DNA of 64,000 nucleotides from Candidatus Woesearchaeota archaeon (GTDB lineage: Archaea > Nanobdellota > Nanobdellia > Woesearchaeales > SM23-78), in assembly GCA_016935175.1 (NCBI GenBank), contig JAFGRK010000016.1, forward strand, positions 1 through 64,000. Direction: 5' to 3'. Shown here one piece after another: positions 1 to 64,000 of this stretch. The stretch's first letter is position 1; every line of letters starts with the position of its first letter. A model generated the notes under the pieces. The model did not search any database and had not been told where the DNA came from. It saw only the letters and a list, made by a program, of their open reading frames with translations. The position numbers and the translations under genes are program-made.

Positions 1-38
1 CCACCAATAACACCCATTTCATCCATCTCAACATTCAT
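1..38 (-). CDS. 5' end of a truncated minus-strand CDS (MNVEMDEMGVIGG...)
   Basis: Reverse complement gives ATGAATGTTGAGATGGATGAAATGGGTGTTATTGGTGG, open to the window edge; only about 12 codons visible. Confidence 0.35.
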   Translation of the reverse strand, partial: MNVEMDEMGVIG

Positions 39-81
39 TTTTTTGAAAAGATTTATAAAAAATATCCCTTGCTCACTGGCT

Positions 82-942
82 ATGGTGATGGCTTGGCTTT
101 TCCTTGGAATTTTAAGCTTCCTTTCCTATTCTATTTCAACCTCAATCGATAAGCATATGATGAGCAAGAAATACGACGTTCTTAGGACTAACACCCTAAA
201 GATGCTCTTTGATGGGCTAATACTCTTAGTGTTAGGCATTATTTTCTTTGAGCTCAACCTGAAAGTTGAAATTCTTATTGGAGCTTTCTTTTTAGGTTTG
301 CTATATGCGGCAGCAGGCGTAGCATATTTCACTTCCCTCAGATTGGGTGAGGTCAGTAAGGTAGTGCCTTTTCTTCAGTCATCTGAGATCCTGCTCACTT
401 TTATCGCTGCCATCATTATTTTCCAGGAGAATGCCTCAATCATTAATTTTCTTGGGGTGGCATTAATCATTTTAGGGGCGTATGCTGTGCTTTCTGAGGA
501 ACAGCTAAGGCTCCCAAGGCTGGGCAAGCTTCCCTTTCTCATTTTTCTGGTGACCCTATTTGATGTGGCCTATTGGCTCCTGGCCAAGAAGCTGCTTTTC
601 GACATAAAGCCTATAGACCTAGGGGTTGGGACTTACCTATCATCAGCTGTTATACTGTTCATTTACCAATTATTGTTCAGAAGAAAAACCCTTGAGGGTG
701 TTCCTCCTATCATGAGAACGATGCCAAAGATTGCGCTGGCTGCTTTTTTCGGCGCAATGGGCACCCTTCTTGTGTTCTCAGCCCTTTCAATCGCAGATGC
801 CTCAGATGTCTATCCCTTGGCAGGCCTTCAATCAGTGTTCATATTCGTTATTGCTTTAATTTTCTTGAAGGAAAAATTTTGTTGGCATAGGCTGTTGGGC
901 ACAGCCCTGGTAGCGATGGGCATATTCTGCGTTTCGCTGTGA
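82..942 (+). CDS. EamA/DMT-family transporter (multi-TM)
   Basis: ORF 43..942; hydrophobic ten-TM-like pattern and C-terminal 'PLAGLQSVFIFVIALIFLKEKFCWHRLLGTALVAMGIF'. ATG at 82 lies about 25 nt after TATA-like tttataaa (51-58), so the start is probably 82 rather than TTG 43. Confidence 0.75.
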   Translation: MVMAWLFLGILSFLSYSISTSIDKHMMSKKYDVLRTNTLKMLFDGLILLVLGIIFFELNLKVEILIGAFFLGLLYAAAGVAYFTSLRLGEVSKVVPFLQSSEILLTFIAAIIIFQENASIINFLGVALIILGAYAVLSEEQLRLPRLGKLPFLIFLVTLFDVAYWLLAKKLLFDIKPIDLGVGTYLSSAVILFIYQLLFRRKTLEGVPPIMRTMPKIALAAFFGAMGTLLVFSALSIADASDVYPLAGLQSVFIFVIALIFLKEKFCWHRLLGTALVAMGIFCVSL

Positions 943-1065
943 TGGTGAGAAATCCTACCTTACCCTATCTTGCATAAAAAAGGAAAAGTTTATATTATGC
1001 TCTAATATCATCAGAAAATGGACAGAAAAGGAAATTGTCAGAAAAAAGAAAGGAGATGATTAGGT

Positions 1066-2046
1066 ATGCTATTCCAAAACCCGAATTCAAAGCGCCAGAA
1101 TCCCTTGAGGAAAATCTATGATAACCCAAAATTCAGGAATGTCCTTAAGCATAGAGACGATGTTCCCGACTTCCCTTACATAGTTGATGTTGAGATAACC
1201 AATTGGTGCAACCTGCAATGCATTTTTTGCGGGCAACAGGCAATGACAAGGGAGAAAGGCTTCATGTCTATGAAGCTGCTCTCAAAACTCGCTGATGAAT
1301 GCGCAAAGCACAAAACACCAATGAGATTTATAGGCTGGGGAGAGCCATTCATGCATCCTAAGATTATGGAATTCTGTAAGTATGCCAAGTCTAAGGGCGT
1401 GGTTATCCATATCTCAAACAATGGCTTGGCAATAAAACCAAGGCAAATACAGGAATTGGTTGACCTTCAGGTAGACTCCATAATTTTTTCATTCCAGGGA
1501 GCAACTAAGGAGCAATATCAGATCATGAGGAATAATACCCGTTACGATGACCTGAAAAAAAACATCCTGAAGCTTGTGGAGCTGAGAGGGGACAAGGAAA
1601 AGCCTTTTATCCACATCACTACAACTATCACCAACGAGACCAAGGAAGAGGTTGATAGCTTTGTCAAATATTGGGGTAATATAGTGGATTATGTGGGTGT
1701 TGGAATAACTAACCTGTCATATATACCTATAGAGAGCATAAAATCGGCTGCGGTAGTGAAGAAGCTGGAATCATTGAAACCTCAGGAGACTATCAAGAAA
1801 TGTTACATACCCTGTGTCGAGGTATATCAGAAACTGACAGTTAATTGGGATGGGAAGGTTTCCTGCTGCTGCAATGACTATGACAACCTTCTAAACGTAG
1901 GAGATTTGAACAAGTCCTCGATTTCAGATATCTGGAACAATAGTGTTGAGCTGAAGTGTTTTAGGGGATTATTGGATAGGAACATGCATGCTTCCTTGAC
2001 TGCTTGCAGAAATTGCTATCGACCCTATGGTAAGCATGGGTTTTAG
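1066..2046 (+). CDS. Radical SAM/SPASM-type protein
   Basis: CNLQCIFC (CxxxCxxC) near N-terminus, C-terminal Cys cluster CCCNDYDN...CRNCYRPYG; GGAG SD upstream. Confidence 0.85.
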   Translation: MLFQNPNSKRQNPLRKIYDNPKFRNVLKHRDDVPDFPYIVDVEITNWCNLQCIFCGQQAMTREKGFMSMKLLSKLADECAKHKTPMRFIGWGEPFMHPKIMEFCKYAKSKGVVIHISNNGLAIKPRQIQELVDLQVDSIIFSFQGATKEQYQIMRNNTRYDDLKKNILKLVELRGDKEKPFIHITTTITNETKEEVDSFVKYWGNIVDYVGVGITNLSYIPIESIKSAAVVKKLESLKPQETIKKCYIPCVEVYQKLTVNWDGKVSCCCNDYDNLLNVGDLNKSSISDIWNNSVELKCFRGLLDRNMHASLTACRNCYRPYGKHGF

Positions 2047-2072
2047 TTTTGTTTTAATCTGTTTTTAGGTAA

Positions 2073-2276
2073 TCACCTGCCGTACCAGCCCATGGCATCG
2101 CCTGTTTGCTCATTGAACCAGGTCTTGCACTTTAGGCATAAAAAGCGCGCAAGTCCATTTCTTTCTTTCCCACGCTTGATTATCGTGAATTTCCCGTTTA
2201 CTTTCTTCCTTGCGCTATGGCACTTTGGGCAGATGCAGTAGACAACGCTTTCGTCGATATTTTTTAGCCTAGCCAC
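2073..2276 (-). CDS. Small zinc-ribbon protein (67 aa)
   Basis: CPKC...CLKC pair. Confidence 0.55.
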   Translation of the reverse strand: MARLKNIDESVVYCICPKCHSARKKVNGKFTIIKRGKERNGLARFLCLKCKTWFNEQTGDAMGWYGR

Positions 2277-2434
2277 GTACTCCCTCCTTTTACCTGGTTT
2301 TATCTTTCATAACCTATTAAAACAAGGCTTCTTTTTATACTTTGTGAAAAAGCGCGCATTCCTTCATAAACTTTATAAATTAAGGCGAGGCAATGCGGTT
2401 CAAGCAAATTTTAGCAAAAAAACGTGGTGGTAAC

Positions 2435-3805
2435 ATGTCAATATTAAGTGAGCAGCTAAAGCACGGCAAGAAGATTATCGGAGTATGGGGCTTGGGATTC
2501 ATAGGCTTCTCATCAATGGCTTATTTTGCAAAGGCAGGCATACACTGCCTAGGCACTGACATTTATGAGCAGAGGGTCAGGGATATCAACCAAGGCAAGC
2601 CAGAGATACCTAACCTGGAGTATTGGATTGCCTTTGACACTAAGCAGCTAGCCAAGGCTGGCTTGATGAAAGCTACCCCTGACTGGAAAAAACTGATTGA
2701 TAAGGATGTCGCAGTGCACCTAATAACTATCCCCACAGAGAAGGATGGCAAGCCTTACTTTGAGATACTGAAGGATGTTGTGGCCAAGCTTTGCAGCTTC
2801 AAGGGCATCAAGACAGATTCTCCGCCTTTAGTCATAATTGAGAGCACCATGACTCCTACAGCTGTTGACAAGACAGTAATACCTCTTTTTGAGAAGAACG
2901 GGCTCAAAGTAGGAAAAGACATATTGCTAGGAGTTGCTCCTAGGCGTGATTGGTTTGTCAGCCCAGATAAGACCTTAGCCACTCTCCCAAGAGTGGTTGG
3001 AGGCACAACCCCAGAGACGACCCAGATAATGAAAGAAGTCCTGGGGATCATTTGCAATACAGTGCTAGAAGCCCATGACCATAAGCACGCAGCCATTGTC
3101 AAGAGCATAGAGAATGCTTACAGGCAGGTCGAGATAACCCTTGCTAACCAGCTGAGCTTGGCATACCCAGACCTGGACATGGTGCAGATACTCAAGCTTG
3201 CAGGCACTAAATGGAATGTAGGCACATACCACCCTAGCTTTGGGACGGGAGGATATTGCGTGCCACTAGCGCCTCAATATGTTCTTGAAGGGGCAGCTCA
3301 TCCAGAAGCCCTTACCATCCTTAAGGCTTCGCTAGAGACGGACTTCAGCCAGCCAAGGAGGGTTGTGGAGATGATAAAGAAAAGAGGGTTCAAGAAAGTA
3401 GGAATACTAGGATTAGCCTATGTGGGAGACCTCAAAGTCCAGACTCTTTCTCCAACTATTGGCATTGCAAAGGAGCTGAAAAAAGAGAAGATAAGCGTGA
3501 AAGTCCATGACCCTCTCTTTACGCCAGAAGAGATAAAGCAGCACACAGGAGCAGAGCCATTTGATTTTCCTGAAGGCCTGAATGAGTTTGACATAGTTCT
3601 CATGGTAGCTAACCATTCACAGTACAAGTACACTTCTCATCAAGACATCAAGAGCAACCTCAAGAACTGCAAGGTAATGCTTGATAACATGGGATTCTGG
3701 AAAGAGATAGAATTTGGAAATGGGATGGAATATTATGAGGCTGGAGGGCCTAATTGGCTTGAGCACAAGGAAAAAGACAAGGAAAAAGTGAGCAGGAGGA
3801 AGTGA
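2435..3805 (+). CDS. UDP-glucose/GDP-mannose 6-dehydrogenase family protein
   Basis: Rossmann GxGFIG; central GTGGYCVP motif (FGTGGYCVPLAPQY). ATG 2435 preceded by GGTGG. Confidence 0.85.
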   Translation: MSILSEQLKHGKKIIGVWGLGFIGFSSMAYFAKAGIHCLGTDIYEQRVRDINQGKPEIPNLEYWIAFDTKQLAKAGLMKATPDWKKLIDKDVAVHLITIPTEKDGKPYFEILKDVVAKLCSFKGIKTDSPPLVIIESTMTPTAVDKTVIPLFEKNGLKVGKDILLGVAPRRDWFVSPDKTLATLPRVVGGTTPETTQIMKEVLGIICNTVLEAHDHKHAAIVKSIENAYRQVEITLANQLSLAYPDLDMVQILKLAGTKWNVGTYHPSFGTGGYCVPLAPQYVLEGAAHPEALTILKASLETDFSQPRRVVEMIKKRGFKKVGILGLAYVGDLKVQTLSPTIGIAKELKKEKISVKVHDPLFTPEEIKQHTGAEPFDFPEGLNEFDIVLMVANHSQYKYTSHQDIKSNLKNCKVMLDNMGFWKEIEFGNGMEYYEAGGPNWLEHKEKDKEKVSRRK

Positions 3806-3808
3806 AAA

Positions 3809-4564
3809 ATGGATGTGCAAGCTACTGAAAAGCATATTGTTGCATGGATAAGGAAACAAGCCCAGGATGCAGGCTGCAAAGGAGTGGTGGTGGGCTTGAG
3901 CGGAGGGATAGACTCTGCAGTTGTTGGAGCACTATGCAAGAAAGCGTTCCCAGACAACACTCTTGGGGTGATTCTTCCCTGCATGAGCAACCCAGATGAC
4001 AGGAAGCACGCAGAAATGGTTGCGAAGAAATTCAATATCCCAATTGAGATTGTTGACATAGAGCCTGCTTTCAAGGCAATGGCCAAGGCGCTCACAGGGA
4101 AAGAGCATGATAAGGAAAAGCACAAGGGTATTGAGTTTGCCAATATCAAGCCAAGGCTAAGGATGACAGCCCTTTATCACTTTGCCAACAAGCACAATTA
4201 CCTGGTGGCAGGCACAGACAACAAGAGCGAGGCAATGATAGGATACTTCACCAAGTACGGAGACGGAGGGGTTGATATCCTTCCAATAACCAGCCTGTTC
4301 AAGAGGGATGTGAGAAAGCTGGCAAAGCACCTAGGAGTGCCTGATGAGATAATCACCAAGCATCCATCAGCAGGCCTGTGGGATGGCCAGACAGATGAAG
4401 GGGAGATGGGGATAACCTACGATGAGCTGGATGAGATACTCCACAGGATTGACACTGGAAAAAGCTTAGAAAGGATTGACCATGCAAAAGTTGAAAAAGT
4501 TAAAATGATGATTGAAAAATCAGAGCACAAGAGGCAGCTGCCTCCTGGTTGCATTCTAGAATAG
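3809..4564 (+). CDS. nadE: NH3-dependent NAD+ synthetase
   Basis: SGGIDSA PP-loop; NIKPRLRM, GTDNKSE, GYFTKYGDGGVDILPI, PSAGLWDGQTDE motifs. Confidence 0.9.
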   Translation: MDVQATEKHIVAWIRKQAQDAGCKGVVVGLSGGIDSAVVGALCKKAFPDNTLGVILPCMSNPDDRKHAEMVAKKFNIPIEIVDIEPAFKAMAKALTGKEHDKEKHKGIEFANIKPRLRMTALYHFANKHNYLVAGTDNKSEAMIGYFTKYGDGGVDILPITSLFKRDVRKLAKHLGVPDEIITKHPSAGLWDGQTDEGEMGITYDELDEILHRIDTGKSLERIDHAKVEKVKMMIEKSEHKRQLPPGCILE

Positions 4565-4576
4565 TAGAGGTTTAGG

Positions 4577-5617
4577 ATGAGCAAGATAAAAATAGGCAAA
4601 AGAACCATTGGCGACGGTTGCCCGACTTTCATAATAGCGGAGATAGGCATGAACCATAACGGCGATGTAAAGCTGGCAAAGAAGATAATAAAGGCTGCTG
4701 CTGATTGCGGTTGCGACGCTGCCAAGTTCCAGATATTCACAGCAGAGAAGCTGGTGACCAAGGATGCAGAGACTTATGGCAACCAGGACGGCCACCTGCC
4801 CAAGTACCAGCAGGAGATGTACAAGAAGCACGAGCTGACCAAGGACGATTATAATGAGCTCAAGCAATACTGCGACAAGCTAGGCTTGGTATTCTTTGGC
4901 TCTGTCTGGGACGAGGAGAACGCAGATCTTCTTGAGGAGGTAGGTGGGGAGATTTTCAAGTTTGGCTCAATGGACATCACCCATCTGCCATTGCTGGAGC
5001 ATGTTGCAAAGAAAGGCAAGCCCATAATGCTCTCAGTAGGCATGTCAACCATGGATGAGGTGGAGGAAGCAGTCAAAGCCATAATTAAGCATAACAAGAA
5101 GCTGATGCTACTCCACTGTGTGTCATCCTATCCTGCAAAGGCAGAGGACACCAGCATGCTATCAATGATTGCCTTAAAGGAGAAGTTTGGTTTTCCTGTA
5201 GGATTCTCAGACCACACCCCTGACGTGCTGACAGACACAGTGGCTGTTGCCCTTGGGGCAAATATCATTGAGAAGCACTTCACCATTGACAAGAAACTCC
5301 CTGGAGTCGACCATTTCCTTTCTTTTGAGCCCCATGAGATGAAAAGAATGGTTCAGGAAGTGAGGCTAGTTGAGAAAATGCTTGGAAAAAAAGAGCTCTT
5401 TGTCAAGGAGTGCGAGCTTGAGACGAGAATGATGGCAAGAAGGAGTGTGATTGCAAAAGTCAACATACCTAAAGGCACTGTGATAACAAAAGACATGCTC
5501 ATAATCAAGAGGCCAGGAACAGGGCTTCATCCGAGAGAGCTGCATAATGTGATAGGCAAGAAGGCCAAGAAGCACATAAAAGAGGATGAGCTCATAGCCC
5601 ACGAGCACCTGGAATAG
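4577..5617 (+). CDS. neuB: N-acetylneuraminate/pseudaminate synthase family (NeuB-like) with C-terminal SAF domain
   Basis: FIIAEIGMNHNGD; GFSDHTPD; EKHFTID; C-terminal antifreeze/SAF-like segment (RRSVIAKVNIPKGTVITKDML). Confidence 0.88.
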   Translation: MSKIKIGKRTIGDGCPTFIIAEIGMNHNGDVKLAKKIIKAAADCGCDAAKFQIFTAEKLVTKDAETYGNQDGHLPKYQQEMYKKHELTKDDYNELKQYCDKLGLVFFGSVWDEENADLLEEVGGEIFKFGSMDITHLPLLEHVAKKGKPIMLSVGMSTMDEVEEAVKAIIKHNKKLMLLHCVSSYPAKAEDTSMLSMIALKEKFGFPVGFSDHTPDVLTDTVAVALGANIIEKHFTIDKKLPGVDHFLSFEPHEMKRMVQEVRLVEKMLGKKELFVKECELETRMMARRSVIAKVNIPKGTVITKDMLIIKRPGTGLHPRELHNVIGKKAKKHIKEDELIAHEHLE

Positions 5618-5662
5618 GCAAGGCATGATGGAAATAAAAATGTTGTTGCGAGCAAACTCAAA

Positions 5663-6595
5663 ATGAAACCTAAAGCAAAAGTTCTTGTGACGGGAGGAGC
5701 AGGCTTCATAGGCTCACACGTAGTTGACAAGCTAATCCTGAAAGGATATGAGGTAATAGTAGTTGACAACCTTTCAACTGGTAAGAAAGCCAATCTCAAC
5801 CCAAAAGCAAAAATCTACAGCATGAGCATCCTTGATGCTGGCCTTGACAAGGTTTTTCAGGATGAAAAGCCTGACTATGTCATTCACCAGGCAGCCCAAG
5901 TAGATATCACCCGCTCTGTCAAAGACCCTGTTTTTGATGCCGAGGTAAACATCATAGGAGGGCTTAAGCTGCTGGAGCTGTGCAAGAAGCATGGAGTGAA
6001 AAAGATTGTTTACGGCAACTCAGGAGGGGCTGGCAGCGGAGAGCCACAATACCTTCCAGTTGACGAGAAGCACCCGATTTCTCCTCTTGCTCCCTATGGT
6101 GTGTCAAAGCACACCTTTGAGCACTACTTGGATGTATACGCGAAGCTTTATGGGCTTAGGTATGCCTCATTGCGTTATGCCAATGTTTATGGCCCAAGGC
6201 AAGACCCTTATGGCGAGGGCGGAGTAGTTGCTATCTTTTGCCACAAGCTGCTCAACAACCAGGTGCCAATAATATTTGGTGATGGAAACCAGACCAGGGA
6301 CTTTGTGTTTGTGGAGGATGTTGCAGATGCCAATGTGCTAGCGCTAACCAAGGGAGACAATGATTGCTTCAACGTGAGCACTGGGAATGAGACCTCTGTG
6401 AACAGCTTGTTCAAGATGATAAGAAAGCTTACTAAATCTAATATTGATGCTAAGCATGTTGAGCCCAGGAAGGGAGATATAGTGAGAAGCGTGCTTTCCA
6501 ATGGTAAGATAAGAAAAGAGCTGGGATGGGAGCCAAAAACCAACTTTGAAGGCGGGCTGAAGAAGACCATTGCGTATTTTAAGAAGAAGAATTGA
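5663..6595 (+). CDS. NAD-dependent epimerase/dehydratase (UDP-sugar 4-epimerase-like SDR)
   Basis: VTGGAGFIGSHVVD; YGVSK catalytic motif; RYANVYGPRQ. Confidence 0.88.
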   Translation: MKPKAKVLVTGGAGFIGSHVVDKLILKGYEVIVVDNLSTGKKANLNPKAKIYSMSILDAGLDKVFQDEKPDYVIHQAAQVDITRSVKDPVFDAEVNIIGGLKLLELCKKHGVKKIVYGNSGGAGSGEPQYLPVDEKHPISPLAPYGVSKHTFEHYLDVYAKLYGLRYASLRYANVYGPRQDPYGEGGVVAIFCHKLLNNQVPIIFGDGNQTRDFVFVEDVADANVLALTKGDNDCFNVSTGNETSVNSLFKMIRKLTKSNIDAKHVEPRKGDIVRSVLSNGKIRKELGWEPKTNFEGGLKKTIAYFKKKN

Positions 6596-6602
6596 TTCTA
6601 AA

Positions 6603-7568
6603 ATGAAAATTCTCATAGGCATAACAGTTGATTTGAATAATTATGAGGATTATTTCAAGAGGTTCAACAATAAATATGGCTGCAGCGCTATTGAATTCCA
6701 CTTGCTTGAAAAAGACCTTGGTAAGGGCTTTCATGAAAAGCTCAAGAAGGTAAAAGGCTTTATCAAGGCTAATGGCATAAGGCATGTATCTTTCCACAGT
6801 CCAGACAGAGTCTTGCAGTCAGTGCTCTTTGAGGAGAAATCAGCCTACTTAGAGGCTGATAAGGAAAAGCTCATGCTCTTGATGGATAGCTTGAAAAAAC
6901 TTGCTGATGACATTGGCCAAGAAATTATCATGGTGTTCCACCAGGGAATAAAGCTACCTTCAAAGGAAGTTGACAGCATGACAAGCGAAGAGCTTGCAGG
7001 ATTAAGGAAATTATTGCTCAAAAAAGCCAAGCAGAGCTATGACTGGCTGATGAGCAAGGCTTCTGGCTCAAAATTAAGTCCTATGCTTGAGAATAGCCCG
7101 CCAATGAGCGCAGGCGATGGTAACTATCATGTCCTTGACATGGCATTTGAAGATATGGAAGAGAGAATTGGAAACAATGGGTTTGTGCTTGACATAAGCC
7201 ATGCAGCTATGTGCATAGAGTATTACAAGCAGAGCCAGAAGCAAGGCAAGATATCAATCCCTGCACTGGATGTCCTTAAAGGAAAATCAGGCAAAATTCC
7301 AGAATCATTACACTCATTAGAATCTTACGTGACGAAAGCAAAGCACAACATCAAGTGGATCCATATAAGCGATGCCAATGGCATAATGGGAGAAAATGAA
7401 GGCCTTCCTATAGGGGCAAAAGGCAGCATCATTGATTTTAAAAGCCTGCTCAGGTGCATTGAAAAGGAGATAAAAAGCCCAATAGGCGTCCTGGAGATAG
7501 CGAATGCACACAAAGACTATTCGCTGATAGGTAATTCTATGGATTCTCTCCTTAAAATTAATGGTTAA
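6603..7568 (+). CDS. Sugar-phosphate isomerase/epimerase-like TIM-barrel protein
   Basis: ORF 6570..7568; HVSFHSP, LENSPP, FVLDISHA, IKWIHISDANG pattern of AP-endonuclease-2-like TIM barrels. Confidence 0.6.
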   Translation: MKILIGITVDLNNYEDYFKRFNNKYGCSAIEFHLLEKDLGKGFHEKLKKVKGFIKANGIRHVSFHSPDRVLQSVLFEEKSAYLEADKEKLMLLMDSLKKLADDIGQEIIMVFHQGIKLPSKEVDSMTSEELAGLRKLLLKKAKQSYDWLMSKASGSKLSPMLENSPPMSAGDGNYHVLDMAFEDMEERIGNNGFVLDISHAAMCIEYYKQSQKQGKISIPALDVLKGKSGKIPESLHSLESYVTKAKHNIKWIHISDANGIMGENEGLPIGAKGSIIDFKSLLRCIEKEIKSPIGVLEIANAHKDYSLIGNSMDSLLKING

Positions 7569-7586
7569 TTAGCGATTAATTTATAT

Positions 7587-8366
7587 ATGAAAATCAAATT
7601 CTCACGAGTGATGGCATCAGTACCCATTAATAGGATATCAGTACCTATTGATAGAATATCCGTAGTTATCCCTGCCTATAATGAGGAGAAAAGGCTTGAG
7701 AAGACCCTTGTGAAGGTAATTAGGTTTTGCAAGAGAAAGTTCAAGAACTACGAGATCATTGTTGTCAATGACTGCTCAAAAGACAAGACTGCAAGCATAG
7801 CCTTTGGGTATAAGAAGGAAGGAGTTCGGCTTATTAGCAACAAGGCCAACAAGGGCAAGGGCTATTCTGTGAAGAATGGCATTATGCATGCTAAATACCC
7901 GCTTGTCCTATTTTCAGATAGTGACTTGGCAACACCCATTGATGAACTGACAAAATTCCTTGATTACATCAAGCAGGGATTTGACGTTGTGATTGCATCG
8001 AGGCGCATGAAGCAGTCTAATGTGAAGACAAAACAGCCTTTTTTTCGCCAGCTTCTAGGAAAAACATTTCCCTTACTAGTCAACATTATTGCTTTGCCAG
8101 ATTTCAAGGACACCCAGTGCGGCTTCAAGCTTTTCAAGACTAGCCTGGCAAAAAAGATTGTCAAGCTGCAGACCTTTGAAAGGTTCTCCTTTGATGTGGA
8201 ACTCTTGTTCATCGCCAAAAAGATGGGTGCTAAGATAAAGGAAGCCCCAGTCACCTGGATTGACCAGGAAGGCAGCAAAGTCCACCCGATAAAGGACTCT
8301 TACAGGATGCTAAGGGACTTGGTTATGCTGAGAATTAATAATATCAATGGGAAATATTATGTGTGA
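7587..8366 (+). CDS. Glycosyltransferase family 2 (dolichyl-phosphate glucosyltransferase-like)
   Basis: ISVVIPAYNEEKRLEKTL; FSDSDLATP; TQCGFKLF. Confidence 0.85.
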   Translation: MKIKFSRVMASVPINRISVPIDRISVVIPAYNEEKRLEKTLVKVIRFCKRKFKNYEIIVVNDCSKDKTASIAFGYKKEGVRLISNKANKGKGYSVKNGIMHAKYPLVLFSDSDLATPIDELTKFLDYIKQGFDVVIASRRMKQSNVKTKQPFFRQLLGKTFPLLVNIIALPDFKDTQCGFKLFKTSLAKKIVKLQTFERFSFDVELLFIAKKMGAKIKEAPVTWIDQEGSKVHPIKDSYRMLRDLVMLRINNINGKYYV

Positions 8367-8395
8367 TTTTTAAATTCGCTAGATGAGGTATTTTT

Positions 8396-10636
8396 ATGAT
8401 GATGCTTGCCATCCTTGGATTGATTGTGCCAGCTTTGCTTGGCTATGGCATAAGCCTCTTTTTCTTTAAAAGGAAAGAACTGGGTTTTTTAGCCAAGGTG
8501 GTGGTATCATCTTCCTTGGGATTCGGGCTTCTTGGCTACATAATGTTTGTGATTAACCAGTTCCTGGGGATTAAGCTCAGCTTTTTAGCATGCCTAATCA
8601 TTCTTTTGGCTTTCTTTTTGCTTGCTATTATTTTTATCGCTATCAATTTCAGTAACCAAAAGGTCAAGCTGCCTGCTGTGCTCAATGAATATAAAAACAA
8701 TCTCAAGCCATCAAATCTTAGCCATAACCTATTATTGAAATCGCTTATAGTTATAGTCATGATTGTGGTGTTCTACAAGGCATTGTTCTTCCCTATTGTT
8801 GACGGCGATGCCCTTGGCATGCATGGCCCAATGATAGAGCACATATATAAGACGGGCTACCTTTCCAATGATGTAGGCCCAAGCACTATCGAGTTCACAA
8901 GGGCTTTCCCTGCATTCTTCAAGATAACAGGAGCCTGGCTTGTGGTACTGAACCAGGAATTCGATGACATGTTCATAAGGCTGTTGCCAGCGCTCTTCTC
9001 ATTGCTGCTCGCAATAACTACCTATGCCCTCGGAATGCGGATACTCAAGGATAAGAGAAGGTCTCTTTTAGCAGTCCTGCTCCTGCTTTCATTCCCTGCT
9101 TTTGCAATGCAGGCAGTTTTTGTGAACGAGGACATGATGTTCTCCTTCTTTGCAGTAGCTGCAGTTTACCTTTTGATAGCTTACCTGCAGGAAAAGAAGC
9201 CTGCTTTCCTTGTCTTTGGCATGATAAATCTTGCCTTTACAACTCAGGTAAAGCACCTAGGCATGCCTTTCTGCGTGAGTGTTTTTATCCCTTTGCTATT
9301 CCTTTTGCATAATGAGAAAAAAGATTGGCTCAAGGTAATAAAATCCTTGATTGTACCCATATTGCTGGTGTTGCTCATCGTCAGCCCTTATTTCATAAGG
9401 AATATCATAGAGTACAAAGACCCTGTCTATCCTTACATGTCATTTGCTCCTCCCTATATTCAGAGTAAGAATTTTGTGCCATTTCTTTTTGAGCCTATAA
9501 AGCTTCATATTGAGTCAGCCAAGCTTCCATATGCTCTGAAGCAACCTGGCTACTTCCTTTTTGGCATAGCCAACTATGTGCTAAGCAAGAGCTATTCCAT
9601 GTCCGTGTTCTTTATCTTCCTTTTCATCCTAACGTTGCGGAACTTCAAGAAGCTCAGGAAAGAGCAGAAATACCTTATTTACTTCATCCTGTTCTTCACA
9701 GCATACTACGCATGGTCTTTTCTCCTTAAATACAGGTACTACTTGGCTGCCATACCCTTGCTTTGCATAGTAGTAGCAGATGAGTTTCATAGCCTCCTGT
9801 TTTCCAGGATTAGCAGGAAGCAGAGAAGGTTCATTATCGCATCAATCTTGGTCCTGCTGGCTGCAACCCTGGCTTATCTTGGCATGGTAGCTGGCCATGA
9901 AATGGTAGCAGGCGTATTAGGCGACCAGGCATCCCATTTTTTGCGGCAGGTGGACGCTACTGTTATGCTTAACCTGATTGCGCCGCTTTTAGCGCTGGCA
10001 TTTATCTTTTCCCTTAAGAATCAAAAGGCAAGGGTTGCCATTATATTGATCATCTCGCTATTACCATCTGTTTTTGGGCTTGTTTTCATAAGGACAGGCT
10101 TGCTGACTAACTCCTTAGGAGAGACTTTTGGTTTCATAGACCCTGGAGCCAACACCAGCCTTTTCATAAAAGAAGTGCTAAAGCCTATACCTTCAAGGGA
10201 AGCAGTCTTGCAGCTATACTTTGTAAATTATTATCCTGTGATACAGTTTATCAACAATAACCTCTCATCAGGAGACAAGCTAATGACCTTCGGGGAAGGC
10301 TCAATCTATTATGTGAACAAGGAGATGATACCGTTTGACTCTTACAGGATGAAAAACACATTTGACACCAGCTTTACGCAAGCACTTGGCGCTTTGAAAG
10401 GGCAAGGCATCACCCATGTGCTCTACAAGAACCCTTCTTGGGAAGAGAGTGTTTTTGGCAAAGACTCGCTTGCCAAGAAATCAGCTATCATACAGAACCT
10501 TGGCAATAGGGATGTTTTCAAGGAAGCCTATAATCACCACAATGAATTTATTATTTACCAAATCATGTATGGTAGTGAGAGCATTCATAGCATTAATGAC
10601 AATGGCCTCAATAGCGAAGAAATCATAATTTATTAA
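8396..10636 (+). CDS. Large multi-TM glycosyltransferase-like membrane protein (GT39/GT-C-like)
   Basis: Around 12 hydrophobic segments, luminal loop with DGDALGMHGP, C-terminal soluble domain. Confidence 0.6.
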   Translation: MMMLAILGLIVPALLGYGISLFFFKRKELGFLAKVVVSSSLGFGLLGYIMFVINQFLGIKLSFLACLIILLAFFLLAIIFIAINFSNQKVKLPAVLNEYKNNLKPSNLSHNLLLKSLIVIVMIVVFYKALFFPIVDGDALGMHGPMIEHIYKTGYLSNDVGPSTIEFTRAFPAFFKITGAWLVVLNQEFDDMFIRLLPALFSLLLAITTYALGMRILKDKRRSLLAVLLLLSFPAFAMQAVFVNEDMMFSFFAVAAVYLLIAYLQEKKPAFLVFGMINLAFTTQVKHLGMPFCVSVFIPLLFLLHNEKKDWLKVIKSLIVPILLVLLIVSPYFIRNIIEYKDPVYPYMSFAPPYIQSKNFVPFLFEPIKLHIESAKLPYALKQPGYFLFGIANYVLSKSYSMSVFFIFLFILTLRNFKKLRKEQKYLIYFILFFTAYYAWSFLLKYRYYLAAIPLLCIVVADEFHSLLFSRISRKQRRFIIASILVLLAATLAYLGMVAGHEMVAGVLGDQASHFLRQVDATVMLNLIAPLLALAFIFSLKNQKARVAIILIISLLPSVFGLVFIRTGLLTNSLGETFGFIDPGANTSLFIKEVLKPIPSREAVLQLYFVNYYPVIQFINNNLSSGDKLMTFGEGSIYYVNKEMIPFDSYRMKNTFDTSFTQALGALKGQGITHVLYKNPSWEESVFGKDSLAKKSAIIQNLGNRDVFKEAYNHHNEFIIYQIMYGSESIHSINDNGLNSEEIIIY

Positions 10637-11336
10637 TGAGCTTGATTACATCACCAAGCAAAATAGGCTTTTTCTCATTGAAAAGCTCCTCAATGATGCC
10701 CTTAACCAGATTGAAATCATTTGCATCATCAACAGTCACAACAGGCCTTTGCTCTAATGGATAAATTTTCTTTGGGTTTGATGGCTTGTAAGCATTAATC
10801 TTGAAGAGCTCAGGATGGTTATATATATAAGGGGTAACATGCTCGCGGTCATAATCTGACTTGGCAAGCCTCCCAACCTTCTCCAGCACCTCAATTGAGA
10901 ATACTTCGGAGTCAACTCCCTTGGACATTATCCTCTCAAGCTTAGTGCTGGTGTAATCAGCCTTCTTCTTTAAGTGGTCCTTGATGACATCATCTGTTAT
11001 CTGCGGGTCAATGAGCGGCTCATCCCCCGTAATCCTGACAATAATATCTGCCTTGAACTTCCTGGCAGCCTCCAAATACCTGCCGAGCACATCATCCTCA
11101 GAGCCCCGAAACACTTCTATGCCCATCCTCCGAGCGTACTCTGCCAAAGAATCGTTTTCTGCAAGCGTTGAGGTTGCAAGCACTACCTTTTCAATCTGCT
11201 TTGAGAACTTTAGCTGATGGAGTAGGTAAAAGACAAGTGGTTTTCCCTTTATCTCCATCATCATCTTGCCTAGCAGCCTCTTAGAGCCCATGCGCGCCTG
11301 CACTATTGCGACAACTTTTTTTCCCATATGAACCAC
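10623..11336 (-). CDS. Cytidylyltransferase family (SpsF / CMP-sugar synthetase-like)
   Basis: AIVQARMGSKRLLGKMM; TGDEPLIDPQITDDVI; typical NTP-transferase fold motifs. Confidence 0.8.
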   Translation of the reverse strand: MVHMGKKVVAIVQARMGSKRLLGKMMMEIKGKPLVFYLLHQLKFSKQIEKVVLATSTLAENDSLAEYARRMGIEVFRGSEDDVLGRYLEAARKFKADIIVRITGDEPLIDPQITDDVIKDHLKKKADYTSTKLERIMSKGVDSEVFSIEVLEKVGRLAKSDYDREHVTPYIYNHPELFKINAYKPSNPKKIYPLEQRPVVTVDDANDFNLVKGIIEELFNEKKPILLGDVIKLINKL

Positions 11337-11347
11337 TTCTGAGTTTT

Positions 11348-13159
11348 TTACTTCATAAGCTTTTCTATCTCATAGGCAACCCTTTCAGAGGCTTTGCCGT
11401 CGTTCTTGTAATGGTAGGTTTTTTTTATTGACTTGTTCTTCTCCATTACCAGGTCTAGGTTTTGCTTTTCATCAAGCTTTTTGAGTTCTGTTCCGAGCTC
11501 TGCCAGATTTTTGAGCTGCATATTGCCTTTTAGGAAAGGGGCGATGTTAAGCTCCTCAGGATACCAGCTGAAAGTGATCTTATCCGCAAGGATTCCTTCA
11601 AAACCCACAGTGGATGCTTCGGTTAAGATGTAATCGCAGGCATGTATCAGAGGGTATATGTCATCTTTGTTATTTACATATTTAAGATTAGGATTATGGA
11701 ACAGGGCAATCTTTTCCTTTATTCTTTCAATATTCACCTCTAACGGATGGGGCTTTATTATTATCTCCACATCATTTATCTTCTCAGTGACTTGGTTTAG
11801 TTCATCCAGATAGCTTATGTCGTTCAGGCTGTAGAATGGCCTTACCACACAGAGCACTTTCCTTTTTGTTTTTGAAAGCCCGTATTTATCAATGGTCTTT
11901 TTATCATTGTACTGGGTATTGAAAAGGAAATCAAATTTTGGATTGCCAGTGACTTTTATGATTTTTTCAGGATAGTTACAGCTTTCCATCAGGACTTTTT
12001 TTGCATAATCACTCCAGACGCACTTGATGTCTGGCAATGGCCTCCACAGCTCAGAGCCCCTGTCCAGAATTGATTCATCCTTTTCATGAGCATATATTGA
12101 TCCCGGCCAGATTATTTCATGAGAGAGAGCTGCCGTCCTCTTCTTCCTGTCAAGCCTGGTGTTGAGCATAAATCCTTTCCCATAGAGGTTCTCTTCATGG
12201 TCAAGCACAATGACATTATAACCTTCCTGATCGATTATCCTCTTGCTTATGTTTTTGCTGTCGCAAGCAATATAACTTAGGGCATTGAATATCAGCTCAA
12301 ACTTAGGCTTGATGATATCATAATATTCGTATCCCTTGTAGTTGAAGATGCTCTTGAATTCAGGACTGTCCTTTACAGCATCCCATCTTTTTCTCAGCTC
12401 CTTGAAGTCATTCTTGCAGTCGCGAAAGTGCTTCAGTGAGTAATAGTCTCCTATGTAAGCCTGCCTTTGCATCATGAATTCCTTGATGAATCTCTTCAGG
12501 TTGGTGAGCTGGATCAACTCCTCATACCTTATTATCTTGTTACCTATCCCTTTGCTATTGAGATTCCTTACTACCCCACCGAACAAAGAGTTGTCCTCTG
12601 GCTTATTGTTCTCAAAGCGGACATTGGCTAGGAAGACCACCTTTCTCTTTATCTTGTCATGCTTCTGGCTGAGTTTTCTTATGTTCCCTATTATTAGCCT
12701 TGTTAAGATCCTTGCTTTCAGGAGACTCTTTACAAGGAAAGCATAATCATAGAGGAAGCCGAAATTTCGTTGGGAGTAATTCTCGCTCATCAGCCTTATC
12801 TTGAAACCCTTTTTCTTACCTACCAGCCCCGCACACTTCCTGAAGGTTCCACAGTAGAAATCATCAATCTCAAGCTCCAGCCTGCTCTTCTCTGGCAGCG
12901 AGCCGATTATCTCTAAATAGTTGAAGATTGTTATGAGCCCAGGTGCTTTGGGAAAATAATTATCATTCTGGTAAAATAATATCCCTAGCAGCTCACCATA
13001 ATTTATCCCATTGATCACGAAGTATTTGCTGACCTTGGACTTGACTTTGGAGTATTCAAGGGCCATGGCAGATTGCTTCTGTATATAGCCTTCTAGCCAT
13101 CTTATGCTCTTGCTCCCTAATGTTATCCTCTCCTTCTTAAAATCAACTTTGACAAGCAT
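11348..13159 (-). CDS. Putative surface-polysaccharide transferase (CDP-glycerol glycerophosphotransferase / GT-B-like)
   Basis: C-terminal half: VTGNPKFD, IIIKPHPLE, ACDYILTEASTVGFEGILADK pattern. Confidence 0.55.
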   Translation of the reverse strand: MLVKVDFKKERITLGSKSIRWLEGYIQKQSAMALEYSKVKSKVSKYFVINGINYGELLGILFYQNDNYFPKAPGLITIFNYLEIIGSLPEKSRLELEIDDFYCGTFRKCAGLVGKKKGFKIRLMSENYSQRNFGFLYDYAFLVKSLLKARILTRLIIGNIRKLSQKHDKIKRKVVFLANVRFENNKPEDNSLFGGVVRNLNSKGIGNKIIRYEELIQLTNLKRFIKEFMMQRQAYIGDYYSLKHFRDCKNDFKELRKRWDAVKDSPEFKSIFNYKGYEYYDIIKPKFELIFNALSYIACDSKNISKRIIDQEGYNVIVLDHEENLYGKGFMLNTRLDRKKRTAALSHEIIWPGSIYAHEKDESILDRGSELWRPLPDIKCVWSDYAKKVLMESCNYPEKIIKVTGNPKFDFLFNTQYNDKKTIDKYGLSKTKRKVLCVVRPFYSLNDISYLDELNQVTEKINDVEIIIKPHPLEVNIERIKEKIALFHNPNLKYVNNKDDIYPLIHACDYILTEASTVGFEGILADKITFSWYPEELNIAPFLKGNMQLKNLAELGTELKKLDEKQNLDLVMEKNKSIKKTYHYKNDGKASERVAYEIEKLMK

Positions 13160-13160
13160 T

Positions 13161-14357
13161 TTACTTATACAGCTCCTTATACCTTATGATAGCATTAGCC
13201 CATCCAAATCCCTTTATTTTTCTTAAGGCTTCTTTTCCCATCTTTTTCCTTTTGGCTTCATCATCTAAAAGCTCCCTTATCCTGCTAGCAAATTCCTCAG
13301 CATCATCCTTGTCGCATAGGTAGCCGCTCTTGCCATCATTAATGAGGTCAGGTATGCAAGGGATGTTGCTGGCGATGCAAGGCACCCCAAAGCTCATGGC
13401 TTCCATGACAACCCCTGGCAAGCCTTCCCCTTCTGCTGGCAATACTAGCATGTCGCTTGCCTGGTAGAGCCTTGGCGTGTCTGTCCTCCAACCCAGGAAT
13501 ATTACTTTCTTGTCAAGCTTGAGTTGCCTTACCTGCTCTTCATACTCTTTTTTCTTTGACCCATCACCAGCAAGCAGGAAGACAACATCTTTTTTTCTCA
13601 GCATTCCTGCCATCCTGATTATCTTGGCTATGCCTTTCCTGGGTATTATGAGGCCTATGAAAAGCACTATCTTAGTGCTTGGCTTAATGCCTAGGCCTTC
13701 CAGATCTTCTCTTACTGCATCCCTGCTTTTTTGCCTTTCCCTATCGCTGACTTGCTTGGATTTTATCCCAGTAGGTATAACCTGCAGCTTTTCCTTTGGC
13801 ATGCCTGCCTTGACTGCATAGGGTATCAAGCTCCTTCCATAAAGGGTTATGATTTCGGGTGTTCCAAATAGCAGCCACCCAAACATCTTATTGTATAGCT
13901 TGAACATCCTATCCCAGAATCCTCCCATGCTAAAGCTATATCCAGGCATCGTGTCCATGGTGAGGATAAGTTTTTTCTTAGGGAAGAAAACCCTCTTGAG
14001 CCAGATTATCTTTAGGCTCGTTAAGTAATAGGGCACCCACATATGGATTATGTCGTTTCGCTTCATGGCTTTTATGGCATTTATCAGGAACATTGGGGTC
14101 AAGGGGATGGGCTGCTCAGAGCTGAGGAATGGCGGATTGATTATTGAATAGGCATAAACAGTGCTATTCTCAGCGAGCTTACTATGGTGTAGCGAAGAAT
14201 CTATCTTTTTGAAGAGCTTCTTTGGCACAAGAAGGCTTGTCTCATAGCCTTCCTGGCTGAGCCTGCCTATAATCTCAGCAATAGGCCTTTTGAGAAGCAC
14301 TGGCGGGTTTACATAGCAAATTCTGGGCTTTTTGACACCGACCATTTTCTTTTTCAC
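13161..14357 (-). CDS. Glycosyltransferase family 4/GT1 type
   Basis: VLFIGLIIPRKGI, LLAGDGSKK, DMLVLPAEGEGLPGVVMEAMSFGVPCIAS. Confidence 0.9.
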   Translation of the reverse strand: MKKKMVGVKKPRICYVNPPVLLKRPIAEIIGRLSQEGYETSLLVPKKLFKKIDSSLHHSKLAENSTVYAYSIINPPFLSSEQPIPLTPMFLINAIKAMKRNDIIHMWVPYYLTSLKIIWLKRVFFPKKKLILTMDTMPGYSFSMGGFWDRMFKLYNKMFGWLLFGTPEIITLYGRSLIPYAVKAGMPKEKLQVIPTGIKSKQVSDRERQKSRDAVREDLEGLGIKPSTKIVLFIGLIIPRKGIAKIIRMAGMLRKKDVVFLLAGDGSKKKEYEEQVRQLKLDKKVIFLGWRTDTPRLYQASDMLVLPAEGEGLPGVVMEAMSFGVPCIASNIPCIPDLINDGKSGYLCDKDDAEEFASRIRELLDDEAKRKKMGKEALRKIKGFGWANAIIRYKELYK

Positions 14358-14366
14358 GTTTAGTAA

Positions 14367-14705
14367 CTATTTCTTTTTCTTGCCCTTGCCTTCAATGGCA
14401 ATGCTCCTGACAACAGAGGTGATTTCCTTTTGCACAGATTCCACCTTGACATAAAGCCTGAACATAAGGTAAAACAAGGCGACAATGCTCAGGTACATCA
14501 CTAAATCCATACCTCTCCCTATGCCGAACATTTCCGAGACCCTGCTGGTAAGGTTAGGTATCATAGGTATGATGATGACTGCTATCCAGATTAGCATCCA
14601 GAATACCAGCTCGTTCTTGGTCAGCTTGTTGTCCTTGAACCTAAGCACTGCCCTGCTCAAGGCGAACAAGGCAAAGACTGTTATTATTATTTGTATTATC
14701 TCCAT
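14367..14705 (-). CDS. DUF2304-like small membrane protein
   Basis: 112 aa, three TM segments, located beside glycosyltransferases as is typical for DUF2304. Confidence 0.6.
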   Translation of the reverse strand: MEIIQIIITVFALFALSRAVLRFKDNKLTKNELVFWMLIWIAVIIIPMIPNLTSRVSEMFGIGRGMDLVMYLSIVALFYLMFRLYVKVESVQKEITSVVRSIAIEGKGKKKK

Positions 14706-14784
14706 TTTGACTAGCCTCCATTTTTTATCTCAATATTTTCAAAACCCCACTAATTGACCCTGTTATTCTAATTATATTCAGCTA

Positions 14785-15450
14785 CTATTCCCTTTTTTTG
14801 AGAAAATAAATCTTGTCTGCCCCTATTAAAGGGCTTTTTGTCTTGAAGTCTATTTCCTTGCCTTTGAATATAGGCTGAAGCCCGTTACTCCAATAAGTGA
14901 TTATGATGAATCTCTTATACACCATCTCCTGGAAAAAGAAATGGAATATGGGAGTCCTGTGCTTATCTTTTCTTATAACTGCTTCATTGAACTCATAGCT
15001 TAGGTTATGGCCGAAGTGATTAAAACGACCCATCAACAAAAACAGTATCTTGCTTGTGATATTATCTGGGTTGGGAGTGGTTAATACGCAGTGGCCGTGA
15101 GGCCTGATTATCCTGTGAAGCTCATCCATGAAGAACCAAGGGTTCTCAAGGTGCTCTATCACTTCCAGGGAAAAAACAACATCAAATTCATGGTCATGAT
15201 AAGGAAGCTTCTGGTGAAAATTTGCTTTCTTGAATTTGATATCATTAGGAACAAACCCCTTTTCATCCATGTCACATCCATGAATATTGAAATAACCTTT
15301 TTCTTGCAGCTCAAAGAGGAATGAGCCATCCCCACAGCCAGCGTCAAGCATCTTGCAGTTTTTAGGAAGCTCTAGCTCTGCCAGTTTTTCAAATATGAGC
15401 ATTCTGCTTTTCCTATTTATCCTTGCTACTTGGGAGAATTTTTTTTCCAC
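14785..15450 (-). CDS. Class I SAM-dependent methyltransferase
   Basis: MLDAGCGDGSFLFEL; DVVFSLEVIEHLENP. Confidence 0.85.
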   Translation of the reverse strand: MEKKFSQVARINRKSRMLIFEKLAELELPKNCKMLDAGCGDGSFLFELQEKGYFNIHGCDMDEKGFVPNDIKFKKANFHQKLPYHDHEFDVVFSLEVIEHLENPWFFMDELHRIIRPHGHCVLTTPNPDNITSKILFLLMGRFNHFGHNLSYEFNEAVIRKDKHRTPIFHFFFQEMVYKRFIIITYWSNGLQPIFKGKEIDFKTKSPLIGADKIYFLKKRE

Positions 15451-15480
15451 ATTAAAATTACCTTTTCTTTTACACCATCC

Positions 15481-16785
15481 TTATAATCTATTCACTAGTT
15501 CATATATCTTTTCATAAGTCTTCAGTATCTTATCAGAGCTATAATTGTCTTCATAGTTTTTCCTTGCATTATTGCTCATCTTCCTGAGGAGCGAGCTCTT
15601 CTTGCTCAGGGCCACTATCCTTGCTGCAAACCTTTCCATGTCTTTTGTTTTTTCAAGCTCACCGCAATAGCTGTGCTTGACTATGTCGTGCACCCCTCCG
15701 ACATCAAAGCCTACTATTGGAAGCCCGCTTCCTTGCGCCTCTACAAGGGCGTTGGGAGTTCCTTCAAACTTGGTGTTCATGTTAGGATGCACAAAAAGGT
15801 CTGCGGCACCATAATATTCGAATAGTTTTTCCCTGCTGACCCAGTTGATTACGCGAGCATTATCCAGCTTTTCCTGCGCAATCATCTGCTCTATCCTCTG
15901 CCTGGAATCACCATCACCTATCATAAGGAACACCAATCCCTTGTCATTCCTAAGATGATTTTTCATGGCATCAAATAAATGCACTACTCCCTTGCCTTTC
16001 ATCAGCCTGCCTGCATACAGGATTATGCTCTTATTAAGTGGCAGGCCTAGCTTTTTTCTCAGCTCCTGCTTGCTTTGCTTGACAGAGATTATCTCCACAG
16101 GGTTAGGGGCATAAATAACTTTCTCCCTAGGTAGCCTGTAATTATTGAGCAATCTTTTCTCTTCATCCCTGTTCTCAGGCACCACTAGGCTTGCCCTCCT
16201 GAAGACAATAGGGTTCATTAGCCAGTACTTATAGACTGAATAAGGAAGCGCCTTGAGGGTGAATCCTCCTCCCCGGTGCTGGATGCAAAAGGCTTGCTTG
16301 TTCTTCTTTAGGCTGGCTGATAGGAAGTCTGACATTATGAGATAGTATGAGTTGAGGTGCCAGATAGGCTTTTGCTTGCTTGCAGCCTTTCCATTCCTTT
16401 CTCTTGATTGGCTCTTGCATATACTCGATATCTCATTTAGCATGCTCCTGGAAGTCTCTAATGGAAGAAATGATGGGAAGTCTGTTGGGAAAGCCCTTAT
16501 CACAAAGCCATGCTTGTGCCTGATGCTGACAGGCTTTTTTATCTTTGAGCTCAAGACCCAGAACTCGAACTCATACTTGTTTGTATGCCTTTGCATGAAG
16601 TCAAGGTAGCGGGTGCTGAAATGGTCTAGGTTGGCAATATTCTTTATGTCCTCCTTGATTTTGGGGAATAGGAACTCAAAAGTATGGGGAAGCACGAACA
16701 TCACTTTCTGCTTTTTTCGATTCAAAATTCCTGAAGCCTTATTTTTTACCATTACTATTCCTCTTAGCTTTGAGTGCCTGGGCAT
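15481..16785 (-). CDS. Glycosyltransferase family 4/GT1 type
   Basis: ILYAGRLMKGKGV, LMIGDGDSR, ADLFVHPNMNTKFEGTPNALVEAQGSGLPIVGF. Confidence 0.9.
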   Translation of the reverse strand: MPRHSKLRGIVMVKNKASGILNRKKQKVMFVLPHTFEFLFPKIKEDIKNIANLDHFSTRYLDFMQRHTNKYEFEFWVLSSKIKKPVSIRHKHGFVIRAFPTDFPSFLPLETSRSMLNEISSICKSQSRERNGKAASKQKPIWHLNSYYLIMSDFLSASLKKNKQAFCIQHRGGGFTLKALPYSVYKYWLMNPIVFRRASLVVPENRDEEKRLLNNYRLPREKVIYAPNPVEIISVKQSKQELRKKLGLPLNKSIILYAGRLMKGKGVVHLFDAMKNHLRNDKGLVFLMIGDGDSRQRIEQMIAQEKLDNARVINWVSREKLFEYYGAADLFVHPNMNTKFEGTPNALVEAQGSGLPIVGFDVGGVHDIVKHSYCGELEKTKDMERFAARIVALSKKSSLLRKMSNNARKNYEDNYSSDKILKTYEKIYELVNRL

Positions 16786-17878
16786 ACTCTTTTGTTAGCT
16801 TGGAAGCTATTGAGCGCCAGCTAAGCTCTGCCATCATCTTCCTATAGCCATTTTGCCCGAGCGCCTGCCTTTTTCTTTTATCTTTCAGCAGTGCAACTAT
16901 TGCCTTGGCAAGGGCTTTTGGGTCTTCTGGCTTTACTAGCAAACCTGTCTTGCCATCATCAATGAACTCGTGCAAAGCCCCGACATCAGAGCATATAAGG
17001 GCTTTTTTGAAAGCATAGGCTATTGGCACGATGCCTGATGATGAGGCGTCCCTGTAAGGCATGACAATGATGGCTGACCTCTGGAAATATTCAGGGACTT
17101 CTTTCTCATGTATATATTTGTTGGTTATCTCAAGGTTTTTTTCTATATCCCTGGTTATGAGCTCCTTGTAAGGCGTCAAATCCCCTTCTCCTGCAACAAT
17201 CACTTTCAGGTCAGGGATATGCTTTTTTGCCAAGGGAACTGCCTTGAGCAGCACATCCAGGCCTTTGTACTTGAGTATCCTGCCAAAGAACAGTATGGTG
17301 TGAGGCTCTTCTCTTACCCCTTTCTTTTTCCATTGCAAGTAAAAGGTGAAGTCTCCCATCAGGAATACAAGGATCTTATCTGCTGGGACCCTGTACCTGT
17401 CAACTAGCTCTTGCTTCAGTTTTTCGCCGAGCACAATAACCTTGGTAGCCTTCTTGTCCAAAACCTTATTAACATAGATGGTCATCTTGCCTCTTATGAG
17501 CTCGCCAAGGTGAGGAGTCACCTCATGCCGGGTCACAAAGAGTTTCTTGCTCTCAAAGGGCTTGAGCAAGGCCAAGTACCAGGGATGGTTGTCCACGAAA
17601 TGGATTATGTCAGGATCCACTTGCCTTATCTTCCTGATGATGCCCTTGAAATGGAAAAGGTTGATGCTCAGGGCAGCTGTCTTGATTATGTCAGGAGGGG
17701 CCTTGACCTTTATGAGCCTTACTTTGTTGCTGAAGAGGAAAGTCTCAGAATAATCTGGCAGGAGCACATGCACATCCATGAAGCTTGATAGGGAATTGGC
17801 TAGCTGGGAAGAGTACTGCAGCATGCCGCTCCTACCGTACAAAGAGCACAACAACACCTTTATTCTCTTACTAGCCAT
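16739..17878 (-). CDS. Glycosyltransferase family 4/GT1 type
   Basis: ORF to 17890; ILFFGRILKYKGLD, VIVAGEGD, VMPYRDASSSGIVPIAYAFKKALICSD. Likely start is the second Met after a GGGGGG SD. Confidence 0.88.
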   Translation of the reverse strand: MASKRIKVLLCSLYGRSGMLQYSSQLANSLSSFMDVHVLLPDYSETFLFSNKVRLIKVKAPPDIIKTAALSINLFHFKGIIRKIRQVDPDIIHFVDNHPWYLALLKPFESKKLFVTRHEVTPHLGELIRGKMTIYVNKVLDKKATKVIVLGEKLKQELVDRYRVPADKILVFLMGDFTFYLQWKKKGVREEPHTILFFGRILKYKGLDVLLKAVPLAKKHIPDLKVIVAGEGDLTPYKELITRDIEKNLEITNKYIHEKEVPEYFQRSAIIVMPYRDASSSGIVPIAYAFKKALICSDVGALHEFIDDGKTGLLVKPEDPKALAKAIVALLKDKRKRQALGQNGYRKMMAELSWRSIASKLTKEYAQALKAKRNSNGKK

Positions 17879-17978
17879 GCTTCCCCCCATAATTGCGCTA
17901 TTCTTAGCAGGGAATACCTTAATTTAGTGCCCTTTATATTTTTTATGAACGCATACCAAACCTTTAGCATATCAATGT

Positions 17979-18303
17979 TTAATATAGGGCTGCGTTGAAA
18001 ATGTCCAGCACCAAATTAGCGAAGGCATTTTCGATTGTGTGTTCTAGCGGAGCCGGGGGATGTCCCACAACCTTTCATAACAAAGGTTGACGAAAGAATG
18101 CGACATTCGCAAGCTTCGCTTGCTCAGTCCCATAAAGGGGATTTCGGCTTTAGCCGAATATCGCCTGCCTTTTGCGAGCTTTTGGAGTGAGCGAAGCGAA
18201 CGAGCGAAAAGCTCCGGGGGAGCGGAGCCTTTTGGCATGCTTTTGTGCCTGAGCTCGGTGCTGGCTGAGCGAAGCGAAGAATTTCAACGCAGTCTTAATA
18301 TAG
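17979..18303. mobile_element. MITE-like non-autonomous element (17988-18294) with 9-bp TSD
   Basis: TIRs GGCTGCGTTGAAAAT / RC GACTGCGTTGAAATT (13/15 identical); perfect TSD TTAATATAG at 17979-17987 and 18295-18303; several internal hairpins. Confidence 0.85.
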
Positions 18304-18340
18304 CAAATATTTAAAAAAAGAGGCATTCTACATTTTCTTC

Positions 18341-19570
18341 ATGAAAGAGCTTTTCACGCTAGGAAACCTGTATGTCTCTGACTTCCTGAAAGAAGGCGAG
18401 CAGCCAAGAGGAGGAAGGTCTGAGCTCAAGCTGGTGCTGGACGAGGACCTGGGAGCTGTCAGGCTTGAGAAGCCAGCACCTCCGCAGGACATGTATGGCA
18501 AGTACTGGTACAGGTCAGGCACCAATGCTACCATGACCAATGAGCTGAAATCCATTGCTGAGAACATCATTGGATTGATGAAGCTTAATAAGGGAGACTT
18601 GTGGCTGGACATAGCCTGCAATGACGGCACCATGTTCAGGTTCATCCCTAAAGACATTGTGAAGATTGGCATTGACCCTGCTGATGACAGCTTTGTGGCT
18701 GAGTCCAGCAAGCTCGGAGATGAGATTATCCAGGATTATTTCTCAAAAAAGACTTATCAAAAGGCAAAAAAGACCAAGAACGGCACGCTAAAGGCAAAGG
18801 TTGTGACCTGCATTGCCATGTTTTATGACCTTGACAAGCCAGACCCTTTTGTCAGGGATGTCTATGACATAATGGATGACAATGGGTTATGGGTGATGCA
18901 GCTAAGCTATACCTCTCTTATGATCAAGCAGCTTGCTTTTGACAACATCTGCCACGAGCACATATACTATTATTCATTGTTCAACCTTAAGAAGCTGCTG
19001 GAGCGCAATGGATTTAAGATAATGGACTGCCAGCTCAATGATGTTAATGGCGGAAGCTTCAGGGTTTATATAATGAAGGATGTGGCTGACAAGCGCAAAT
19101 TCTCAACAGCCCCTCACAGGGATGTATGCGAGATGAGGGTAGAGTCAATCCTGAAATACGAGGAAACGCTTAAGCTGGATAAGCCCGGGATTTGGCTTGA
19201 TTTCTTCAAGAGGATTGAGGCATTAAAGAAGCAGACAGTTGATTTCATAAAAAATGAGAAATCCAAAGGCAAAAGTATCTGGGGCTATGGCGCATCAACC
19301 AAGGGCAACACCTTGCTGCAGTATTTTGGCCTGGATAGCAAGCTCATAACAGGCATAGCTGAGAGGAGCCCTTACAAGTTTGGGCTAAGGACTGTAGGGA
19401 CGAATATACCTATCTATTCCGAAGATGAGATGAGAAAGGCAAAACCGGATTATCTCCTGGTGCTTCCCTGGCATTTCATCAACGAGTTCATGAGCAGGGA
19501 GAAGGCTTTTCTTGAGGCAGGAGGCAAGTTCATTGTTCCATGCCCTAAGTTTGAGATTATAGGCAAGTGA
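18341..19570 (+). CDS. SAM-dependent sugar C-methyltransferase-like protein (two-domain)
   Basis: DLWLDIACNDGTMFRFIP; C-terminal SIWGYGASTKGNTLLQYFGL (C-methyltransferase C-terminal domain). Confidence 0.85.
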   Translation: MKELFTLGNLYVSDFLKEGEQPRGGRSELKLVLDEDLGAVRLEKPAPPQDMYGKYWYRSGTNATMTNELKSIAENIIGLMKLNKGDLWLDIACNDGTMFRFIPKDIVKIGIDPADDSFVAESSKLGDEIIQDYFSKKTYQKAKKTKNGTLKAKVVTCIAMFYDLDKPDPFVRDVYDIMDDNGLWVMQLSYTSLMIKQLAFDNICHEHIYYYSLFNLKKLLERNGFKIMDCQLNDVNGGSFRVYIMKDVADKRKFSTAPHRDVCEMRVESILKYEETLKLDKPGIWLDFFKRIEALKKQTVDFIKNEKSKGKSIWGYGASTKGNTLLQYFGLDSKLITGIAERSPYKFGLRTVGTNIPIYSEDEMRKAKPDYLLVLPWHFINEFMSREKAFLEAGGKFIVPCPKFEIIGK

Positions 19571-19595
19571 AAAATTAGGAAAGTAAAAACACGCA

Positions 19596-20678
19596 TTATT
19601 TTTTCTTTTTGTTGGCTTTTTTAGCTGACAAGATTTTCTCAGGGTCTGCGCCTAGTGCCTTTAAGTCATGCTCGAGCATATCCTTGGCAAGGTCATGAAG
19701 CATTATCTTAGGCTTCCATCCCAGGACCTTCTTTGCCTTGCTGTAATCCCCTAGCAGGCAGTCCACTTCTGCAGGCCTGAAATAATACGGGTCAACCTTG
19801 ACAACAGTCTCACCCGTATCAGTTCTTATGTATTCCTCCTCTGTTCCTTTCTTGCCATTGCTCTTGACAGGTATGCCTGCTATCTTGAAGGTTTCCTCTA
19901 AGAATTTCCTGACAGTATGAGTTTCGCCAGTGGATATGACAAAGTCATCTGGCTGGCTGTGCTGCATCATCATCCACATAGCCTCGACATAGTCCTTGGC
20001 ATGCCCCCAGTCCCTTTTGGAGTCAAGGTTCCCAAGGCTGAAGCACTTAGCAAGCCCAAGCTTTATCTTGGCAACATTAAGAGTGATTTTCCTGGTCACA
20101 AAGTTCTCCCCTCTCCTTGGTGACTCGTGGTTAAAGAGTATGCCATTGCAGGCAAAGAGCCCGTAGCTCTCCCTGTAGTTCTTGGTAATCCAATAGCTAT
20201 AAACCTTGGCGCAGCCATAAGGGCTCCTGGGATAAAAAGGAGTGCTCTCCTTTTGAGGTATCTCCTGTGCCTTGCCAAACATCTCTGAAGTGGATGCCTG
20301 GTAGAACTTGATGCTCTTGCCTGACTCTTCATTTACCTTATGGATGATTTCAAGAATCCTGGCCACTCCTACAGCATTGATGTCTGCAGTGTAGACGGGA
20401 ATATTGAAGCTTATATGGGCGTGGCTCTGGGATGCAAGGTTATATATCTCATCTGGAAGGAACTCCCTTATGATGTTGCTGAGCGAGTTGGCATCAGCCA
20501 TGTCACCATACACTAGCCTGAAATCAGGGTTGCCCTGCAAGTGGTCTATCCTTTCCCTCATCATGCTAGAGTTCCTTCTAACCAATCCATAGACTTGGTA
20601 GCCTTTTTCAAGCAATAATTCTGTAAGGTAAGAGCCGTCCTGGCCTGTCACTCCTGTAATCAAAGCTTTCTTTTTCAT
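19596..20678 (-). CDS. gmd: GDP-mannose 4,6-dehydratase
   Basis: [69 protein letters not shown]. Confidence 0.95.
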
Positions 20679-20737
20679 AAAAAACACCTCATAAACTGGT
20701 TTTATTCTCTTTTAAAGACATATTTTATATTTATTTT

Positions 20738-21610
20738 TCATCTTTTTGCTATCATCACTATGTTCATCCCTTCTTTGTCATTTGCCTTCCTGTAGCTAGG
20801 GATTCTTCTTATAGACCTCCATGTTGCCTTGGCAGGGTTATAAGTGAGCGGGGAATAAACCCCCAAATCAACAATGCGCAAGCCTGCCTTGGTGAAAATA
20901 TTTCTTAAGCTTTCCGAAGTATAATGGAAAGTATGAGTCTCATTTTCCATTGTCGAGCTCTTTTTCATACTAGGATTGGCACAGTTAGGCACCTCTATAA
21001 AGATTATGCCGCCTTTAGCCAAGTTATTTTTTACCGTGTTAAGGAATCTCAATGGGTAGACTAGGTGCTCAAATACATGGGACAGGTAAATCACATCAAA
21101 CTTTCCTTTGATAGGGTCGGTCTCAATATCTCCTGCTTTGCAAGCCTTCTTTCCCAGGCGCTTGTTAATCTTTTGGCAGTTCTTCTTGTCAGGCTCAATC
21201 GCTGAAACATCATAGAAATTGCTGAAATACCTCAGGCTGTGGCCTTCTCCAGGTCCTATCTCAAGAAATCTAGTGGCTGAGCCCTTGTCCTGAGCCCTAA
21301 TCCACTCTTTTAGCATTTCATGATGGCTTATTGCGATGAGCGGGTGCACTCCCATAAACCTTAATGCTTTAACTCCGTGCCTGAAAACGCTTTGCCTAAG
21401 CCCAGTGCCTGTGATGTTCTTCCTGGCCTTTCTTGAATGCCAATACTCGCCTGAGTAATATTGCTTATAGGCTTTCTTTATCTTGGCATCATCTTCTCCT
21501 GTGTAGCCTAGCTCGCACTTCTTGCAGTAAAGCACAGGCCAGCCAAACTTATTATTATATGCTATCTTGGCAGAATACTTGCTCTGGCCGCATAATAGGC
21601 ATTTCTTCAT
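20738..21610 (-). CDS. SAM-dependent methyltransferase with N-terminal zinc-ribbon-like Cys pairs
   Basis: CLLCGQ...CKKCELGY; FLEIGPGEGHSL; YLSHVFEHL. Confidence 0.8.
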   Translation of the reverse strand: MKKCLLCGQSKYSAKIAYNNKFGWPVLYCKKCELGYTGEDDAKIKKAYKQYYSGEYWHSRKARKNITGTGLRQSVFRHGVKALRFMGVHPLIAISHHEMLKEWIRAQDKGSATRFLEIGPGEGHSLRYFSNFYDVSAIEPDKKNCQKINKRLGKKACKAGDIETDPIKGKFDVIYLSHVFEHLVYPLRFLNTVKNNLAKGGIIFIEVPNCANPSMKKSSTMENETHTFHYTSESLRNIFTKAGLRIVDLGVYSPLTYNPAKATWRSIRRIPSYRKANDKEGMNIVMIAKR

Positions 21611-21801
21611 AATACCGGATGACTTGCGCTGGGTTTATATTTTTTATGAAAACCCAAACCCAATGCTGAAGTTTAGTCAAAATTAACCTTTTTTGCCAGT
21701 TGAAATTAGCTATTGCTAAACTAGAAAACTATATAAACCCGCCCTTTTACCTCTTTTCAGTTCGTAATCAGGATTTTAGTATTTTTGTGGGGTGGTATTG
21801 T

Positions 21802-24800
21802 TTGGCAAGGCATTCTGAGCATCACGGGCATCATGGGCGGCATCAAGATAGTTATGCTCGTGATGAAAACGCTGAGAGCAAGGACGAAGTGAGCATTGAC
21901 TTCTCTAAGGTAAAAAGGTGGTTTTCTGCAGAAAACATAAAGAGGAACGCTACTCTGCTGACCATCCTCCTAGTTTTAGTGCCTGTTATTTTAACTGTCT
22001 ATATAAGGCTCCAGCCGCAATACCTGCCCCAGACAGATGTATGGGCTGAGAATTCTGTGAATAACTACTTTAGGAACCAGATAGACAATGCAGTCAATTC
22101 CCAGTACCCTAACCTGCCGGCGCAGAACAAGGAATCGCTTGTTAACCAACAGTTCGAAGAGTTCAGGAAGAATAACAAGGACATGCTTGCGCAGCAGGTA
22201 GAAGCCACTAGCAGCTATTTTAAGTCAGGATTCCAGTACCAAGAGAGCAATCATACCTATACTTTCCTTGGTGATCTGGACTCTTATTATTTCTTGAGAT
22301 ATACAAGAAACCTGATTGAGAAAGGCTCTTTTTGTGATGAAATAAGGGATGGGCAATGCTACGATAACCACATGTATGCTCCTATAGGAGCTCCTATAGA
22401 CACTACCATGCACTCTTATGGAATATATTACCTCTATAAGTTCCTTAACATACTAGACCCAAAGGTCAACCCCATGCAGGCAGCTTTCTACTTGCCAACA
22501 GTCCTTGCAGTGATTGCAGCCATAGCTGCCTTTTTTGTCGGCAAGAAGATGATGAACATCACAGCAGGTTTCTTTGCTTCCATGTTCCTTGCCTTGAGCC
22601 CTATGTTCCTTTCAAGGACTCTTGGCTCTGATACAGATATATGGAACGTGATGTTCGTTATGATAGTGCTCTGGATATTCCTTGAGGCATTTGAAGCCAA
22701 GTCCTTGAGGAGCAAGATAATCCTTTCAGCCCTGGTCGGAGCAGTTTTCGCAGTTTTCAACTTTGCCTGGGGAGGATGGTGGTACATCTTTGACTTCATG
22801 CTAGCCACTTTGCTGATTTACATCTTCTTCATGATAGTCAGAAATTCCCTATCGAGCAAATCAGGGGCTAGGGATTCAAAGAATATATTCACCAGGGACG
22901 TCGCGTTCACAGCTATAATCCTGGCTGTTTTGATTATCAGCACTTTTATATTTGTTTCAGTTAGCTCCTCGACCACGTCTTTCACCAATGCCTTCACAGA
23001 GCCATTCTTCAGGCTTTCAACAGCCAAGGAGGCTGCTAAGGAAAACTACTGGCCTAATATCCTTACAACAGTTGCAGAGATGAATGAGGCAAGCGTAGAG
23101 ACAGTCGTGGTCCAGACTGCTTTTGGGATAAAGCTGTTCTTTGCTCTGTCATTGCTAGGAATAGTATTCCTGATGGTAAGGAAAAAGCCAACAGGGAAGG
23201 AATACCTTTTCATAGCAGGCTCAGCCATAGTATTCCTGTTCTTGGTGTCAAGCTCAGCCTTTAGGCTTCATCCTTACACTTACTTATTATTGCTCATAGC
23301 GCCAATAGCTGCTATCATTGTACTCTTGCTTTTTGATAAGACCCATGGAGAAAAGCTTGCAGTGGACATCAAGCCAGCAATTCTCCTTACAATATGGTTT
23401 GTGGGTATGATGCTTGCAGGCACCAAGGGAGTAAGGTTTATCCTAATGGTAATACCTGCCTTTTCAATAGCCATAGGAGTGGCAATAGGCTACCTGCACC
23501 AGTACATCGCAGGCATGCTCAAGTCAGAGTTCAAGATATCAGAGAAGATAACCAAGCCCGCAATATTCATCCTGCTATGCTTCCTGCTGGTCACGCCTAT
23601 AAGGGCAGGCATATCCACTGGAGAATCATTCACCCCCTCAATGACCCTGGGATGGTGGGACACCCTTCTTAAGATAAAGGCAGAGTCACAGCCAGATGCC
23701 ATCATCAACTCCTGGTGGGACTTTGGCCACTGGTTCAAGTATGTTGCTGACAGGAGAGTCACTGTGGATGGCTCAGGCCAACATTACCAGCTAGCCCATT
23801 GGATGGGAACTGTGCTGGTGAGTGATGATGAGAATAAGGCAGTCAATACCTTGCGCATGCTTGACTGCGGAAGCTTTGAGTCTTATGAGATGATTTTTGC
23901 AGAGAAAAAGGATGTGCTAGAATCTGTCAAGCTAATCAAGACCATAATCATGCAGGATGAGCCAGAAGCCATGAAGACGCTTGAAGATGCAGGCCTGAGT
24001 AAGGAATCAATTGATGAGATAATCAGCCGTGTATTTTGCAGCCCTCCTGAAAACTACTTGATAACCTCTGGCGATATGGTGGGCAAGGCAGGGGTTTGGG
24101 CACACTTCGGCTTATGGGACTTTGAAAGGGCTTACATGATAAGGGAAGTGAAGCCTAAGGATCCTGATGAGGGCATAGCCATACTTAAGGAAAAATTCAA
24201 TTACGACGATAACGAGGCAACGACTCTTTACTATGAGCTGCAGGCGCTCCAATCAGACAGGGAGATGAATGACTGGATATCACCATGGCCAAACTACCTG
24301 GGAGGGCAGTGGACCCCTTGCAAGGTATTGAATGATGAGCTCAACACCACTAGCGGTGAAGATGTTGAAGACGGAGATAATGCCACTGAGATAGTTGCAA
24401 GTGATGAAAACAGCGATGAAAAAAGCAAAGGATTAATGGCTTGCAGCATCGGAAGCGAAATCAGTAGGGACAACCAGGCAAGGACTGTGATAGAGGCAGC
24501 GATTCTTGACCTTAATAACTACAAGAACGCCAGCCTGATAATAGGCTCATATGACCTAGCATCTAACTATAGGCTGGGCTCAGGCAGGATAATACCGGCT
24601 GCCTTTGTGATTTTCAATGATGATGGCATTGAAAGGGTTGAGCTGGAAAACTCATCTTTCCCATATGATGTGCTTATTGACATGGTGGAGAACAGGAGCA
24701 TGATTGCAGATTCTAGGCTTTCACTGTCATTGTTCACTAAGCTATTCTACCTTGACGGCAGGTACACCACGCACTTTGAGAAGTTCTCAGAAACTACAGA

Positions 24801-25002
24801 CATGACAGGCACAAGGATAAGCGTTTGGAAGGTCAAGTGGCCTGGCCATGAGGCAGAAAAAGTTCCGGCTGCCACGACACCCGCTACAACAGCAACTTCA
24901 GATTCAGCAACAGGTCAATCTGTGCTGCCAGAAGATGTGATTCTAGAGGAAGAGCCTGCTGGTGAAGAAATCGTACTATCCCCGGAAGCCATCTTGGGTT
25001 AA
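21802..25002 (+). CDS. aglB: Oligosaccharyltransferase STT3/AglB
   Basis: Multi-TM N-terminus, SDTDIWNVMF, INSWWDFGHWFKYVADRRVTVDGSG (WWDxG). Probable TTG start at 21802 preceded by GGGGTGG; ORF track starts at 21700. Confidence 0.93.
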   Translation: MARHSEHHGHHGRHQDSYARDENAESKDEVSIDFSKVKRWFSAENIKRNATLLTILLVLVPVILTVYIRLQPQYLPQTDVWAENSVNNYFRNQIDNAVNSQYPNLPAQNKESLVNQQFEEFRKNNKDMLAQQVEATSSYFKSGFQYQESNHTYTFLGDLDSYYFLRYTRNLIEKGSFCDEIRDGQCYDNHMYAPIGAPIDTTMHSYGIYYLYKFLNILDPKVNPMQAAFYLPTVLAVIAAIAAFFVGKKMMNITAGFFASMFLALSPMFLSRTLGSDTDIWNVMFVMIVLWIFLEAFEAKSLRSKIILSALVGAVFAVFNFAWGGWWYIFDFMLATLLIYIFFMIVRNSLSSKSGARDSKNIFTRDVAFTAIILAVLIISTFIFVSVSSSTTSFTNAFTEPFFRLSTAKEAAKENYWPNILTTVAEMNEASVETVVVQTAFGIKLFFALSLLGIVFLMVRKKPTGKEYLFIAGSAIVFLFLVSSSAFRLHPYTYLLLLIAPIAAIIVLLLFDKTHGEKLAVDIKPAILLTIWFVGMMLAGTKGVRFILMVIPAFSIAIGVAIGYLHQYIAGMLKSEFKISEKITKPAIFILLCFLLVTPIRAGISTGESFTPSMTLGWWDTLLKIKAESQPDAIINSWWDFGHWFKYVADRRVTVDGSGQHYQLAHWMGTVLVSDDENKAVNTLRMLDCGSFESYEMIFAEKKDVLESVKLIKTIIMQDEPEAMKTLEDAGLSKESIDEIISRVFCSPPENYLITSGDMVGKAGVWAHFGLWDFERAYMIREVKPKDPDEGIAILKEKFNYDDNEATTLYYELQALQSDREMNDWISPWPNYLGGQWTPCKVLNDELNTTSGEDVEDGDNATEIVASDENSDEKSKGLMACSIGSEISRDNQARTVIEAAILDLNNYKNASLIIGSYDLASNYRLGSGRIIPAAFVIFNDDGIERVELENSSFPYDVLIDMVENRSMIADSRLSLSLFTKLFYLDGRYTTHFEKFSETTDMTGTRISVWKVKWPGHEAEKVPAATTPATTATSDSATGQSVLPEDVILEEEPAGEEIVLSPEAILG

Positions 25003-25072
25003 TGGCATAAGAGCCTATCTCGGGATAAGAATTATTTTGATTTTCTTTACTTTTAACTTTTATTTTCTTTAT

Positions 25073-25160
25073 CAAAAATCAAAGAATACCTCTTCATTTA
25101 TGTTGAGATCTTAAATTTGCTTCTTTGATTTTTGGAAATACTTCGGCCTTCAGGCCGAAG
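25073..25160. terminator. Inverted repeat plus compact GC hairpin between convergent genes
   Basis: 14-bp arms CAAAAATCAAAGAA/TTCTTTGATTTTTG (25073-25086/25121-25134) followed by CTTCGGCCT-TC-AGGCCGAAG (25141-25160). Confidence 0.5.
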
Positions 25161-25164
25161 ATAT

Positions 25165-26229
25165 TTATTTGGCAAGAATATTCTTCATCCTCTTGATGTT
25201 ATAATAGACGTCCTTGGTGTCAGTGCCAGGAAGCTTGCCGCTAGCAAAAGCTTTCTTTAGCTCAATAACTGACTCTTTTATTGTGTGCTCTGGCACAAAT
25301 CCAAGCTCTTTTTTTATCTTGTCAGAATTAACATGATATGAGCGTGGGTCATTGGTTGGCTGGACTTCCACAGGCACATTGCCTACGACTTCTTTCACTA
25401 AGTTTGCTATCTCTGAAACCTTGAGGTTGCCATAGCCAGCGTTATAGATTTTGCCATTGACCTTGTCAATAGGCACTCGCAATAGGAGCTCGTAGAGCCT
25501 TATCATGTCCTTGATATGTATCAAGGGGCGCAGCTGCTCTCCTCCCATTACAATGATTTTTCTCTTGTTGATGGCTGAATTGGTGAGGATATTGACGACA
25601 ACGTCAAGCCTGGCCCTTGGCGAGTAGCCGCACACAGTAGAAGGCCTAATAATCACTCCCTTGAAATCATTTTCTTCCTGTCCTAGTCGGTAAAGCAGGT
25701 AATGCTCAACCTCTATTTTGAGCTTGGAGTATTGGGTTATTGGCTCTGGCTCCAAGTCTTCTGTCACATTAGGCTCGCTTCTAACCCCATACACGCTGCT
25801 TGATGAGGCATAGATGAATCTCTTGATACCAGCTGCTTTTGACATGTCTATCAAGTTGAGTGAGCCGTCATAATTGACAGAATGAGTGAATTTAGGGTCA
25901 AGGTCTGCACTAGGGTCATTGGAGACGCAAGCCAGGTGTATGACGCTGTCCACCCCTTTAAGAGCCTTGATAACATCCTCCTTGTTCCTTAAGTCTCCTT
26001 TGATTAGTTTAAGATTAGAATTCTTCTCAGCCTTCTGGGCATTGATTGCATTTACAAACTCTTCTGTTGATTCCCAGAACCAGAATGTGTCAAGCACATT
26101 GACTTTGTAGCCTTTCTTAAGCAGGAGAGGCACAAGCTCAGAGCCAACATAGCCTGCTCCGCCTGTGACTAGCACCCTCTTAGGTTTTCCCTTGCTTTTT
26201 TCTTCTGGTTTAGCCTTGTTTTTCATCAA
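25165..26229 (-). CDS. NAD-dependent epimerase/dehydratase (SDR)
   Basis: VLVTGGAGYVGSELVP; YASSSSVYG; QYSKLK. Confidence 0.85.
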   Translation of the reverse strand: MMKNKAKPEEKSKGKPKRVLVTGGAGYVGSELVPLLLKKGYKVNVLDTFWFWESTEEFVNAINAQKAEKNSNLKLIKGDLRNKEDVIKALKGVDSVIHLACVSNDPSADLDPKFTHSVNYDGSLNLIDMSKAAGIKRFIYASSSSVYGVRSEPNVTEDLEPEPITQYSKLKIEVEHYLLYRLGQEENDFKGVIIRPSTVCGYSPRARLDVVVNILTNSAINKRKIIVMGGEQLRPLIHIKDMIRLYELLLRVPIDKVNGKIYNAGYGNLKVSEIANLVKEVVGNVPVEVQPTNDPRSYHVNSDKIKKELGFVPEHTIKESVIELKKAFASGKLPGTDTKDVYYNIKRMKNILAK

Positions 26230-26318
26230 CCTTAGATATCTGACAGGGTATATAAATTTTTTCCAAATGCCAAATGGCTGATGAAAAACAGAATGAACAA
26301 TGCAGCATGCCGAGCGCT

Positions 26319-27392
26319 TTAGTCAGAGTAATCTAGGTATTGCTGCCAGTTAAATTCGTTCTGCATCGGGACATACTGTTTTATCCTATTGATAGCTTCT
26401 CCGGGATTTGGGTCATCAAGGCTGTGGATTTGCATTTCTGCGCCTATCTGTATTCTCCTGTGGTCGTGGATATTCTTTCTTGGGCTTATGTGTATTCTAT
26501 CCTTGTAAATCAACAGTGTGAACACCTGGTTGTCCTTTTCCAGGTTATTTATCACATTGCACGCCATCCCTGAAAATCCGCTTGCATCCTGTGTTATCAC
26601 TAGTCCATCAAAAGGAGTGTTCTTAGGGATATATACTCCCTTGGTGAGGGTCCAAGAATTAGCTTGGTCCAATACATGAGGTGCTAAATCATAGCTATAA
26701 AGGTCTATTATGTGTAGGTGCCAGTGGTCATGTGCAGGGACGCTCATGCCATCAAGCACATGATTCCTTGCAGCTATGAAATGATTTTCTTGGCAGAACT
26801 TGACAATGGCTTCAAGCTCTTGTGGAGTGATAAGTGCTCCCCTGGTCTTGCCTTCTTCAGGAATGTAAAGCTTGTTGCCTTCTTGAGGCACTACCCGCTT
26901 GCTATTATCATCGTGGTCAACAGGTACCCATAAGCAATGGCCAGGGTCTCTTGGATATCTGCCAGGCGTTATAAAGTATTTTCCCAATTCAAATACTACA
27001 TTGTCAATTGAAGGATTGTCTTTTGCATCAATTCCTTGGGCGATGTTTTCGCACATAAAGCATTTGCCCTGTACTTCATCGTTCAGCACGAGCTTTGCAT
27101 CATATTCTTCAATATTTTTTGCAGGGAAAAACGGCGGCTGCTTTGCCATGAGTGCTCTTCTCATGTTCCATCCGCTGCCAGGTATTAATCTCACAAAACC
27201 CCAATCTTTGCCACTAAAATTAACTTTGAATTCATTATCATATCCAGTCCCTTCCAATATGCTGACAGGAGTGCTGTAAGTCTCCAGGGCTTTCCCCCAT
27301 CTCAACAAGAAATCTCCCCATTTGTCAATGTCAAGGTGGCGGCTTGCCTCTTGCAAGAACTTATCTTTTTCCTCTTGTGTTGCTAGGCTCAT
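26319..27392 (-). CDS. Long HIT-superfamily nucleotidyltransferase/phosphorylase-like protein
   Basis: CFMCEN CxxC; YFITPGRYPRDPGHCLWVP; HDHWHLHII (HxHxHxx). Confidence 0.65.
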   Translation of the reverse strand: MSLATQEEKDKFLQEASRHLDIDKWGDFLLRWGKALETYSTPVSILEGTGYDNEFKVNFSGKDWGFVRLIPGSGWNMRRALMAKQPPFFPAKNIEEYDAKLVLNDEVQGKCFMCENIAQGIDAKDNPSIDNVVFELGKYFITPGRYPRDPGHCLWVPVDHDDNSKRVVPQEGNKLYIPEEGKTRGALITPQELEAIVKFCQENHFIAARNHVLDGMSVPAHDHWHLHIIDLYSYDLAPHVLDQANSWTLTKGVYIPKNTPFDGLVITQDASGFSGMACNVINNLEKDNQVFTLLIYKDRIHISPRKNIHDHRRIQIGAEMQIHSLDDPNPGEAINRIKQYVPMQNEFNWQQYLDYSD

Positions 27393-28180
27393 CTTTTCAC
27401 CTTGTGGTATGAAAGTGCATTCTCAAGCTCTATCCTTGCCATCTCTGCGCTTATGGGCGAGTAAAGGAATCCTGGCTTTTGGAATGATTTCGTTGTTTTT
27501 TCTGCTTCTTCCTCAAGGGTCTTTGGCTTGTCGCTCATTTTTGAGCGCTCAACCTCTGTCATCATGCCAATGTAGGTCACTCTCCAAAGCTTGTCAGCAT
27601 CTCTCATCAACCCGTCATTGACTCCGAAATCACTTAGGCTAAAGAAGCCTGGCCTAGTATCATGCTGGGAGATTATCTCCAGGATGTGGTTTTGGTATTT
27701 TTCGCCGTTCCATCCTGCTTCGTTTATGCGTCCAGCATAATCCAGGGACTTGAGTATTTTTTCCGCCAGTTCCCTTCCAAGCACTTGGTGCCTGTCTCTT
27801 AGTATTGGCTCGTATATCTTTCTTATCTTGTAATCAGCGAATAAAGCCCTCTCTTCCTCAGCCAGTTGGCTCCAGCCAATGTCGTGGAGTATGATGCTAG
27901 GCATCATTATCTCTCTTGTTGCTTCTGGGTGAAAGCGTAGCAGCCTTAATCCGAAGTATGCAGTGATCTCAGCATGCCCTTTGTCATCTCTCTTGTCCTG
28001 GAAGGGAAGCGCTGCTCTCCAGAGCTCTCCCTCAAAAGGATTCTTCTCATCCATTTCTTTTATTGAATATATTGTGTCCTCAAGCTTTGGCAATATGTTC
28101 TTGCCTTTGCCTGAAGAGTCCCATTTAGAGTAATCTATTGGCTGATAGTATTTTGAGATTTCTTTCACATTCATTTTCAA
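27389..28180 (-). CDS. HD-domain phosphohydrolase-like protein
   Basis: MPSIILHDIGWSQL (HD), downstream H/D motifs (DRHQVLG, ISQHDTR); 4-bp overlap with downstream HIT gene. Confidence 0.7.
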   Translation of the reverse strand: MKMNVKEISKYYQPIDYSKWDSSGKGKNILPKLEDTIYSIKEMDEKNPFEGELWRAALPFQDKRDDKGHAEITAYFGLRLLRFHPEATREIMMPSIILHDIGWSQLAEEERALFADYKIRKIYEPILRDRHQVLGRELAEKILKSLDYAGRINEAGWNGEKYQNHILEIISQHDTRPGFFSLSDFGVNDGLMRDADKLWRVTYIGMMTEVERSKMSDKPKTLEEEAEKTTKSFQKPGFLYSPISAEMARIELENALSYHKVKR

Positions 28181-28272
28181 TCCCTCCGATTGTATTAAAT
28201 AAACTAAGAAACAAAACTTACCTTTTAAATGTTACTATTGTAGAGTAAAAATATATTCTGGGTGAGGTCGAA

Positions 28273-29337
28273 TCATTCCTCCTTATCCTTTCCCAAATAC
28301 TTGAACCAGCTCTTGGTAGCCTTCTCAATTGATTCCTTGTCCCAGACAGGCACGCTTCTCCAGTACTCTATGTTCTTGAGCATTATCTTGACGCCCTCTT
28401 CAAAGCTAACTTCAGGCTCCCATTTCAAGAGCTTTTTTGCCTTGGTTATATCTCCATGAGTTGAATCAGGCTCCCCAGGCCTTTTTGGCAAGTGCTCTTT
28501 TGGATAGCTTTTTCCTCCTATGAGCTCTGCAAGATAATTTATGCTCTGTGGCTTGCCAGTAGCGATGTTAATGATTTCATCAGTCACTTCTGACTCTGCA
28601 GCTTTAAAGCAAGCTTTTGCAATGTCAGTCACAAATGTGAAGTCTCGGGTCTGCTTCCCATCGCCAACAATAGTCAAAGGCTTGTTATGCAGCTTTTGTG
28701 AGAGGAAGACCTTGAACACAGCTCCATATGTGGTGTTGGACCTGGCTCTTGGGCCGTAAACATTGAAGAAGCGCAAGGAAATCACAGGCAATCCATACAA
28801 TTTTCCCCAGAAGAGCACATACTCCTCGCCAACATGCTTAGTAAAAGCATAAGGATACTCTGGCCTAACTTCAGCCACTTCATTTGTAGGGTATTTGTCA
28901 GGAATCCCATAGCAAGATGATGATGCAGAATAAACAAATTTCTTTAAGCTAGGGCAGTATTTCCTGCAAGCCTCAAGCACGCGTATAGTTGCAGTGACAT
29001 TGGCTTGGTGGTACTTGAAAGGCTCTTCAATTGACGGCACAATGTCTGCTAATGCTGCCAGATGGAAAACATAAGTTGCATCCTTGAACAGCTTTTCATT
29101 GAACTGTCCTGCTAGCTCTATGGTATGGAACTCATAATTAGGGTTATTTTGGAAAAGCTCTACATTGTCAAGCTGGCCATTAGCCATGCTATCAATCCCC
29201 AATACCTTAAAGCCTTTGCTTAGAAGAAGCTCAACAACATGGCTTCCTATGAATCCTGCTGCTCCTGTGACCACTGCTTTTTTTGCATCCTTAGATGCCT
29301 TTGCCTTATTTTTTTGCTTTGCCATTTTCTTTTCCAA
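28273..29337 (-). CDS. NAD-dependent epimerase/dehydratase (UDP-sugar epimerase-like)
   Basis: VVTGAAGFIGSHVVELL; YSASSSCYG; YPYAFTKHVGE; FFNVYGPRAR. Confidence 0.88.
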   Translation of the reverse strand: MEKKMAKQKNKAKASKDAKKAVVTGAAGFIGSHVVELLLSKGFKVLGIDSMANGQLDNVELFQNNPNYEFHTIELAGQFNEKLFKDATYVFHLAALADIVPSIEEPFKYHQANVTATIRVLEACRKYCPSLKKFVYSASSSCYGIPDKYPTNEVAEVRPEYPYAFTKHVGEEYVLFWGKLYGLPVISLRFFNVYGPRARSNTTYGAVFKVFLSQKLHNKPLTIVGDGKQTRDFTFVTDIAKACFKAAESEVTDEIINIATGKPQSINYLAELIGGKSYPKEHLPKRPGEPDSTHGDITKAKKLLKWEPEVSFEEGVKIMLKNIEYWRSVPVWDKESIEKATKSWFKYLGKDKEE

Positions 29338-30271
29338 GCTCCTTGATAGTCTTGATAATGCTTTCCTGGCTTATCCCGAGATATTTCATGAGGCTGTCCT
29401 GTGAGCCATACTTCTCAGGGAAAACATCATTTATGCCTATCCTCTTGAATCTTTTTGCAGTGCTAAAATTAGCCTCTGCCAGCAGCTCGCTGATTGCGCT
29501 TCCAAGCCCTCCAATAATGTTATGTTCTTCCACGCTCACAATGACAGGAGCCTTGCTTGCAAGTGAGAGTATGGTTTTCTCGTCTAGCGGCTTGACAGTT
29601 GGCACGTGCACCACTGCTGCTTTTATGCCTTGTTTTGCCAGTTCATCTGCTGCTTCAAGGCTCATCTTCAAGCAAATGCCTGTGCTTATGATAAGAGCAT
29701 CATTGCCTTGTCTCATCGGGTAAGCCTTGCCGATTATAAAAGGCTCTTTTGGGTTTGTTACAATTGGATCTCCGCCCTTTCCAAGCCTGATATAGATTGG
29801 GCCTTTATGCTCAACTGTGGTTGGCACAAGCCTTTTCATCTCCTCTGCATCAGCAGGGCAGAGGATGGTCATGCCAGGGATGGCTCGCATTATAGCTATG
29901 TCATCAGTTGCTTGGTGAGTAGGTCCAAGAGGAGCATACACTAGCCCCCCGCCATTGCCAATAAGCCTTACATTGAGATGGTGAAGCCCTAGGTCTAGCA
30001 CTACCTGCTCAAAGTTTCTCCTGGTGATGAAAGTGGCTATGGTGTTGAAATATACTATCTTGCCTTCAAGTGCAAGTCCTGCTGCTACTCCTGTCAGGTT
30101 CTGCTCATATATTCCTTCTATGAAAAATCTTTCAGGGATGTCTTTTTTGAACTCATCAAGTGTTCCTGCGCCTACATCTGAGCCTATGAAGAATATTCTC
30201 TTGTCTTGCTTTGCAAGCTTGTAAACTTCGTTAAGCACTGTTTTTCTCATTTTGCTTTTTCTTCTCCGCAT
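29306..30271 (-). CDS. Transketolase, C-terminal (pyrimidine-binding + C-term) subunit
   Basis: FFIGSDVGAG, FFIEGIYEQNLTGVAAGLALEGKIVYFNTIATF, GLVYAPLGPTHQATDDIAIMR. Confidence 0.9.
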   Translation of the reverse strand: MRRRKSKMRKTVLNEVYKLAKQDKRIFFIGSDVGAGTLDEFKKDIPERFFIEGIYEQNLTGVAAGLALEGKIVYFNTIATFITRRNFEQVVLDLGLHHLNVRLIGNGGGLVYAPLGPTHQATDDIAIMRAIPGMTILCPADAEEMKRLVPTTVEHKGPIYIRLGKGGDPIVTNPKEPFIIGKAYPMRQGNDALIISTGICLKMSLEAADELAKQGIKAAVVHVPTVKPLDEKTILSLASKAPVIVSVEEHNIIGGLGSAISELLAEANFSTAKRFKRIGINDVFPEKYGSQDSLMKYLGISQESIIKTIKELGKENGKAKK

Positions 30272-31077
30272 ACTTCCTTGTACATCTGCTCATACTCATC
30301 ATCTGTTGGCTTTGGATGGTGCCATTTGGTGTTGTATTCCATGAAAGACACTCCTTTGCCTTTCACAGTGTGGCAGATTATGATTGATGGCTTGCCTTTC
30401 TCCAGAGGCAGCGAGGATAATGCTTTTTTTACCTGGCTGATGTCATGGCCGTCTATCTCTTTCACTGCAAACCCAAAGCTCTTCCACTTGTCTGTAAGAG
30501 GCTCCAGGTCCTGCACTTCGCAAGTCCTGTTGTATGACTGGCATTTGTTATAGTCCTGAATGACTACCAGGCTGTCAAGCTTGTGCTTGCCTGCAAGCAG
30601 GGCACCTTCCCATATTGCCCCTTCATTTGATTCTCCATCCCCAATGAGCACAAACACCTTGTGCTTGGCTTTATCATATCTTGCAGCAAGTACCATGCCA
30701 ATGCCAACAGCTAGTCCATGCCCTAGGCTTCCAGTGGCTACCTCTACGCCTGGTATCTTGGTCTCTGGATGTCCTCCGAGCAAGCCGTCAAGCGCGCAGA
30801 ACCTGTCAAGCTCCTCTTTTGGAAAGAACCCTTTCTCAGCCAAAATAACGTATAGTGCGAGGCAGCCATGTCCTTTGCTTAGGATGAACCTGTCTCGCAA
30901 AGCCCATTTTGGGTTCTTTGGATTATACTTCAGTATGTCATCATATAGAACCCTTATTATCTCGACAATTGAAAATGCAGATGCAGGGTGGCCTTTGCCT
31001 GCTTTCTTCATCATATTGACTATCTGCTTGCGAAGCTCTAGTGATCTCTTGTCAAGCTTAGTGCTTATTGTGTCCAT
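30247..31077 (-). CDS. Transketolase, N-terminal (TPP-binding) subunit
   Basis: GKGHPASAFS, GDGESNEGAIWEGALLAGKHKLDSLVVIQDYNKCQ, GHGLAVGIGM. Confidence 0.92.
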   Translation of the reverse strand: MDTISTKLDKRSLELRKQIVNMMKKAGKGHPASAFSIVEIIRVLYDDILKYNPKNPKWALRDRFILSKGHGCLALYVILAEKGFFPKEELDRFCALDGLLGGHPETKIPGVEVATGSLGHGLAVGIGMVLAARYDKAKHKVFVLIGDGESNEGAIWEGALLAGKHKLDSLVVIQDYNKCQSYNRTCEVQDLEPLTDKWKSFGFAVKEIDGHDISQVKKALSSLPLEKGKPSIIICHTVKGKGVSFMEYNTKWHHPKPTDDEYEQMYKEVCGEEKAK

Positions 31078-32840
31078 CTTAGCTGTTGGTACTCATCAAG
31101 TATTTTTTTGAGCATTTTCCTGGATTTTTCTAGCTGTTCTGCTTGTTTTGCCAGCCTTTCTCGCTCTATGTTGAGGAGATACTGGCTGGGTTTATATCTG
31201 TTTTCATTGAGCGCTGCAAACTGCATAGCAAACTCTCTCCTCTGCAAGTCAACTCCAAGGAACTCATTGAGGAATATGAGGCACCATACCAACCCAAACA
31301 AGGGATATGCGATGCTAACTCTTTGCTTGAGCTGCCTATCCTCCTTGAACAAGGCAATTGATTTTTCATAGAACTCGTGCTTTTGCTTTCCTGTCAGCTT
31401 CATTGCATCATGTAATAGGAAGTCAGATACCAGCTTCATAGGAGAGTCAGTTCCAAAGTATTCCAGGTCCACAAACACTAGCTTTCCATTTTTCTTGCGT
31501 ATAGTATTATGGAACCCAAAATCAGAAGGGCTTATAGTGCGCAGCTCTGGCTTTATCTCCTCTGAGAAGCCTAGTTTTGATTTTGCAGCTTGTTTTCTTG
31601 CCCACTCTAGCACCTTAGCATAGTTTGGCTTGAAAGATGATTCTAAGAAATCGTTAAGCTCTTCGAATATTAGGGCTGAGTTGCTGTTATTGCTAGCTGC
31701 AGCAGCTTCCAATCTCTTCAACCTTCGCTCAATTATATCGACAATTGATTGGAATGAGAAGCAAGCATCAGCAGCAACAGGCAAATATTTGCTTGATGGT
31801 ATTGCTGCAAGCTTCTTTAGCTCAGACATGAACTCAAACACGCAATCCATGTCCTTGGATGTGACCTCTGCAACAGGCTTTCCCTTGACAAACTCATAGA
31901 TTGCTATGTTATGTTTCTCATCCTTGGCAATAGGCTTAGGAATGCAATTGATTTGGTTCTTGTGCAAGAACTCTGAAGCTTTATACTCAACTTCTAGCCT
32001 GTTCCTCTGCTCTTTGGGATGCTTGAAATACTGCTTGGCAAGGTAAATCTTGTTTTTAGTGCTTAACTTGAAGACTCTGCTGTTCCTTCCGCCACCAATT
32101 TGCTCTAAGCTAAGAACTTTTTCTCCTAGCAGCCTTGAACAGGCTTCAATTATCCTTTCTGTGCCAAAGAAATAATCAGCAATATTGCTCCATGAGCTAA
32201 AGCTAAGCACATCACTAGCTATTTTGCCTGATACGATGCCTGAGGCAAACATCATCTTGACAGTGCCTTTTGGAAAACCTGGCTCAGTAAAGACTTCTTC
32301 AAGGTCGTCGATGAAATAAGTGCAGCCAAGCTCCTTTATCCTCGCAATCTTCTCTTGCCTATCAGAGCAGAAAAACACTTGGCCTGGGGAAATCCCAAAC
32401 CTCTCAAAAAAGCAGTTCTGCTCAAGCCAGTTAAGCGCTGCCTTTCGCAGGTTGACTTTGACTAGCTTTTTTTCCTTGGCTGAGGCAGACAGGCCTGGCT
32501 TATAGTTTGAAAATTCAGTCTTGTGGCTGATGATGTACACAGGAATATCATGCTTCTTGCACAAAAGAAAGAAGTCAGCAACGCCTTCAACAAGCTTTGC
32601 CTTGCCCATCTCCTTGCCATAAACTAGAGCTTGGAGCTTTTGCCACTCATTTTCTCCATTGGGCTTTTGCCTTATGCTGTTCCTGATGGCTGTCTTGTCC
32701 TTTGGGGTTTGGGAGCCAATGAGCCCTAAGCTTGTGGCAAGCTCATGCATGCTTTCATCGTAGCTGACAATAGTGTTGTCCAGGTCTACTCCTATGACAT
32801 GTATTTCTTTGGTTATTGCTCCTTTTTTCTTGCCCCCCAT
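31065..32840 (-). CDS. HAD-family hydrolase fused to aminoglycoside phosphotransferase-like kinase
   Basis: N-term VIGVDLDNTIVSYDE HAD motif I and FCSDRQEKIARIKELGCTYFIDDL; C-term SPSDFGFHNTIRKKNGKLVFVDLEYFG kinase catalytic/metal motifs. Confidence 0.75.
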   Translation of the reverse strand: MGGKKKGAITKEIHVIGVDLDNTIVSYDESMHELATSLGLIGSQTPKDKTAIRNSIRQKPNGENEWQKLQALVYGKEMGKAKLVEGVADFFLLCKKHDIPVYIISHKTEFSNYKPGLSASAKEKKLVKVNLRKAALNWLEQNCFFERFGISPGQVFFCSDRQEKIARIKELGCTYFIDDLEEVFTEPGFPKGTVKMMFASGIVSGKIASDVLSFSSWSNIADYFFGTERIIEACSRLLGEKVLSLEQIGGGRNSRVFKLSTKNKIYLAKQYFKHPKEQRNRLEVEYKASEFLHKNQINCIPKPIAKDEKHNIAIYEFVKGKPVAEVTSKDMDCVFEFMSELKKLAAIPSSKYLPVAADACFSFQSIVDIIERRLKRLEAAAASNNSNSALIFEELNDFLESSFKPNYAKVLEWARKQAAKSKLGFSEEIKPELRTISPSDFGFHNTIRKKNGKLVFVDLEYFGTDSPMKLVSDFLLHDAMKLTGKQKHEFYEKSIALFKEDRQLKQRVSIAYPLFGLVWCLIFLNEFLGVDLQRREFAMQFAALNENRYKPSQYLLNIERERLAKQAEQLEKSRKMLKKILDEYQQLRWTQ

Positions 32841-32949
32841 AAAGCACCTATTTATGCATATATGGACTTATTCTGGGTATTTAAAAGTAGTGGATTTTAT
32901 GAGGGGATTACTAAATGCACTAATAGCTAAGAATTATTTTTTAGCCTCC

Positions 32950-33732
32950 TTACCCAAAAACTCCATTGATATAATCCTCTGTGAGCTTGTTTTTTGGATT
33001 CTCAAACAATTGTCTTGTCTTTCCTGCTTCTATAATCTTTCCGTTCAGAAGGTAAATTGCGTCATCAGATATCCTTTTTGCCTGTTGCATGTTATGCGTT
33101 ACTATGATGATGGTCTTTTCCCTTTTCAATTTTACTAGCAATGACTCTATCTTGGCAGTGGCTATTGGGTCAAGGGCTGAGCAAGGCTCATCAAGCAGTA
33201 TCACGTCAGGGTTTATAGCCATTGCTCTTGCTATGCAAAGCCTTTGCTGCTGGCCTCCTGAAAGCCTGAAGGCAGAGACATTAAGCCTATCCTTCACTTC
33301 ATCCCATAAGTCTGCCTTCTTAAGGCTCTCCTCAACTATCTTGCCTAGCTGTTTCTTGTCCTTAACCCCTTGCAGCCTTAGGCCATATGCAACATTGTCA
33401 AATATTGACATGGGAAAAGGGTTTGGCTTCTGGAACACCATGCCTATCTTTTTCCTGAGCTCAACAACATCAGTTTCCTGGCATAGGATGTTTTGTTGGC
33501 AATAATGTATCTCTCCCTTTGCCTTGGCAATTGAGATGATGTCATTCATCCTGTTAATGCACCTCAGAAAGGTTGACTTGCCGCAGCCTGATGGCCCTAT
33601 GAGCGCTGTTATCTTCTTCTGCCCTATCTCAGCATTGACATCATATAGTATTTGCTTGCCATTATACCAGAAATCAAGGTTTTTAACAATAATCTCTTTT
33701 CCTAGCTCTTTTTGTATTTCCATGTTGATCAC
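32950..33732 (-). CDS. pstB: Phosphate ABC transporter ATP-binding protein
   Basis: GPSGCGKSTFLRCINRMND; RLSGGQQQRLCIARAMAINPDVILLDEPCSALDPIAT. Confidence 0.95.
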   Translation of the reverse strand: MINMEIQKELGKEIIVKNLDFWYNGKQILYDVNAEIGQKKITALIGPSGCGKSTFLRCINRMNDIISIAKAKGEIHYCQQNILCQETDVVELRKKIGMVFQKPNPFPMSIFDNVAYGLRLQGVKDKKQLGKIVEESLKKADLWDEVKDRLNVSAFRLSGGQQQRLCIARAMAINPDVILLDEPCSALDPIATAKIESLLVKLKREKTIIIVTHNMQQAKRISDDAIYLLNGKIIEAGKTRQLFENPKNKLTEDYINGVFG

Positions 33733-34586
33733 CAGTCTTTTTTCTTCCTCAGCCTGTATCGTATTATGAAGGCTATGAGGTTGAGCATGAACACCATGAT
33801 TATGAGCACCAAGGCTGTGCCGAGCGCGTACTCATGGGCATATGGGCTTGAGTGTTGGGTTGCCAGTATGTAAAGATGATAGGGTAATGCCATGAATTTG
33901 TCAAAAACAGATGTTGGCAGGTAGGACATAAAAAAGGTGGCTCCAACCATTATTATAGGGGCTGTTTCTCCCATTGCCCTAGAGACTCCTAGTATTGCTC
34001 CTGTCATCATGCCGCTAAGCGAGTGAGGCAGCACATTGCGCCTTATGGTCTGCCACTTAGTCGCTCCAAGTGCATAGCTTCCTTCTCTGAATGATAATGG
34101 AACTGTCTTCAGGGCTTCCTCGCTTGTGGTTATTATCCAAGGCAAGGTCATGCATGAAAGGGTGAGAGAGGCAGCTACTAGTGAAGTGTTAAGGTTGAGC
34201 AGCAATACAAAAACCGCTATCCCGAACAGGCCGTAAACTACAGATGGGACTCCTGCAAGGTTTCTTATTGCCAGTTTTATAATTCTGGTGAACAGGTTAT
34301 CCTTTGCATACTCATTAAGGTAAATGGCAGTGCATATGCCTATAGGGACAGAAACCACAGCCACTCCTATGCCTAATAGTAGCGTTCCTATGATTGCAGG
34401 AAGTATTCCTCCTTGGGTTATGTCCATATGCGACCACATGCTTGTAAGGAACTTGATGCTGATGATACCTGCTCCTTCTTTCATGATAAACATCAGGACA
34501 AACAATAAGATTAGCACTGAGAAGATGGCAGCAGCCCTGAAAAGTGAGAAGTACACTGCTTGTTTAGCTTTTTGGTTTAATAACAT
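33729..34586 (-). CDS. pstA: Phosphate ABC transporter permease
   Basis: Six TM, EEALKTVPLSFREGSYALGATKWQTI, GAILGVSRAMGETAPI. Confidence 0.93.
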   Translation of the reverse strand: MLLNQKAKQAVYFSLFRAAAIFSVLILLFVLMFIMKEGAGIISIKFLTSMWSHMDITQGGILPAIIGTLLLGIGVAVVSVPIGICTAIYLNEYAKDNLFTRIIKLAIRNLAGVPSVVYGLFGIAVFVLLLNLNTSLVAASLTLSCMTLPWIITTSEEALKTVPLSFREGSYALGATKWQTIRRNVLPHSLSGMMTGAILGVSRAMGETAPIIMVGATFFMSYLPTSVFDKFMALPYHLYILATQHSSPYAHEYALGTALVLIIMVFMLNLIAFIIRYRLRKKKDW

Positions 34587-34593
34587 TTGCTAT

Positions 34594-35508
34594 TCACCAC
34601 TTATACCTTCTTGATTGCCTTTCCAGTATCAGGTCTGATATGAGGTTAACAAGGAAAGTCAATATGAAAAGAACCAGGCCTATTGCAAATAGCGAGTTAT
34701 AGTGCAGGCTTCCTTGGACAACTTCCTTTATCTCGATGGCAATGTTTGCAGTCATTGGCCTCACAGGGTCAAAAAATGAGTGGGGCATAGCTCGTGAATT
34801 TCCTGCTACCATGAGCACTGCCATGGTCTCACCCACAGCCCTTCCTAGCCCTAACATTATTGCTGCCACTATTCCTGACAGCGCAGGGGGCAGGAGAGCC
34901 ATCCTTATCATCTGCCATTTTGTAGAGCCAAGGGCAAGGCTTGCCTCACGGAAATCTTTGGGCAGGGAGGTAAGCACATCCTCTGATATGCTTATGATAG
35001 TGGGAAGAATCATCACAGCGACAACAATGGAGGCTGTCAAGGCATTAAGGCCATGGCTTAAGCTAAAAATCCTCGCTATTAACGGTGAAAGTACTAGCAA
35101 GCCTATGAGCCCTAGCACTACTGATGGGATTCCAGCTATCATCTCAACAACAGGCTTTATTGCTTCTCTTACCTTGGGCTTGGCTATCTCTGCAAGATAG
35201 ATGGCACTGGCTATGCCTATGGGGATGGCAATTGCCAATGCGCCAAAAGTGACCATGAGAGTGCCTACTATTAAGCTAAGTATGCCGTACTTAGGAGTTG
35301 AATAGGCTGTAGGGTTCCAATCGCTTCCTGACAGAAAATCAAGCAAGCTTACTTCGCTGAAAGTCTTGGAGCCTGTTACCAGGAGAAAAATGAATATGCC
35401 TAAGAGTATTACCAGCGCAGTTATGCTAATAATTGAAAAGAAATATTTTATTGACTTCTCCTTGATATCCCTTGACCTGGGATTAGATCCTGGCCAGTAA
35501 TGCGTCAT
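34594..35508 (-). CDS. pstC: Phosphate ABC transporter permease
   Basis: DVLTSLPKDFREASLALGSTKWQMI, AIMLGLGRAVGETMAVLMVAGN. Confidence 0.93.
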   Translation of the reverse strand: MTHYWPGSNPRSRDIKEKSIKYFFSIISITALVILLGIFIFLLVTGSKTFSEVSLLDFLSGSDWNPTAYSTPKYGILSLIVGTLMVTFGALAIAIPIGIASAIYLAEIAKPKVREAIKPVVEMIAGIPSVVLGLIGLLVLSPLIARIFSLSHGLNALTASIVVAVMILPTIISISEDVLTSLPKDFREASLALGSTKWQMIRMALLPPALSGIVAAIMLGLGRAVGETMAVLMVAGNSRAMPHSFFDPVRPMTANIAIEIKEVVQGSLHYNSLFAIGLVLFILTFLVNLISDLILERQSRRYKW

Positions 35509-36472
35509 TTTTCTCTTTGTCCCCTGGAAGAAGCCTTATGTAGCCTGATTTCTCAACTATTCCTTGGCCTTGCTCGCTGAGTTCGAACAATAAGAACTTG
35601 TGCAGCTCAGAGCCTTTTGTAGGGGGATTGGCAAAGTATTGGTATAGCACTCTTGAGACAGGGTATTCCTCAAGCTTGCTCTGGTCCAGCGGAGTGATGT
35701 ATTCGCTATTCTCATCTGATGCTATAGGAACAATCTTGACTCCTGGTATTGGCTTGCCTGACTCATCCAACAGGTAGCCTATGCCTGCGTATCCTATGCC
35801 TGACTTGTCTTGCTTCACAGCATCAATTATTGCCTGGTTTCCTTCCATGTTCATCATCTTAGGGGAATAATCTGCTTGCACTACGTGCTCCATGAAGAAT
35901 GCATAGGTGCCAGAAGTGCTCTGCCTCCCATAAAGGGATATCTGCTTATCTTCTCCCCCTAGCTCTTTCCAGCTGGTTATCTCTCCTTTGAATATCTTTG
36001 AAAGCTGCTCCATGGTAAGCCCTTCCACAGGATTATCCTTGTTGACAATGACAGAGAGCATGTCCCTGGCTATTGAGAATTCCTGCACCTGCATGCCCTT
36101 ATCTGCAGCCTGCTTAAGCTCCTCAGCCTTTATAGGCCTTGATGCGTCTGCTATTGGAATCTCGCCATTGATAAGAGCAGCTATGCCTGTCCCGCTGCCT
36201 CCGCCAGTGACAGATATCCTTACTTCTGGAGAGATGGCCTGGTAAGCCTCTGCCATGTTAGAAACCATCTGGAGCAGGGTGTCTGAGCCTTTTATCTCAA
36301 TATTCCCTGGCTGGGACTTTACTGCTTGAGACTGGCCTACTGCCTGCTGGCCACTTCCTTGCGCCATGATATTTCCTGTTGCAGAGCCATTTCCTGAGCA
36401 TCCTGCTATAATGACCAAAGCTATTGCCAAAACAGCGAAGGATACTTTTGTTAAATTAACTGTTCGTTTCAT
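35483..36472 (-). CDS. pstS: Phosphate-binding lipoprotein
   Basis: Lipobox IIAGCSG; IKGSDTLLQMVSNMAEAY; SVTGGGSGTGIAALINGE; SGTYAFFMEHV. Confidence 0.93.
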   Translation of the reverse strand: MKRTVNLTKVSFAVLAIALVIIAGCSGNGSATGNIMAQGSGQQAVGQSQAVKSQPGNIEIKGSDTLLQMVSNMAEAYQAISPEVRISVTGGGSGTGIAALINGEIPIADASRPIKAEELKQAADKGMQVQEFSIARDMLSVIVNKDNPVEGLTMEQLSKIFKGEITSWKELGGEDKQISLYGRQSTSGTYAFFMEHVVQADYSPKMMNMEGNQAIIDAVKQDKSGIGYAGIGYLLDESGKPIPGVKIVPIASDENSEYITPLDQSKLEEYPVSRVLYQYFANPPTKGSELHKFLLFELSEQGQGIVEKSGYIRLLPGDKEKNDALLARI

Positions 36473-36629
36473 AATACCACCCCTTTTTTTTAGGATGCAA
36501 TAAAAGGATAGAGAACCGCATATATTCTTATCCTATAGACAGTATTTATTTCTCTCTTTTGCTATATACTTCTTTCAGCTTAAGGATTTATGCTTCAAGA
36601 GTTATTTGTTGGTTATGCGGGGTGAAAGC

Positions 36630-37430
36630 ATGGGCAAGCATAAGCAAGGCATTTCAATAGTAATACCTACTCTTAATGAGGAAAAGAACATTGATGAGCT
36701 TCTAGCTAACATCATGGGGCTGGAAAAATCCTCTGAAAAACCTGGCGAAAAAACTGATTATGAGCTTGAAATCATAGTTGCCGATGCTAATTCAAAGGAC
36801 AAAACCAGGCAGGTCGCTGAGGCTTATGGCGCAAGGGTCATCCATGGAGGCCTTCCTGGCCATGCCAGAAACCAAGGAGCCAGGTTTGCAAGCCATGAAA
36901 TGGTTTATTTCCTTGATGCAGACGTGCGCATACAAGACAAGGATTTCATTGGCAAGTCATTCCAGGAGTTCAGGGAAAGAAATCTTGATTGCGCAGGCAT
37001 GGATAACTATCTTCTCTGGAGCGGAAATGAGAAAGCCTTTTCAAAATCAGCAGCCAACCTGGTGTTTGGGGTTGCCAATGCTTATATCAAGGGAGTGCAG
37101 AATACCAAGAACCCCAGGGCTGTGAGCACTGCCATGATTGTCAAGAGGCCTGAGTTCATAACTCTGGGTGGATTTGATGAGAACATCTACTGGGGTGAGG
37201 ATTCTGAGCTAGCAAAAAGATTTGCGTCATCCGGCTATAAGTTCGGAATACTTGACTCAGTCTCTATTAAAGTTTCTCCTAGAAAAGCAGTTTCCCAGGG
37301 CTCTGTCAGGTTTGCCAAGAATGTCTTGAGGCTAAATGCTTATAGAAGCAAGCACGGCGAGGTATCAAGAGAGATTTACAACCAGCTCACAGGGATACAG
37401 GATTATTTTGCAAGGGCCAATCCTGGCTAA
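36630..37430 (+). CDS. Glycosyltransferase family 2
   Basis: ISIVIPTLNEEKNIDELL; YFLDADVRI; GGFDENIYWGEDSEL. SD GGGGTGA before ATG 36630. Confidence 0.9.
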   Translation: MGKHKQGISIVIPTLNEEKNIDELLANIMGLEKSSEKPGEKTDYELEIIVADANSKDKTRQVAEAYGARVIHGGLPGHARNQGARFASHEMVYFLDADVRIQDKDFIGKSFQEFRERNLDCAGMDNYLLWSGNEKAFSKSAANLVFGVANAYIKGVQNTKNPRAVSTAMIVKRPEFITLGGFDENIYWGEDSELAKRFASSGYKFGILDSVSIKVSPRKAVSQGSVRFAKNVLRLNAYRSKHGEVSREIYNQLTGIQDYFARANPG

Positions 37431-38535
37431 GAAAATCAATCCTATCATCAAGCTTAATCTTATCATCAAGCGACTCTATTGTCTGTATTATTTGCTCTGC
37501 ATTCCTATGCTGTGGGTTGATGTAGGCAGAGTGCGCTATATGGTAGCCTAGCAACCCAAATAATGCGCTTATTGCAAGGGCATTGGCTCTTCTCACAGGC
37601 CTGAAGTGGCTTATCTTCCTATTCGTTATAAGGTCAATGAAGTTATCAAGGCTCTTCACTCCTGTTCCCATGGAATAATTCTTTTCCTTGAGCTTTTCCC
37701 TGCTTGCCTCTATGAATTGCTTTATCCAGCCATTTACTTCAGCCTGTATAAAGCCATAATCAAGGCTATGCGGGACAATTAAGCTGTTCCCTTGCTTGAT
37801 GTTTTCCCAGCACTCCCTGAAACTTTCCCCTTTTGCAAGGGTAGATTTTATAGGGTGGCCCCTGTGGTTGTCAGAGCTGCTTACAATCCCTTTACTGTAC
37901 TGCTCTGCAAGCCTTAGGGTTATGAGGTTTTGCTTCTCAATCCTACCTTGGTTATAAGCTTCTATCACATCAAATTCCTTGATTATCTGTGGAAGCAGTT
38001 TCCAGTCAGGCTTTTCCCTTGCTTCTGGCCAAGTCGGATGGTTGAGCATGTAAGGCAGCTCTTCTTTTTTCAAATAATCAATGAAGCCATAGAAATCTCC
38101 TTGCTTTGCTCTAGCTTCAAGCTCATTGAAATGGCTGTTGCTTAGCTCATAGACATTGACATGAATGGTGTGAGTATTATTGCTTCCTCCTATGGTTTTG
38201 GGCTTTATTTTTATTTCCACCCCTCTTACCAGGCCTGGCAAGCCTTCTGCTAGCTCATCATACGCATCCATGGTGTCGTGGTCTGTAAATGTGATATAAT
38301 CCCAGCCCTCTGCTTTCATCTTATTATATAGATGCTCAGGGGCAACGCTTTGGGCTGGCAGCACATCGCTTGAGCAGGAAGTGTGGAGGTGAGGGTCTAT
38401 AATCTTGTATCCTTTGGCCAGGTAATCTGGCACTGCTTTTTCTGGCACTAGCTTGCTTAAGTATCCGCCTGTTTGATTTGCTTTGTGTTGATTCATGCAA
38501 AACCTCTTTTTACCTGATAACCTATTTATCATCAA
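37387..38535 (-). CDS. PHP-domain metal-dependent hydrolase
   Basis: IIDPHLHTSCSSD; YITFTDHDTMD; LNHPTWPEA; SSDNHRGHPI. Confidence 0.85.
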   Translation of the reverse strand: MMINRLSGKKRFCMNQHKANQTGGYLSKLVPEKAVPDYLAKGYKIIDPHLHTSCSSDVLPAQSVAPEHLYNKMKAEGWDYITFTDHDTMDAYDELAEGLPGLVRGVEIKIKPKTIGGSNNTHTIHVNVYELSNSHFNELEARAKQGDFYGFIDYLKKEELPYMLNHPTWPEAREKPDWKLLPQIIKEFDVIEAYNQGRIEKQNLITLRLAEQYSKGIVSSSDNHRGHPIKSTLAKGESFRECWENIKQGNSLIVPHSLDYGFIQAEVNGWIKQFIEASREKLKEKNYSMGTGVKSLDNFIDLITNRKISHFRPVRRANALAISALFGLLGYHIAHSAYINPQHRNAEQIIQTIESLDDKIKLDDRIDFLSQDWPLQNNPVSL

Positions 38536-38614
38536 AAAGTAGATATATACCTATGCTTCGTTAAGTATATAGCAAACAAAAAATTTATATATTAGTTCTT
38601 TTTTCAGGTACATT

Positions 38615-39502
38615 ATGGAAGCAAGAAGGCTGCAAAAAGTAGGCAACCGCTCATATGCTGTGTGCCTGCCAAAGAAATGGGTGCTGGATAACAAGATAAA
38701 GGAACAGGACCACATATTCATGGACATAAAACAAAACAATGACCTAGTTCTGAAGGCAAAGCAGCAAGAGGAAAAAATCAAGGACAGCATCACAGTGGAT
38801 ATAGCAGATATAGACCACCTGCCGGAATTCCTCGTCTTATGCTATGTCAAGAACGTAGACAAGATAAACCTCAACTCAAAAAAGCCTGACTACGAGAATT
38901 TCAAGGCGATTAAGAAAGTGGTAAGCTATCTTGAAGGGTATGAGATAACAGAAGAGGATGAAAGCCATGTAGAGATACAGTTCCTGTTCAAGGACGTGAA
39001 CATAACACTAAAGCACTTGCTTAGGAGGATGACTTACCTGTTGTCTATAATGGTTACGGCGCTGGAGAACAAGGATATAGAAACCCTGCTGAAGACAGAG
39101 ACAACAACAGACCAGCTCTACCACCTATCAAAGAGGATAATGCACTCATGCATGAAGAACAGCAAGCAAAGGGAAGAGAACGACATTAGGAGCGAGGAAG
39201 ACCTTTTGTTCATGAATATCATCTTCAAGAAGCTGGAAAACATAGGCGACAGGTTTGAGTCATTGACAGACAAGAAGCTGAGCGAATCAGACTATAAGCT
39301 CCTGAAAGAGATGATAAGCCTGCTTAACGACTTGTTCTTCAAGAAAAGCGAGCTGAAAAGCCACAAGGAAAAGCTAGCTAAGATAAAGAAGAGCGCTAAC
39401 ACCAGCGCCATAAGAGGCTCATTGCTCAGCATAGCAGACCTCTGCCTTGACATATTCGAGAATGTTGTGTCAATAGAGTACAGCAGGAAATACTTCAAAT
39501 AG
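38615..39502 (+). CDS. phoU: PhoU-like phosphate regulator with N-terminal AbrB/SpoVT-type domain
   Basis: N-term RRLQKVGNRSYAVCLPKKWVLDNKIKEQD swapped-hairpin signature; helical PhoU-like remainder; TATA aaatttatata at about 38581. Confidence 0.75.
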   Translation: MEARRLQKVGNRSYAVCLPKKWVLDNKIKEQDHIFMDIKQNNDLVLKAKQQEEKIKDSITVDIADIDHLPEFLVLCYVKNVDKINLNSKKPDYENFKAIKKVVSYLEGYEITEEDESHVEIQFLFKDVNITLKHLLRRMTYLLSIMVTALENKDIETLLKTETTTDQLYHLSKRIMHSCMKNSKQREENDIRSEEDLLFMNIIFKKLENIGDRFESLTDKKLSESDYKLLKEMISLLNDLFFKKSELKSHKEKLAKIKKSANTSAIRGSLLSIADLCLDIFENVVSIEYSRKYFK

Positions 39503-39562
39503 TTTTATCTGGGAAATAGGATTTAGAAAAATATAAAAACCAGCTACCTGTCCTTCTGGCTT

Positions 39563-40660
39563 ATGGAAGTGCCATATTCTTATCTCAAGGAGCAGTTCAG
39601 CAGCCCTGATGCTATACTTGCAGATGTTAAAAAGCTGGTTCAAAGCGGAGACTTCACACTTGGTAAGGCTCTTGAAGAGTTTGAAAAGAAGTTTGCAAGC
39701 TACCTGGGAGCCAAGTATGCTATTGGTGTGGGCACAGGCACAGATGCGCTCAGGCTCTCACTAATGGCAGCAGGAATAAAGCCTGGCGATGAGGTAATAA
39801 CTGCCGCTAACACCTTCTACTCAACAGCAGCAGCAATAGCCACTGTAGGCGCTAGGCCGGTTTTTGTGGATGTTGATGACAGTCTGCTAATGAACCCTGG
39901 CTTGATTGAGAAGGCCATCACCAAGAAGACTAAGGCAATAATTCCTGTGCACCTTCATGGCTTGCTTTGTGAAATGAAAAAGATAAGTGTGATTGCAAAA
40001 AAACATGATTTAGTGATAATTGAGGACTCATGCCAAAGCCTAGGAGCTATGATTGAAGGAAAAAAAGCAGGAACATTTGGCTTGACAGGATGCTTTTCCT
40101 TTCATCCACTTAAGCCTCTCAATGTATGGGGAGATGCAGGAATGGTCGTGACTGACTCTGATGCTGTCAAGGACAGGATTCTTCTGCTTCGCAACAATGG
40201 CTTGAAAAACAGGGATGAATGCGAAGAATATGCTTATAATTGTAGGATGGACACACTTCAGGCAGTAGTAGGCAACCACCTGATTGGAGACCTGGACAAA
40301 GTACTGGATGCAAAGATAGCAAATGCTAATTACTATGACAAGGAACTATCCAAGATTAAGCAGATAAAAGTGCCAGCAAGAAACAGCAAGAACAGGTATG
40401 TGTTCCATAATTATGTTGTATTTGCAGAAAAAAGAGATGAGCTGATAGACTACCTGAAAAAGAAGGGTGTGACTGCAAAAATCCATTACCCAATCCCATT
40501 GCACCTGCAAAAAGCAAGCAAATACCTAGGATACAAAGCAGGTGACTTTCCTGTTGCAGAAGCACAGGCAAAAAAAATAATATCCTTACCAGTGCACCAG
40601 TACATTACAAAAGAGCAAAGGGAGTTTGTTGTGAAAATGATCAAGGAGTTCTACAAATAA
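39563..40660 (+). CDS. DegT/DnrJ/EryC1/StrS aminotransferase
   Basis: GVGTGTDALRLSL; PVHLHGLLCEM; VIIEDSCQSLGA; SFHPLKPLNVWGDAGM. Confidence 0.95.
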   Translation: MEVPYSYLKEQFSSPDAILADVKKLVQSGDFTLGKALEEFEKKFASYLGAKYAIGVGTGTDALRLSLMAAGIKPGDEVITAANTFYSTAAAIATVGARPVFVDVDDSLLMNPGLIEKAITKKTKAIIPVHLHGLLCEMKKISVIAKKHDLVIIEDSCQSLGAMIEGKKAGTFGLTGCFSFHPLKPLNVWGDAGMVVTDSDAVKDRILLLRNNGLKNRDECEEYAYNCRMDTLQAVVGNHLIGDLDKVLDAKIANANYYDKELSKIKQIKVPARNSKNRYVFHNYVVFAEKRDELIDYLKKKGVTAKIHYPIPLHLQKASKYLGYKAGDFPVAEAQAKKIISLPVHQYITKEQREFVVKMIKEFYK

Positions 40661-40677
40661 GCGAGCATGGTTTTAAT

Positions 40678-41835
40678 ATGAACAAAAACAAAGACACAGA
40701 AGCAGAGAAAATATCAAAGCCATTGATGAAAGTGCCTTACACTAATTTCAAGCAGCAGTACGAGTCAATAGGCAAGGAGATTCTTAGCGCAATAACGCCC
40801 ATACTTGCAAGCGGAGACTTTGTGATGGGGGATTCTGTGAAAAAGTTTGAGAAAGATTTTGCAGATTATTCTCAATGCAAATATGCAATTGGAGTGGCAA
40901 ATGGCACAGATGCACTCTTTCTTTCCTTAAAAGCCCTCGGAATAGGTCCTGGAGATGAAGTCATAACTCCCCCTAACTCATTCCTTGCGACTGCAGGAGC
41001 AATAATCGCAGCAGGAGCAAAGCCTGTGTTTGTTGATGTGCGCGAAGACTATAACATAGACCCAGAGCTTATTGAAAAGGCAATAACACCAAAGACCAGG
41101 GCAATACTTCCAGTGCACCTGACAGGCAGGCCTGTAGACATGGAGCCAATAATGAACATAGCAAAAAAGCACAAGCTCTTTGTGGTTGAGGACGCAGCCC
41201 AGGCAGTAGGCGCAGAATACAAGGGAAAAAAAGTAGGCTCATTTGGAGATGCAGCAGGGTTTTCACTTCATCCGCTCAAGAACCTTAACATTGCAGGAGA
41301 TGGTGGCTTGATAACCACAAGTTCAGATGAGCTTTACAAGAAGTTGAGCTTGCTGCATAACCACGGACTCAAGAACAGGGATGAATGCGAGTGCTGGGGA
41401 TTCAACTCAAGGCTTGACTCAATACACGCAAGAATTGCCTTGGTAAAGCTCAAGCACATTGACAATTGGACAGGTAAGATAAGAAAAATTGCAAAAACTT
41501 ATGCAAAAGAGCTCAAAGGAATCAAAGGCATATCATATGTTCCTGTTGACAAGCCATATGAGAAAGCAGTCTACCACACCTTCATAATCCAGTGCGACAA
41601 AAGAGACGAGCTCCAGCAATACCTGCTCAAAAAAGGCATTGGCACCAAGATCCATTACCCAATACCAATCCACCTGCAGAAATCAGCAGCAAGCCTAGGA
41701 TACAAACCAGGAGACTTCCCCATGACAGAGACACAGGCAAAAAGAATCCTAAGCTTGCCAATCTACCCAGAGCTCACAGAGGAGCAGATAAGACTGGTGA
41801 TTAAAGAGATAAAGGGTTTCTATAAAGGCAAATGA
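40678..41835 (+). CDS. DegT/DnrJ/EryC1/StrS aminotransferase (paralog)
   Basis: GVANGTDALFLSLKA; PVHLTGRPVDM; FVVEDAAQAVGA; SLHPLKNLNIAGDGG. Confidence 0.95.
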   Translation: MNKNKDTEAEKISKPLMKVPYTNFKQQYESIGKEILSAITPILASGDFVMGDSVKKFEKDFADYSQCKYAIGVANGTDALFLSLKALGIGPGDEVITPPNSFLATAGAIIAAGAKPVFVDVREDYNIDPELIEKAITPKTRAILPVHLTGRPVDMEPIMNIAKKHKLFVVEDAAQAVGAEYKGKKVGSFGDAAGFSLHPLKNLNIAGDGGLITTSSDELYKKLSLLHNHGLKNRDECECWGFNSRLDSIHARIALVKLKHIDNWTGKIRKIAKTYAKELKGIKGISYVPVDKPYEKAVYHTFIIQCDKRDELQQYLLKKGIGTKIHYPIPIHLQKSAASLGYKPGDFPMTETQAKRILSLPIYPELTEEQIRLVIKEIKGFYKGK

Positions 41836-41914
41836 TTTCGTGGATGCTTGCACCAATAACTTTATTAATAAACTACTATTTGCTATATTATCAATAATTA
41901 TAGGGGGGATTAGT

Positions 41915-42586
41915 TTGGGAGAGCTGGTTAACTTCATAACACCTTTTCACAAGAAAGCTAAAAGGGAATACCTTCCGAGGATGATGGATGAGAAAGCCAA
42001 ATGCATGGTCATTGCAAAGCAGTATGAGTTTGACTATTGGGATGGCGACCGCAGATATGGTTATGGAGGCTACACTTATAGGCCTGGCTACTTTGAGCCT
42101 ATGGCAAAGCAGCTCATTGAAAAATACAAGCTCACAAACAGCCCTAAGACTAAGATTCTTGATGTTGGCTGTGGAAAAGCATTTCTTCTCTTTGAGATTC
42201 ACAAGCTCTTGCCTAAGGCAAATGTTGTTGGGTTTGACATTTCAAAGCACGGCTTAGCAGGTGCCCAGGATGAGATAAAAAAGGACCTGTTCATTCACAA
42301 GGCCCAGGACCCTTACCCTTTCAAGGACAAGGAATTTGACTTGATTATTTCACTGGGAACACTTCATAACCTGCAGATTTTTGACCTGAAAAAAGCACTG
42401 AAGGAAATTGAGAGAGTGGGCAAGAAAAAATACATTATGGTGGAAAGCTTCAGGAATGAGCAAGAGCTGTTCAACCTGCAATGCTGGGCATTGACTTGCG
42501 AGTCGTTCTTCACTCCAGAAGCCTGGGTGTGGATTTACAAAGAGTTTGGCTGCGACTGCGATTATGAATTCATATACTTTGAATAA
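41915..42586 (+). CDS. SAM-dependent methyltransferase
   Basis: KILDVGCGKAFLLFEI; DLIISLGTLHNL. Probable TTG start at 41915 after GGGGGG; ORF track starts at 41840. Confidence 0.8.
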   Translation: MGELVNFITPFHKKAKREYLPRMMDEKAKCMVIAKQYEFDYWDGDRRYGYGGYTYRPGYFEPMAKQLIEKYKLTNSPKTKILDVGCGKAFLLFEIHKLLPKANVVGFDISKHGLAGAQDEIKKDLFIHKAQDPYPFKDKEFDLIISLGTLHNLQIFDLKKALKEIERVGKKKYIMVESFRNEQELFNLQCWALTCESFFTPEAWVWIYKEFGCDCDYEFIYFE

Positions 42587-42605
42587 GATATCATGAGGTG
42601 TTATT

Positions 42606-43724
42606 ATGGCTAAAAAACCTATGGCTAACGTTAATGGCGATTCGAGTGATAAGAATAAAGGAAGCATGCTTGGAAAAAAGATTAAGGCAGCAATACTTGT
42701 GGAGCAGAAAAAGCCTCTTGTGGTTGCAGATATAACCCTGCCTGAAAAGCTTGATTACGGCCAGGTGCTGGTAAAGATTCATTACACAGGAATATGCGGC
42801 TCACAGCTCAATGAGATTGACGGAGTAAAAGGCCCTGACAAGTTCCTGCCGCATCTATTAGGCCATGAAGGCGGAGGAGTAGTTGAGGAAATAGGCCCTG
42901 GTGTGACTGTTGTAAAGCCAGGAGACCATGTGGTGATGCATTGGAGAAAAGGCAACGGCATACACGCAGCAACCCCTAAATATAAGTGGGAAGACAAGAA
43001 TCACGGTACCAGGGTTGTAAATGCTGGCTGGGTAACAACTTTCAGTGAGTACGCAGTGATATCTGAGAACAGGCTCACGCCAATACCCAAAGATTATGAC
43101 TTGAAAATCGCACCTCTCTATGGATGTGCGCTCACAACAGCCTTTGGAGTGATTAACAACAATGCAAAGCTAAAGACAGGAGAGTCAATCCTGATATTTG
43201 GCACAGGCGGAGTAGGTAATGCAGTTGTCTTCATGGCAAGCCTTGCATCAGCTAACCCCATTATCGCTGTTGACATCAATGATTTCAAGCTTGCAAATGC
43301 AAAAAAGCACGGAGCCACTCATATAATCAACTCCAAGAGAGAGGACGCTGCAAAAAAAGTTCTAGAGATGTTCCCGAGCGGAGTGGACGTGGCAGTTGAT
43401 ACCACAGGAATAAATGAGATACGAGAGCTGGCGTATGAGCTGACAAGCGCTGAAGGCATAACAGTGCTTGTTGGAGTGCCTAAGCACGGGGATAAGATGT
43501 GCATAGACTCATTTCCGCTTCACTTCTACAAGAAGATAACAGGCTCGCATGGCGGAGAGTCAATGCCCAGTAGGGACATCCCCAGGCTCATAAGGCTGCA
43601 CCAGGTCAAAAAATATGACCTTAACGGCATGATATCGCATTATTTCCTCCTTGACAAGATTAACGAGGCAATAGCGCTTGTTCGCACTGGCAATGCTATA
43701 AGGTGCATTATCAAGATGGTGTGA
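42606..43724 (+). CDS. Zinc-type alcohol dehydrogenase (MDR) family
   Basis: YTGICGSQLNEIDG; GHEGGGVVEEIGPGV; FGTGGVGNAVV. Confidence 0.9.
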   Translation: MAKKPMANVNGDSSDKNKGSMLGKKIKAAILVEQKKPLVVADITLPEKLDYGQVLVKIHYTGICGSQLNEIDGVKGPDKFLPHLLGHEGGGVVEEIGPGVTVVKPGDHVVMHWRKGNGIHAATPKYKWEDKNHGTRVVNAGWVTTFSEYAVISENRLTPIPKDYDLKIAPLYGCALTTAFGVINNNAKLKTGESILIFGTGGVGNAVVFMASLASANPIIAVDINDFKLANAKKHGATHIINSKREDAAKKVLEMFPSGVDVAVDTTGINEIRELAYELTSAEGITVLVGVPKHGDKMCIDSFPLHFYKKITGSHGGESMPSRDIPRLIRLHQVKKYDLNGMISHYFLLDKINEAIALVRTGNAIRCIIKMV

Positions 43725-43777
43725 TTGGCAACAAGCTAAGTGAAATCAGCTAAATGCTTATGGTGGTGGCATAAAAA

Positions 43778-44689
43778 ATGAGATTCATAGTGATAGGAGC
43801 TTCAGGATTTGTTGGCAATAGGATTCTTTCCCATCTGCTAGCATCAGACTATGATGCCATAGGCACGTATTCTAGTAGGAAGCCAGAGCCAGATTTGAAA
43901 GGTAAATCAGGAAACTCAGCTTTCATAGAATATAATCTTCTTGAAGACAAGCTCAAGGACTGCCTTCCAAAAGGCTTTATTGCAAATGGAGGGAGAAATG
44001 AAAAGACATACGCTATCATCTGCGCTGCCATGAGCAGGATTGACGAGTGCTTCCTTAACAAGGAGCTAAGCTATAAGCTGAATGTAGAAAGGACTATAAA
44101 TCTTCTTTATGAGCTCAAGGAGCTTGGAATCAAGCCTGTTTTCTTCTCCTCAAGCCAGGTATTTGACGGCAAAAAAGGCCCTTATACAGAGAAGAGCAAG
44201 CCTGCGCCTGTGTGCGAGTATGGGAAGCAAAAGCTTGAAGTTGAGAGGTTTATCCAAAAGGAGGTTCCTGATAGCATAATCATAAGGACCGACAAGGTGA
44301 TTGATGACCATTACATGAAAGGCCAGACTCTTTCTGACTGGTACGATGCTGTCAAGGCAAAAAAGGCAATCTATTGCATTGAAGGCAAGACTATGTCACC
44401 CACAGCTGTTGCTGATATGGCAAATGCAGTGCGACTGCTATGCGAAAAAAACCTTTCAGGGATTTACCATGTTGCCAACACAGAATTTTTCACAAGGGAA
44501 AGCTTGGCTAAGGAGTTTGTGAAAGCCTTGGAAGCAGAAGCAGATGTTGCCACAAGGCCAGTGGAGTTCTTTAACTTTGCAGACAAGCGCTCAATTGAGA
44601 CGCACCTTGATTCAGGCAAGTTCATAAAAGCTACAGGCATGAGATTCACTACTATGCGGGAAGTTTTCAATAGGTTTATAAATAAATAA
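43778..44689 (+). CDS. RmlD-like NAD(P)-dependent sugar reductase/epimerase
   Basis: FIVIGASGFVGNRIL; VFFSSSQVFDGKKGPYTE; YGKQKLEVE. Confidence 0.8.
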   Translation: MRFIVIGASGFVGNRILSHLLASDYDAIGTYSSRKPEPDLKGKSGNSAFIEYNLLEDKLKDCLPKGFIANGGRNEKTYAIICAAMSRIDECFLNKELSYKLNVERTINLLYELKELGIKPVFFSSSQVFDGKKGPYTEKSKPAPVCEYGKQKLEVERFIQKEVPDSIIIRTDKVIDDHYMKGQTLSDWYDAVKAKKAIYCIEGKTMSPTAVADMANAVRLLCEKNLSGIYHVANTEFFTRESLAKEFVKALEAEADVATRPVEFFNFADKRSIETHLDSGKFIKATGMRFTTMREVFNRFINK

Positions 44690-44728
44690 AAATTATCGAG
44701 GCTGATTAGAGGGATTTAAGGGGGCAAA

Positions 44729-45781
44729 ATGGACATAGCTGCCAATAGGGAAGCGGAAACAGAGAAATACCTTTCCCAGCTAAAGAAAAGGCTGAAGCTA
44801 GAGCACATAAGAGGCCACCTGGAAAAGCTCAAGGACCTCAATGTTCTGGTATTAGGGGACACTATAATTGATGAATATGTCTTTGTGCTGCCTAAGGGCA
44901 GGGCGATAAAGGACCCTATACTTTCTGCAGAGTACCAGTACAGCGAAGCCTATGCAGGGGGCATACTTGCCATTGCGCGCCACATAAGCGATTTTGTCAA
45001 GAAAGTCAAGGTAGTGACGTTGATAGGTGATATAGATCCTAAGCTTGACCTGATAAAAAGCTCTCTTAAGGATAACATTGAGCTCAAGACCTTTACAAAA
45101 AAAGGCTCGCACACAACTGTGAAAAGACGATACATAAACTCTTATAGGAACGTGAAGCTTTTCAAGATAGAGTTCATGAATGACAAGCCAATAACAACAG
45201 AGCTGTCAAAGCAGATATCAACCTATCTTGCTGATGAAGCGCCAAAATACGACCTGGTGGTTATAGGTGACTTTGGCCATGGCTTCCTTAACAAGGAGCT
45301 CAAGCACAAGCTAAGGGAAAAATCCAAGTTCTTGGCAGTCAATGCCCAGTCCAACAGCGCCAACATGGGGTACAACTATTTCACCCATTACAACAAGCCA
45401 GACTTCATGACCCTCTCTGAGGAAGAGCTGCGCCTTCCATTGTCCATGAGATTCGAGGACCTGAACGAAGTCATAGCCCGTGGGAAAGAATCATTTGACC
45501 TGCAGAACTTTATGGTTACCATAGGGAAGAGGGGGAGCGTGTATGTGGATAAGGAGAAATCCTATAAAGTTCCTGTGCTTACATCATCGGTTAAGGATAC
45601 AGTAGGGGCAGGTGATGCACTTTTTGCACTGACTTCGCTTTTTGCTTATTCCCAAGCTCACCCTGAGATGATACCTTTCATCGGCAACTGCGCAGGAGGC
45701 ATTGCTGCCAACATCATGGGCAACAAGGAGAGTGTTACTAGGGATAAGCTGCTGGAGTTCGCAGGAGGACTGATAAAATGA
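44729..45781 (+). CDS. PfkB-family carbohydrate kinase, HldE/RfaE N-domain-like (heptose-7-phosphate kinase candidate)
   Basis: VLVLGDTIIDEYVF; AYAGGILAIARHI; KDTVGAGDALFA. Confidence 0.8.
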   Translation: MDIAANREAETEKYLSQLKKRLKLEHIRGHLEKLKDLNVLVLGDTIIDEYVFVLPKGRAIKDPILSAEYQYSEAYAGGILAIARHISDFVKKVKVVTLIGDIDPKLDLIKSSLKDNIELKTFTKKGSHTTVKRRYINSYRNVKLFKIEFMNDKPITTELSKQISTYLADEAPKYDLVVIGDFGHGFLNKELKHKLREKSKFLAVNAQSNSANMGYNYFTHYNKPDFMTLSEEELRLPLSMRFEDLNEVIARGKESFDLQNFMVTIGKRGSVYVDKEKSYKVPVLTSSVKDTVGAGDALFALTSLFAYSQAHPEMIPFIGNCAGGIAANIMGNKESVTRDKLLEFAGGLIK

Positions 45782-46380
45782 AATGGGATGAATACAAGGA
45801 ACACGTGAAAAAAGCCCTCGACACCTTTGAATTCGACGACAAGATACTTGATATCCTAAAGAACTCAATAAAGAACAACCAGACCATATTTGTAGGCGGC
45901 AATGGTGGCAGCGCTAGCATAGCATCCCACTATGTCTGCGACCTTTCAAAAGGCGCTAACAAGGACTGGAAAGCCAACTTCAACAGGTACAGGGCCATAT
46001 GCCTCTCAAGCAACCTGGGCTATATCACTGCCATAAGCAATGACGAGCACTATGATGAGGTTTTCAGGCAGCAGCTCATCAACCTGGCCAAGCCCAATGA
46101 CATCCTGATAATGATTTCTTCATCAGGCAACAGCCCTAACGTGGTCAAGGCAGCAGAGTATGCCAAGAGCATAGGCATGGTAGTCATAGGCATCTCTGGC
46201 TTCAAGGGCGGCAAGCTAAAGGAGATAGCCCACCACACAGCCTATGTCAACCACGACAAGTACGAGGTGTGCGAGAACATCCATGACATCTTTGGCCAGT
46301 TCCTGTCTGCCTATTTGAAAGAGGCTGTTGATGAGAAAGCATCTGTCATAATAGAGGGTGGCCGAAAGAAAAAGAAATAA
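45778..46380 (+). CDS. gmhA: SIS-domain phosphoheptose isomerase (GmhA-like)
   Basis: FVGGNGGSASIASHYVCDL; ISSSGNSPNVVKAAEYAK; ENIHDIFGQFL; ATGA overlap with kinase gene. Confidence 0.85.
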   Translation: MKWDEYKEHVKKALDTFEFDDKILDILKNSIKNNQTIFVGGNGGSASIASHYVCDLSKGANKDWKANFNRYRAICLSSNLGYITAISNDEHYDEVFRQQLINLAKPNDILIMISSSGNSPNVVKAAEYAKSIGMVVIGISGFKGGKLKEIAHHTAYVNHDKYEVCENIHDIFGQFLSAYLKEAVDEKASVIIEGGRKKKK

Positions 46381-46404
46381 CAATTTTTTTTACACCATAT
46401 CTTA

Positions 46405-47478
46405 TTAAAAATCCTTCTTCAAATCCTCATAGCTCTTGTCCCTGACATCTATGAACCTGGCATTAAGGTTGGCTGCAAGACCACGGTCATCCTCGCTGTC
46501 TCCTAGAACTATTATTCCTGTAAATTCATCCAGTTTCTTGCCAAGAGCCTTAAGGGCGTCAAAAACCATCTCAGGCGAAGGCTTTCTCTTGGTCTTCTCT
46601 TTAACGTATTTAGGGTCAAAATCAATTTGTCCTTTCTTCTTTTTCACAAATGCAGCATCAGCATCAGGGCAATACTGCCAGTTGTCAATCTTAACATTGC
46701 ACTTCTTGAGCACTGCATCAACGCAATCATTTATCTCTTCTACTCTCTTGCATGTGAACATCTTCCTGGCAACGCCGTTCTGGTTGCTGACCACGACCTT
46801 GGTTGTATCGAACTTGGTCTGTAGATAGATTATGAAATCAATCACTGGCTTGTTGATGCTTATCTCATCTTTCCAGCAAGAGTTCTTGCCTATGAACTCC
46901 TTGTCCAGGATAAGGGTGCCGTCCCTGTCAATCACCAGCAGGAGGTTCTTCCTGTCAAGCTCTTCCTTGATGTAGCGGATGATTTCTGTCGTTGAAAGGT
47001 TAGGGTCATCTGTGTACTTCATCTCCCCGTTAACACTGGCAATGGCTTCCCTCTCAGCAGTTATGCCTGGAGTGGTCTTGCTGATGTAATCAGATCCCTT
47101 TATGTAGCATGATGGCTTGAGCTTGTGTATTACATCAACTGCGGTCTGGTAGTCGCTTATGATGACAAAATCTACGCTTTCAAGGCAGGCAACTGAATAA
47201 GCCCTTATATTGTCAGGATAAACAGGCCTTCCACTTCCTTTTCTTGAAGCCACAAACCTGTCGGTGTTGACAGAAACAATCAGTACGTCACAAAGCTTTT
47301 TTGCTGACTCAAAATGCTTCATCTGCCCTGGGTGGAGCAAGTCAAACCCTCCCTGGCAAAGCCCTACTTTCTTGCCTTGCTTCTTGAGCTCCTCAATCTT
47401 CTTGATGGCCTGGGGATAGCTCAATATCTTCTTTGAGGTAAGGGCTTTTTCAACTTCCTTGCTTATCTTGATGCTCAT
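46405..47478 (-). CDS. Fusion: HldE C-domain-like nucleotidyltransferase + HAD GmhB/HisB-N-like phosphatase
   Basis: N-term LCQGGFDLLHPGQMKHFESAKKLCDVLIVSVN; YIKGSDY; C-term LVIDRDGTLI, VVSNQNGVAR, RKPSPEMV, VLGDSEDDRGLAANL. Confidence 0.82.
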   Translation of the reverse strand: MSIKISKEVEKALTSKKILSYPQAIKKIEELKKQGKKVGLCQGGFDLLHPGQMKHFESAKKLCDVLIVSVNTDRFVASRKGSGRPVYPDNIRAYSVACLESVDFVIISDYQTAVDVIHKLKPSCYIKGSDYISKTTPGITAEREAIASVNGEMKYTDDPNLSTTEIIRYIKEELDRKNLLLVIDRDGTLILDKEFIGKNSCWKDEISINKPVIDFIIYLQTKFDTTKVVVSNQNGVARKMFTCKRVEEINDCVDAVLKKCNVKIDNWQYCPDADAAFVKKKKGQIDFDPKYVKEKTKRKPSPEMVFDALKALGKKLDEFTGIIVLGDSEDDRGLAANLNARFIDVRDKSYEDLKKDF

Positions 47479-47514
47479 ATAATCATCTCTCCTTAGCCAA
47501 TCCTATTCTTAGCC

Positions 47515-48228
47515 CTACTTAACCCCGACATCCTTTTTTATGTATATATCATTTAGCAAAGTTAGCACAGTGGTTGCCATGCCTATGATGTTCTTGATGC
47601 GGAACATGGAGCTGCCCACGGTCTTGGCTGTGCTGTAAGGCACTTCCATATATGTGTATTTCTTGCTTTTCAGCAGGCGCACCTCTATTTCTGCCTGGTA
47701 GGCAAAGCTGTTAGTGCTCATCCTCACTTTTTTCAGTATCTTGGTCTTATGGAGTACATACCCATTATAATATTTTACCTTTAAGCCGAACAAGGTGTTG
47801 AGTATGATGGTGAAGCTCCTTGACAAGAGCCTTCTCATCCAATGCCTATCATGGGTATTGTTTATGTAGGAAAGTATTAGGTCTGCCTTGCCTGCATGCT
47901 TCAATATCCTCCTGACAGAAGCCTCCTGTGCATCCCCTTCCCCTGACAAGCCAATGAAGTACTCTTTTTTTGCAAGCTTAAAGCCAGTCCTGTAGTTATA
48001 GCCAAGCCCCATGTTCTTCTTGTTATGCACCACCCTGACCTTGGAATTTTTCCTGGCTATCCTATCAGCGATCTTGCCTGTCTTGTCAGTGCTGCAGTCA
48101 TTGAAGATGATAATCTCATAGTCCTTGAACATGCTTTTTGCAACGCGGTTGTACTTGGCAACTGCTTTCTCCAGGTGTTCCTCCTCATTAAATGCAGGCA
48201 CCACGATGCTTAGTGATGAATTTATCAT
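47515..48228 (-). CDS. Glycosyltransferase family 2
   Basis: LSIVVPAFNEEEHLEKAV; IFNDCSTDKTG; C-terminal hydrophobic segment. Confidence 0.88.
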   Translation of the reverse strand: MINSSLSIVVPAFNEEEHLEKAVAKYNRVAKSMFKDYEIIIFNDCSTDKTGKIADRIARKNSKVRVVHNKKNMGLGYNYRTGFKLAKKEYFIGLSGEGDAQEASVRRILKHAGKADLILSYINNTHDRHWMRRLLSRSFTIILNTLFGLKVKYYNGYVLHKTKILKKVRMSTNSFAYQAEIEVRLLKSKKYTYMEVPYSTAKTVGSSMFRIKNIIGMATTVLTLLNDIYIKKDVGVK

Positions 48229-48266
48229 GATGTTCTCACTTGATTATTCATTATCATTTACTTATT

Positions 48267-49010
48267 TCATTTATTCTTGACAGCTATTAGCCTTATAATA
48301 TTTGCCTTATTTGCAGGGGCTTTCACACTTTTGTCTTTTGCCACCAGCACATCAAAAAGCCTTTTTACCCTCTGGAACTTGCTCAGTCCCTTTTCAGTGA
48401 TTAGGTCAAGCTTGCTTATTAAGGTCTCCTGCCTTGCAATCACATAGCATTGGGTTATGAACTCTTTTTTTAAGCTTTTGGATGTGAAATGATGCAAGTG
48501 CGCAGGGTTGCTCCTGCTATCTTCTAGAGTAAGCTTGTGCTCGCAATTTGGCACCTCGACAAAGATGGCAGAATCTTTTTTTAGCAGCTTATCTGTGGTC
48601 TTGAAAAAACCAGGAAGGTTCTCAAGGTGCTCTAGCACATGCGACATGATTATTAAGTCATATTTTTGCCTACTCTTGAAAAGCTCTATGCTTCCACAGT
48701 AGGCTATTCCCTTGCCAACTTTCCTGTTGATGCGTTCGCAAGAATGCTTGTCAGGCTCAACACCTGTGATATCATAGCCTTTTTTGTGCCAAAACCTTAT
48801 TGCTTCCCCATAGCCGCAGCCAATTTCAAGAATATTCCTTGGCTTGCAGCTGGAAAGAACCCATTTGGCCTGGTCCTTGGCCCTGAGAAGGCCTGCCCTC
48901 ATGTAGACAAAGTCAATAAGCCACTTAATCTTAGGAAGACCAAAAAGCCCCCTAAGGGAGTCTCTTTTGCCTTTCCAGAACTCTTCCCTGTACATAGCCT
49001 CAGATTTCAT
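48267..49010 (-). CDS. SAM-dependent methyltransferase
   Basis: ILEIGCGYGEAIRFW; LIIMSHVLEHLENLPGF. Confidence 0.85.
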   Translation of the reverse strand: MKSEAMYREEFWKGKRDSLRGLFGLPKIKWLIDFVYMRAGLLRAKDQAKWVLSSCKPRNILEIGCGYGEAIRFWHKKGYDITGVEPDKHSCERINRKVGKGIAYCGSIELFKSRQKYDLIIMSHVLEHLENLPGFFKTTDKLLKKDSAIFVEVPNCEHKLTLEDSRSNPAHLHHFTSKSLKKEFITQCYVIARQETLISKLDLITEKGLSKFQRVKRLFDVLVAKDKSVKAPANKANIIRLIAVKNK

Positions 49011-49155
49011 TTACAAGCTCCCCCTATCAACTCTACAAAAAGACTATTCAATAATTTATAAAGGTTTATGTTGACAAGGGTTCGAATGCGAGGTTTTTGC
49101 CGAAACATTTAAAACTAATGGCTTTAAACTAAGCTGGGGGTTAGGAGGGATTTTT

Positions 49156-51096
49156 TTGTCTGAACCAGAGGAGAATAAGCCAGATAAGCCAGAGCACAAA
49201 AAGCAAAAAGAAGAAGAAAGAGAAGAAGATAAAGGCAGAGAAGCTGACAGCAGGTTCAGCAGGCTTATCAAGAGGCTGCAATGGCAGGATTATGCTTTCA
49301 TCTGCTTGCTATTGGTTTACCTTTTCTTGCAGCTAAGCTTTTCATCTTCGCTTAAGCAGCTTCCAAGCCCGATTTATGGGGGTGACTATTATTATTCTCT
49401 TGGAACAGTGCAGCATTTCATGAGTGGCGGAAACCCCTTTGTGAGTTCCAACTTCCTGGGCTCAGAGCCAGGCTACCTTCCTCCTTATGCCATCTCTGTT
49501 GGATTGACAGGCATGCTGCTAGGCTTGACTGCCTTTGCAGCCATGAAGGCTTTCTCAATTATTTTCATGATAGCAGCAATGATAGTTTTTTACCTTTTCA
49601 TATCTTACCTTTTCAAGAACAAGTCAGCAGCCATGGTTGCCATCATATTCTACATGCCACTGGCAAGCTTTCCTGTGCTTAAGTACAATGTTTTCACCTT
49701 GTTCCTGATATTTCCAGCAGTGCTTTTCAGCCTTTATGCTTTCATGAGGAAAAAGTCCCTTATGCTTGCAATGCTATCAGGAGCGCTCCTAGGGCTTTGC
49801 GGCATCTCGCACACCTCTGTCTTTGCAGCCACCATGTTCTTTTTCGGTACAATCGCGCTTTACATCCTTTTCTTTGAGCACTTACACAAGAAAGGCAAGT
49901 CCTGGGGCTTTGACAAGGAGAGCTTCAAGAAGTCATTTTTAAGGAGCCTGGCATTATTGGCTCTCATCTCTATAATTGCAGCTGCCATCTCCATGCTGTT
50001 TTGGTACAAGCCATTATTTGTCTATCATGGAAAGCTACCTGAGAGCACAGCTCACGTGCTTGCCTTCCCTACTTTCAGCTCCCAGGCAAAGCTGGTGTTG
50101 GATAACATCAAGTACTACTTCTTTAATTTCACTGACCTGCTCACAGGAGCCAAGTCTGTATTGTTACTCCTTGGAGTGTTATCAATATTCCTAATAAAGA
50201 AATACAATCCTTTTGAGAAGTTCATGCTGATAATCCTTGCAGCAACTTTCCTAGGAGCAATGCACCACCTCATCACAGAGCCTTTGCTAGGAATCAACCT
50301 TGCAGTGCAGCAGGTGGCTGAGTTCAGCTTTAACTTTACTAGCGCTGTGTTCGCAGCCTATGCTGTGGTGGTAATGGGCAGCCTGCTCAAGAAGTACAAG
50401 CTTTATGTGGCCATCTTTTTCATTGCATTGTTGCTGCTCTTTAACCTGCTCCAGTTCAATGACTTCTCAAAGAACAACCAATGGGTTAAGGCAGGACAAA
50501 CCGATATGTCCCCTAACCTGGCCTCTATGCAGGGCTGGGTGCTCAAAAACACTGGTGTAAATGATGTCTTCCTGTCAACCAATGAGCTCAACTTTGCTGT
50601 TAACGCCTTGACAGGCAGGAAGATAGTGAATGGCAGGCGCTCCCACAGCAGCATGTTTCTTGACCATAACCAGAGGCACGCAGTGGCTGCTGTCATGCTC
50701 TATGGCAATGATAGCGAGGTAAGAAAGGCTTTGCTGAAAGAATACTCTGTGGATTACCTTTATTGGGACTATTACTGGTTCAGGTCAGAGTTCAACTTTG
50801 ATGAGGAAGGCAAGCTAATATCATGGTTTGACCCTCTCATGGTGGTTGAGACTCCAGAATACCTCAAGCTCTTCCAGGACAACAATGTGTCTTTCTTCAG
50901 GCAGCATACCTGGCTTGACCCTACCATCAAGTTTGAGACCATGCCCAAGTTCGATGCTATGATAGTGCTTCCCAACCAATTCAACATCGAGCATCCTTGG
51001 CATCCTGACCTTGACAATTACCTGATTGAGGTATGGAACTTTTCCCAAGGAGGCCAGACCCTTAGCAGGGTTTACAAGATAGTTAATGTTGATTGA
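49156..51096 (+). CDS. Large multi-TM membrane protein (GT-C-like)
   Basis: Charged N-terminus then many TM segments; TTG start preceded by AGGAGGG. Confidence 0.6.
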   Translation: MSEPEENKPDKPEHKKQKEEEREEDKGREADSRFSRLIKRLQWQDYAFICLLLVYLFLQLSFSSSLKQLPSPIYGGDYYYSLGTVQHFMSGGNPFVSSNFLGSEPGYLPPYAISVGLTGMLLGLTAFAAMKAFSIIFMIAAMIVFYLFISYLFKNKSAAMVAIIFYMPLASFPVLKYNVFTLFLIFPAVLFSLYAFMRKKSLMLAMLSGALLGLCGISHTSVFAATMFFFGTIALYILFFEHLHKKGKSWGFDKESFKKSFLRSLALLALISIIAAAISMLFWYKPLFVYHGKLPESTAHVLAFPTFSSQAKLVLDNIKYYFFNFTDLLTGAKSVLLLLGVLSIFLIKKYNPFEKFMLIILAATFLGAMHHLITEPLLGINLAVQQVAEFSFNFTSAVFAAYAVVVMGSLLKKYKLYVAIFFIALLLLFNLLQFNDFSKNNQWVKAGQTDMSPNLASMQGWVLKNTGVNDVFLSTNELNFAVNALTGRKIVNGRRSHSSMFLDHNQRHAVAAVMLYGNDSEVRKALLKEYSVDYLYWDYYWFRSEFNFDEEGKLISWFDPLMVVETPEYLKLFQDNNVSFFRQHTWLDPTIKFETMPKFDAMIVLPNQFNIEHPWHPDLDNYLIEVWNFSQGGQTLSRVYKIVNVD

Positions 51097-51106
51097 TTAG
51101 GCTATC

Positions 51107-51526
51107 ATGATTTTTTGGATGATCAATATGGCAAATCATATGGCAAAGCAGAAAAAACCATTACCTAAGGCAAACATTAACAAGGCCATCTTCTTGATGA
51201 TAACCTGCACCATCTTCACCAGCCTGGCGCAGCTATTCCTTAAGTCAGGGGTTTCAAGAATCCAGTTGACCTTTATTGGCATGATAACCAACTGGGTGCT
51301 GATCCTAGGAGTGGTATTCTACGGCTTGGGGGCTTTGATAATGATATTTGCGCTCAAGCAAGGGGAATTGTCATTGCTCTATCCCTTCCTGAGCCTTAGC
51401 TATGTCTGGGTGCCTATACTCTCAATATTTGTGGTTCATGAGTCACTAGTGCTTATGCAATGGCTTGGCATTGCCATGATAATCCTGGGTTCTTTCTTCA
51501 TGAGGAGAGGTGCTACTTATGCTTAA
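51107..51526 (+). CDS. Four-TM EamA/SMR-like transporter half (ArnE/F-like)
   Basis: 139 aa hydrophobic; LGVVFYGLGALIMIFALKQGELSLLYPFLSLSYVWVPILS. Confidence 0.65.
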   Translation: MIFWMINMANHMAKQKKPLPKANINKAIFLMITCTIFTSLAQLFLKSGVSRIQLTFIGMITNWVLILGVVFYGLGALIMIFALKQGELSLLYPFLSLSYVWVPILSIFVVHESLVLMQWLGIAMIILGSFFMRRGATYA

Positions 51527-51869
51527 CCTATTTGCTGCATTCCTTGTATTGATTGCTACCTTCACAGGAGCTTTCAGCTCATTGTTCTTGAAAAAAGGAG
51601 CAGAGAAGTTCAACCTTAGCCTATTGCAGCAGCTGAGGAACAAGGACCTGATACTTGGGGTGGTGCTTTTCTTTGCAGGATTTGTGGTGTATGTCTATGC
51701 CCTAAGCCTGGAAAAGCTATCAATACTCTATCCTATAACTGCGCTCACCTATGTGTGGACTGCCTTTATCTCCATTAAGTTCCTTAATGAGAAGATGAAC
51801 CTGTACAAATGGCTAGGCATAGCTACCATAATCCTGGGTATATTCTGCGTGACCTATTTTGCAGGCTAA
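51510..51869 (+). CDS. Four-TM EamA/SMR-like transporter half (ArnE/F-like)
   Basis: 119 aa; FAGFVVYVYALSLEKLSILYPITALTYVWTAFISIKFLNEKMN; overlaps partner gene. Confidence 0.68.
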   Translation: MLLMLNLFAAFLVLIATFTGAFSSLFLKKGAEKFNLSLLQQLRNKDLILGVVLFFAGFVVYVYALSLEKLSILYPITALTYVWTAFISIKFLNEKMNLYKWLGIATIILGIFCVTYFAG

Positions 51870-51961
51870 GAAGGGATTTCTTGAGATTAGCATATCTATA
51901 GCATATCTGTAAGAATTAGCAATAATTGAGAAATAGAAAGTAAAAAAAGAAAAATATAGTT

Positions 51962-52714
51962 TTATTGGCTGAACTGGTGCTCAAGCTGGGTAGACTTGAC
52001 CTCGTTCATGACAATGTCCCTGAACTCATAGTTTTTGCTCAGGTAAGTTATCTGCAAGGGTATGCCAAAGAATGAGTCCACAAACATGGTGCCTGAAAGC
52101 CCGTCAACCTCAATGTTCATCTCAACAGCGTTCCTGCTGGCAAATATCTTTGACTTACCTGTCAAGTCAGCCTTGGTTATCCTATCAATCCAGTCCCAAG
52201 GAGTAGGCCTGAAGTACTTGTCAAAATCCACTGAATAAGCCTTGTCCCTGTCCTTGCATACTGACCTGTCCCTGTACTCACAATAGGCAGTGGCAGTATT
52301 CTTCACCAAGTCAAGGTAGACTGTGTCATAGTATTCATTCCCAGCATAAACAGCCCTTACCTTAAGCTCAATCTTCATCTTGTCCTTGGTAGTGTAATAA
52401 ATGTCTTCCGGAAGAGATTGTGGTGATTCAACATATGAGTACTGCAATGAGGTCACCTTGGCATTATTGTCAAAATAGACCTGGGCAGCAGGAGAGATCT
52501 CCTTAACAACAGGCTCTGGAGCAGGCTCTGGAGCAGGCTCTGGCTGCTTAACCTCTTCTTTTGGCTCAGGAGCCATTGGAGTATAGCACTCCTCAGCATT
52601 CCTGACCCTTGTGCCGTCCTTGCAGATGTAGTACTCAGACACAGGCACGCAGCTGGCGATGAAAAAGCTAATGGCTAACAAGCAAATAACAGACATAACT
52701 ACTCCTTTTCCCAT
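51962..52714 (-). CDS. Predicted lipoprotein of unknown function
   Basis: Signal-like MGKGVVMSVICLLAISFFIASC then (EPAP)n linker; SD GGGGTG before ATG at 52714. Confidence 0.7.
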   Translation of the reverse strand: MGKGVVMSVICLLAISFFIASCVPVSEYYICKDGTRVRNAEECYTPMAPEPKEEVKQPEPAPEPAPEPVVKEISPAAQVYFDNNAKVTSLQYSYVESPQSLPEDIYYTTKDKMKIELKVRAVYAGNEYYDTVYLDLVKNTATAYCEYRDRSVCKDRDKAYSVDFDKYFRPTPWDWIDRITKADLTGKSKIFASRNAVEMNIEVDGLSGTMFVDSFFGIPLQITYLSKNYEFRDIVMNEVKSTQLEHQFSQ

Positions 52715-52814
52715 TGAAAAAACACCCCGCATAATTATAGCTATAAAATAAAAGTTGAAAACATGAACCCCTATAAAAAAGTTTCTTTAATCAACAGGAT
52801 TTTTATTCGAGTAC

Positions 52815-53054
52815 TCATTTCTTCTTCTTCCTGTAATGCCCTTTTTCGTGGATAGCAAGCTTCTCCATGGCTTCCCTGTTGCTAGCCTCGATGTGGCTCA
52901 TGCTCACCACGCTGGCAACAAAGAGTATCACGAATGTCAAGGCAAAAGTAAATCCCCAGGTAGGGCTTATCCCCATCACAAAGAACACTGAGATGAAGAA
53001 TCCTAGCATTGTTGTCAGCATGAACCCGCTTGAAAAAGGAATATCCCCTTCCAT
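52815..53054 (-). CDS. Small two-TM membrane protein, unknown
   Basis: 79 aa; SD GGGGTGG upstream of ATG. Confidence 0.6.
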   Translation of the reverse strand: MEGDIPFSSGFMLTTMLGFFISVFFVMGISPTWGFTFALTFVILFVASVVSMSHIEASNREAMEKLAIHEKGHYRKKKK

Positions 53055-53148
53055 TATTATACCACCCCTCTTTTTTTATTTAATTAATAGCTTTATAGCT
53101 TAATAGTAGTGCTGGTTTTATTTAAATTTAACTGAAAAAAGCAGAAAA

Positions 53149-54237
53149 TCAGCTGAATCGAACAAAGTTCAGTTCTTTCACAATCTTCCTGTTGTGCTCA
53201 AGCTTCTGCCTAAATTCATCCATGAACTTGGTCATCTTGTCGCAGGCAACCTGCTTTAGCTCTCCGCTAGTCATCCTGCCAGACTTGTACTCTTGGTATA
53301 TCCTGTCAAGCTCAGCATCATCTTCTATCAAGTGCTGCTTGAGCAGCTCAAAAACCATATCCTTCTCAATCACAGCGCCAAGCCTCCTGTGCTCCTCAAG
53401 AGTGTCCCTGCCGCCTGTCAAGGCATTCTTTATCTTCTTGCAAACAGCCTTGTTGTCTTCTGGCAGGCTTATGCAGCTTTCTGGCTTGGACTTGCTCATT
53501 TTGATGCTGCCATCAAGGCTAGGAGTGTATTTATGGTAAAGGCTGCTAGGAGCAAAATACTTCTTGCTCTTCATCCTGCTAACAACATCCCTGGAAAGCC
53601 TTATATGAGGGTCCTGATCCAGCCCCACAGGGATGATTCCAGGCATCCGCTCCTTGAACTGGGGATAAAGCACATCACCAACTTGGGTGACTGCGCTCAT
53701 AATCCTTCCAGGGTCTGCGCTGCCATAGATTGCCCGAAACTCATTGAGTGTTATTTTCTTTGCAGCTTCATAGGCAAAATGAACAACGTCCTTGTTCTCT
53801 GACTGGAAATAGAATATTGTCTTCTTAGGGTCAAGCCCTAGTGCCAAGTAAGCTGGAATATGGAATTCGAGCGCCCGCCTCCTGCCTTCCTCAAGGCTTA
53901 CTCCTCTTGCAGCAGCAGCCTCAAGGTCAGCTATGAGGATTATTGTCAGTGCGCCGTGCTTCTGGAAATAGGCCAGGTTCTCCACCACTACCTTGTTGCC
54001 CAGGTGTATCTGGTCGCTGGTAGGCATGATGCCGCTAAGGGCATAGAAAGGCTTTTTCTCCTTGATGCACTTAGCAATGATGCTCAAGTCCCTGCCTGCA
54101 AAAACCACTCCTCGCCTCATTACACGATTAGGCTCAGGGAACAAGCCAGGCGTAAATATCTCTAGCCCGAAGTCCTTTATTGCCTTGGCATAATCCTCTA
54201 CCAGCTCACTCCCATAAGGGTCTATCATCTTAGTCAT
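53149..54237 (-). CDS. trpS: Tryptophanyl-tRNA synthetase (archaeal type)
   Basis: GIMPTSDQIHLGN (HIGH region), GLDQDPHIRLSRDV, IKMSKSKPESCI (KMSKS). Confidence 0.92.
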   Translation of the reverse strand: MTKMIDPYGSELVEDYAKAIKDFGLEIFTPGLFPEPNRVMRRGVVFAGRDLSIIAKCIKEKKPFYALSGIMPTSDQIHLGNKVVVENLAYFQKHGALTIILIADLEAAAARGVSLEEGRRRALEFHIPAYLALGLDPKKTIFYFQSENKDVVHFAYEAAKKITLNEFRAIYGSADPGRIMSAVTQVGDVLYPQFKERMPGIIPVGLDQDPHIRLSRDVVSRMKSKKYFAPSSLYHKYTPSLDGSIKMSKSKPESCISLPEDNKAVCKKIKNALTGGRDTLEEHRRLGAVIEKDMVFELLKQHLIEDDAELDRIYQEYKSGRMTSGELKQVACDKMTKFMDEFRQKLEHNRKIVKELNFVRFS

Positions 54238-54322
54238 ATTAGAGGATAATTGGCTATAAGCTATTTAAATTTTGGGTTTTTGCAGGAAAATTTTATAAAC
54301 AGGCTTGGTTTCTGCAAACAGC

Positions 54323-54724
54323 ATGAAAATAGCAATCTGCGGAAGCATGGCATTTGCCAAGGACATGCTCAGTGTAAAGAAAGAGCTGGAAAAAAGAGGG
54401 CATAAGGTGACTGTGCCTGATAGAACTGAAAAGCATGCTGATGGTACAATCAGGAATGAGGATAAATGGGAGAAGATTGAGCTTGACGTCATCAAAGCTT
54501 ATTTCAACGAGATAAAAAAGAATGATGCAATAATTGTGATAAACAAGGACAAGAACAACGTCAAAGGTTATGTGGGAGGCAATAGCCTGATAGAAATAGC
54601 TTTTGCCCATGTTCTTGGCAAGAAAATATTCCTGCTCAACTCAATACCTAACATGAGCTATTCAGATGAGATAGCAGCGATGAAGCCTGTGATAATAAAC
54701 AATAATCTTGATTTGATAAAGTGA
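54323..54724 (+). CDS. Nucleoside 2-deoxyribosyltransferase-like protein
   Basis: MKIAICGSMAFAKDM; GYVGGNSLIEIAFAHVLGKKIFLLN. ATG 54323 about 27 nt after TATA attttataa. Confidence 0.65.
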   Translation: MKIAICGSMAFAKDMLSVKKELEKRGHKVTVPDRTEKHADGTIRNEDKWEKIELDVIKAYFNEIKKNDAIIVINKDKNNVKGYVGGNSLIEIAFAHVLGKKIFLLNSIPNMSYSDEIAAMKPVIINNNLDLIK

Positions 54725-55287
54725 AACAAATGGACCTTGAGAAAGTAGATGTCTTGGACAATCATGGAAAGCTTACAGGAGAGATAATGCTCAAGACAGA
54801 AGCTCACAAGAAAGGCGTGTGGCACAGGGCAGTCCACATCTGGGTTTATAATTCCAAGGGTGAGTTATTGCTGCAGAAAAGGGCAAAGAAGAAAAAATAT
54901 TACCCTGGGCTGTGGGACATCTCAGCAGCAGGCCATGTGAGCGCAGGCCAAAGCTATCAAGAGGCAGCGCAAAGAGAGCTTTTTGAGGAGCTAGGCATAA
55001 TGTGCCATGCTAAAGCATTAAAGCCTATCAAATTATGGAAGCTCAAGCAAGACCTTTCCAAGCCATTCCTTAAAAACAGGGAGTTTGTGAAAGGCTACTC
55101 TTTAAGATGGGATGGGAATGTTGCCTCCTTAAGGCTGCAGGAAGAAGAGGTTGAGCAAGCCAAGCTTATGCCTATTGATGATTTTGAATCCAATATAATG
55201 AACGATGAGAAAAGCTTAACGTACGTCCCTCAAAGAAAATATTACCTTGAAGGGATAGCCCTCTTGAAGAAAGAGATGGGCAGATAA
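54721..55287 (+). CDS. Nudix hydrolase / IPP-isomerase-like
   Basis: Nudix box GHVSAGQSYQEAAQRELFEELGI. Confidence 0.88.
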   Translation: MKQMDLEKVDVLDNHGKLTGEIMLKTEAHKKGVWHRAVHIWVYNSKGELLLQKRAKKKKYYPGLWDISAAGHVSAGQSYQEAAQRELFEELGIMCHAKALKPIKLWKLKQDLSKPFLKNREFVKGYSLRWDGNVASLRLQEEEVEQAKLMPIDDFESNIMNDEKSLTYVPQRKYYLEGIALLKKEMGR

Positions 55288-55306
55288 TCTCCCTGGTAAG
55301 GTTGTG

Positions 55307-55795
55307 CTAGCTAAAAATCTTCTTGACAACTTCCAAGGCAACTTCTCTCTTGCGAGGGAAAGCAGCAATGCTTATCTTGATATGGAAGCATTCTCCGCAG
55401 TCAGTTATGTTGAGCTGATTGTTCATCAGGCTCTTCTTATCCAGCCTTATGAAGAAGTCAAGTTTTTCATCAAGCCTGTTCTCCTGGCGGATAAGCATCA
55501 GCCTCTGGGCAGGGTCGAGCTTCTCATTCAATGACTTCAAGAAAGCATTAGTAAGCCTCTCCTTCTCAAGCACCACTTCAAGGATGACAATCTCCCGCTT
55601 GTTAAAGCCTGTCGCGGTGCTCCTAACCACAGGAATCTTCTCATCTTCCAAGTTAAATGGAAACAAGCCGAGAAATTTCTCCCTGATTAGCTTCTCATCC
55701 TCCTCTGGCTTCTGTAAGTCTTGACTTACAGATTCAACAGATTTATCTGTTGTTTTGATGAACACATTTACCTTGACATTGTGGGCGAGCTTCAT
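55307..55795 (-). CDS. Conserved archaeal RNA-binding-domain-like protein
   Basis: 162 aa with VRSTATGFNKREIVILEVVLEKERLTNAFLKSL and IRLDK...; resembles the archaeal predicted exosome-associated family. Confidence 0.5.
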   Translation of the reverse strand: MKLAHNVKVNVFIKTTDKSVESVSQDLQKPEEDEKLIREKFLGLFPFNLEDEKIPVVRSTATGFNKREIVILEVVLEKERLTNAFLKSLNEKLDPAQRLMLIRQENRLDEKLDFFIRLDKKSLMNNQLNITDCGECFHIKISIAAFPRKREVALEVVKKIFS

Positions 55796-55922
55796 GGCAT
55801 ATGGAAGAATCTGCTTATTTTAAAGTGTTTTGATGGAAAAAGCTGCCAGCCTGGGTGCCGAGGGCGACTTTTTCCCAGAATTAAGTATAATAAATTTTAT
55901 AAACTAGGCTAAGAAATTGTTG

Positions 55923-56705
55923 TCCATGGCCTTTCCTAATTTAAAAAATAAGCACGCAGAAGAAGCAGTATTTTCCCCAAAGCAATTCCTGGGCTATCAT
56001 AAGAAGATAGGTAGGACGCTAAAGCTTAGGCCTCCCAGAGGGGCTGTTTTTTATTTTTCAAGAAAAGACCCGAACCATTATGTCAAGGGCTATACCTATG
56101 ACAAGCATGATGTATCTGGAGCTAATTTCTATTATATAAGAGAGACTCAAGGAAGAGTGGCTTTTGTCGGAGGATTTGGGATAGGAGCGCCAGCTGCCAC
56201 TACAGTGCTTGAAGAGATGATTGCTTGGGGAGTGAAGAGGTTCATCCTTGTCGGGGACGCTGGAGGCCTGCAAAAGCATCTTAACATAGGAGACCTTGTG
56301 GTATGCGACAGGGCTATAAGGGATGAGGGGACATCACATCACTACTCAAAGCACTCAAAGTATGCTTATGCCAGCAAAGGCATTACAGAGCAAATAAAAG
56401 CAGAGCTAGAAAGGCAAGGGCAAAAATACCTGGTAGGAACAAGCTGGACCATTGATGCTCCTTACCGGGAAACTGTGAAAGAGGCAAAACAATACCAAAA
56501 GGAAGGTGTGCTCACTGTTGAGATGGAAGCATCAGCGATGTTTGAGGTAGCTAAATATCGGGGAGCAGAGATTGGCGCCATTTTCACAGTGAGTGATTCT
56601 CTTGCAGAGCTAGAATGGAATCCTCAGTTCCACTCAAAAAAGCTTCTTAACAGCAAGCCAGCCAAGTTCAAGGCAGCCATTGATGTGCTTTCAAGGAAAG
56701 ATTGA
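55923..56705 (+). CDS. Nucleoside phosphorylase (PNP/UDP family)
   Basis: VAFVGGFGIGAPAATTVLEEMIAWGVKRFILVGDAGGLQ; TVEMEASAMFEVAKYRG. Confidence 0.88.
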   Translation, partial: SMAFPNLKNKHAEEAVFSPKQFLGYHKKIGRTLKLRPPRGAVFYFSRKDPNHYVKGYTYDKHDVSGANFYYIRETQGRVAFVGGFGIGAPAATTVLEEMIAWGVKRFILVGDAGGLQKHLNIGDLVVCDRAIRDEGTSHHYSKHSKYAYASKGITEQIKAELERQGQKYLVGTSWTIDAPYRETVKEAKQYQKEGVLTVEMEASAMFEVAKYRGAEIGAIFTVSDSLAELEWNPQFHSKKLLNSKPAKFKAAIDVLSRKD

Positions 56706-56734
56706 TAAATTCTAGAGGAGTATCAGTTGATATC

Positions 56735-57895
56735 ATGAAAAAAATCTACTTACCCAACTACAAGGACGGAAGCATTGTCAACCTGATGGCTTCGATAGAG
56801 AAATCTTTAGGGGGAAAGCCTCTTTATAAGCCTCTCAAAGGCTTCAAGCCTGATGAGCTAAAAAGATTCAGCAACATCATCCTCATAGTTATCGATGGAC
56901 TGGGCTATGATTATCTCATGCGCAATGGAAAAGGCAGCTTTCTTAAGAAGCACCTGAGAAAAAGCATCACTTCAACTTTTCCATCGACCACTGCATCAGC
57001 CATTACTGCTTTCAACACAGGAGTGGCTCCCCAGCAGCATGCCATCACTGGCTGGTTCACCTGGCTGAAAGAATTAGGGGCTGTTTTTACCATCTTGCCT
57101 TTTGTCCCTCGCTACAACAATCATTCTGGCAGGACTTTGGAGCCAAAAGCAATATTTGACTATTCGACCTTTGAGAGCAGGCTGAAAATTAGCACTTACA
57201 AGCTTTACCCAAAGAAAATCGTGAAAAGCGATTACACATCCTCCAATAGCAAGGGAGCCAATCTCATGCCTTACACTGCCCAATCAAGCTTTTTCAAGGC
57301 GATTGTGAAGCTGGCCAAGCTTGATAGGAAAAAGAAGTTCATACATGCTTATTGGCCTGGCTTTGACACTGAATGCCATCATCACAGCCCAAAGAGCAAG
57401 AAGGCTTTGCTGCACTTCAAGAAGCTGGACAGAGGATTAGGCTTATTCATCAAGAAGATGCAAGGAACAAGCTCAATCATTATAATAACTGCAGACCACG
57501 GCCAGATAGATGTGCCTGTTAAGAGCAGGATAAGCCTGAAAGATCACCCTGAGCTTGCTAAAACCTTGGCTTTGCCTTTGTGCGGTGAGCCAAGGGCTGC
57601 TTATTGCTATGTGCATGCGCCCAAGGCAAAGCAGTTTGAGAAGTATGCTAAGACCAAGCTAAAGAAGTGTTGTTGGCTGTTCAAGAGTGAAGATTTGATA
57701 AGTAAGAATTGGTTCGGGCTTTTCAAGCCTAACCCAAAGCTTCTTGACAGGGTTGGTGATTATGTCTTGGTGATGAAAAAGGATTATGTCATCAAAGACT
57801 TCCTAATAACAGAGAAAGAGCACTTTCTCCTGGGAAACCACGGGGGCGTGAGCAGGCAGGAGATGCTGGTGCCTCTGATAGTGGTAAAGCCTTGA
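56735..57895 (+). CDS. Alkaline-phosphatase-superfamily phosphodiesterase/nucleotide pyrophosphatase-like
   Basis: IILIVIDGLGYDYL; TSTFPSTTASAITAFNTGVAP; TADHGQIDV; GNHGG. Confidence 0.85.
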   Translation: MKKIYLPNYKDGSIVNLMASIEKSLGGKPLYKPLKGFKPDELKRFSNIILIVIDGLGYDYLMRNGKGSFLKKHLRKSITSTFPSTTASAITAFNTGVAPQQHAITGWFTWLKELGAVFTILPFVPRYNNHSGRTLEPKAIFDYSTFESRLKISTYKLYPKKIVKSDYTSSNSKGANLMPYTAQSSFFKAIVKLAKLDRKKKFIHAYWPGFDTECHHHSPKSKKALLHFKKLDRGLGLFIKKMQGTSSIIIITADHGQIDVPVKSRISLKDHPELAKTLALPLCGEPRAAYCYVHAPKAKQFEKYAKTKLKKCCWLFKSEDLISKNWFGLFKPNPKLLDRVGDYVLVMKKDYVIKDFLITEKEHFLLGNHGGVSRQEMLVPLIVVKP

Positions 57896-57931
57896 CTGTT
57901 GGTTGGCTATTCTTAAGAATATTTCCCAAGC

Positions 57932-58921
57932 TTAGTAGTCAGTGCTATAGGTCAGGTGGTGCTCTCCTGGCAGCTTTCTTGTCGCACCCCAAAGCTTGTA
58001 ATCCACATGAAGGGCATTTATGCTTCCAGGCCCTTTTATCTCATTTATCCTGTCTATCAGCATTTTGCAGGCGTGTATGGTGCTCGCCCTTATCTCAAGC
58101 TCTTCCCTTGAATGCCTGGGGATTTCAATACTGTTGTCAACCTTGTCTGCCAGGCTCTTATCATAGGTTAGTATGCCTAGTCCTCTCAGGCCTTTGGGAA
58201 GCACATAGTCTGCGAAAACTGTGAGCTCGTCAATGTCTTCCATTGCCATGAGACCCTCCCCTCTGAACCTTCCGTAGGTCATGGCAGGCGCTAGTTGCGC
58301 TCTCTTGTCAAATATGACCAGCTTGCCATCATAGTGAGCAGAGTCATCGAATGATGGGAACTCAGAGGTCAATCTCTCTACCAATCCTTCGCCATCATTG
58401 AAAAGCCTGTTGTCAGAGTCTTCTACCAAGTTGTAGAAGTGCCCGTCATAGTTCTCGCAAAGCACTTGTCCTACTTCCCTAAAGATATTCAGCCTTTCAT
58501 CGAACAACGGAATCCTGATGTTGCCTTCAAAGATCTTTTCCATCTCAAACTTGGAGATGTCACTGAGGAAATCCCCATCTAGTAGTTCAGGGAAATCACC
58601 TTCGTAGGCTTTCTTAAGGCAAGCCCACATGCCAGTGGCTCCCTTGTAGGGAGCCCCATTGTAGGATGCTTCAAATTTTATTTTTTTATCCCGGCTTCTC
58701 CTGAAGTCATCATAGCAAAAATTTATTGTGTTGCCCAGGAAAAAGAAATCTATCACTTCCTTGCTATTGCCTTCCAGGAAGACAGGCATGTGCCAGTCGG
58801 GCATCTCTAGCTTCTCATCGGCAAACTTCTTGGCTGTCTCCTCAAGCTTTTCCCTGTTGATGAAAACGTATTTTGGCTCTTCCACTAGGAAGCGCGTTGA
58901 CTCAAGAACCTCATTACCCAT
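57932..58921 (-). CDS. DUF2419/Qng1-like queuosine salvage N-glycosylase
   Basis: NTINFCYDDF, ATGMWACLKKA, IPLFDERLNIFREVG, SFDDSAHYDGKLVIFDKRAQL, DIDELTVFADYVLPKGLRGLGILTYD, REELEIRASTIHACKML. Confidence 0.75.
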   Translation of the reverse strand: MGNEVLESTRFLVEEPKYVFINREKLEETAKKFADEKLEMPDWHMPVFLEGNSKEVIDFFFLGNTINFCYDDFRRSRDKKIKFEASYNGAPYKGATGMWACLKKAYEGDFPELLDGDFLSDISKFEMEKIFEGNIRIPLFDERLNIFREVGQVLCENYDGHFYNLVEDSDNRLFNDGEGLVERLTSEFPSFDDSAHYDGKLVIFDKRAQLAPAMTYGRFRGEGLMAMEDIDELTVFADYVLPKGLRGLGILTYDKSLADKVDNSIEIPRHSREELEIRASTIHACKMLIDRINEIKGPGSINALHVDYKLWGATRKLPGEHHLTYSTDY

Positions 58922-58978
58922 AGTATCCCCTCCGGGCTTACCAAGAAAACTGGAAATTATATAAACTTTGCCATTAGG

Positions 58979-59395
58979 CTAGGATAGTAACTTGAGAAGG
59001 AACTCTTTGCTCCTGTGCTTGCCATAATACCTGTACCAATCAGGCTTCAGGCAAATCTTCTGCCTTATGCGCTTTTTTATTATTTGCAAATCCTGCGGAT
59101 TTGGGCTCCAATCATTGATTAGCTTCTTGTCAATGCCTTTGTTGTAGATGGTTTTTCTTGCGGCAAACCCTCTTTTTCTCATCTCCCTCTTCAAGAGCTC
59201 ATGCCTTTTTCTCAAATAGCCTATTTTGTTCTTGAAAAACTTGATGTGGCCCTTTCCAAGGCAATAATCCTTAGGAATGCCTTCCAAGCCCTGATGCGCT
59301 CTGACATAGGCCATGAGCATTAGCATCTCATCATACTCTGCAACAAGGTGCTGGTCTGTGAGCTTACTAGGGCTTATTAGGTTAATCCTTACCAT
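58979..59395 (-). CDS. Pyrimidine-dimer DNA glycosylase, T4 endonuclease V (DenV)-like
   Basis: MVRINLISPSKLTDQHLVAEYDE aligns with T4 [23 protein letters not shown]; also LGKGHIKFFKNKIGYLRKRHELL and PDWYRYYGK; start corrected from 59413. Confidence 0.85.
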   Translation of the reverse strand: MVRINLISPSKLTDQHLVAEYDEMLMLMAYVRAHQGLEGIPKDYCLGKGHIKFFKNKIGYLRKRHELLKREMRKRGFAARKTIYNKGIDKKLINDWSPNPQDLQIIKKRIRQKICLKPDWYRYYGKHRSKEFLLKLLS

Positions 59396-59431
59396 AAGGT
59401 TGCGAAAAGCCATGCCCTTTTTAATATTTTT

Positions 59432-59612
59432 TAATGTTTTGGTGCTGTAGAAAGTCTCGCTGGCGCTCGACCTAGCACCTTAAAAATGCAAGAGCTATAT
59501 CCATAGGTGCTGCCTCCCCGACTGGGGCGACCCCCGGCAACGCACAACATTACCTGTTTTAAAGGCATTTTTACCTTAAGGTGCTTACTTTTTCTACAGC
59601 ACCTAATGTTTT
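59432..59612. mobile_element. MITE-like element (59441-59603) with 9-bp TSD
   Basis: TIR GGTGCTGTAGAAA at both ends (right end TTTCTACAGCACC); TSD TAATGTTTT on both sides; nested inverted repeat AGCACCTTAA...TTAAGGTGCT. Confidence 0.83.
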
Positions 59613-59664
59613 CGAGCTTTTTTAAAGTTTTTGCACAATACTTAAATACTAGTAATCAACCTTT

Positions 59665-60612
59665 ATGCCTGAGATGAAGCATGAACTAAGCGTCACAGTG
59701 GTGCTGATAATATTCTTCTTAGTTGCTCAAATAGTAGGATTGTCTCTCATCAACATCGATATAAGAGACGTTCAAGTGGTTGATGGCAAAGTCACTCTTG
59801 TCCATTCAGAGACCAGCCTAGGCCCAAGGCCTGAGATGAGCGGGCTAGGAACATTCCTATACATAGCCATAGGCTTGTTGATAGGCACTATCCTGATATT
59901 GCTCATAATTCGCATGAAAAAAGTAAATCTTTGGAAAGCCTGGTTCTTCCTGGCTGTGTTCATGGCCATAAGCCTCTCACTAGGGGTGTTCCTAAAGCCA
60001 GTGCTTGCTTTTGTGATTGCACTAGCATTAGCCATCTTCAAGATTTACAAGCCAAATGTTTTTGTGCACAACCTAACAGAAGTGCTCATGTACGCAGGCA
60101 TAGCAGTGTTCTTGGTGCCATTGCTCAATGTGTTCTGGGCATCAATGCTGCTGATAGCCATCTCCATCTATGACTTCATAGCAGTCTTTAAGAGCAAGCA
60201 CATGGTCAAGATGGCTAAGTTCCAGACCCAAAGCAAGGTGTTTGCAGGCTTATTCGTCCCTTATAAAACAAAGGCAGAGCCGATGCCAGCGCCAGCCATT
60301 GAAAAAAAGAAGGCCTCCAGGACCAGCAGCGCAAAAGAGCTGCCCATACCCAAGCCAGAGAAAAAGAACGCCATACTCGGAGGAGGAGACATAGCCTTCC
60401 CATTATTGTTCTCAGGAGCAGCCATGGAAAGCCTGGTGATTAAAGGATTGCCGCTAGCAACAGCGCTTTTGCAGACCATGATAATAACTGCCACAACTAC
60501 CATCGCAGTAGCCTTGCTCTTCATATTTGCAAAGAAAGACAAGTTCTACCCAGCCATGCCCATCATCAGCGCAGGATGCTTTGTAGGCTATGGGATATTA
60601 TTGCTGCTCTAA
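59665..60612 (+). CDS. Presenilin/signal-peptide-peptidase-like aspartyl protease (A22 family)
   Basis: SIYDFIAVFKSKHM (YD), LGGGDIAFPLLFSG (GxGD), FYPAMPII (PALP-like). Confidence 0.85.
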   Translation: MPEMKHELSVTVVLIIFFLVAQIVGLSLINIDIRDVQVVDGKVTLVHSETSLGPRPEMSGLGTFLYIAIGLLIGTILILLIIRMKKVNLWKAWFFLAVFMAISLSLGVFLKPVLAFVIALALAIFKIYKPNVFVHNLTEVLMYAGIAVFLVPLLNVFWASMLLIAISIYDFIAVFKSKHMVKMAKFQTQSKVFAGLFVPYKTKAEPMPAPAIEKKKASRTSSAKELPIPKPEKKNAILGGGDIAFPLLFSGAAMESLVIKGLPLATALLQTMIITATTTIAVALLFIFAKKDKFYPAMPIISAGCFVGYGILLLL

Positions 60613-60640
60613 AAACCAGTCGTTCTTATGTGCTTGAGAA

Positions 60641-61465
60641 CTAAACCTGCTTGAAAGGCTCAAGAGTGACCTGCCTCATCCTTGGCGAGAAACTAGCAGG
60701 GTTGACCATGAGGCCGTCATAGGCAGCAGCCACTTCTACCTGGCACTCTCGCTGCACATCCCTGGCAACATACATTGGGTTAACTTCAAGCATCTTAATC
60801 CCGAAATGGGTGAGAATAGCATACTTAGGCTTGATCCTCTTGAGCAGCTTGATAGCATCAGTTACATTAAGGTGACCAGTCCCTTTTATGTCAGCAGGAT
60901 ACTTGCAGTTGATAATCAACAGGCTGCAATGCTTGTACTGGTCAGCGATCTCATCAGTGTATTCTGTGTCAGAAGTATAGCCTACTCTGTACCTGGGAGT
61001 CTCAAAGATGAATCCTACTCCTTCGCTGTCAAAGTGCTGAGTCTTGGTAGTGTAAATATTGACATTGTTTATGCCGATCTTAGCTCCTGGCTCAAGCTCA
61101 ATCACCTTCTCAACAAAACCCTTGCTGCGATTAGTGAGTATGGGAAGCTCTTTATCATCTCCCTGAGCAACTTTCTTGCTGCAGACCAACACACCAATCC
61201 TGTCAAGGCCAGAGACGCTCAAAGCCTCAAGAACAGCATTGACCTCAGTAGCATGATTAGTGTGCGCATGGCTCACAAGCACAGCAACAGTGTCCCTGAT
61301 GCTCACATCAGCCTGCCTAGCCCTTGCCAGGCAACCAGGCCCAGGGTCAAGAACAAACTGGCTGCCCTCAAGCTCAAGAATGATGCCTCCGCTAGCCCTT
61401 ATCTGCTTGCCGACAACAATAGAATCCCCACCAGTGCCTAGGAACAAGATTGAATTATCCAACAA
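60641..61465 (-). CDS. MBL-fold metallo-hydrolase
   Basis: VSHAHTNHATEVNAV; YTSDTEYTDE; ILTHFG; TTG start after GAGGTGAT. Confidence 0.8.
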   Translation of the reverse strand: MLDNSILFLGTGGDSIVVGKQIRASGGIILELEGSQFVLDPGPGCLARARQADVSIRDTVAVLVSHAHTNHATEVNAVLEALSVSGLDRIGVLVCSKKVAQGDDKELPILTNRSKGFVEKVIELEPGAKIGINNVNIYTTKTQHFDSEGVGFIFETPRYRVGYTSDTEYTDEIADQYKHCSLLIINCKYPADIKGTGHLNVTDAIKLLKRIKPKYAILTHFGIKMLEVNPMYVARDVQRECQVEVAAAYDGLMVNPASFSPRMRQVTLEPFKQV

Positions 61466-61510
61466 AAATCACCTCATGATTTTTGGGGGCTCAAAAAGCT
61501 ACGCTTTTTG
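61463..61510 (-). promoter_or_regulatory. Two tandem stem-loops in the 5' leader of the MBL-fold gene, one enclosing the SD
   Basis: AAAAATCA-CCTCA-TGATTTTT (61464-61471/61477-61484) and CAAAAAGC-TAC-GCTTTTTG (61492-61499/61503-61510). Confidence 0.5.
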
Positions 61511-61640
61511 TTGTCCACGTTGCTTACACCCCCTAACCCTATTAGAGGGTATATTCTGGTTAATAAGTTTTGCGGTAAAAAGCCTAAAAAAGCATATAAA
61601 CAACCCAGCATTACCTTTTGAGAATAGCGAGGTGGTATTC

Positions 61641-62123
61641 ATGAAATCAAAAAGCATGATAATGACAATGTTTGTTTTAATAATACTATTATTTGTAATG
61701 GCAAGCTGCCAAAAGCCAGCTCCAGCTCCAATGCTAGACACTGCTTGCACATCTGACTCAGACTGCGCTTGCGGGACACGCATCAACACTGGCGAATGCT
61801 TCATTGGCAACAAGGCATATGTTAACGTGGAAAAGCAATGCCCTGACTTCTGCACTGGAATCGCAGGAAACCTTTACATCAAGTGCGTGAGCGGAAATTG
61901 CCAGCAGCTGAACAGAAACCCTGAGGCAGAAGCAGAATGCACAACTGACTCAGACTGCATACCAGCCCAGTGCTGCCACCCAACAACCTGCAAGCCAGGA
62001 AAAGAGCAGCCAGAATGCGCAGCAGTGCTATGCGACATGTCCTGCCAGCCAGGCACAATGGACTGCGGAGGCAAGTGCGTATGCCAGGAAGGCAAGTGCG
62101 TAGCTCAGCTTAATGATATGTGA
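61641..62123 (+). CDS. Cysteine-rich predicted lipoprotein
   Basis: Signal MKSKSMIMTMFVLIILLFVMASC; two 'C T(S/T)DSDC' repeats and about 20 Cys; SD GAGGTGG before ATG 61641. Confidence 0.8.
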   Translation: MKSKSMIMTMFVLIILLFVMASCQKPAPAPMLDTACTSDSDCACGTRINTGECFIGNKAYVNVEKQCPDFCTGIAGNLYIKCVSGNCQQLNRNPEAEAECTTDSDCIPAQCCHPTTCKPGKEQPECAAVLCDMSCQPGTMDCGGKCVCQEGKCVAQLNDM

Positions 62124-62140
62124 TGGAGATATCATTAAAA

Positions 62141-62692
62141 TCACTTAATCAACTTACCCTCAAGGTAATTTAGAATGACTTCCTCAGATAACTCATCACA
62201 TGGCTTATCGGTTACTAATTCATGGACATCATCGTGGGGAATAGGAAAATCCTCAGGCTCAAAACTAGTCCATCGCTCCCAATTCTCTAGCTTTTCCTTA
62301 TCCCAAACGTAGCCTCGGCCTTGGATTCGCTTTTTTAACTCCTCCTGGCTAGGAGCCTTGCACCTGATGATAGCAAACCTCGCATTATGCTTATCTGCCA
62401 ATTTCCTGAAATGAGAGGGCCAGTCCTGGAACTCATCTTTTAATCTAAAATTCCTTGAAAAAGGGCCTTCAATTATCGGTATCTTTCCGTGGGAAAGCTG
62501 CATATCTGCAAAATTAAGCAGCAAATTGAAAGTAGGGCCCCTGATTGCTGAGTAGGTCTTGCCGTTGACTCTTTCAGTATTGGTAAAGCAGGACTGCACA
62601 AGGTCTTTTGAGATAAAGACGCTGTTAGGAACCCTTTTAGCTATCTCATGTGCTAGGAATGTTTTTCCAGAGCCTGCTACGCCTACGACCAT
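62141..62692 (-). CDS. P-loop kinase/AAA family ATP-binding protein
   Basis: VVGVAGSGKTFLAHEIAKR Walker A. Confidence 0.75.
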   Translation of the reverse strand: MVVGVAGSGKTFLAHEIAKRVPNSVFISKDLVQSCFTNTERVNGKTYSAIRGPTFNLLLNFADMQLSHGKIPIIEGPFSRNFRLKDEFQDWPSHFRKLADKHNARFAIIRCKAPSQEELKKRIQGRGYVWDKEKLENWERWTSFEPEDFPIPHDDVHELVTDKPCDELSEEVILNYLEGKLIK

Positions 62693-62802
62693 GCAAAGGA
62701 GTGGTTTTTCTATATGATAAGGCTTTTTTATTTTGCTGATCCCACATCACCCATCTGTATAGGCATTAGGATACTTATAAAAAATTTTCGGCAAAGAGCA
62801 CC

Positions 62803-63525
62803 TTATTGCTTTGCATGCTCATAAGCAACGTTTTTAAGCAAGGCACTTGGATTTATATCCTGCCAGTCCATGAATATTCTCTTTGCTCCAGCCTGCGCAA
62901 GCGCGCATATTGGTTCTGGCTTGTTATACACTGGCATGCCTATGCAATAAGCGCCCACTTTTATCGCTCCTTGTATGCCTCTTGGCGAGTCTTCAAAAAC
63001 CATTTGCTCATCAGGAGCCACATTTGTCCTTTTTGCAGTCTCAATCCATACATCTGGAGCTGGCTTCAGGTTCTTGACATGCTCTTTTAGGACGATATGG
63101 TCATAGTTAAAAAGCTTTAGTAGTCCGCTCCTTTCAAGAAGTATTAAGGCATGCTTCTCATCTGTCAATGAGCCTATGGAGCATTCTAGGCCTGCATTTT
63201 GGGCGGCATAGAAGAAATCTGTGAATCCGTGTCTAGGCATAATCAGCGTATTTCTGAGCAACTCATCGTAATGCCTCCTGGTGCTGGCTAGCACATCGTT
63301 CACATCAGCTATGATTCCATATTCAGATGCAGCCAGCTTGCATATGTCCTCTGCCACTTTCTCTGTAGGCCCCCCTATGCAATGAGGCAGCTTTTTCAAA
63401 GACTCTTCCAGAGTGATGTTCACTCCTATGTCTCTAGCAGCTAAAATATGCCCTTGGTGATGCGCAGTCTCCACATCCACTACTGTGCCTTCTAGGTCGA
63501 ACGCAGCTGATCTTATCTTGCTCAT
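62803..63525 (-). CDS. HAD-superfamily hydrolase (beta-phosphoglucomutase-like)
   Basis: AAFDLEGTVVDVE; KPAPDVWIETAKRTNVAPDEQMVFEDSPRGIQGAIKVGAY; start likely 63525. Confidence 0.85.
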   Translation of the reverse strand: MSKIRSAAFDLEGTVVDVETAHHQGHILAARDIGVNITLEESLKKLPHCIGGPTEKVAEDICKLAASEYGIIADVNDVLASTRRHYDELLRNTLIMPRHGFTDFFYAAQNAGLECSIGSLTDEKHALILLERSGLLKLFNYDHIVLKEHVKNLKPAPDVWIETAKRTNVAPDEQMVFEDSPRGIQGAIKVGAYCIGMPVYNKPEPICALAQAGAKRIFMDWQDINPSALLKNVAYEHAKQ

Positions 63526-63757
63526 GCTTATCCTCCTAATCATTCTTAGCTGCGGTAATGGCAGCTTTAGGGGATGGCGGCATAAGTGTTTTATTTTTTC
63601 CTGGCAAACAATAAGCACTGGGCAAGCAGGCTTGCAGGAGGGCAATTGAGATGAACTACAGCAAATATGTAAATTATTATAGATTAGTTTACATAAAATA
63701 GAAATAAGTAAATAAAATCGAAATATTTAAATATTAGCGGAAATAATCATCACCAGC

Positions 63758-64000
63758 ATGGAACGAAACTTGGTGAAACACGGCGATAGCACCCTCATGG
63801 TAAGCGTACCTGCAGCATGGGTAAAGCGGCATAAGCTCAAGAAAGGGGATGCGATAAGCATAAGCGACCAGGGAGAAACCCTGCTTCTATCAAGGCAAGG
63901 ATGGAAAAAGACGGAGCTAACCGGTGAAATAACCTTCACAGAGAACAACTATGATGTCATCAGGGCCATTCTGTGCAAGCACTACAGGCAAGGATATGAC
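63758..64000 (+). CDS. Truncated AbrB/SpoVT-domain (PhoU-like) regulator, runs off window
   Basis: MERNLVKHGDSTLMVSVPAAWVKRHKLKKGDAISISDQGETLLLSRQGW... open to window end. Confidence 0.65.
   Translation, partial: MERNLVKHGDSTLMVSVPAAWVKRHKLKKGDAISISDQGETLLLSRQGWKKTELTGEITFTENNYDVIRAILCKHYRQGYD

What the first reader, a model, noticed from the sequence alone, without database searches (positions are those of the whole stretch)
17979..18303. 307-bp MITE-like element with near-perfect TIRs and a perfect 9-bp target duplication, packed with hairpins
Seen directly: TTAATATAG at 17979-17987 and 18295-18303 flanks GGCTGCGTTGAAAAT...ATTTCAACGCAGTC (TIRs 13/15 identical). Interior has successive stem-loops (AACCTTT/AAAGGTT, GCAAGC-TTC-GCTTGC, TTCGGCT-TT-AGCCGAA, GCTCC...GGAGC) and repeated GAGCGAAGCGAA. 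It sits in the intergenic region between divergent GT4 and methyltransferase genes, so it may alter their promoters. From recall, the 9-bp TSD and GGCT..GTTGAA end resemble IS5-family (IS903-type) ends. It carries no transposase, so it would need one in trans.
Basis: partly seen in the sequence, partly recalled or inferred. Interest (0 to 1): 0.72.

Follow-up and report, generated by a model that had tools for sequence, protein, structure and literature searches.

The report
Archaeal IS5-type MITE with nested hairpins
This is a real 307-bp "passenger" jumping element in a tiny (DPANN-type) archaeon, with the same ends as a complete IS5-family jumping gene found in a sister species, and inside it sits a second family of hairpin elements that also turns up across the archaeal order, some of it inside tRNA genes.

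Summary
Confirmed. 17979-18303 is TTAATATAG + 307 bp + TTAATATAG with 13/15-matching inverted ends. A whole-window scan for 9-bp repeats flanking inverted ends finds only this and a second element (59432-59612); 30 simulated windows gave none. It is a MITE: the identical end GGCTGCGTTGAAAAT bounds a 909-bp IS5-family element with an intact transposase in a same-genus genome, and other MITEs with this end have 9-bp duplications. The host genome shows no such transposase, so movement would need one in trans.

The interior is not random. The arms match about 14 copies of a structured ~135-nt element in a congener; a 146-bp insert (18068-18213) in its apical loop is two hairpin units ("E") tail to tail. 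E is a covarying ~75-bp unit found in 77 of 288 genomes of the order. It occurs as splice-competent tRNA T-loop introns, and as insertions flanked by unusually long, variable direct repeats (26 of 91 copies, versus 4 of 452 controls). How E moves is unknown; it does not track reverse transcriptase or Y1 transposase genes.

No empty site could be tested.

The parts
17979..17987 (.). left 9-bp target site duplication TTAATATAG
   Evidence: exact repeat
18295..18303 (.). right 9-bp target site duplication TTAATATAG
17988..18002 (+). left TIR GGCTGCGTTGAAAAT, identical to an end of the IS5-family IS in G001:C36
18280..18294 (-). right TIR GACTGCGTTGAAATT, 13/15 identical to the left one
18003..18067 (+). 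left arm of the structured F module
   Evidence: colinear with 14 copies in G002; sister copy in own genome C21, 92% over 37 nt
18214..18279 (+). right arm of the F module
   Evidence: C21 sister, 95% over 40 nt
18068..18213 (.). 146-bp insert in the apical loop of F: two E hairpin units tail to tail, bounded by their 5' ends
18092..18139 (+). E(+) conserved stem (GCGACATTCGC..GCTCAGTCCC), 61 bits to model R1
18130..18172 (-). E(-) conserved stem, divergent second copy, 17.9 bits to model R1
59432..59612 (-). second element of the same kind in the window: 9-bp repeat TAATGTTTT (AAAACATTA on the minus strand), TIR GGTGCTGTAGAAA, 163 bp, core GGGGGTCGCCCCAGTCGGGG, between divergent ORFs 58979-59413(-) and 59665-60612(+)

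Best explanation
The element is a non-autonomous MITE of an IS5-family insertion sequence. An IS5-type transposase, supplied in trans, recognised the 15-bp ends GGCTGCGTTGAAAAT and inserted the 307 bp with a 9-bp staggered cut, duplicating TTAATATAG. The cargo is a structured F module (about 160 bp with its ends) whose apical loop holds two E hairpin units in inverted orientation. Shown: ends, duplication, related MITEs, an intact IS with the same ends in a sister species, and modular nesting. Inferred: transposition in trans by that IS or a relative now lost from, or unsampled in, this genome; that the E pair entered F as a later insertion.
For: Perfect 9-bp duplication and ends, absent from 30 simulated windows. 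Same TIR on a 909-bp element with a 282-aa IS5-family transposase in same-genus G001 and on a 905-bp one in G098 next to a DDE_Tnp_1 match. Related ~900-bp DDE_Tnp_1 ISs in the order with exact 9-bp duplications and GGCT-type ends, e.g. L226 CTTAATATT/GGCTCTGTTCAAAA. Short elements with TIR GGCTGYGTTGAAAAT and exact 9-bp duplications in G002, G118, G187. Sister copy in own genome C21. Arms colinear with 14 G002 copies once 18068-18213 is set aside.
Against: The own genome has no PF01609 match, although it is about 94% complete. No empty site could be seen, because the locus has no DNA match in 18 relatives. The G001 IS shares only the ends with the MITE, and no 9-bp duplication is visible around that IS copy. 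The C21 sister and several G002 F copies lack a visible 9-bp duplication and have other outer stems, so F may also move or persist in other ways.
Confidence: 0.86

Rival explanations
1. It is primarily a functional structured RNA (ncRNA or leader); the repeats at its ends are incidental helices.
For: F and E stems show compensatory changes; folding z about -5.
Against: 9-bp duplications and matching ends recur at unrelated loci with a cognate IS; copies sit at different intergenic sites; no Rfam family reaches its gathering score; it lies between two divergent genes with no conserved host gene.
Confidence: 0.07
2. The 307 bp moved by the same unknown process as the E units (long variable direct repeats), and the 9-bp repeat is simply a short case of it.
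For: It contains E units; E copies elsewhere have 11-55 bp direct repeats.
Against: The 9-bp repeats abut the IS5-type TIR, not the E 5' ends; MITEs without E have the same 9-bp repeats; the E pair lies inside the F loop.
Confidence: 0.04
3. It is an internally deleted copy of the autonomous IS (a classical deletion-derivative MITE).
For: Identical ends.
Against: Only about 15 bp at each end resemble the IS; the interior matches the F and E families instead.
Confidence: 0.03

Closest known systems
IS5-family insertion sequences (NCBIfam NF033579; haloarchaeal ISHla2-like)
   Same: GG-starting TIR, ~900-bp autonomous partner, 9-bp duplication in several members of the order
   Different: this element has no transposase; homology to the IS is limited to ~15-bp ends; subgroup not determined
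Prokaryotic/archaeal MITEs (reviewed in PMC10969869: Sulfolobus, Halobacterium and others)
   Same: short, TIR, TSD, no ORF, mobilised in trans
   Different: interior is a nest of conserved, covarying modules shared between elements with different TIRs
Palindromic repeat families (REP/BIME, Rickettsia palindromic elements; from general knowledge)
   Same: E and F are short hairpin-rich dispersed repeats
   Different: E has a fixed 5' end, long variable flanking direct repeats, and occurs inside tRNA introns
Archaeal bulge-helix-bulge tRNA introns
   Same: some E copies lie in T-loop introns with the BHB geometry
   Different: other E copies are intergenic and duplicated at tRNA or gene ends, not introns

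Membership tests
MITE | terminal inverted repeats | tested here: met
   13/15 over the terminal 15 bp
MITE | target site duplication | tested here: met
   exact 9-bp TTAATATAG; 0 of 30 simulations
MITE | short, no transposase ORF | tested here: met
   307 bp, no ORF >=80 aa inside
MITE | multiple related copies | tested here: met
   C21 sister in own genome; ~14 F copies in G002; TIR-sharing MITEs elsewhere
MITE | autonomous partner with the same ends | tested here: met
   G001:C36:23-931 in the same genus; none found in the own genome
MITE | empty site with a single target | tested here: inconclusive
   no DNA match to the downstream gene in 18 relatives
IS5 family (partner IS) | IS5-family DDE transposase | tested here: met
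   NF033579 167 bits, cut-off 140; PF01609 88 bits
IS5 family, IS903 subgroup | IS903-type transposase | tested here: inconclusive
   best full-length plasmid-borne hits are haloarchaeal IS5; enterobacterial hits cover ~45% at 30% identity
IS5 family, IS903 subgroup | 9-bp duplication and GGCT..GTTGAA ends | tested here: met
   (comparison with IS903 ends is from memory)
Group I intron or other Rfam family | match to a covariance model | tested here: not met
   no match at gathering score in the element or related loci
BHB tRNA intron (for some E copies elsewhere) | h-B-H-B-h' at the junctions and a tRNA restored by removal | tested here: met
   L069, L077 and L087 become tRNAs only after removal; 0 of 83 displaced controls. 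Not applicable to the window copy

The most novel reading that the evidence does not exclude
The E unit is a previously undescribed, order-wide mobile structured element of Woesearchaeales. A fixed 5' end and a conserved C:C-mismatch/internal-loop stem insert into tRNA D/T loops and gene ends by an unknown mechanism that duplicates the host sequence from its RNA or ORF end to the insertion point. It also supplies T-loop BHB introns, i.e. a living source of archaeal tRNA introns.
Probability: 0.35. Interest if true: 0.88.

Novelty: new variant of a known kind. Interest (0 to 1): 0.6.

Why it matters
It gives a DPANN archaeon an IS5-type MITE with its probable autonomous partner, so trans-mobilisation is directly testable. 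Following its interior exposed an order-wide family of covarying hairpin elements found both as dispersed insertions with long direct repeats and as spliceable tRNA introns. That would make the open question of how archaeal tRNA introns arise and spread testable with defined sequences.

Tried and rejected
(1) Known RNA family: Rfam searches of the element and 24 related loci gave only sub-threshold, implausible hits. (2) Group I introns, known in Woesearchaeota rRNA (PMC6125680): no match. (3) Reverse transcriptase or Y1 transposase as mobiliser of E: presence in 288 genomes is not associated with E (RT 21/77 vs 57/212, p=1.0; Y1 30/77 vs 68/212, p=0.33). (4) E in viral contigs: none. (5) The idea, held midway, that the outer repeats were only an RNA helix: dropped after the second window element, the G002 copy and the IS with the same ends were found. 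(6) Empty-site search through the downstream gene: nothing comparable.

Full report
Observation. A scan of all 64 kb for an exact 9-bp repeat directly flanking 14-bp inverted ends finds two elements, 17979-18303 and 59432-59612, and none in 30 simulated windows of the same trinucleotide make-up (another control set gave 0-1 under looser limits). The element folds much better than its shuffles, contains no ORF >=80 aa, and lies between the divergent ORFs 16739-17890(-) and 18341-19570(+).

What it is. The window belongs to a 1.22-Mb genome. The pattern GGCTGYGTTGAAAAT occurs in 12 of 288 genomes of the order. In G001, same genus, it bounds a 909-bp element (C36:23-931) with a 282-aa transposase. 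That protein scores 167 bits against NCBIfam IS5 family NF033579 (cut-off 140) and 88 bits against PF01609. G098 has a 905-bp element with the same ends beside a DDE_Tnp_1 match. Other ~900-bp IS5-type elements of the order have perfect 9-bp duplications and similar ends, e.g. [CTTAATATT]GGCTCTGTTCAAAA (L226, transposase 63% identical to that of G001), L232, L233 and L234. Short elements with this TIR and 9-bp duplications occur in G002 [ACTCAAATT], G118 [CATAAAAAC] and G187. So the finding is a MITE of an IS5-family IS. The own genome has no PF01609 match, so the transposase must act in trans or is now absent. IS903-subgroup membership is not shown.

What is inside. The left and right arms recur in the own genome at C21 (92% over 37 and 95% over 40 nt). 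There the outer stem has a compensatory T-to-G / A-to-C change and the middle is different. In congener G002 a ~135-nt structured module (F) occurs up to 18 times. If window bases 18068-18213 are set aside, the two arms align end to end with 14 G002 copies. The F outer stem covaries: 8 of 22 predicted pairs show changes on both sides. F copies carry different outer ends, including the IS5-type end (L179). One G002 copy (L184) has an E-type insertion at the same loop.

The E unit. The 146-bp insert consists of two copies of a hairpin unit, tail to tail: E(+) stem 18092-18139 (61 bits) and a divergent E(-) stem 18130-18172 (17.9 bits); similar inverted pairs occur in G002 and G006 loci. The conserved stem is GUG-C-GAC-AUUC-GC...GC-UCA-GUC-C-CAC, with a C:C mismatch and a 4x3 internal loop. 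On 26 sequences 92% of cells pair, with 42 double changes against 12 in shuffles. The pattern hit 22 stretches in 257 Gb of genomes, nearly all Woesearchaeota/Nanoarchaeota MAGs (about 3 expected by chance by my estimate), and none in viral contigs. A covariance model hits 77 of 288 genomes of the order, up to 10 copies each, including this one.

Two kinds of E context stand out. (i) Insertions flanked by direct repeats: 26 of 91 distinct copies have repeats scoring >=13 against 4 of 452 mismatched-flank controls. The left repeat ends 18-33 nt before the stem in most cases, and the right repeat usually begins within 8 nt after it. The window insert begins 24 nt before its stem, consistent with that 5' end. 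The repeats are 11-55 bp or more and typically run from a tRNA or ORF end to the insertion point, sometimes with tandem insertions at one site (L045, L136, L132). (ii) tRNA T-loop introns: in L077, L069 and own-genome L087, removal at a BHB motif restores a tRNA that the program finds only after removal, with none in 83 displaced controls. L089 (own genome, tRNA-Ala with a second intron) has the same junction by eye. Presence of E does not track RVT_1 or Y1 transposase genes, so its mobiliser is unknown.

Mechanism. Shown: 9-bp duplication, ends shared with an intact IS5 element, modular interior, repeated E units. Inferred: the 307-bp unit transposed as a DNA element through its IS5 ends; the E pair entered the F loop by E's own route (whether before or after the MITE landed here is not known); the 9-bp duplication TTAATATAG, a TATA-like sequence, might affect the promoter of the downstream gene (untested).

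Novelty. The MITE itself is a new variant of a known kind. I found no description of MITEs in DPANN archaea in the searched library, but that library is incomplete. The E family is the part a specialist would find surprising: I found no known family that it belongs to, but its mobility mechanism is not established here.

Limits. Genomes are draft MAGs; E and MITE copies often lie at contig ends. E boundaries were read from repeats and alignments, not experiments. In one search two further apparent tRNA restorations (L118, L098) were judged spurious because the junctions do not fit a tRNA loop. The significance of the tight coincidence of E repeat edges with tRNA or ORF ends was judged by eye on about 20 cases, not computed.

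Noticed in passing
window 59432-59612: Second MITE-like element in the window (9-bp repeat TAATGTTTT, TIR GGTGCTGTAGAAA, 163 bp), also between divergent genes.
   Followed up: partly
L005 1551-1746 (G000:C17): A 178-bp element [ACTAAAAAC]GGGTGCGTCCAGA...TCTGGACGCATCC[ACTAAAAAC] beside an E copy: another TIR type with a 9-bp duplication in the own genome.
   Followed up: no
L045, L136, L138, L053, L134, L097, L010, L035, L041, L079, L118, L139: Direct repeats around E start within a few nt of tRNA ends, start codons or stop codons and run to the insertion point, tighter than a random target duplication plus selection should give; RNA-templated origin is one idea.
   Followed up: partly
L137/L045 (AR15 chromosome CP010425): Two E-type units inserted one after another at the 3' end of a tRNA gene, each adding another copy of the 16-nt tRNA 3' end.
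   Followed up: partly
L042 and L048: Antisense to E, a conserved small ORF (M[E/K]NIL.NK.EFQDCGTERM.MSECRTSLAGKLCKGYFNKKVGW) reads through the element into the duplicated gene end.
   Followed up: no
L087, L089 (own genome C3, C11): tRNA-Ser and tRNA-Ala(CGC) genes interrupted by several introns, one in the T-loop carrying E; standard tRNA prediction misses them.
   Followed up: partly
L158, L159, L161, L162, L165, L166, L168, L169: The middle of the C21 sister element (GGTGCTCAGAAATT..AATTTCTGGCACC) is a further module repeated in G000, G002 and G006 inside elements with other outer stems.
   Followed up: no
L038 (JAFCCF010000022.1): Contig filed under an Aminicenantes bacterium carries an intron-containing archaeal-type tRNA and E; its length equals G048:C72 of the archaeal set, so it may be mis-binned or mislabelled.
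   Followed up: no
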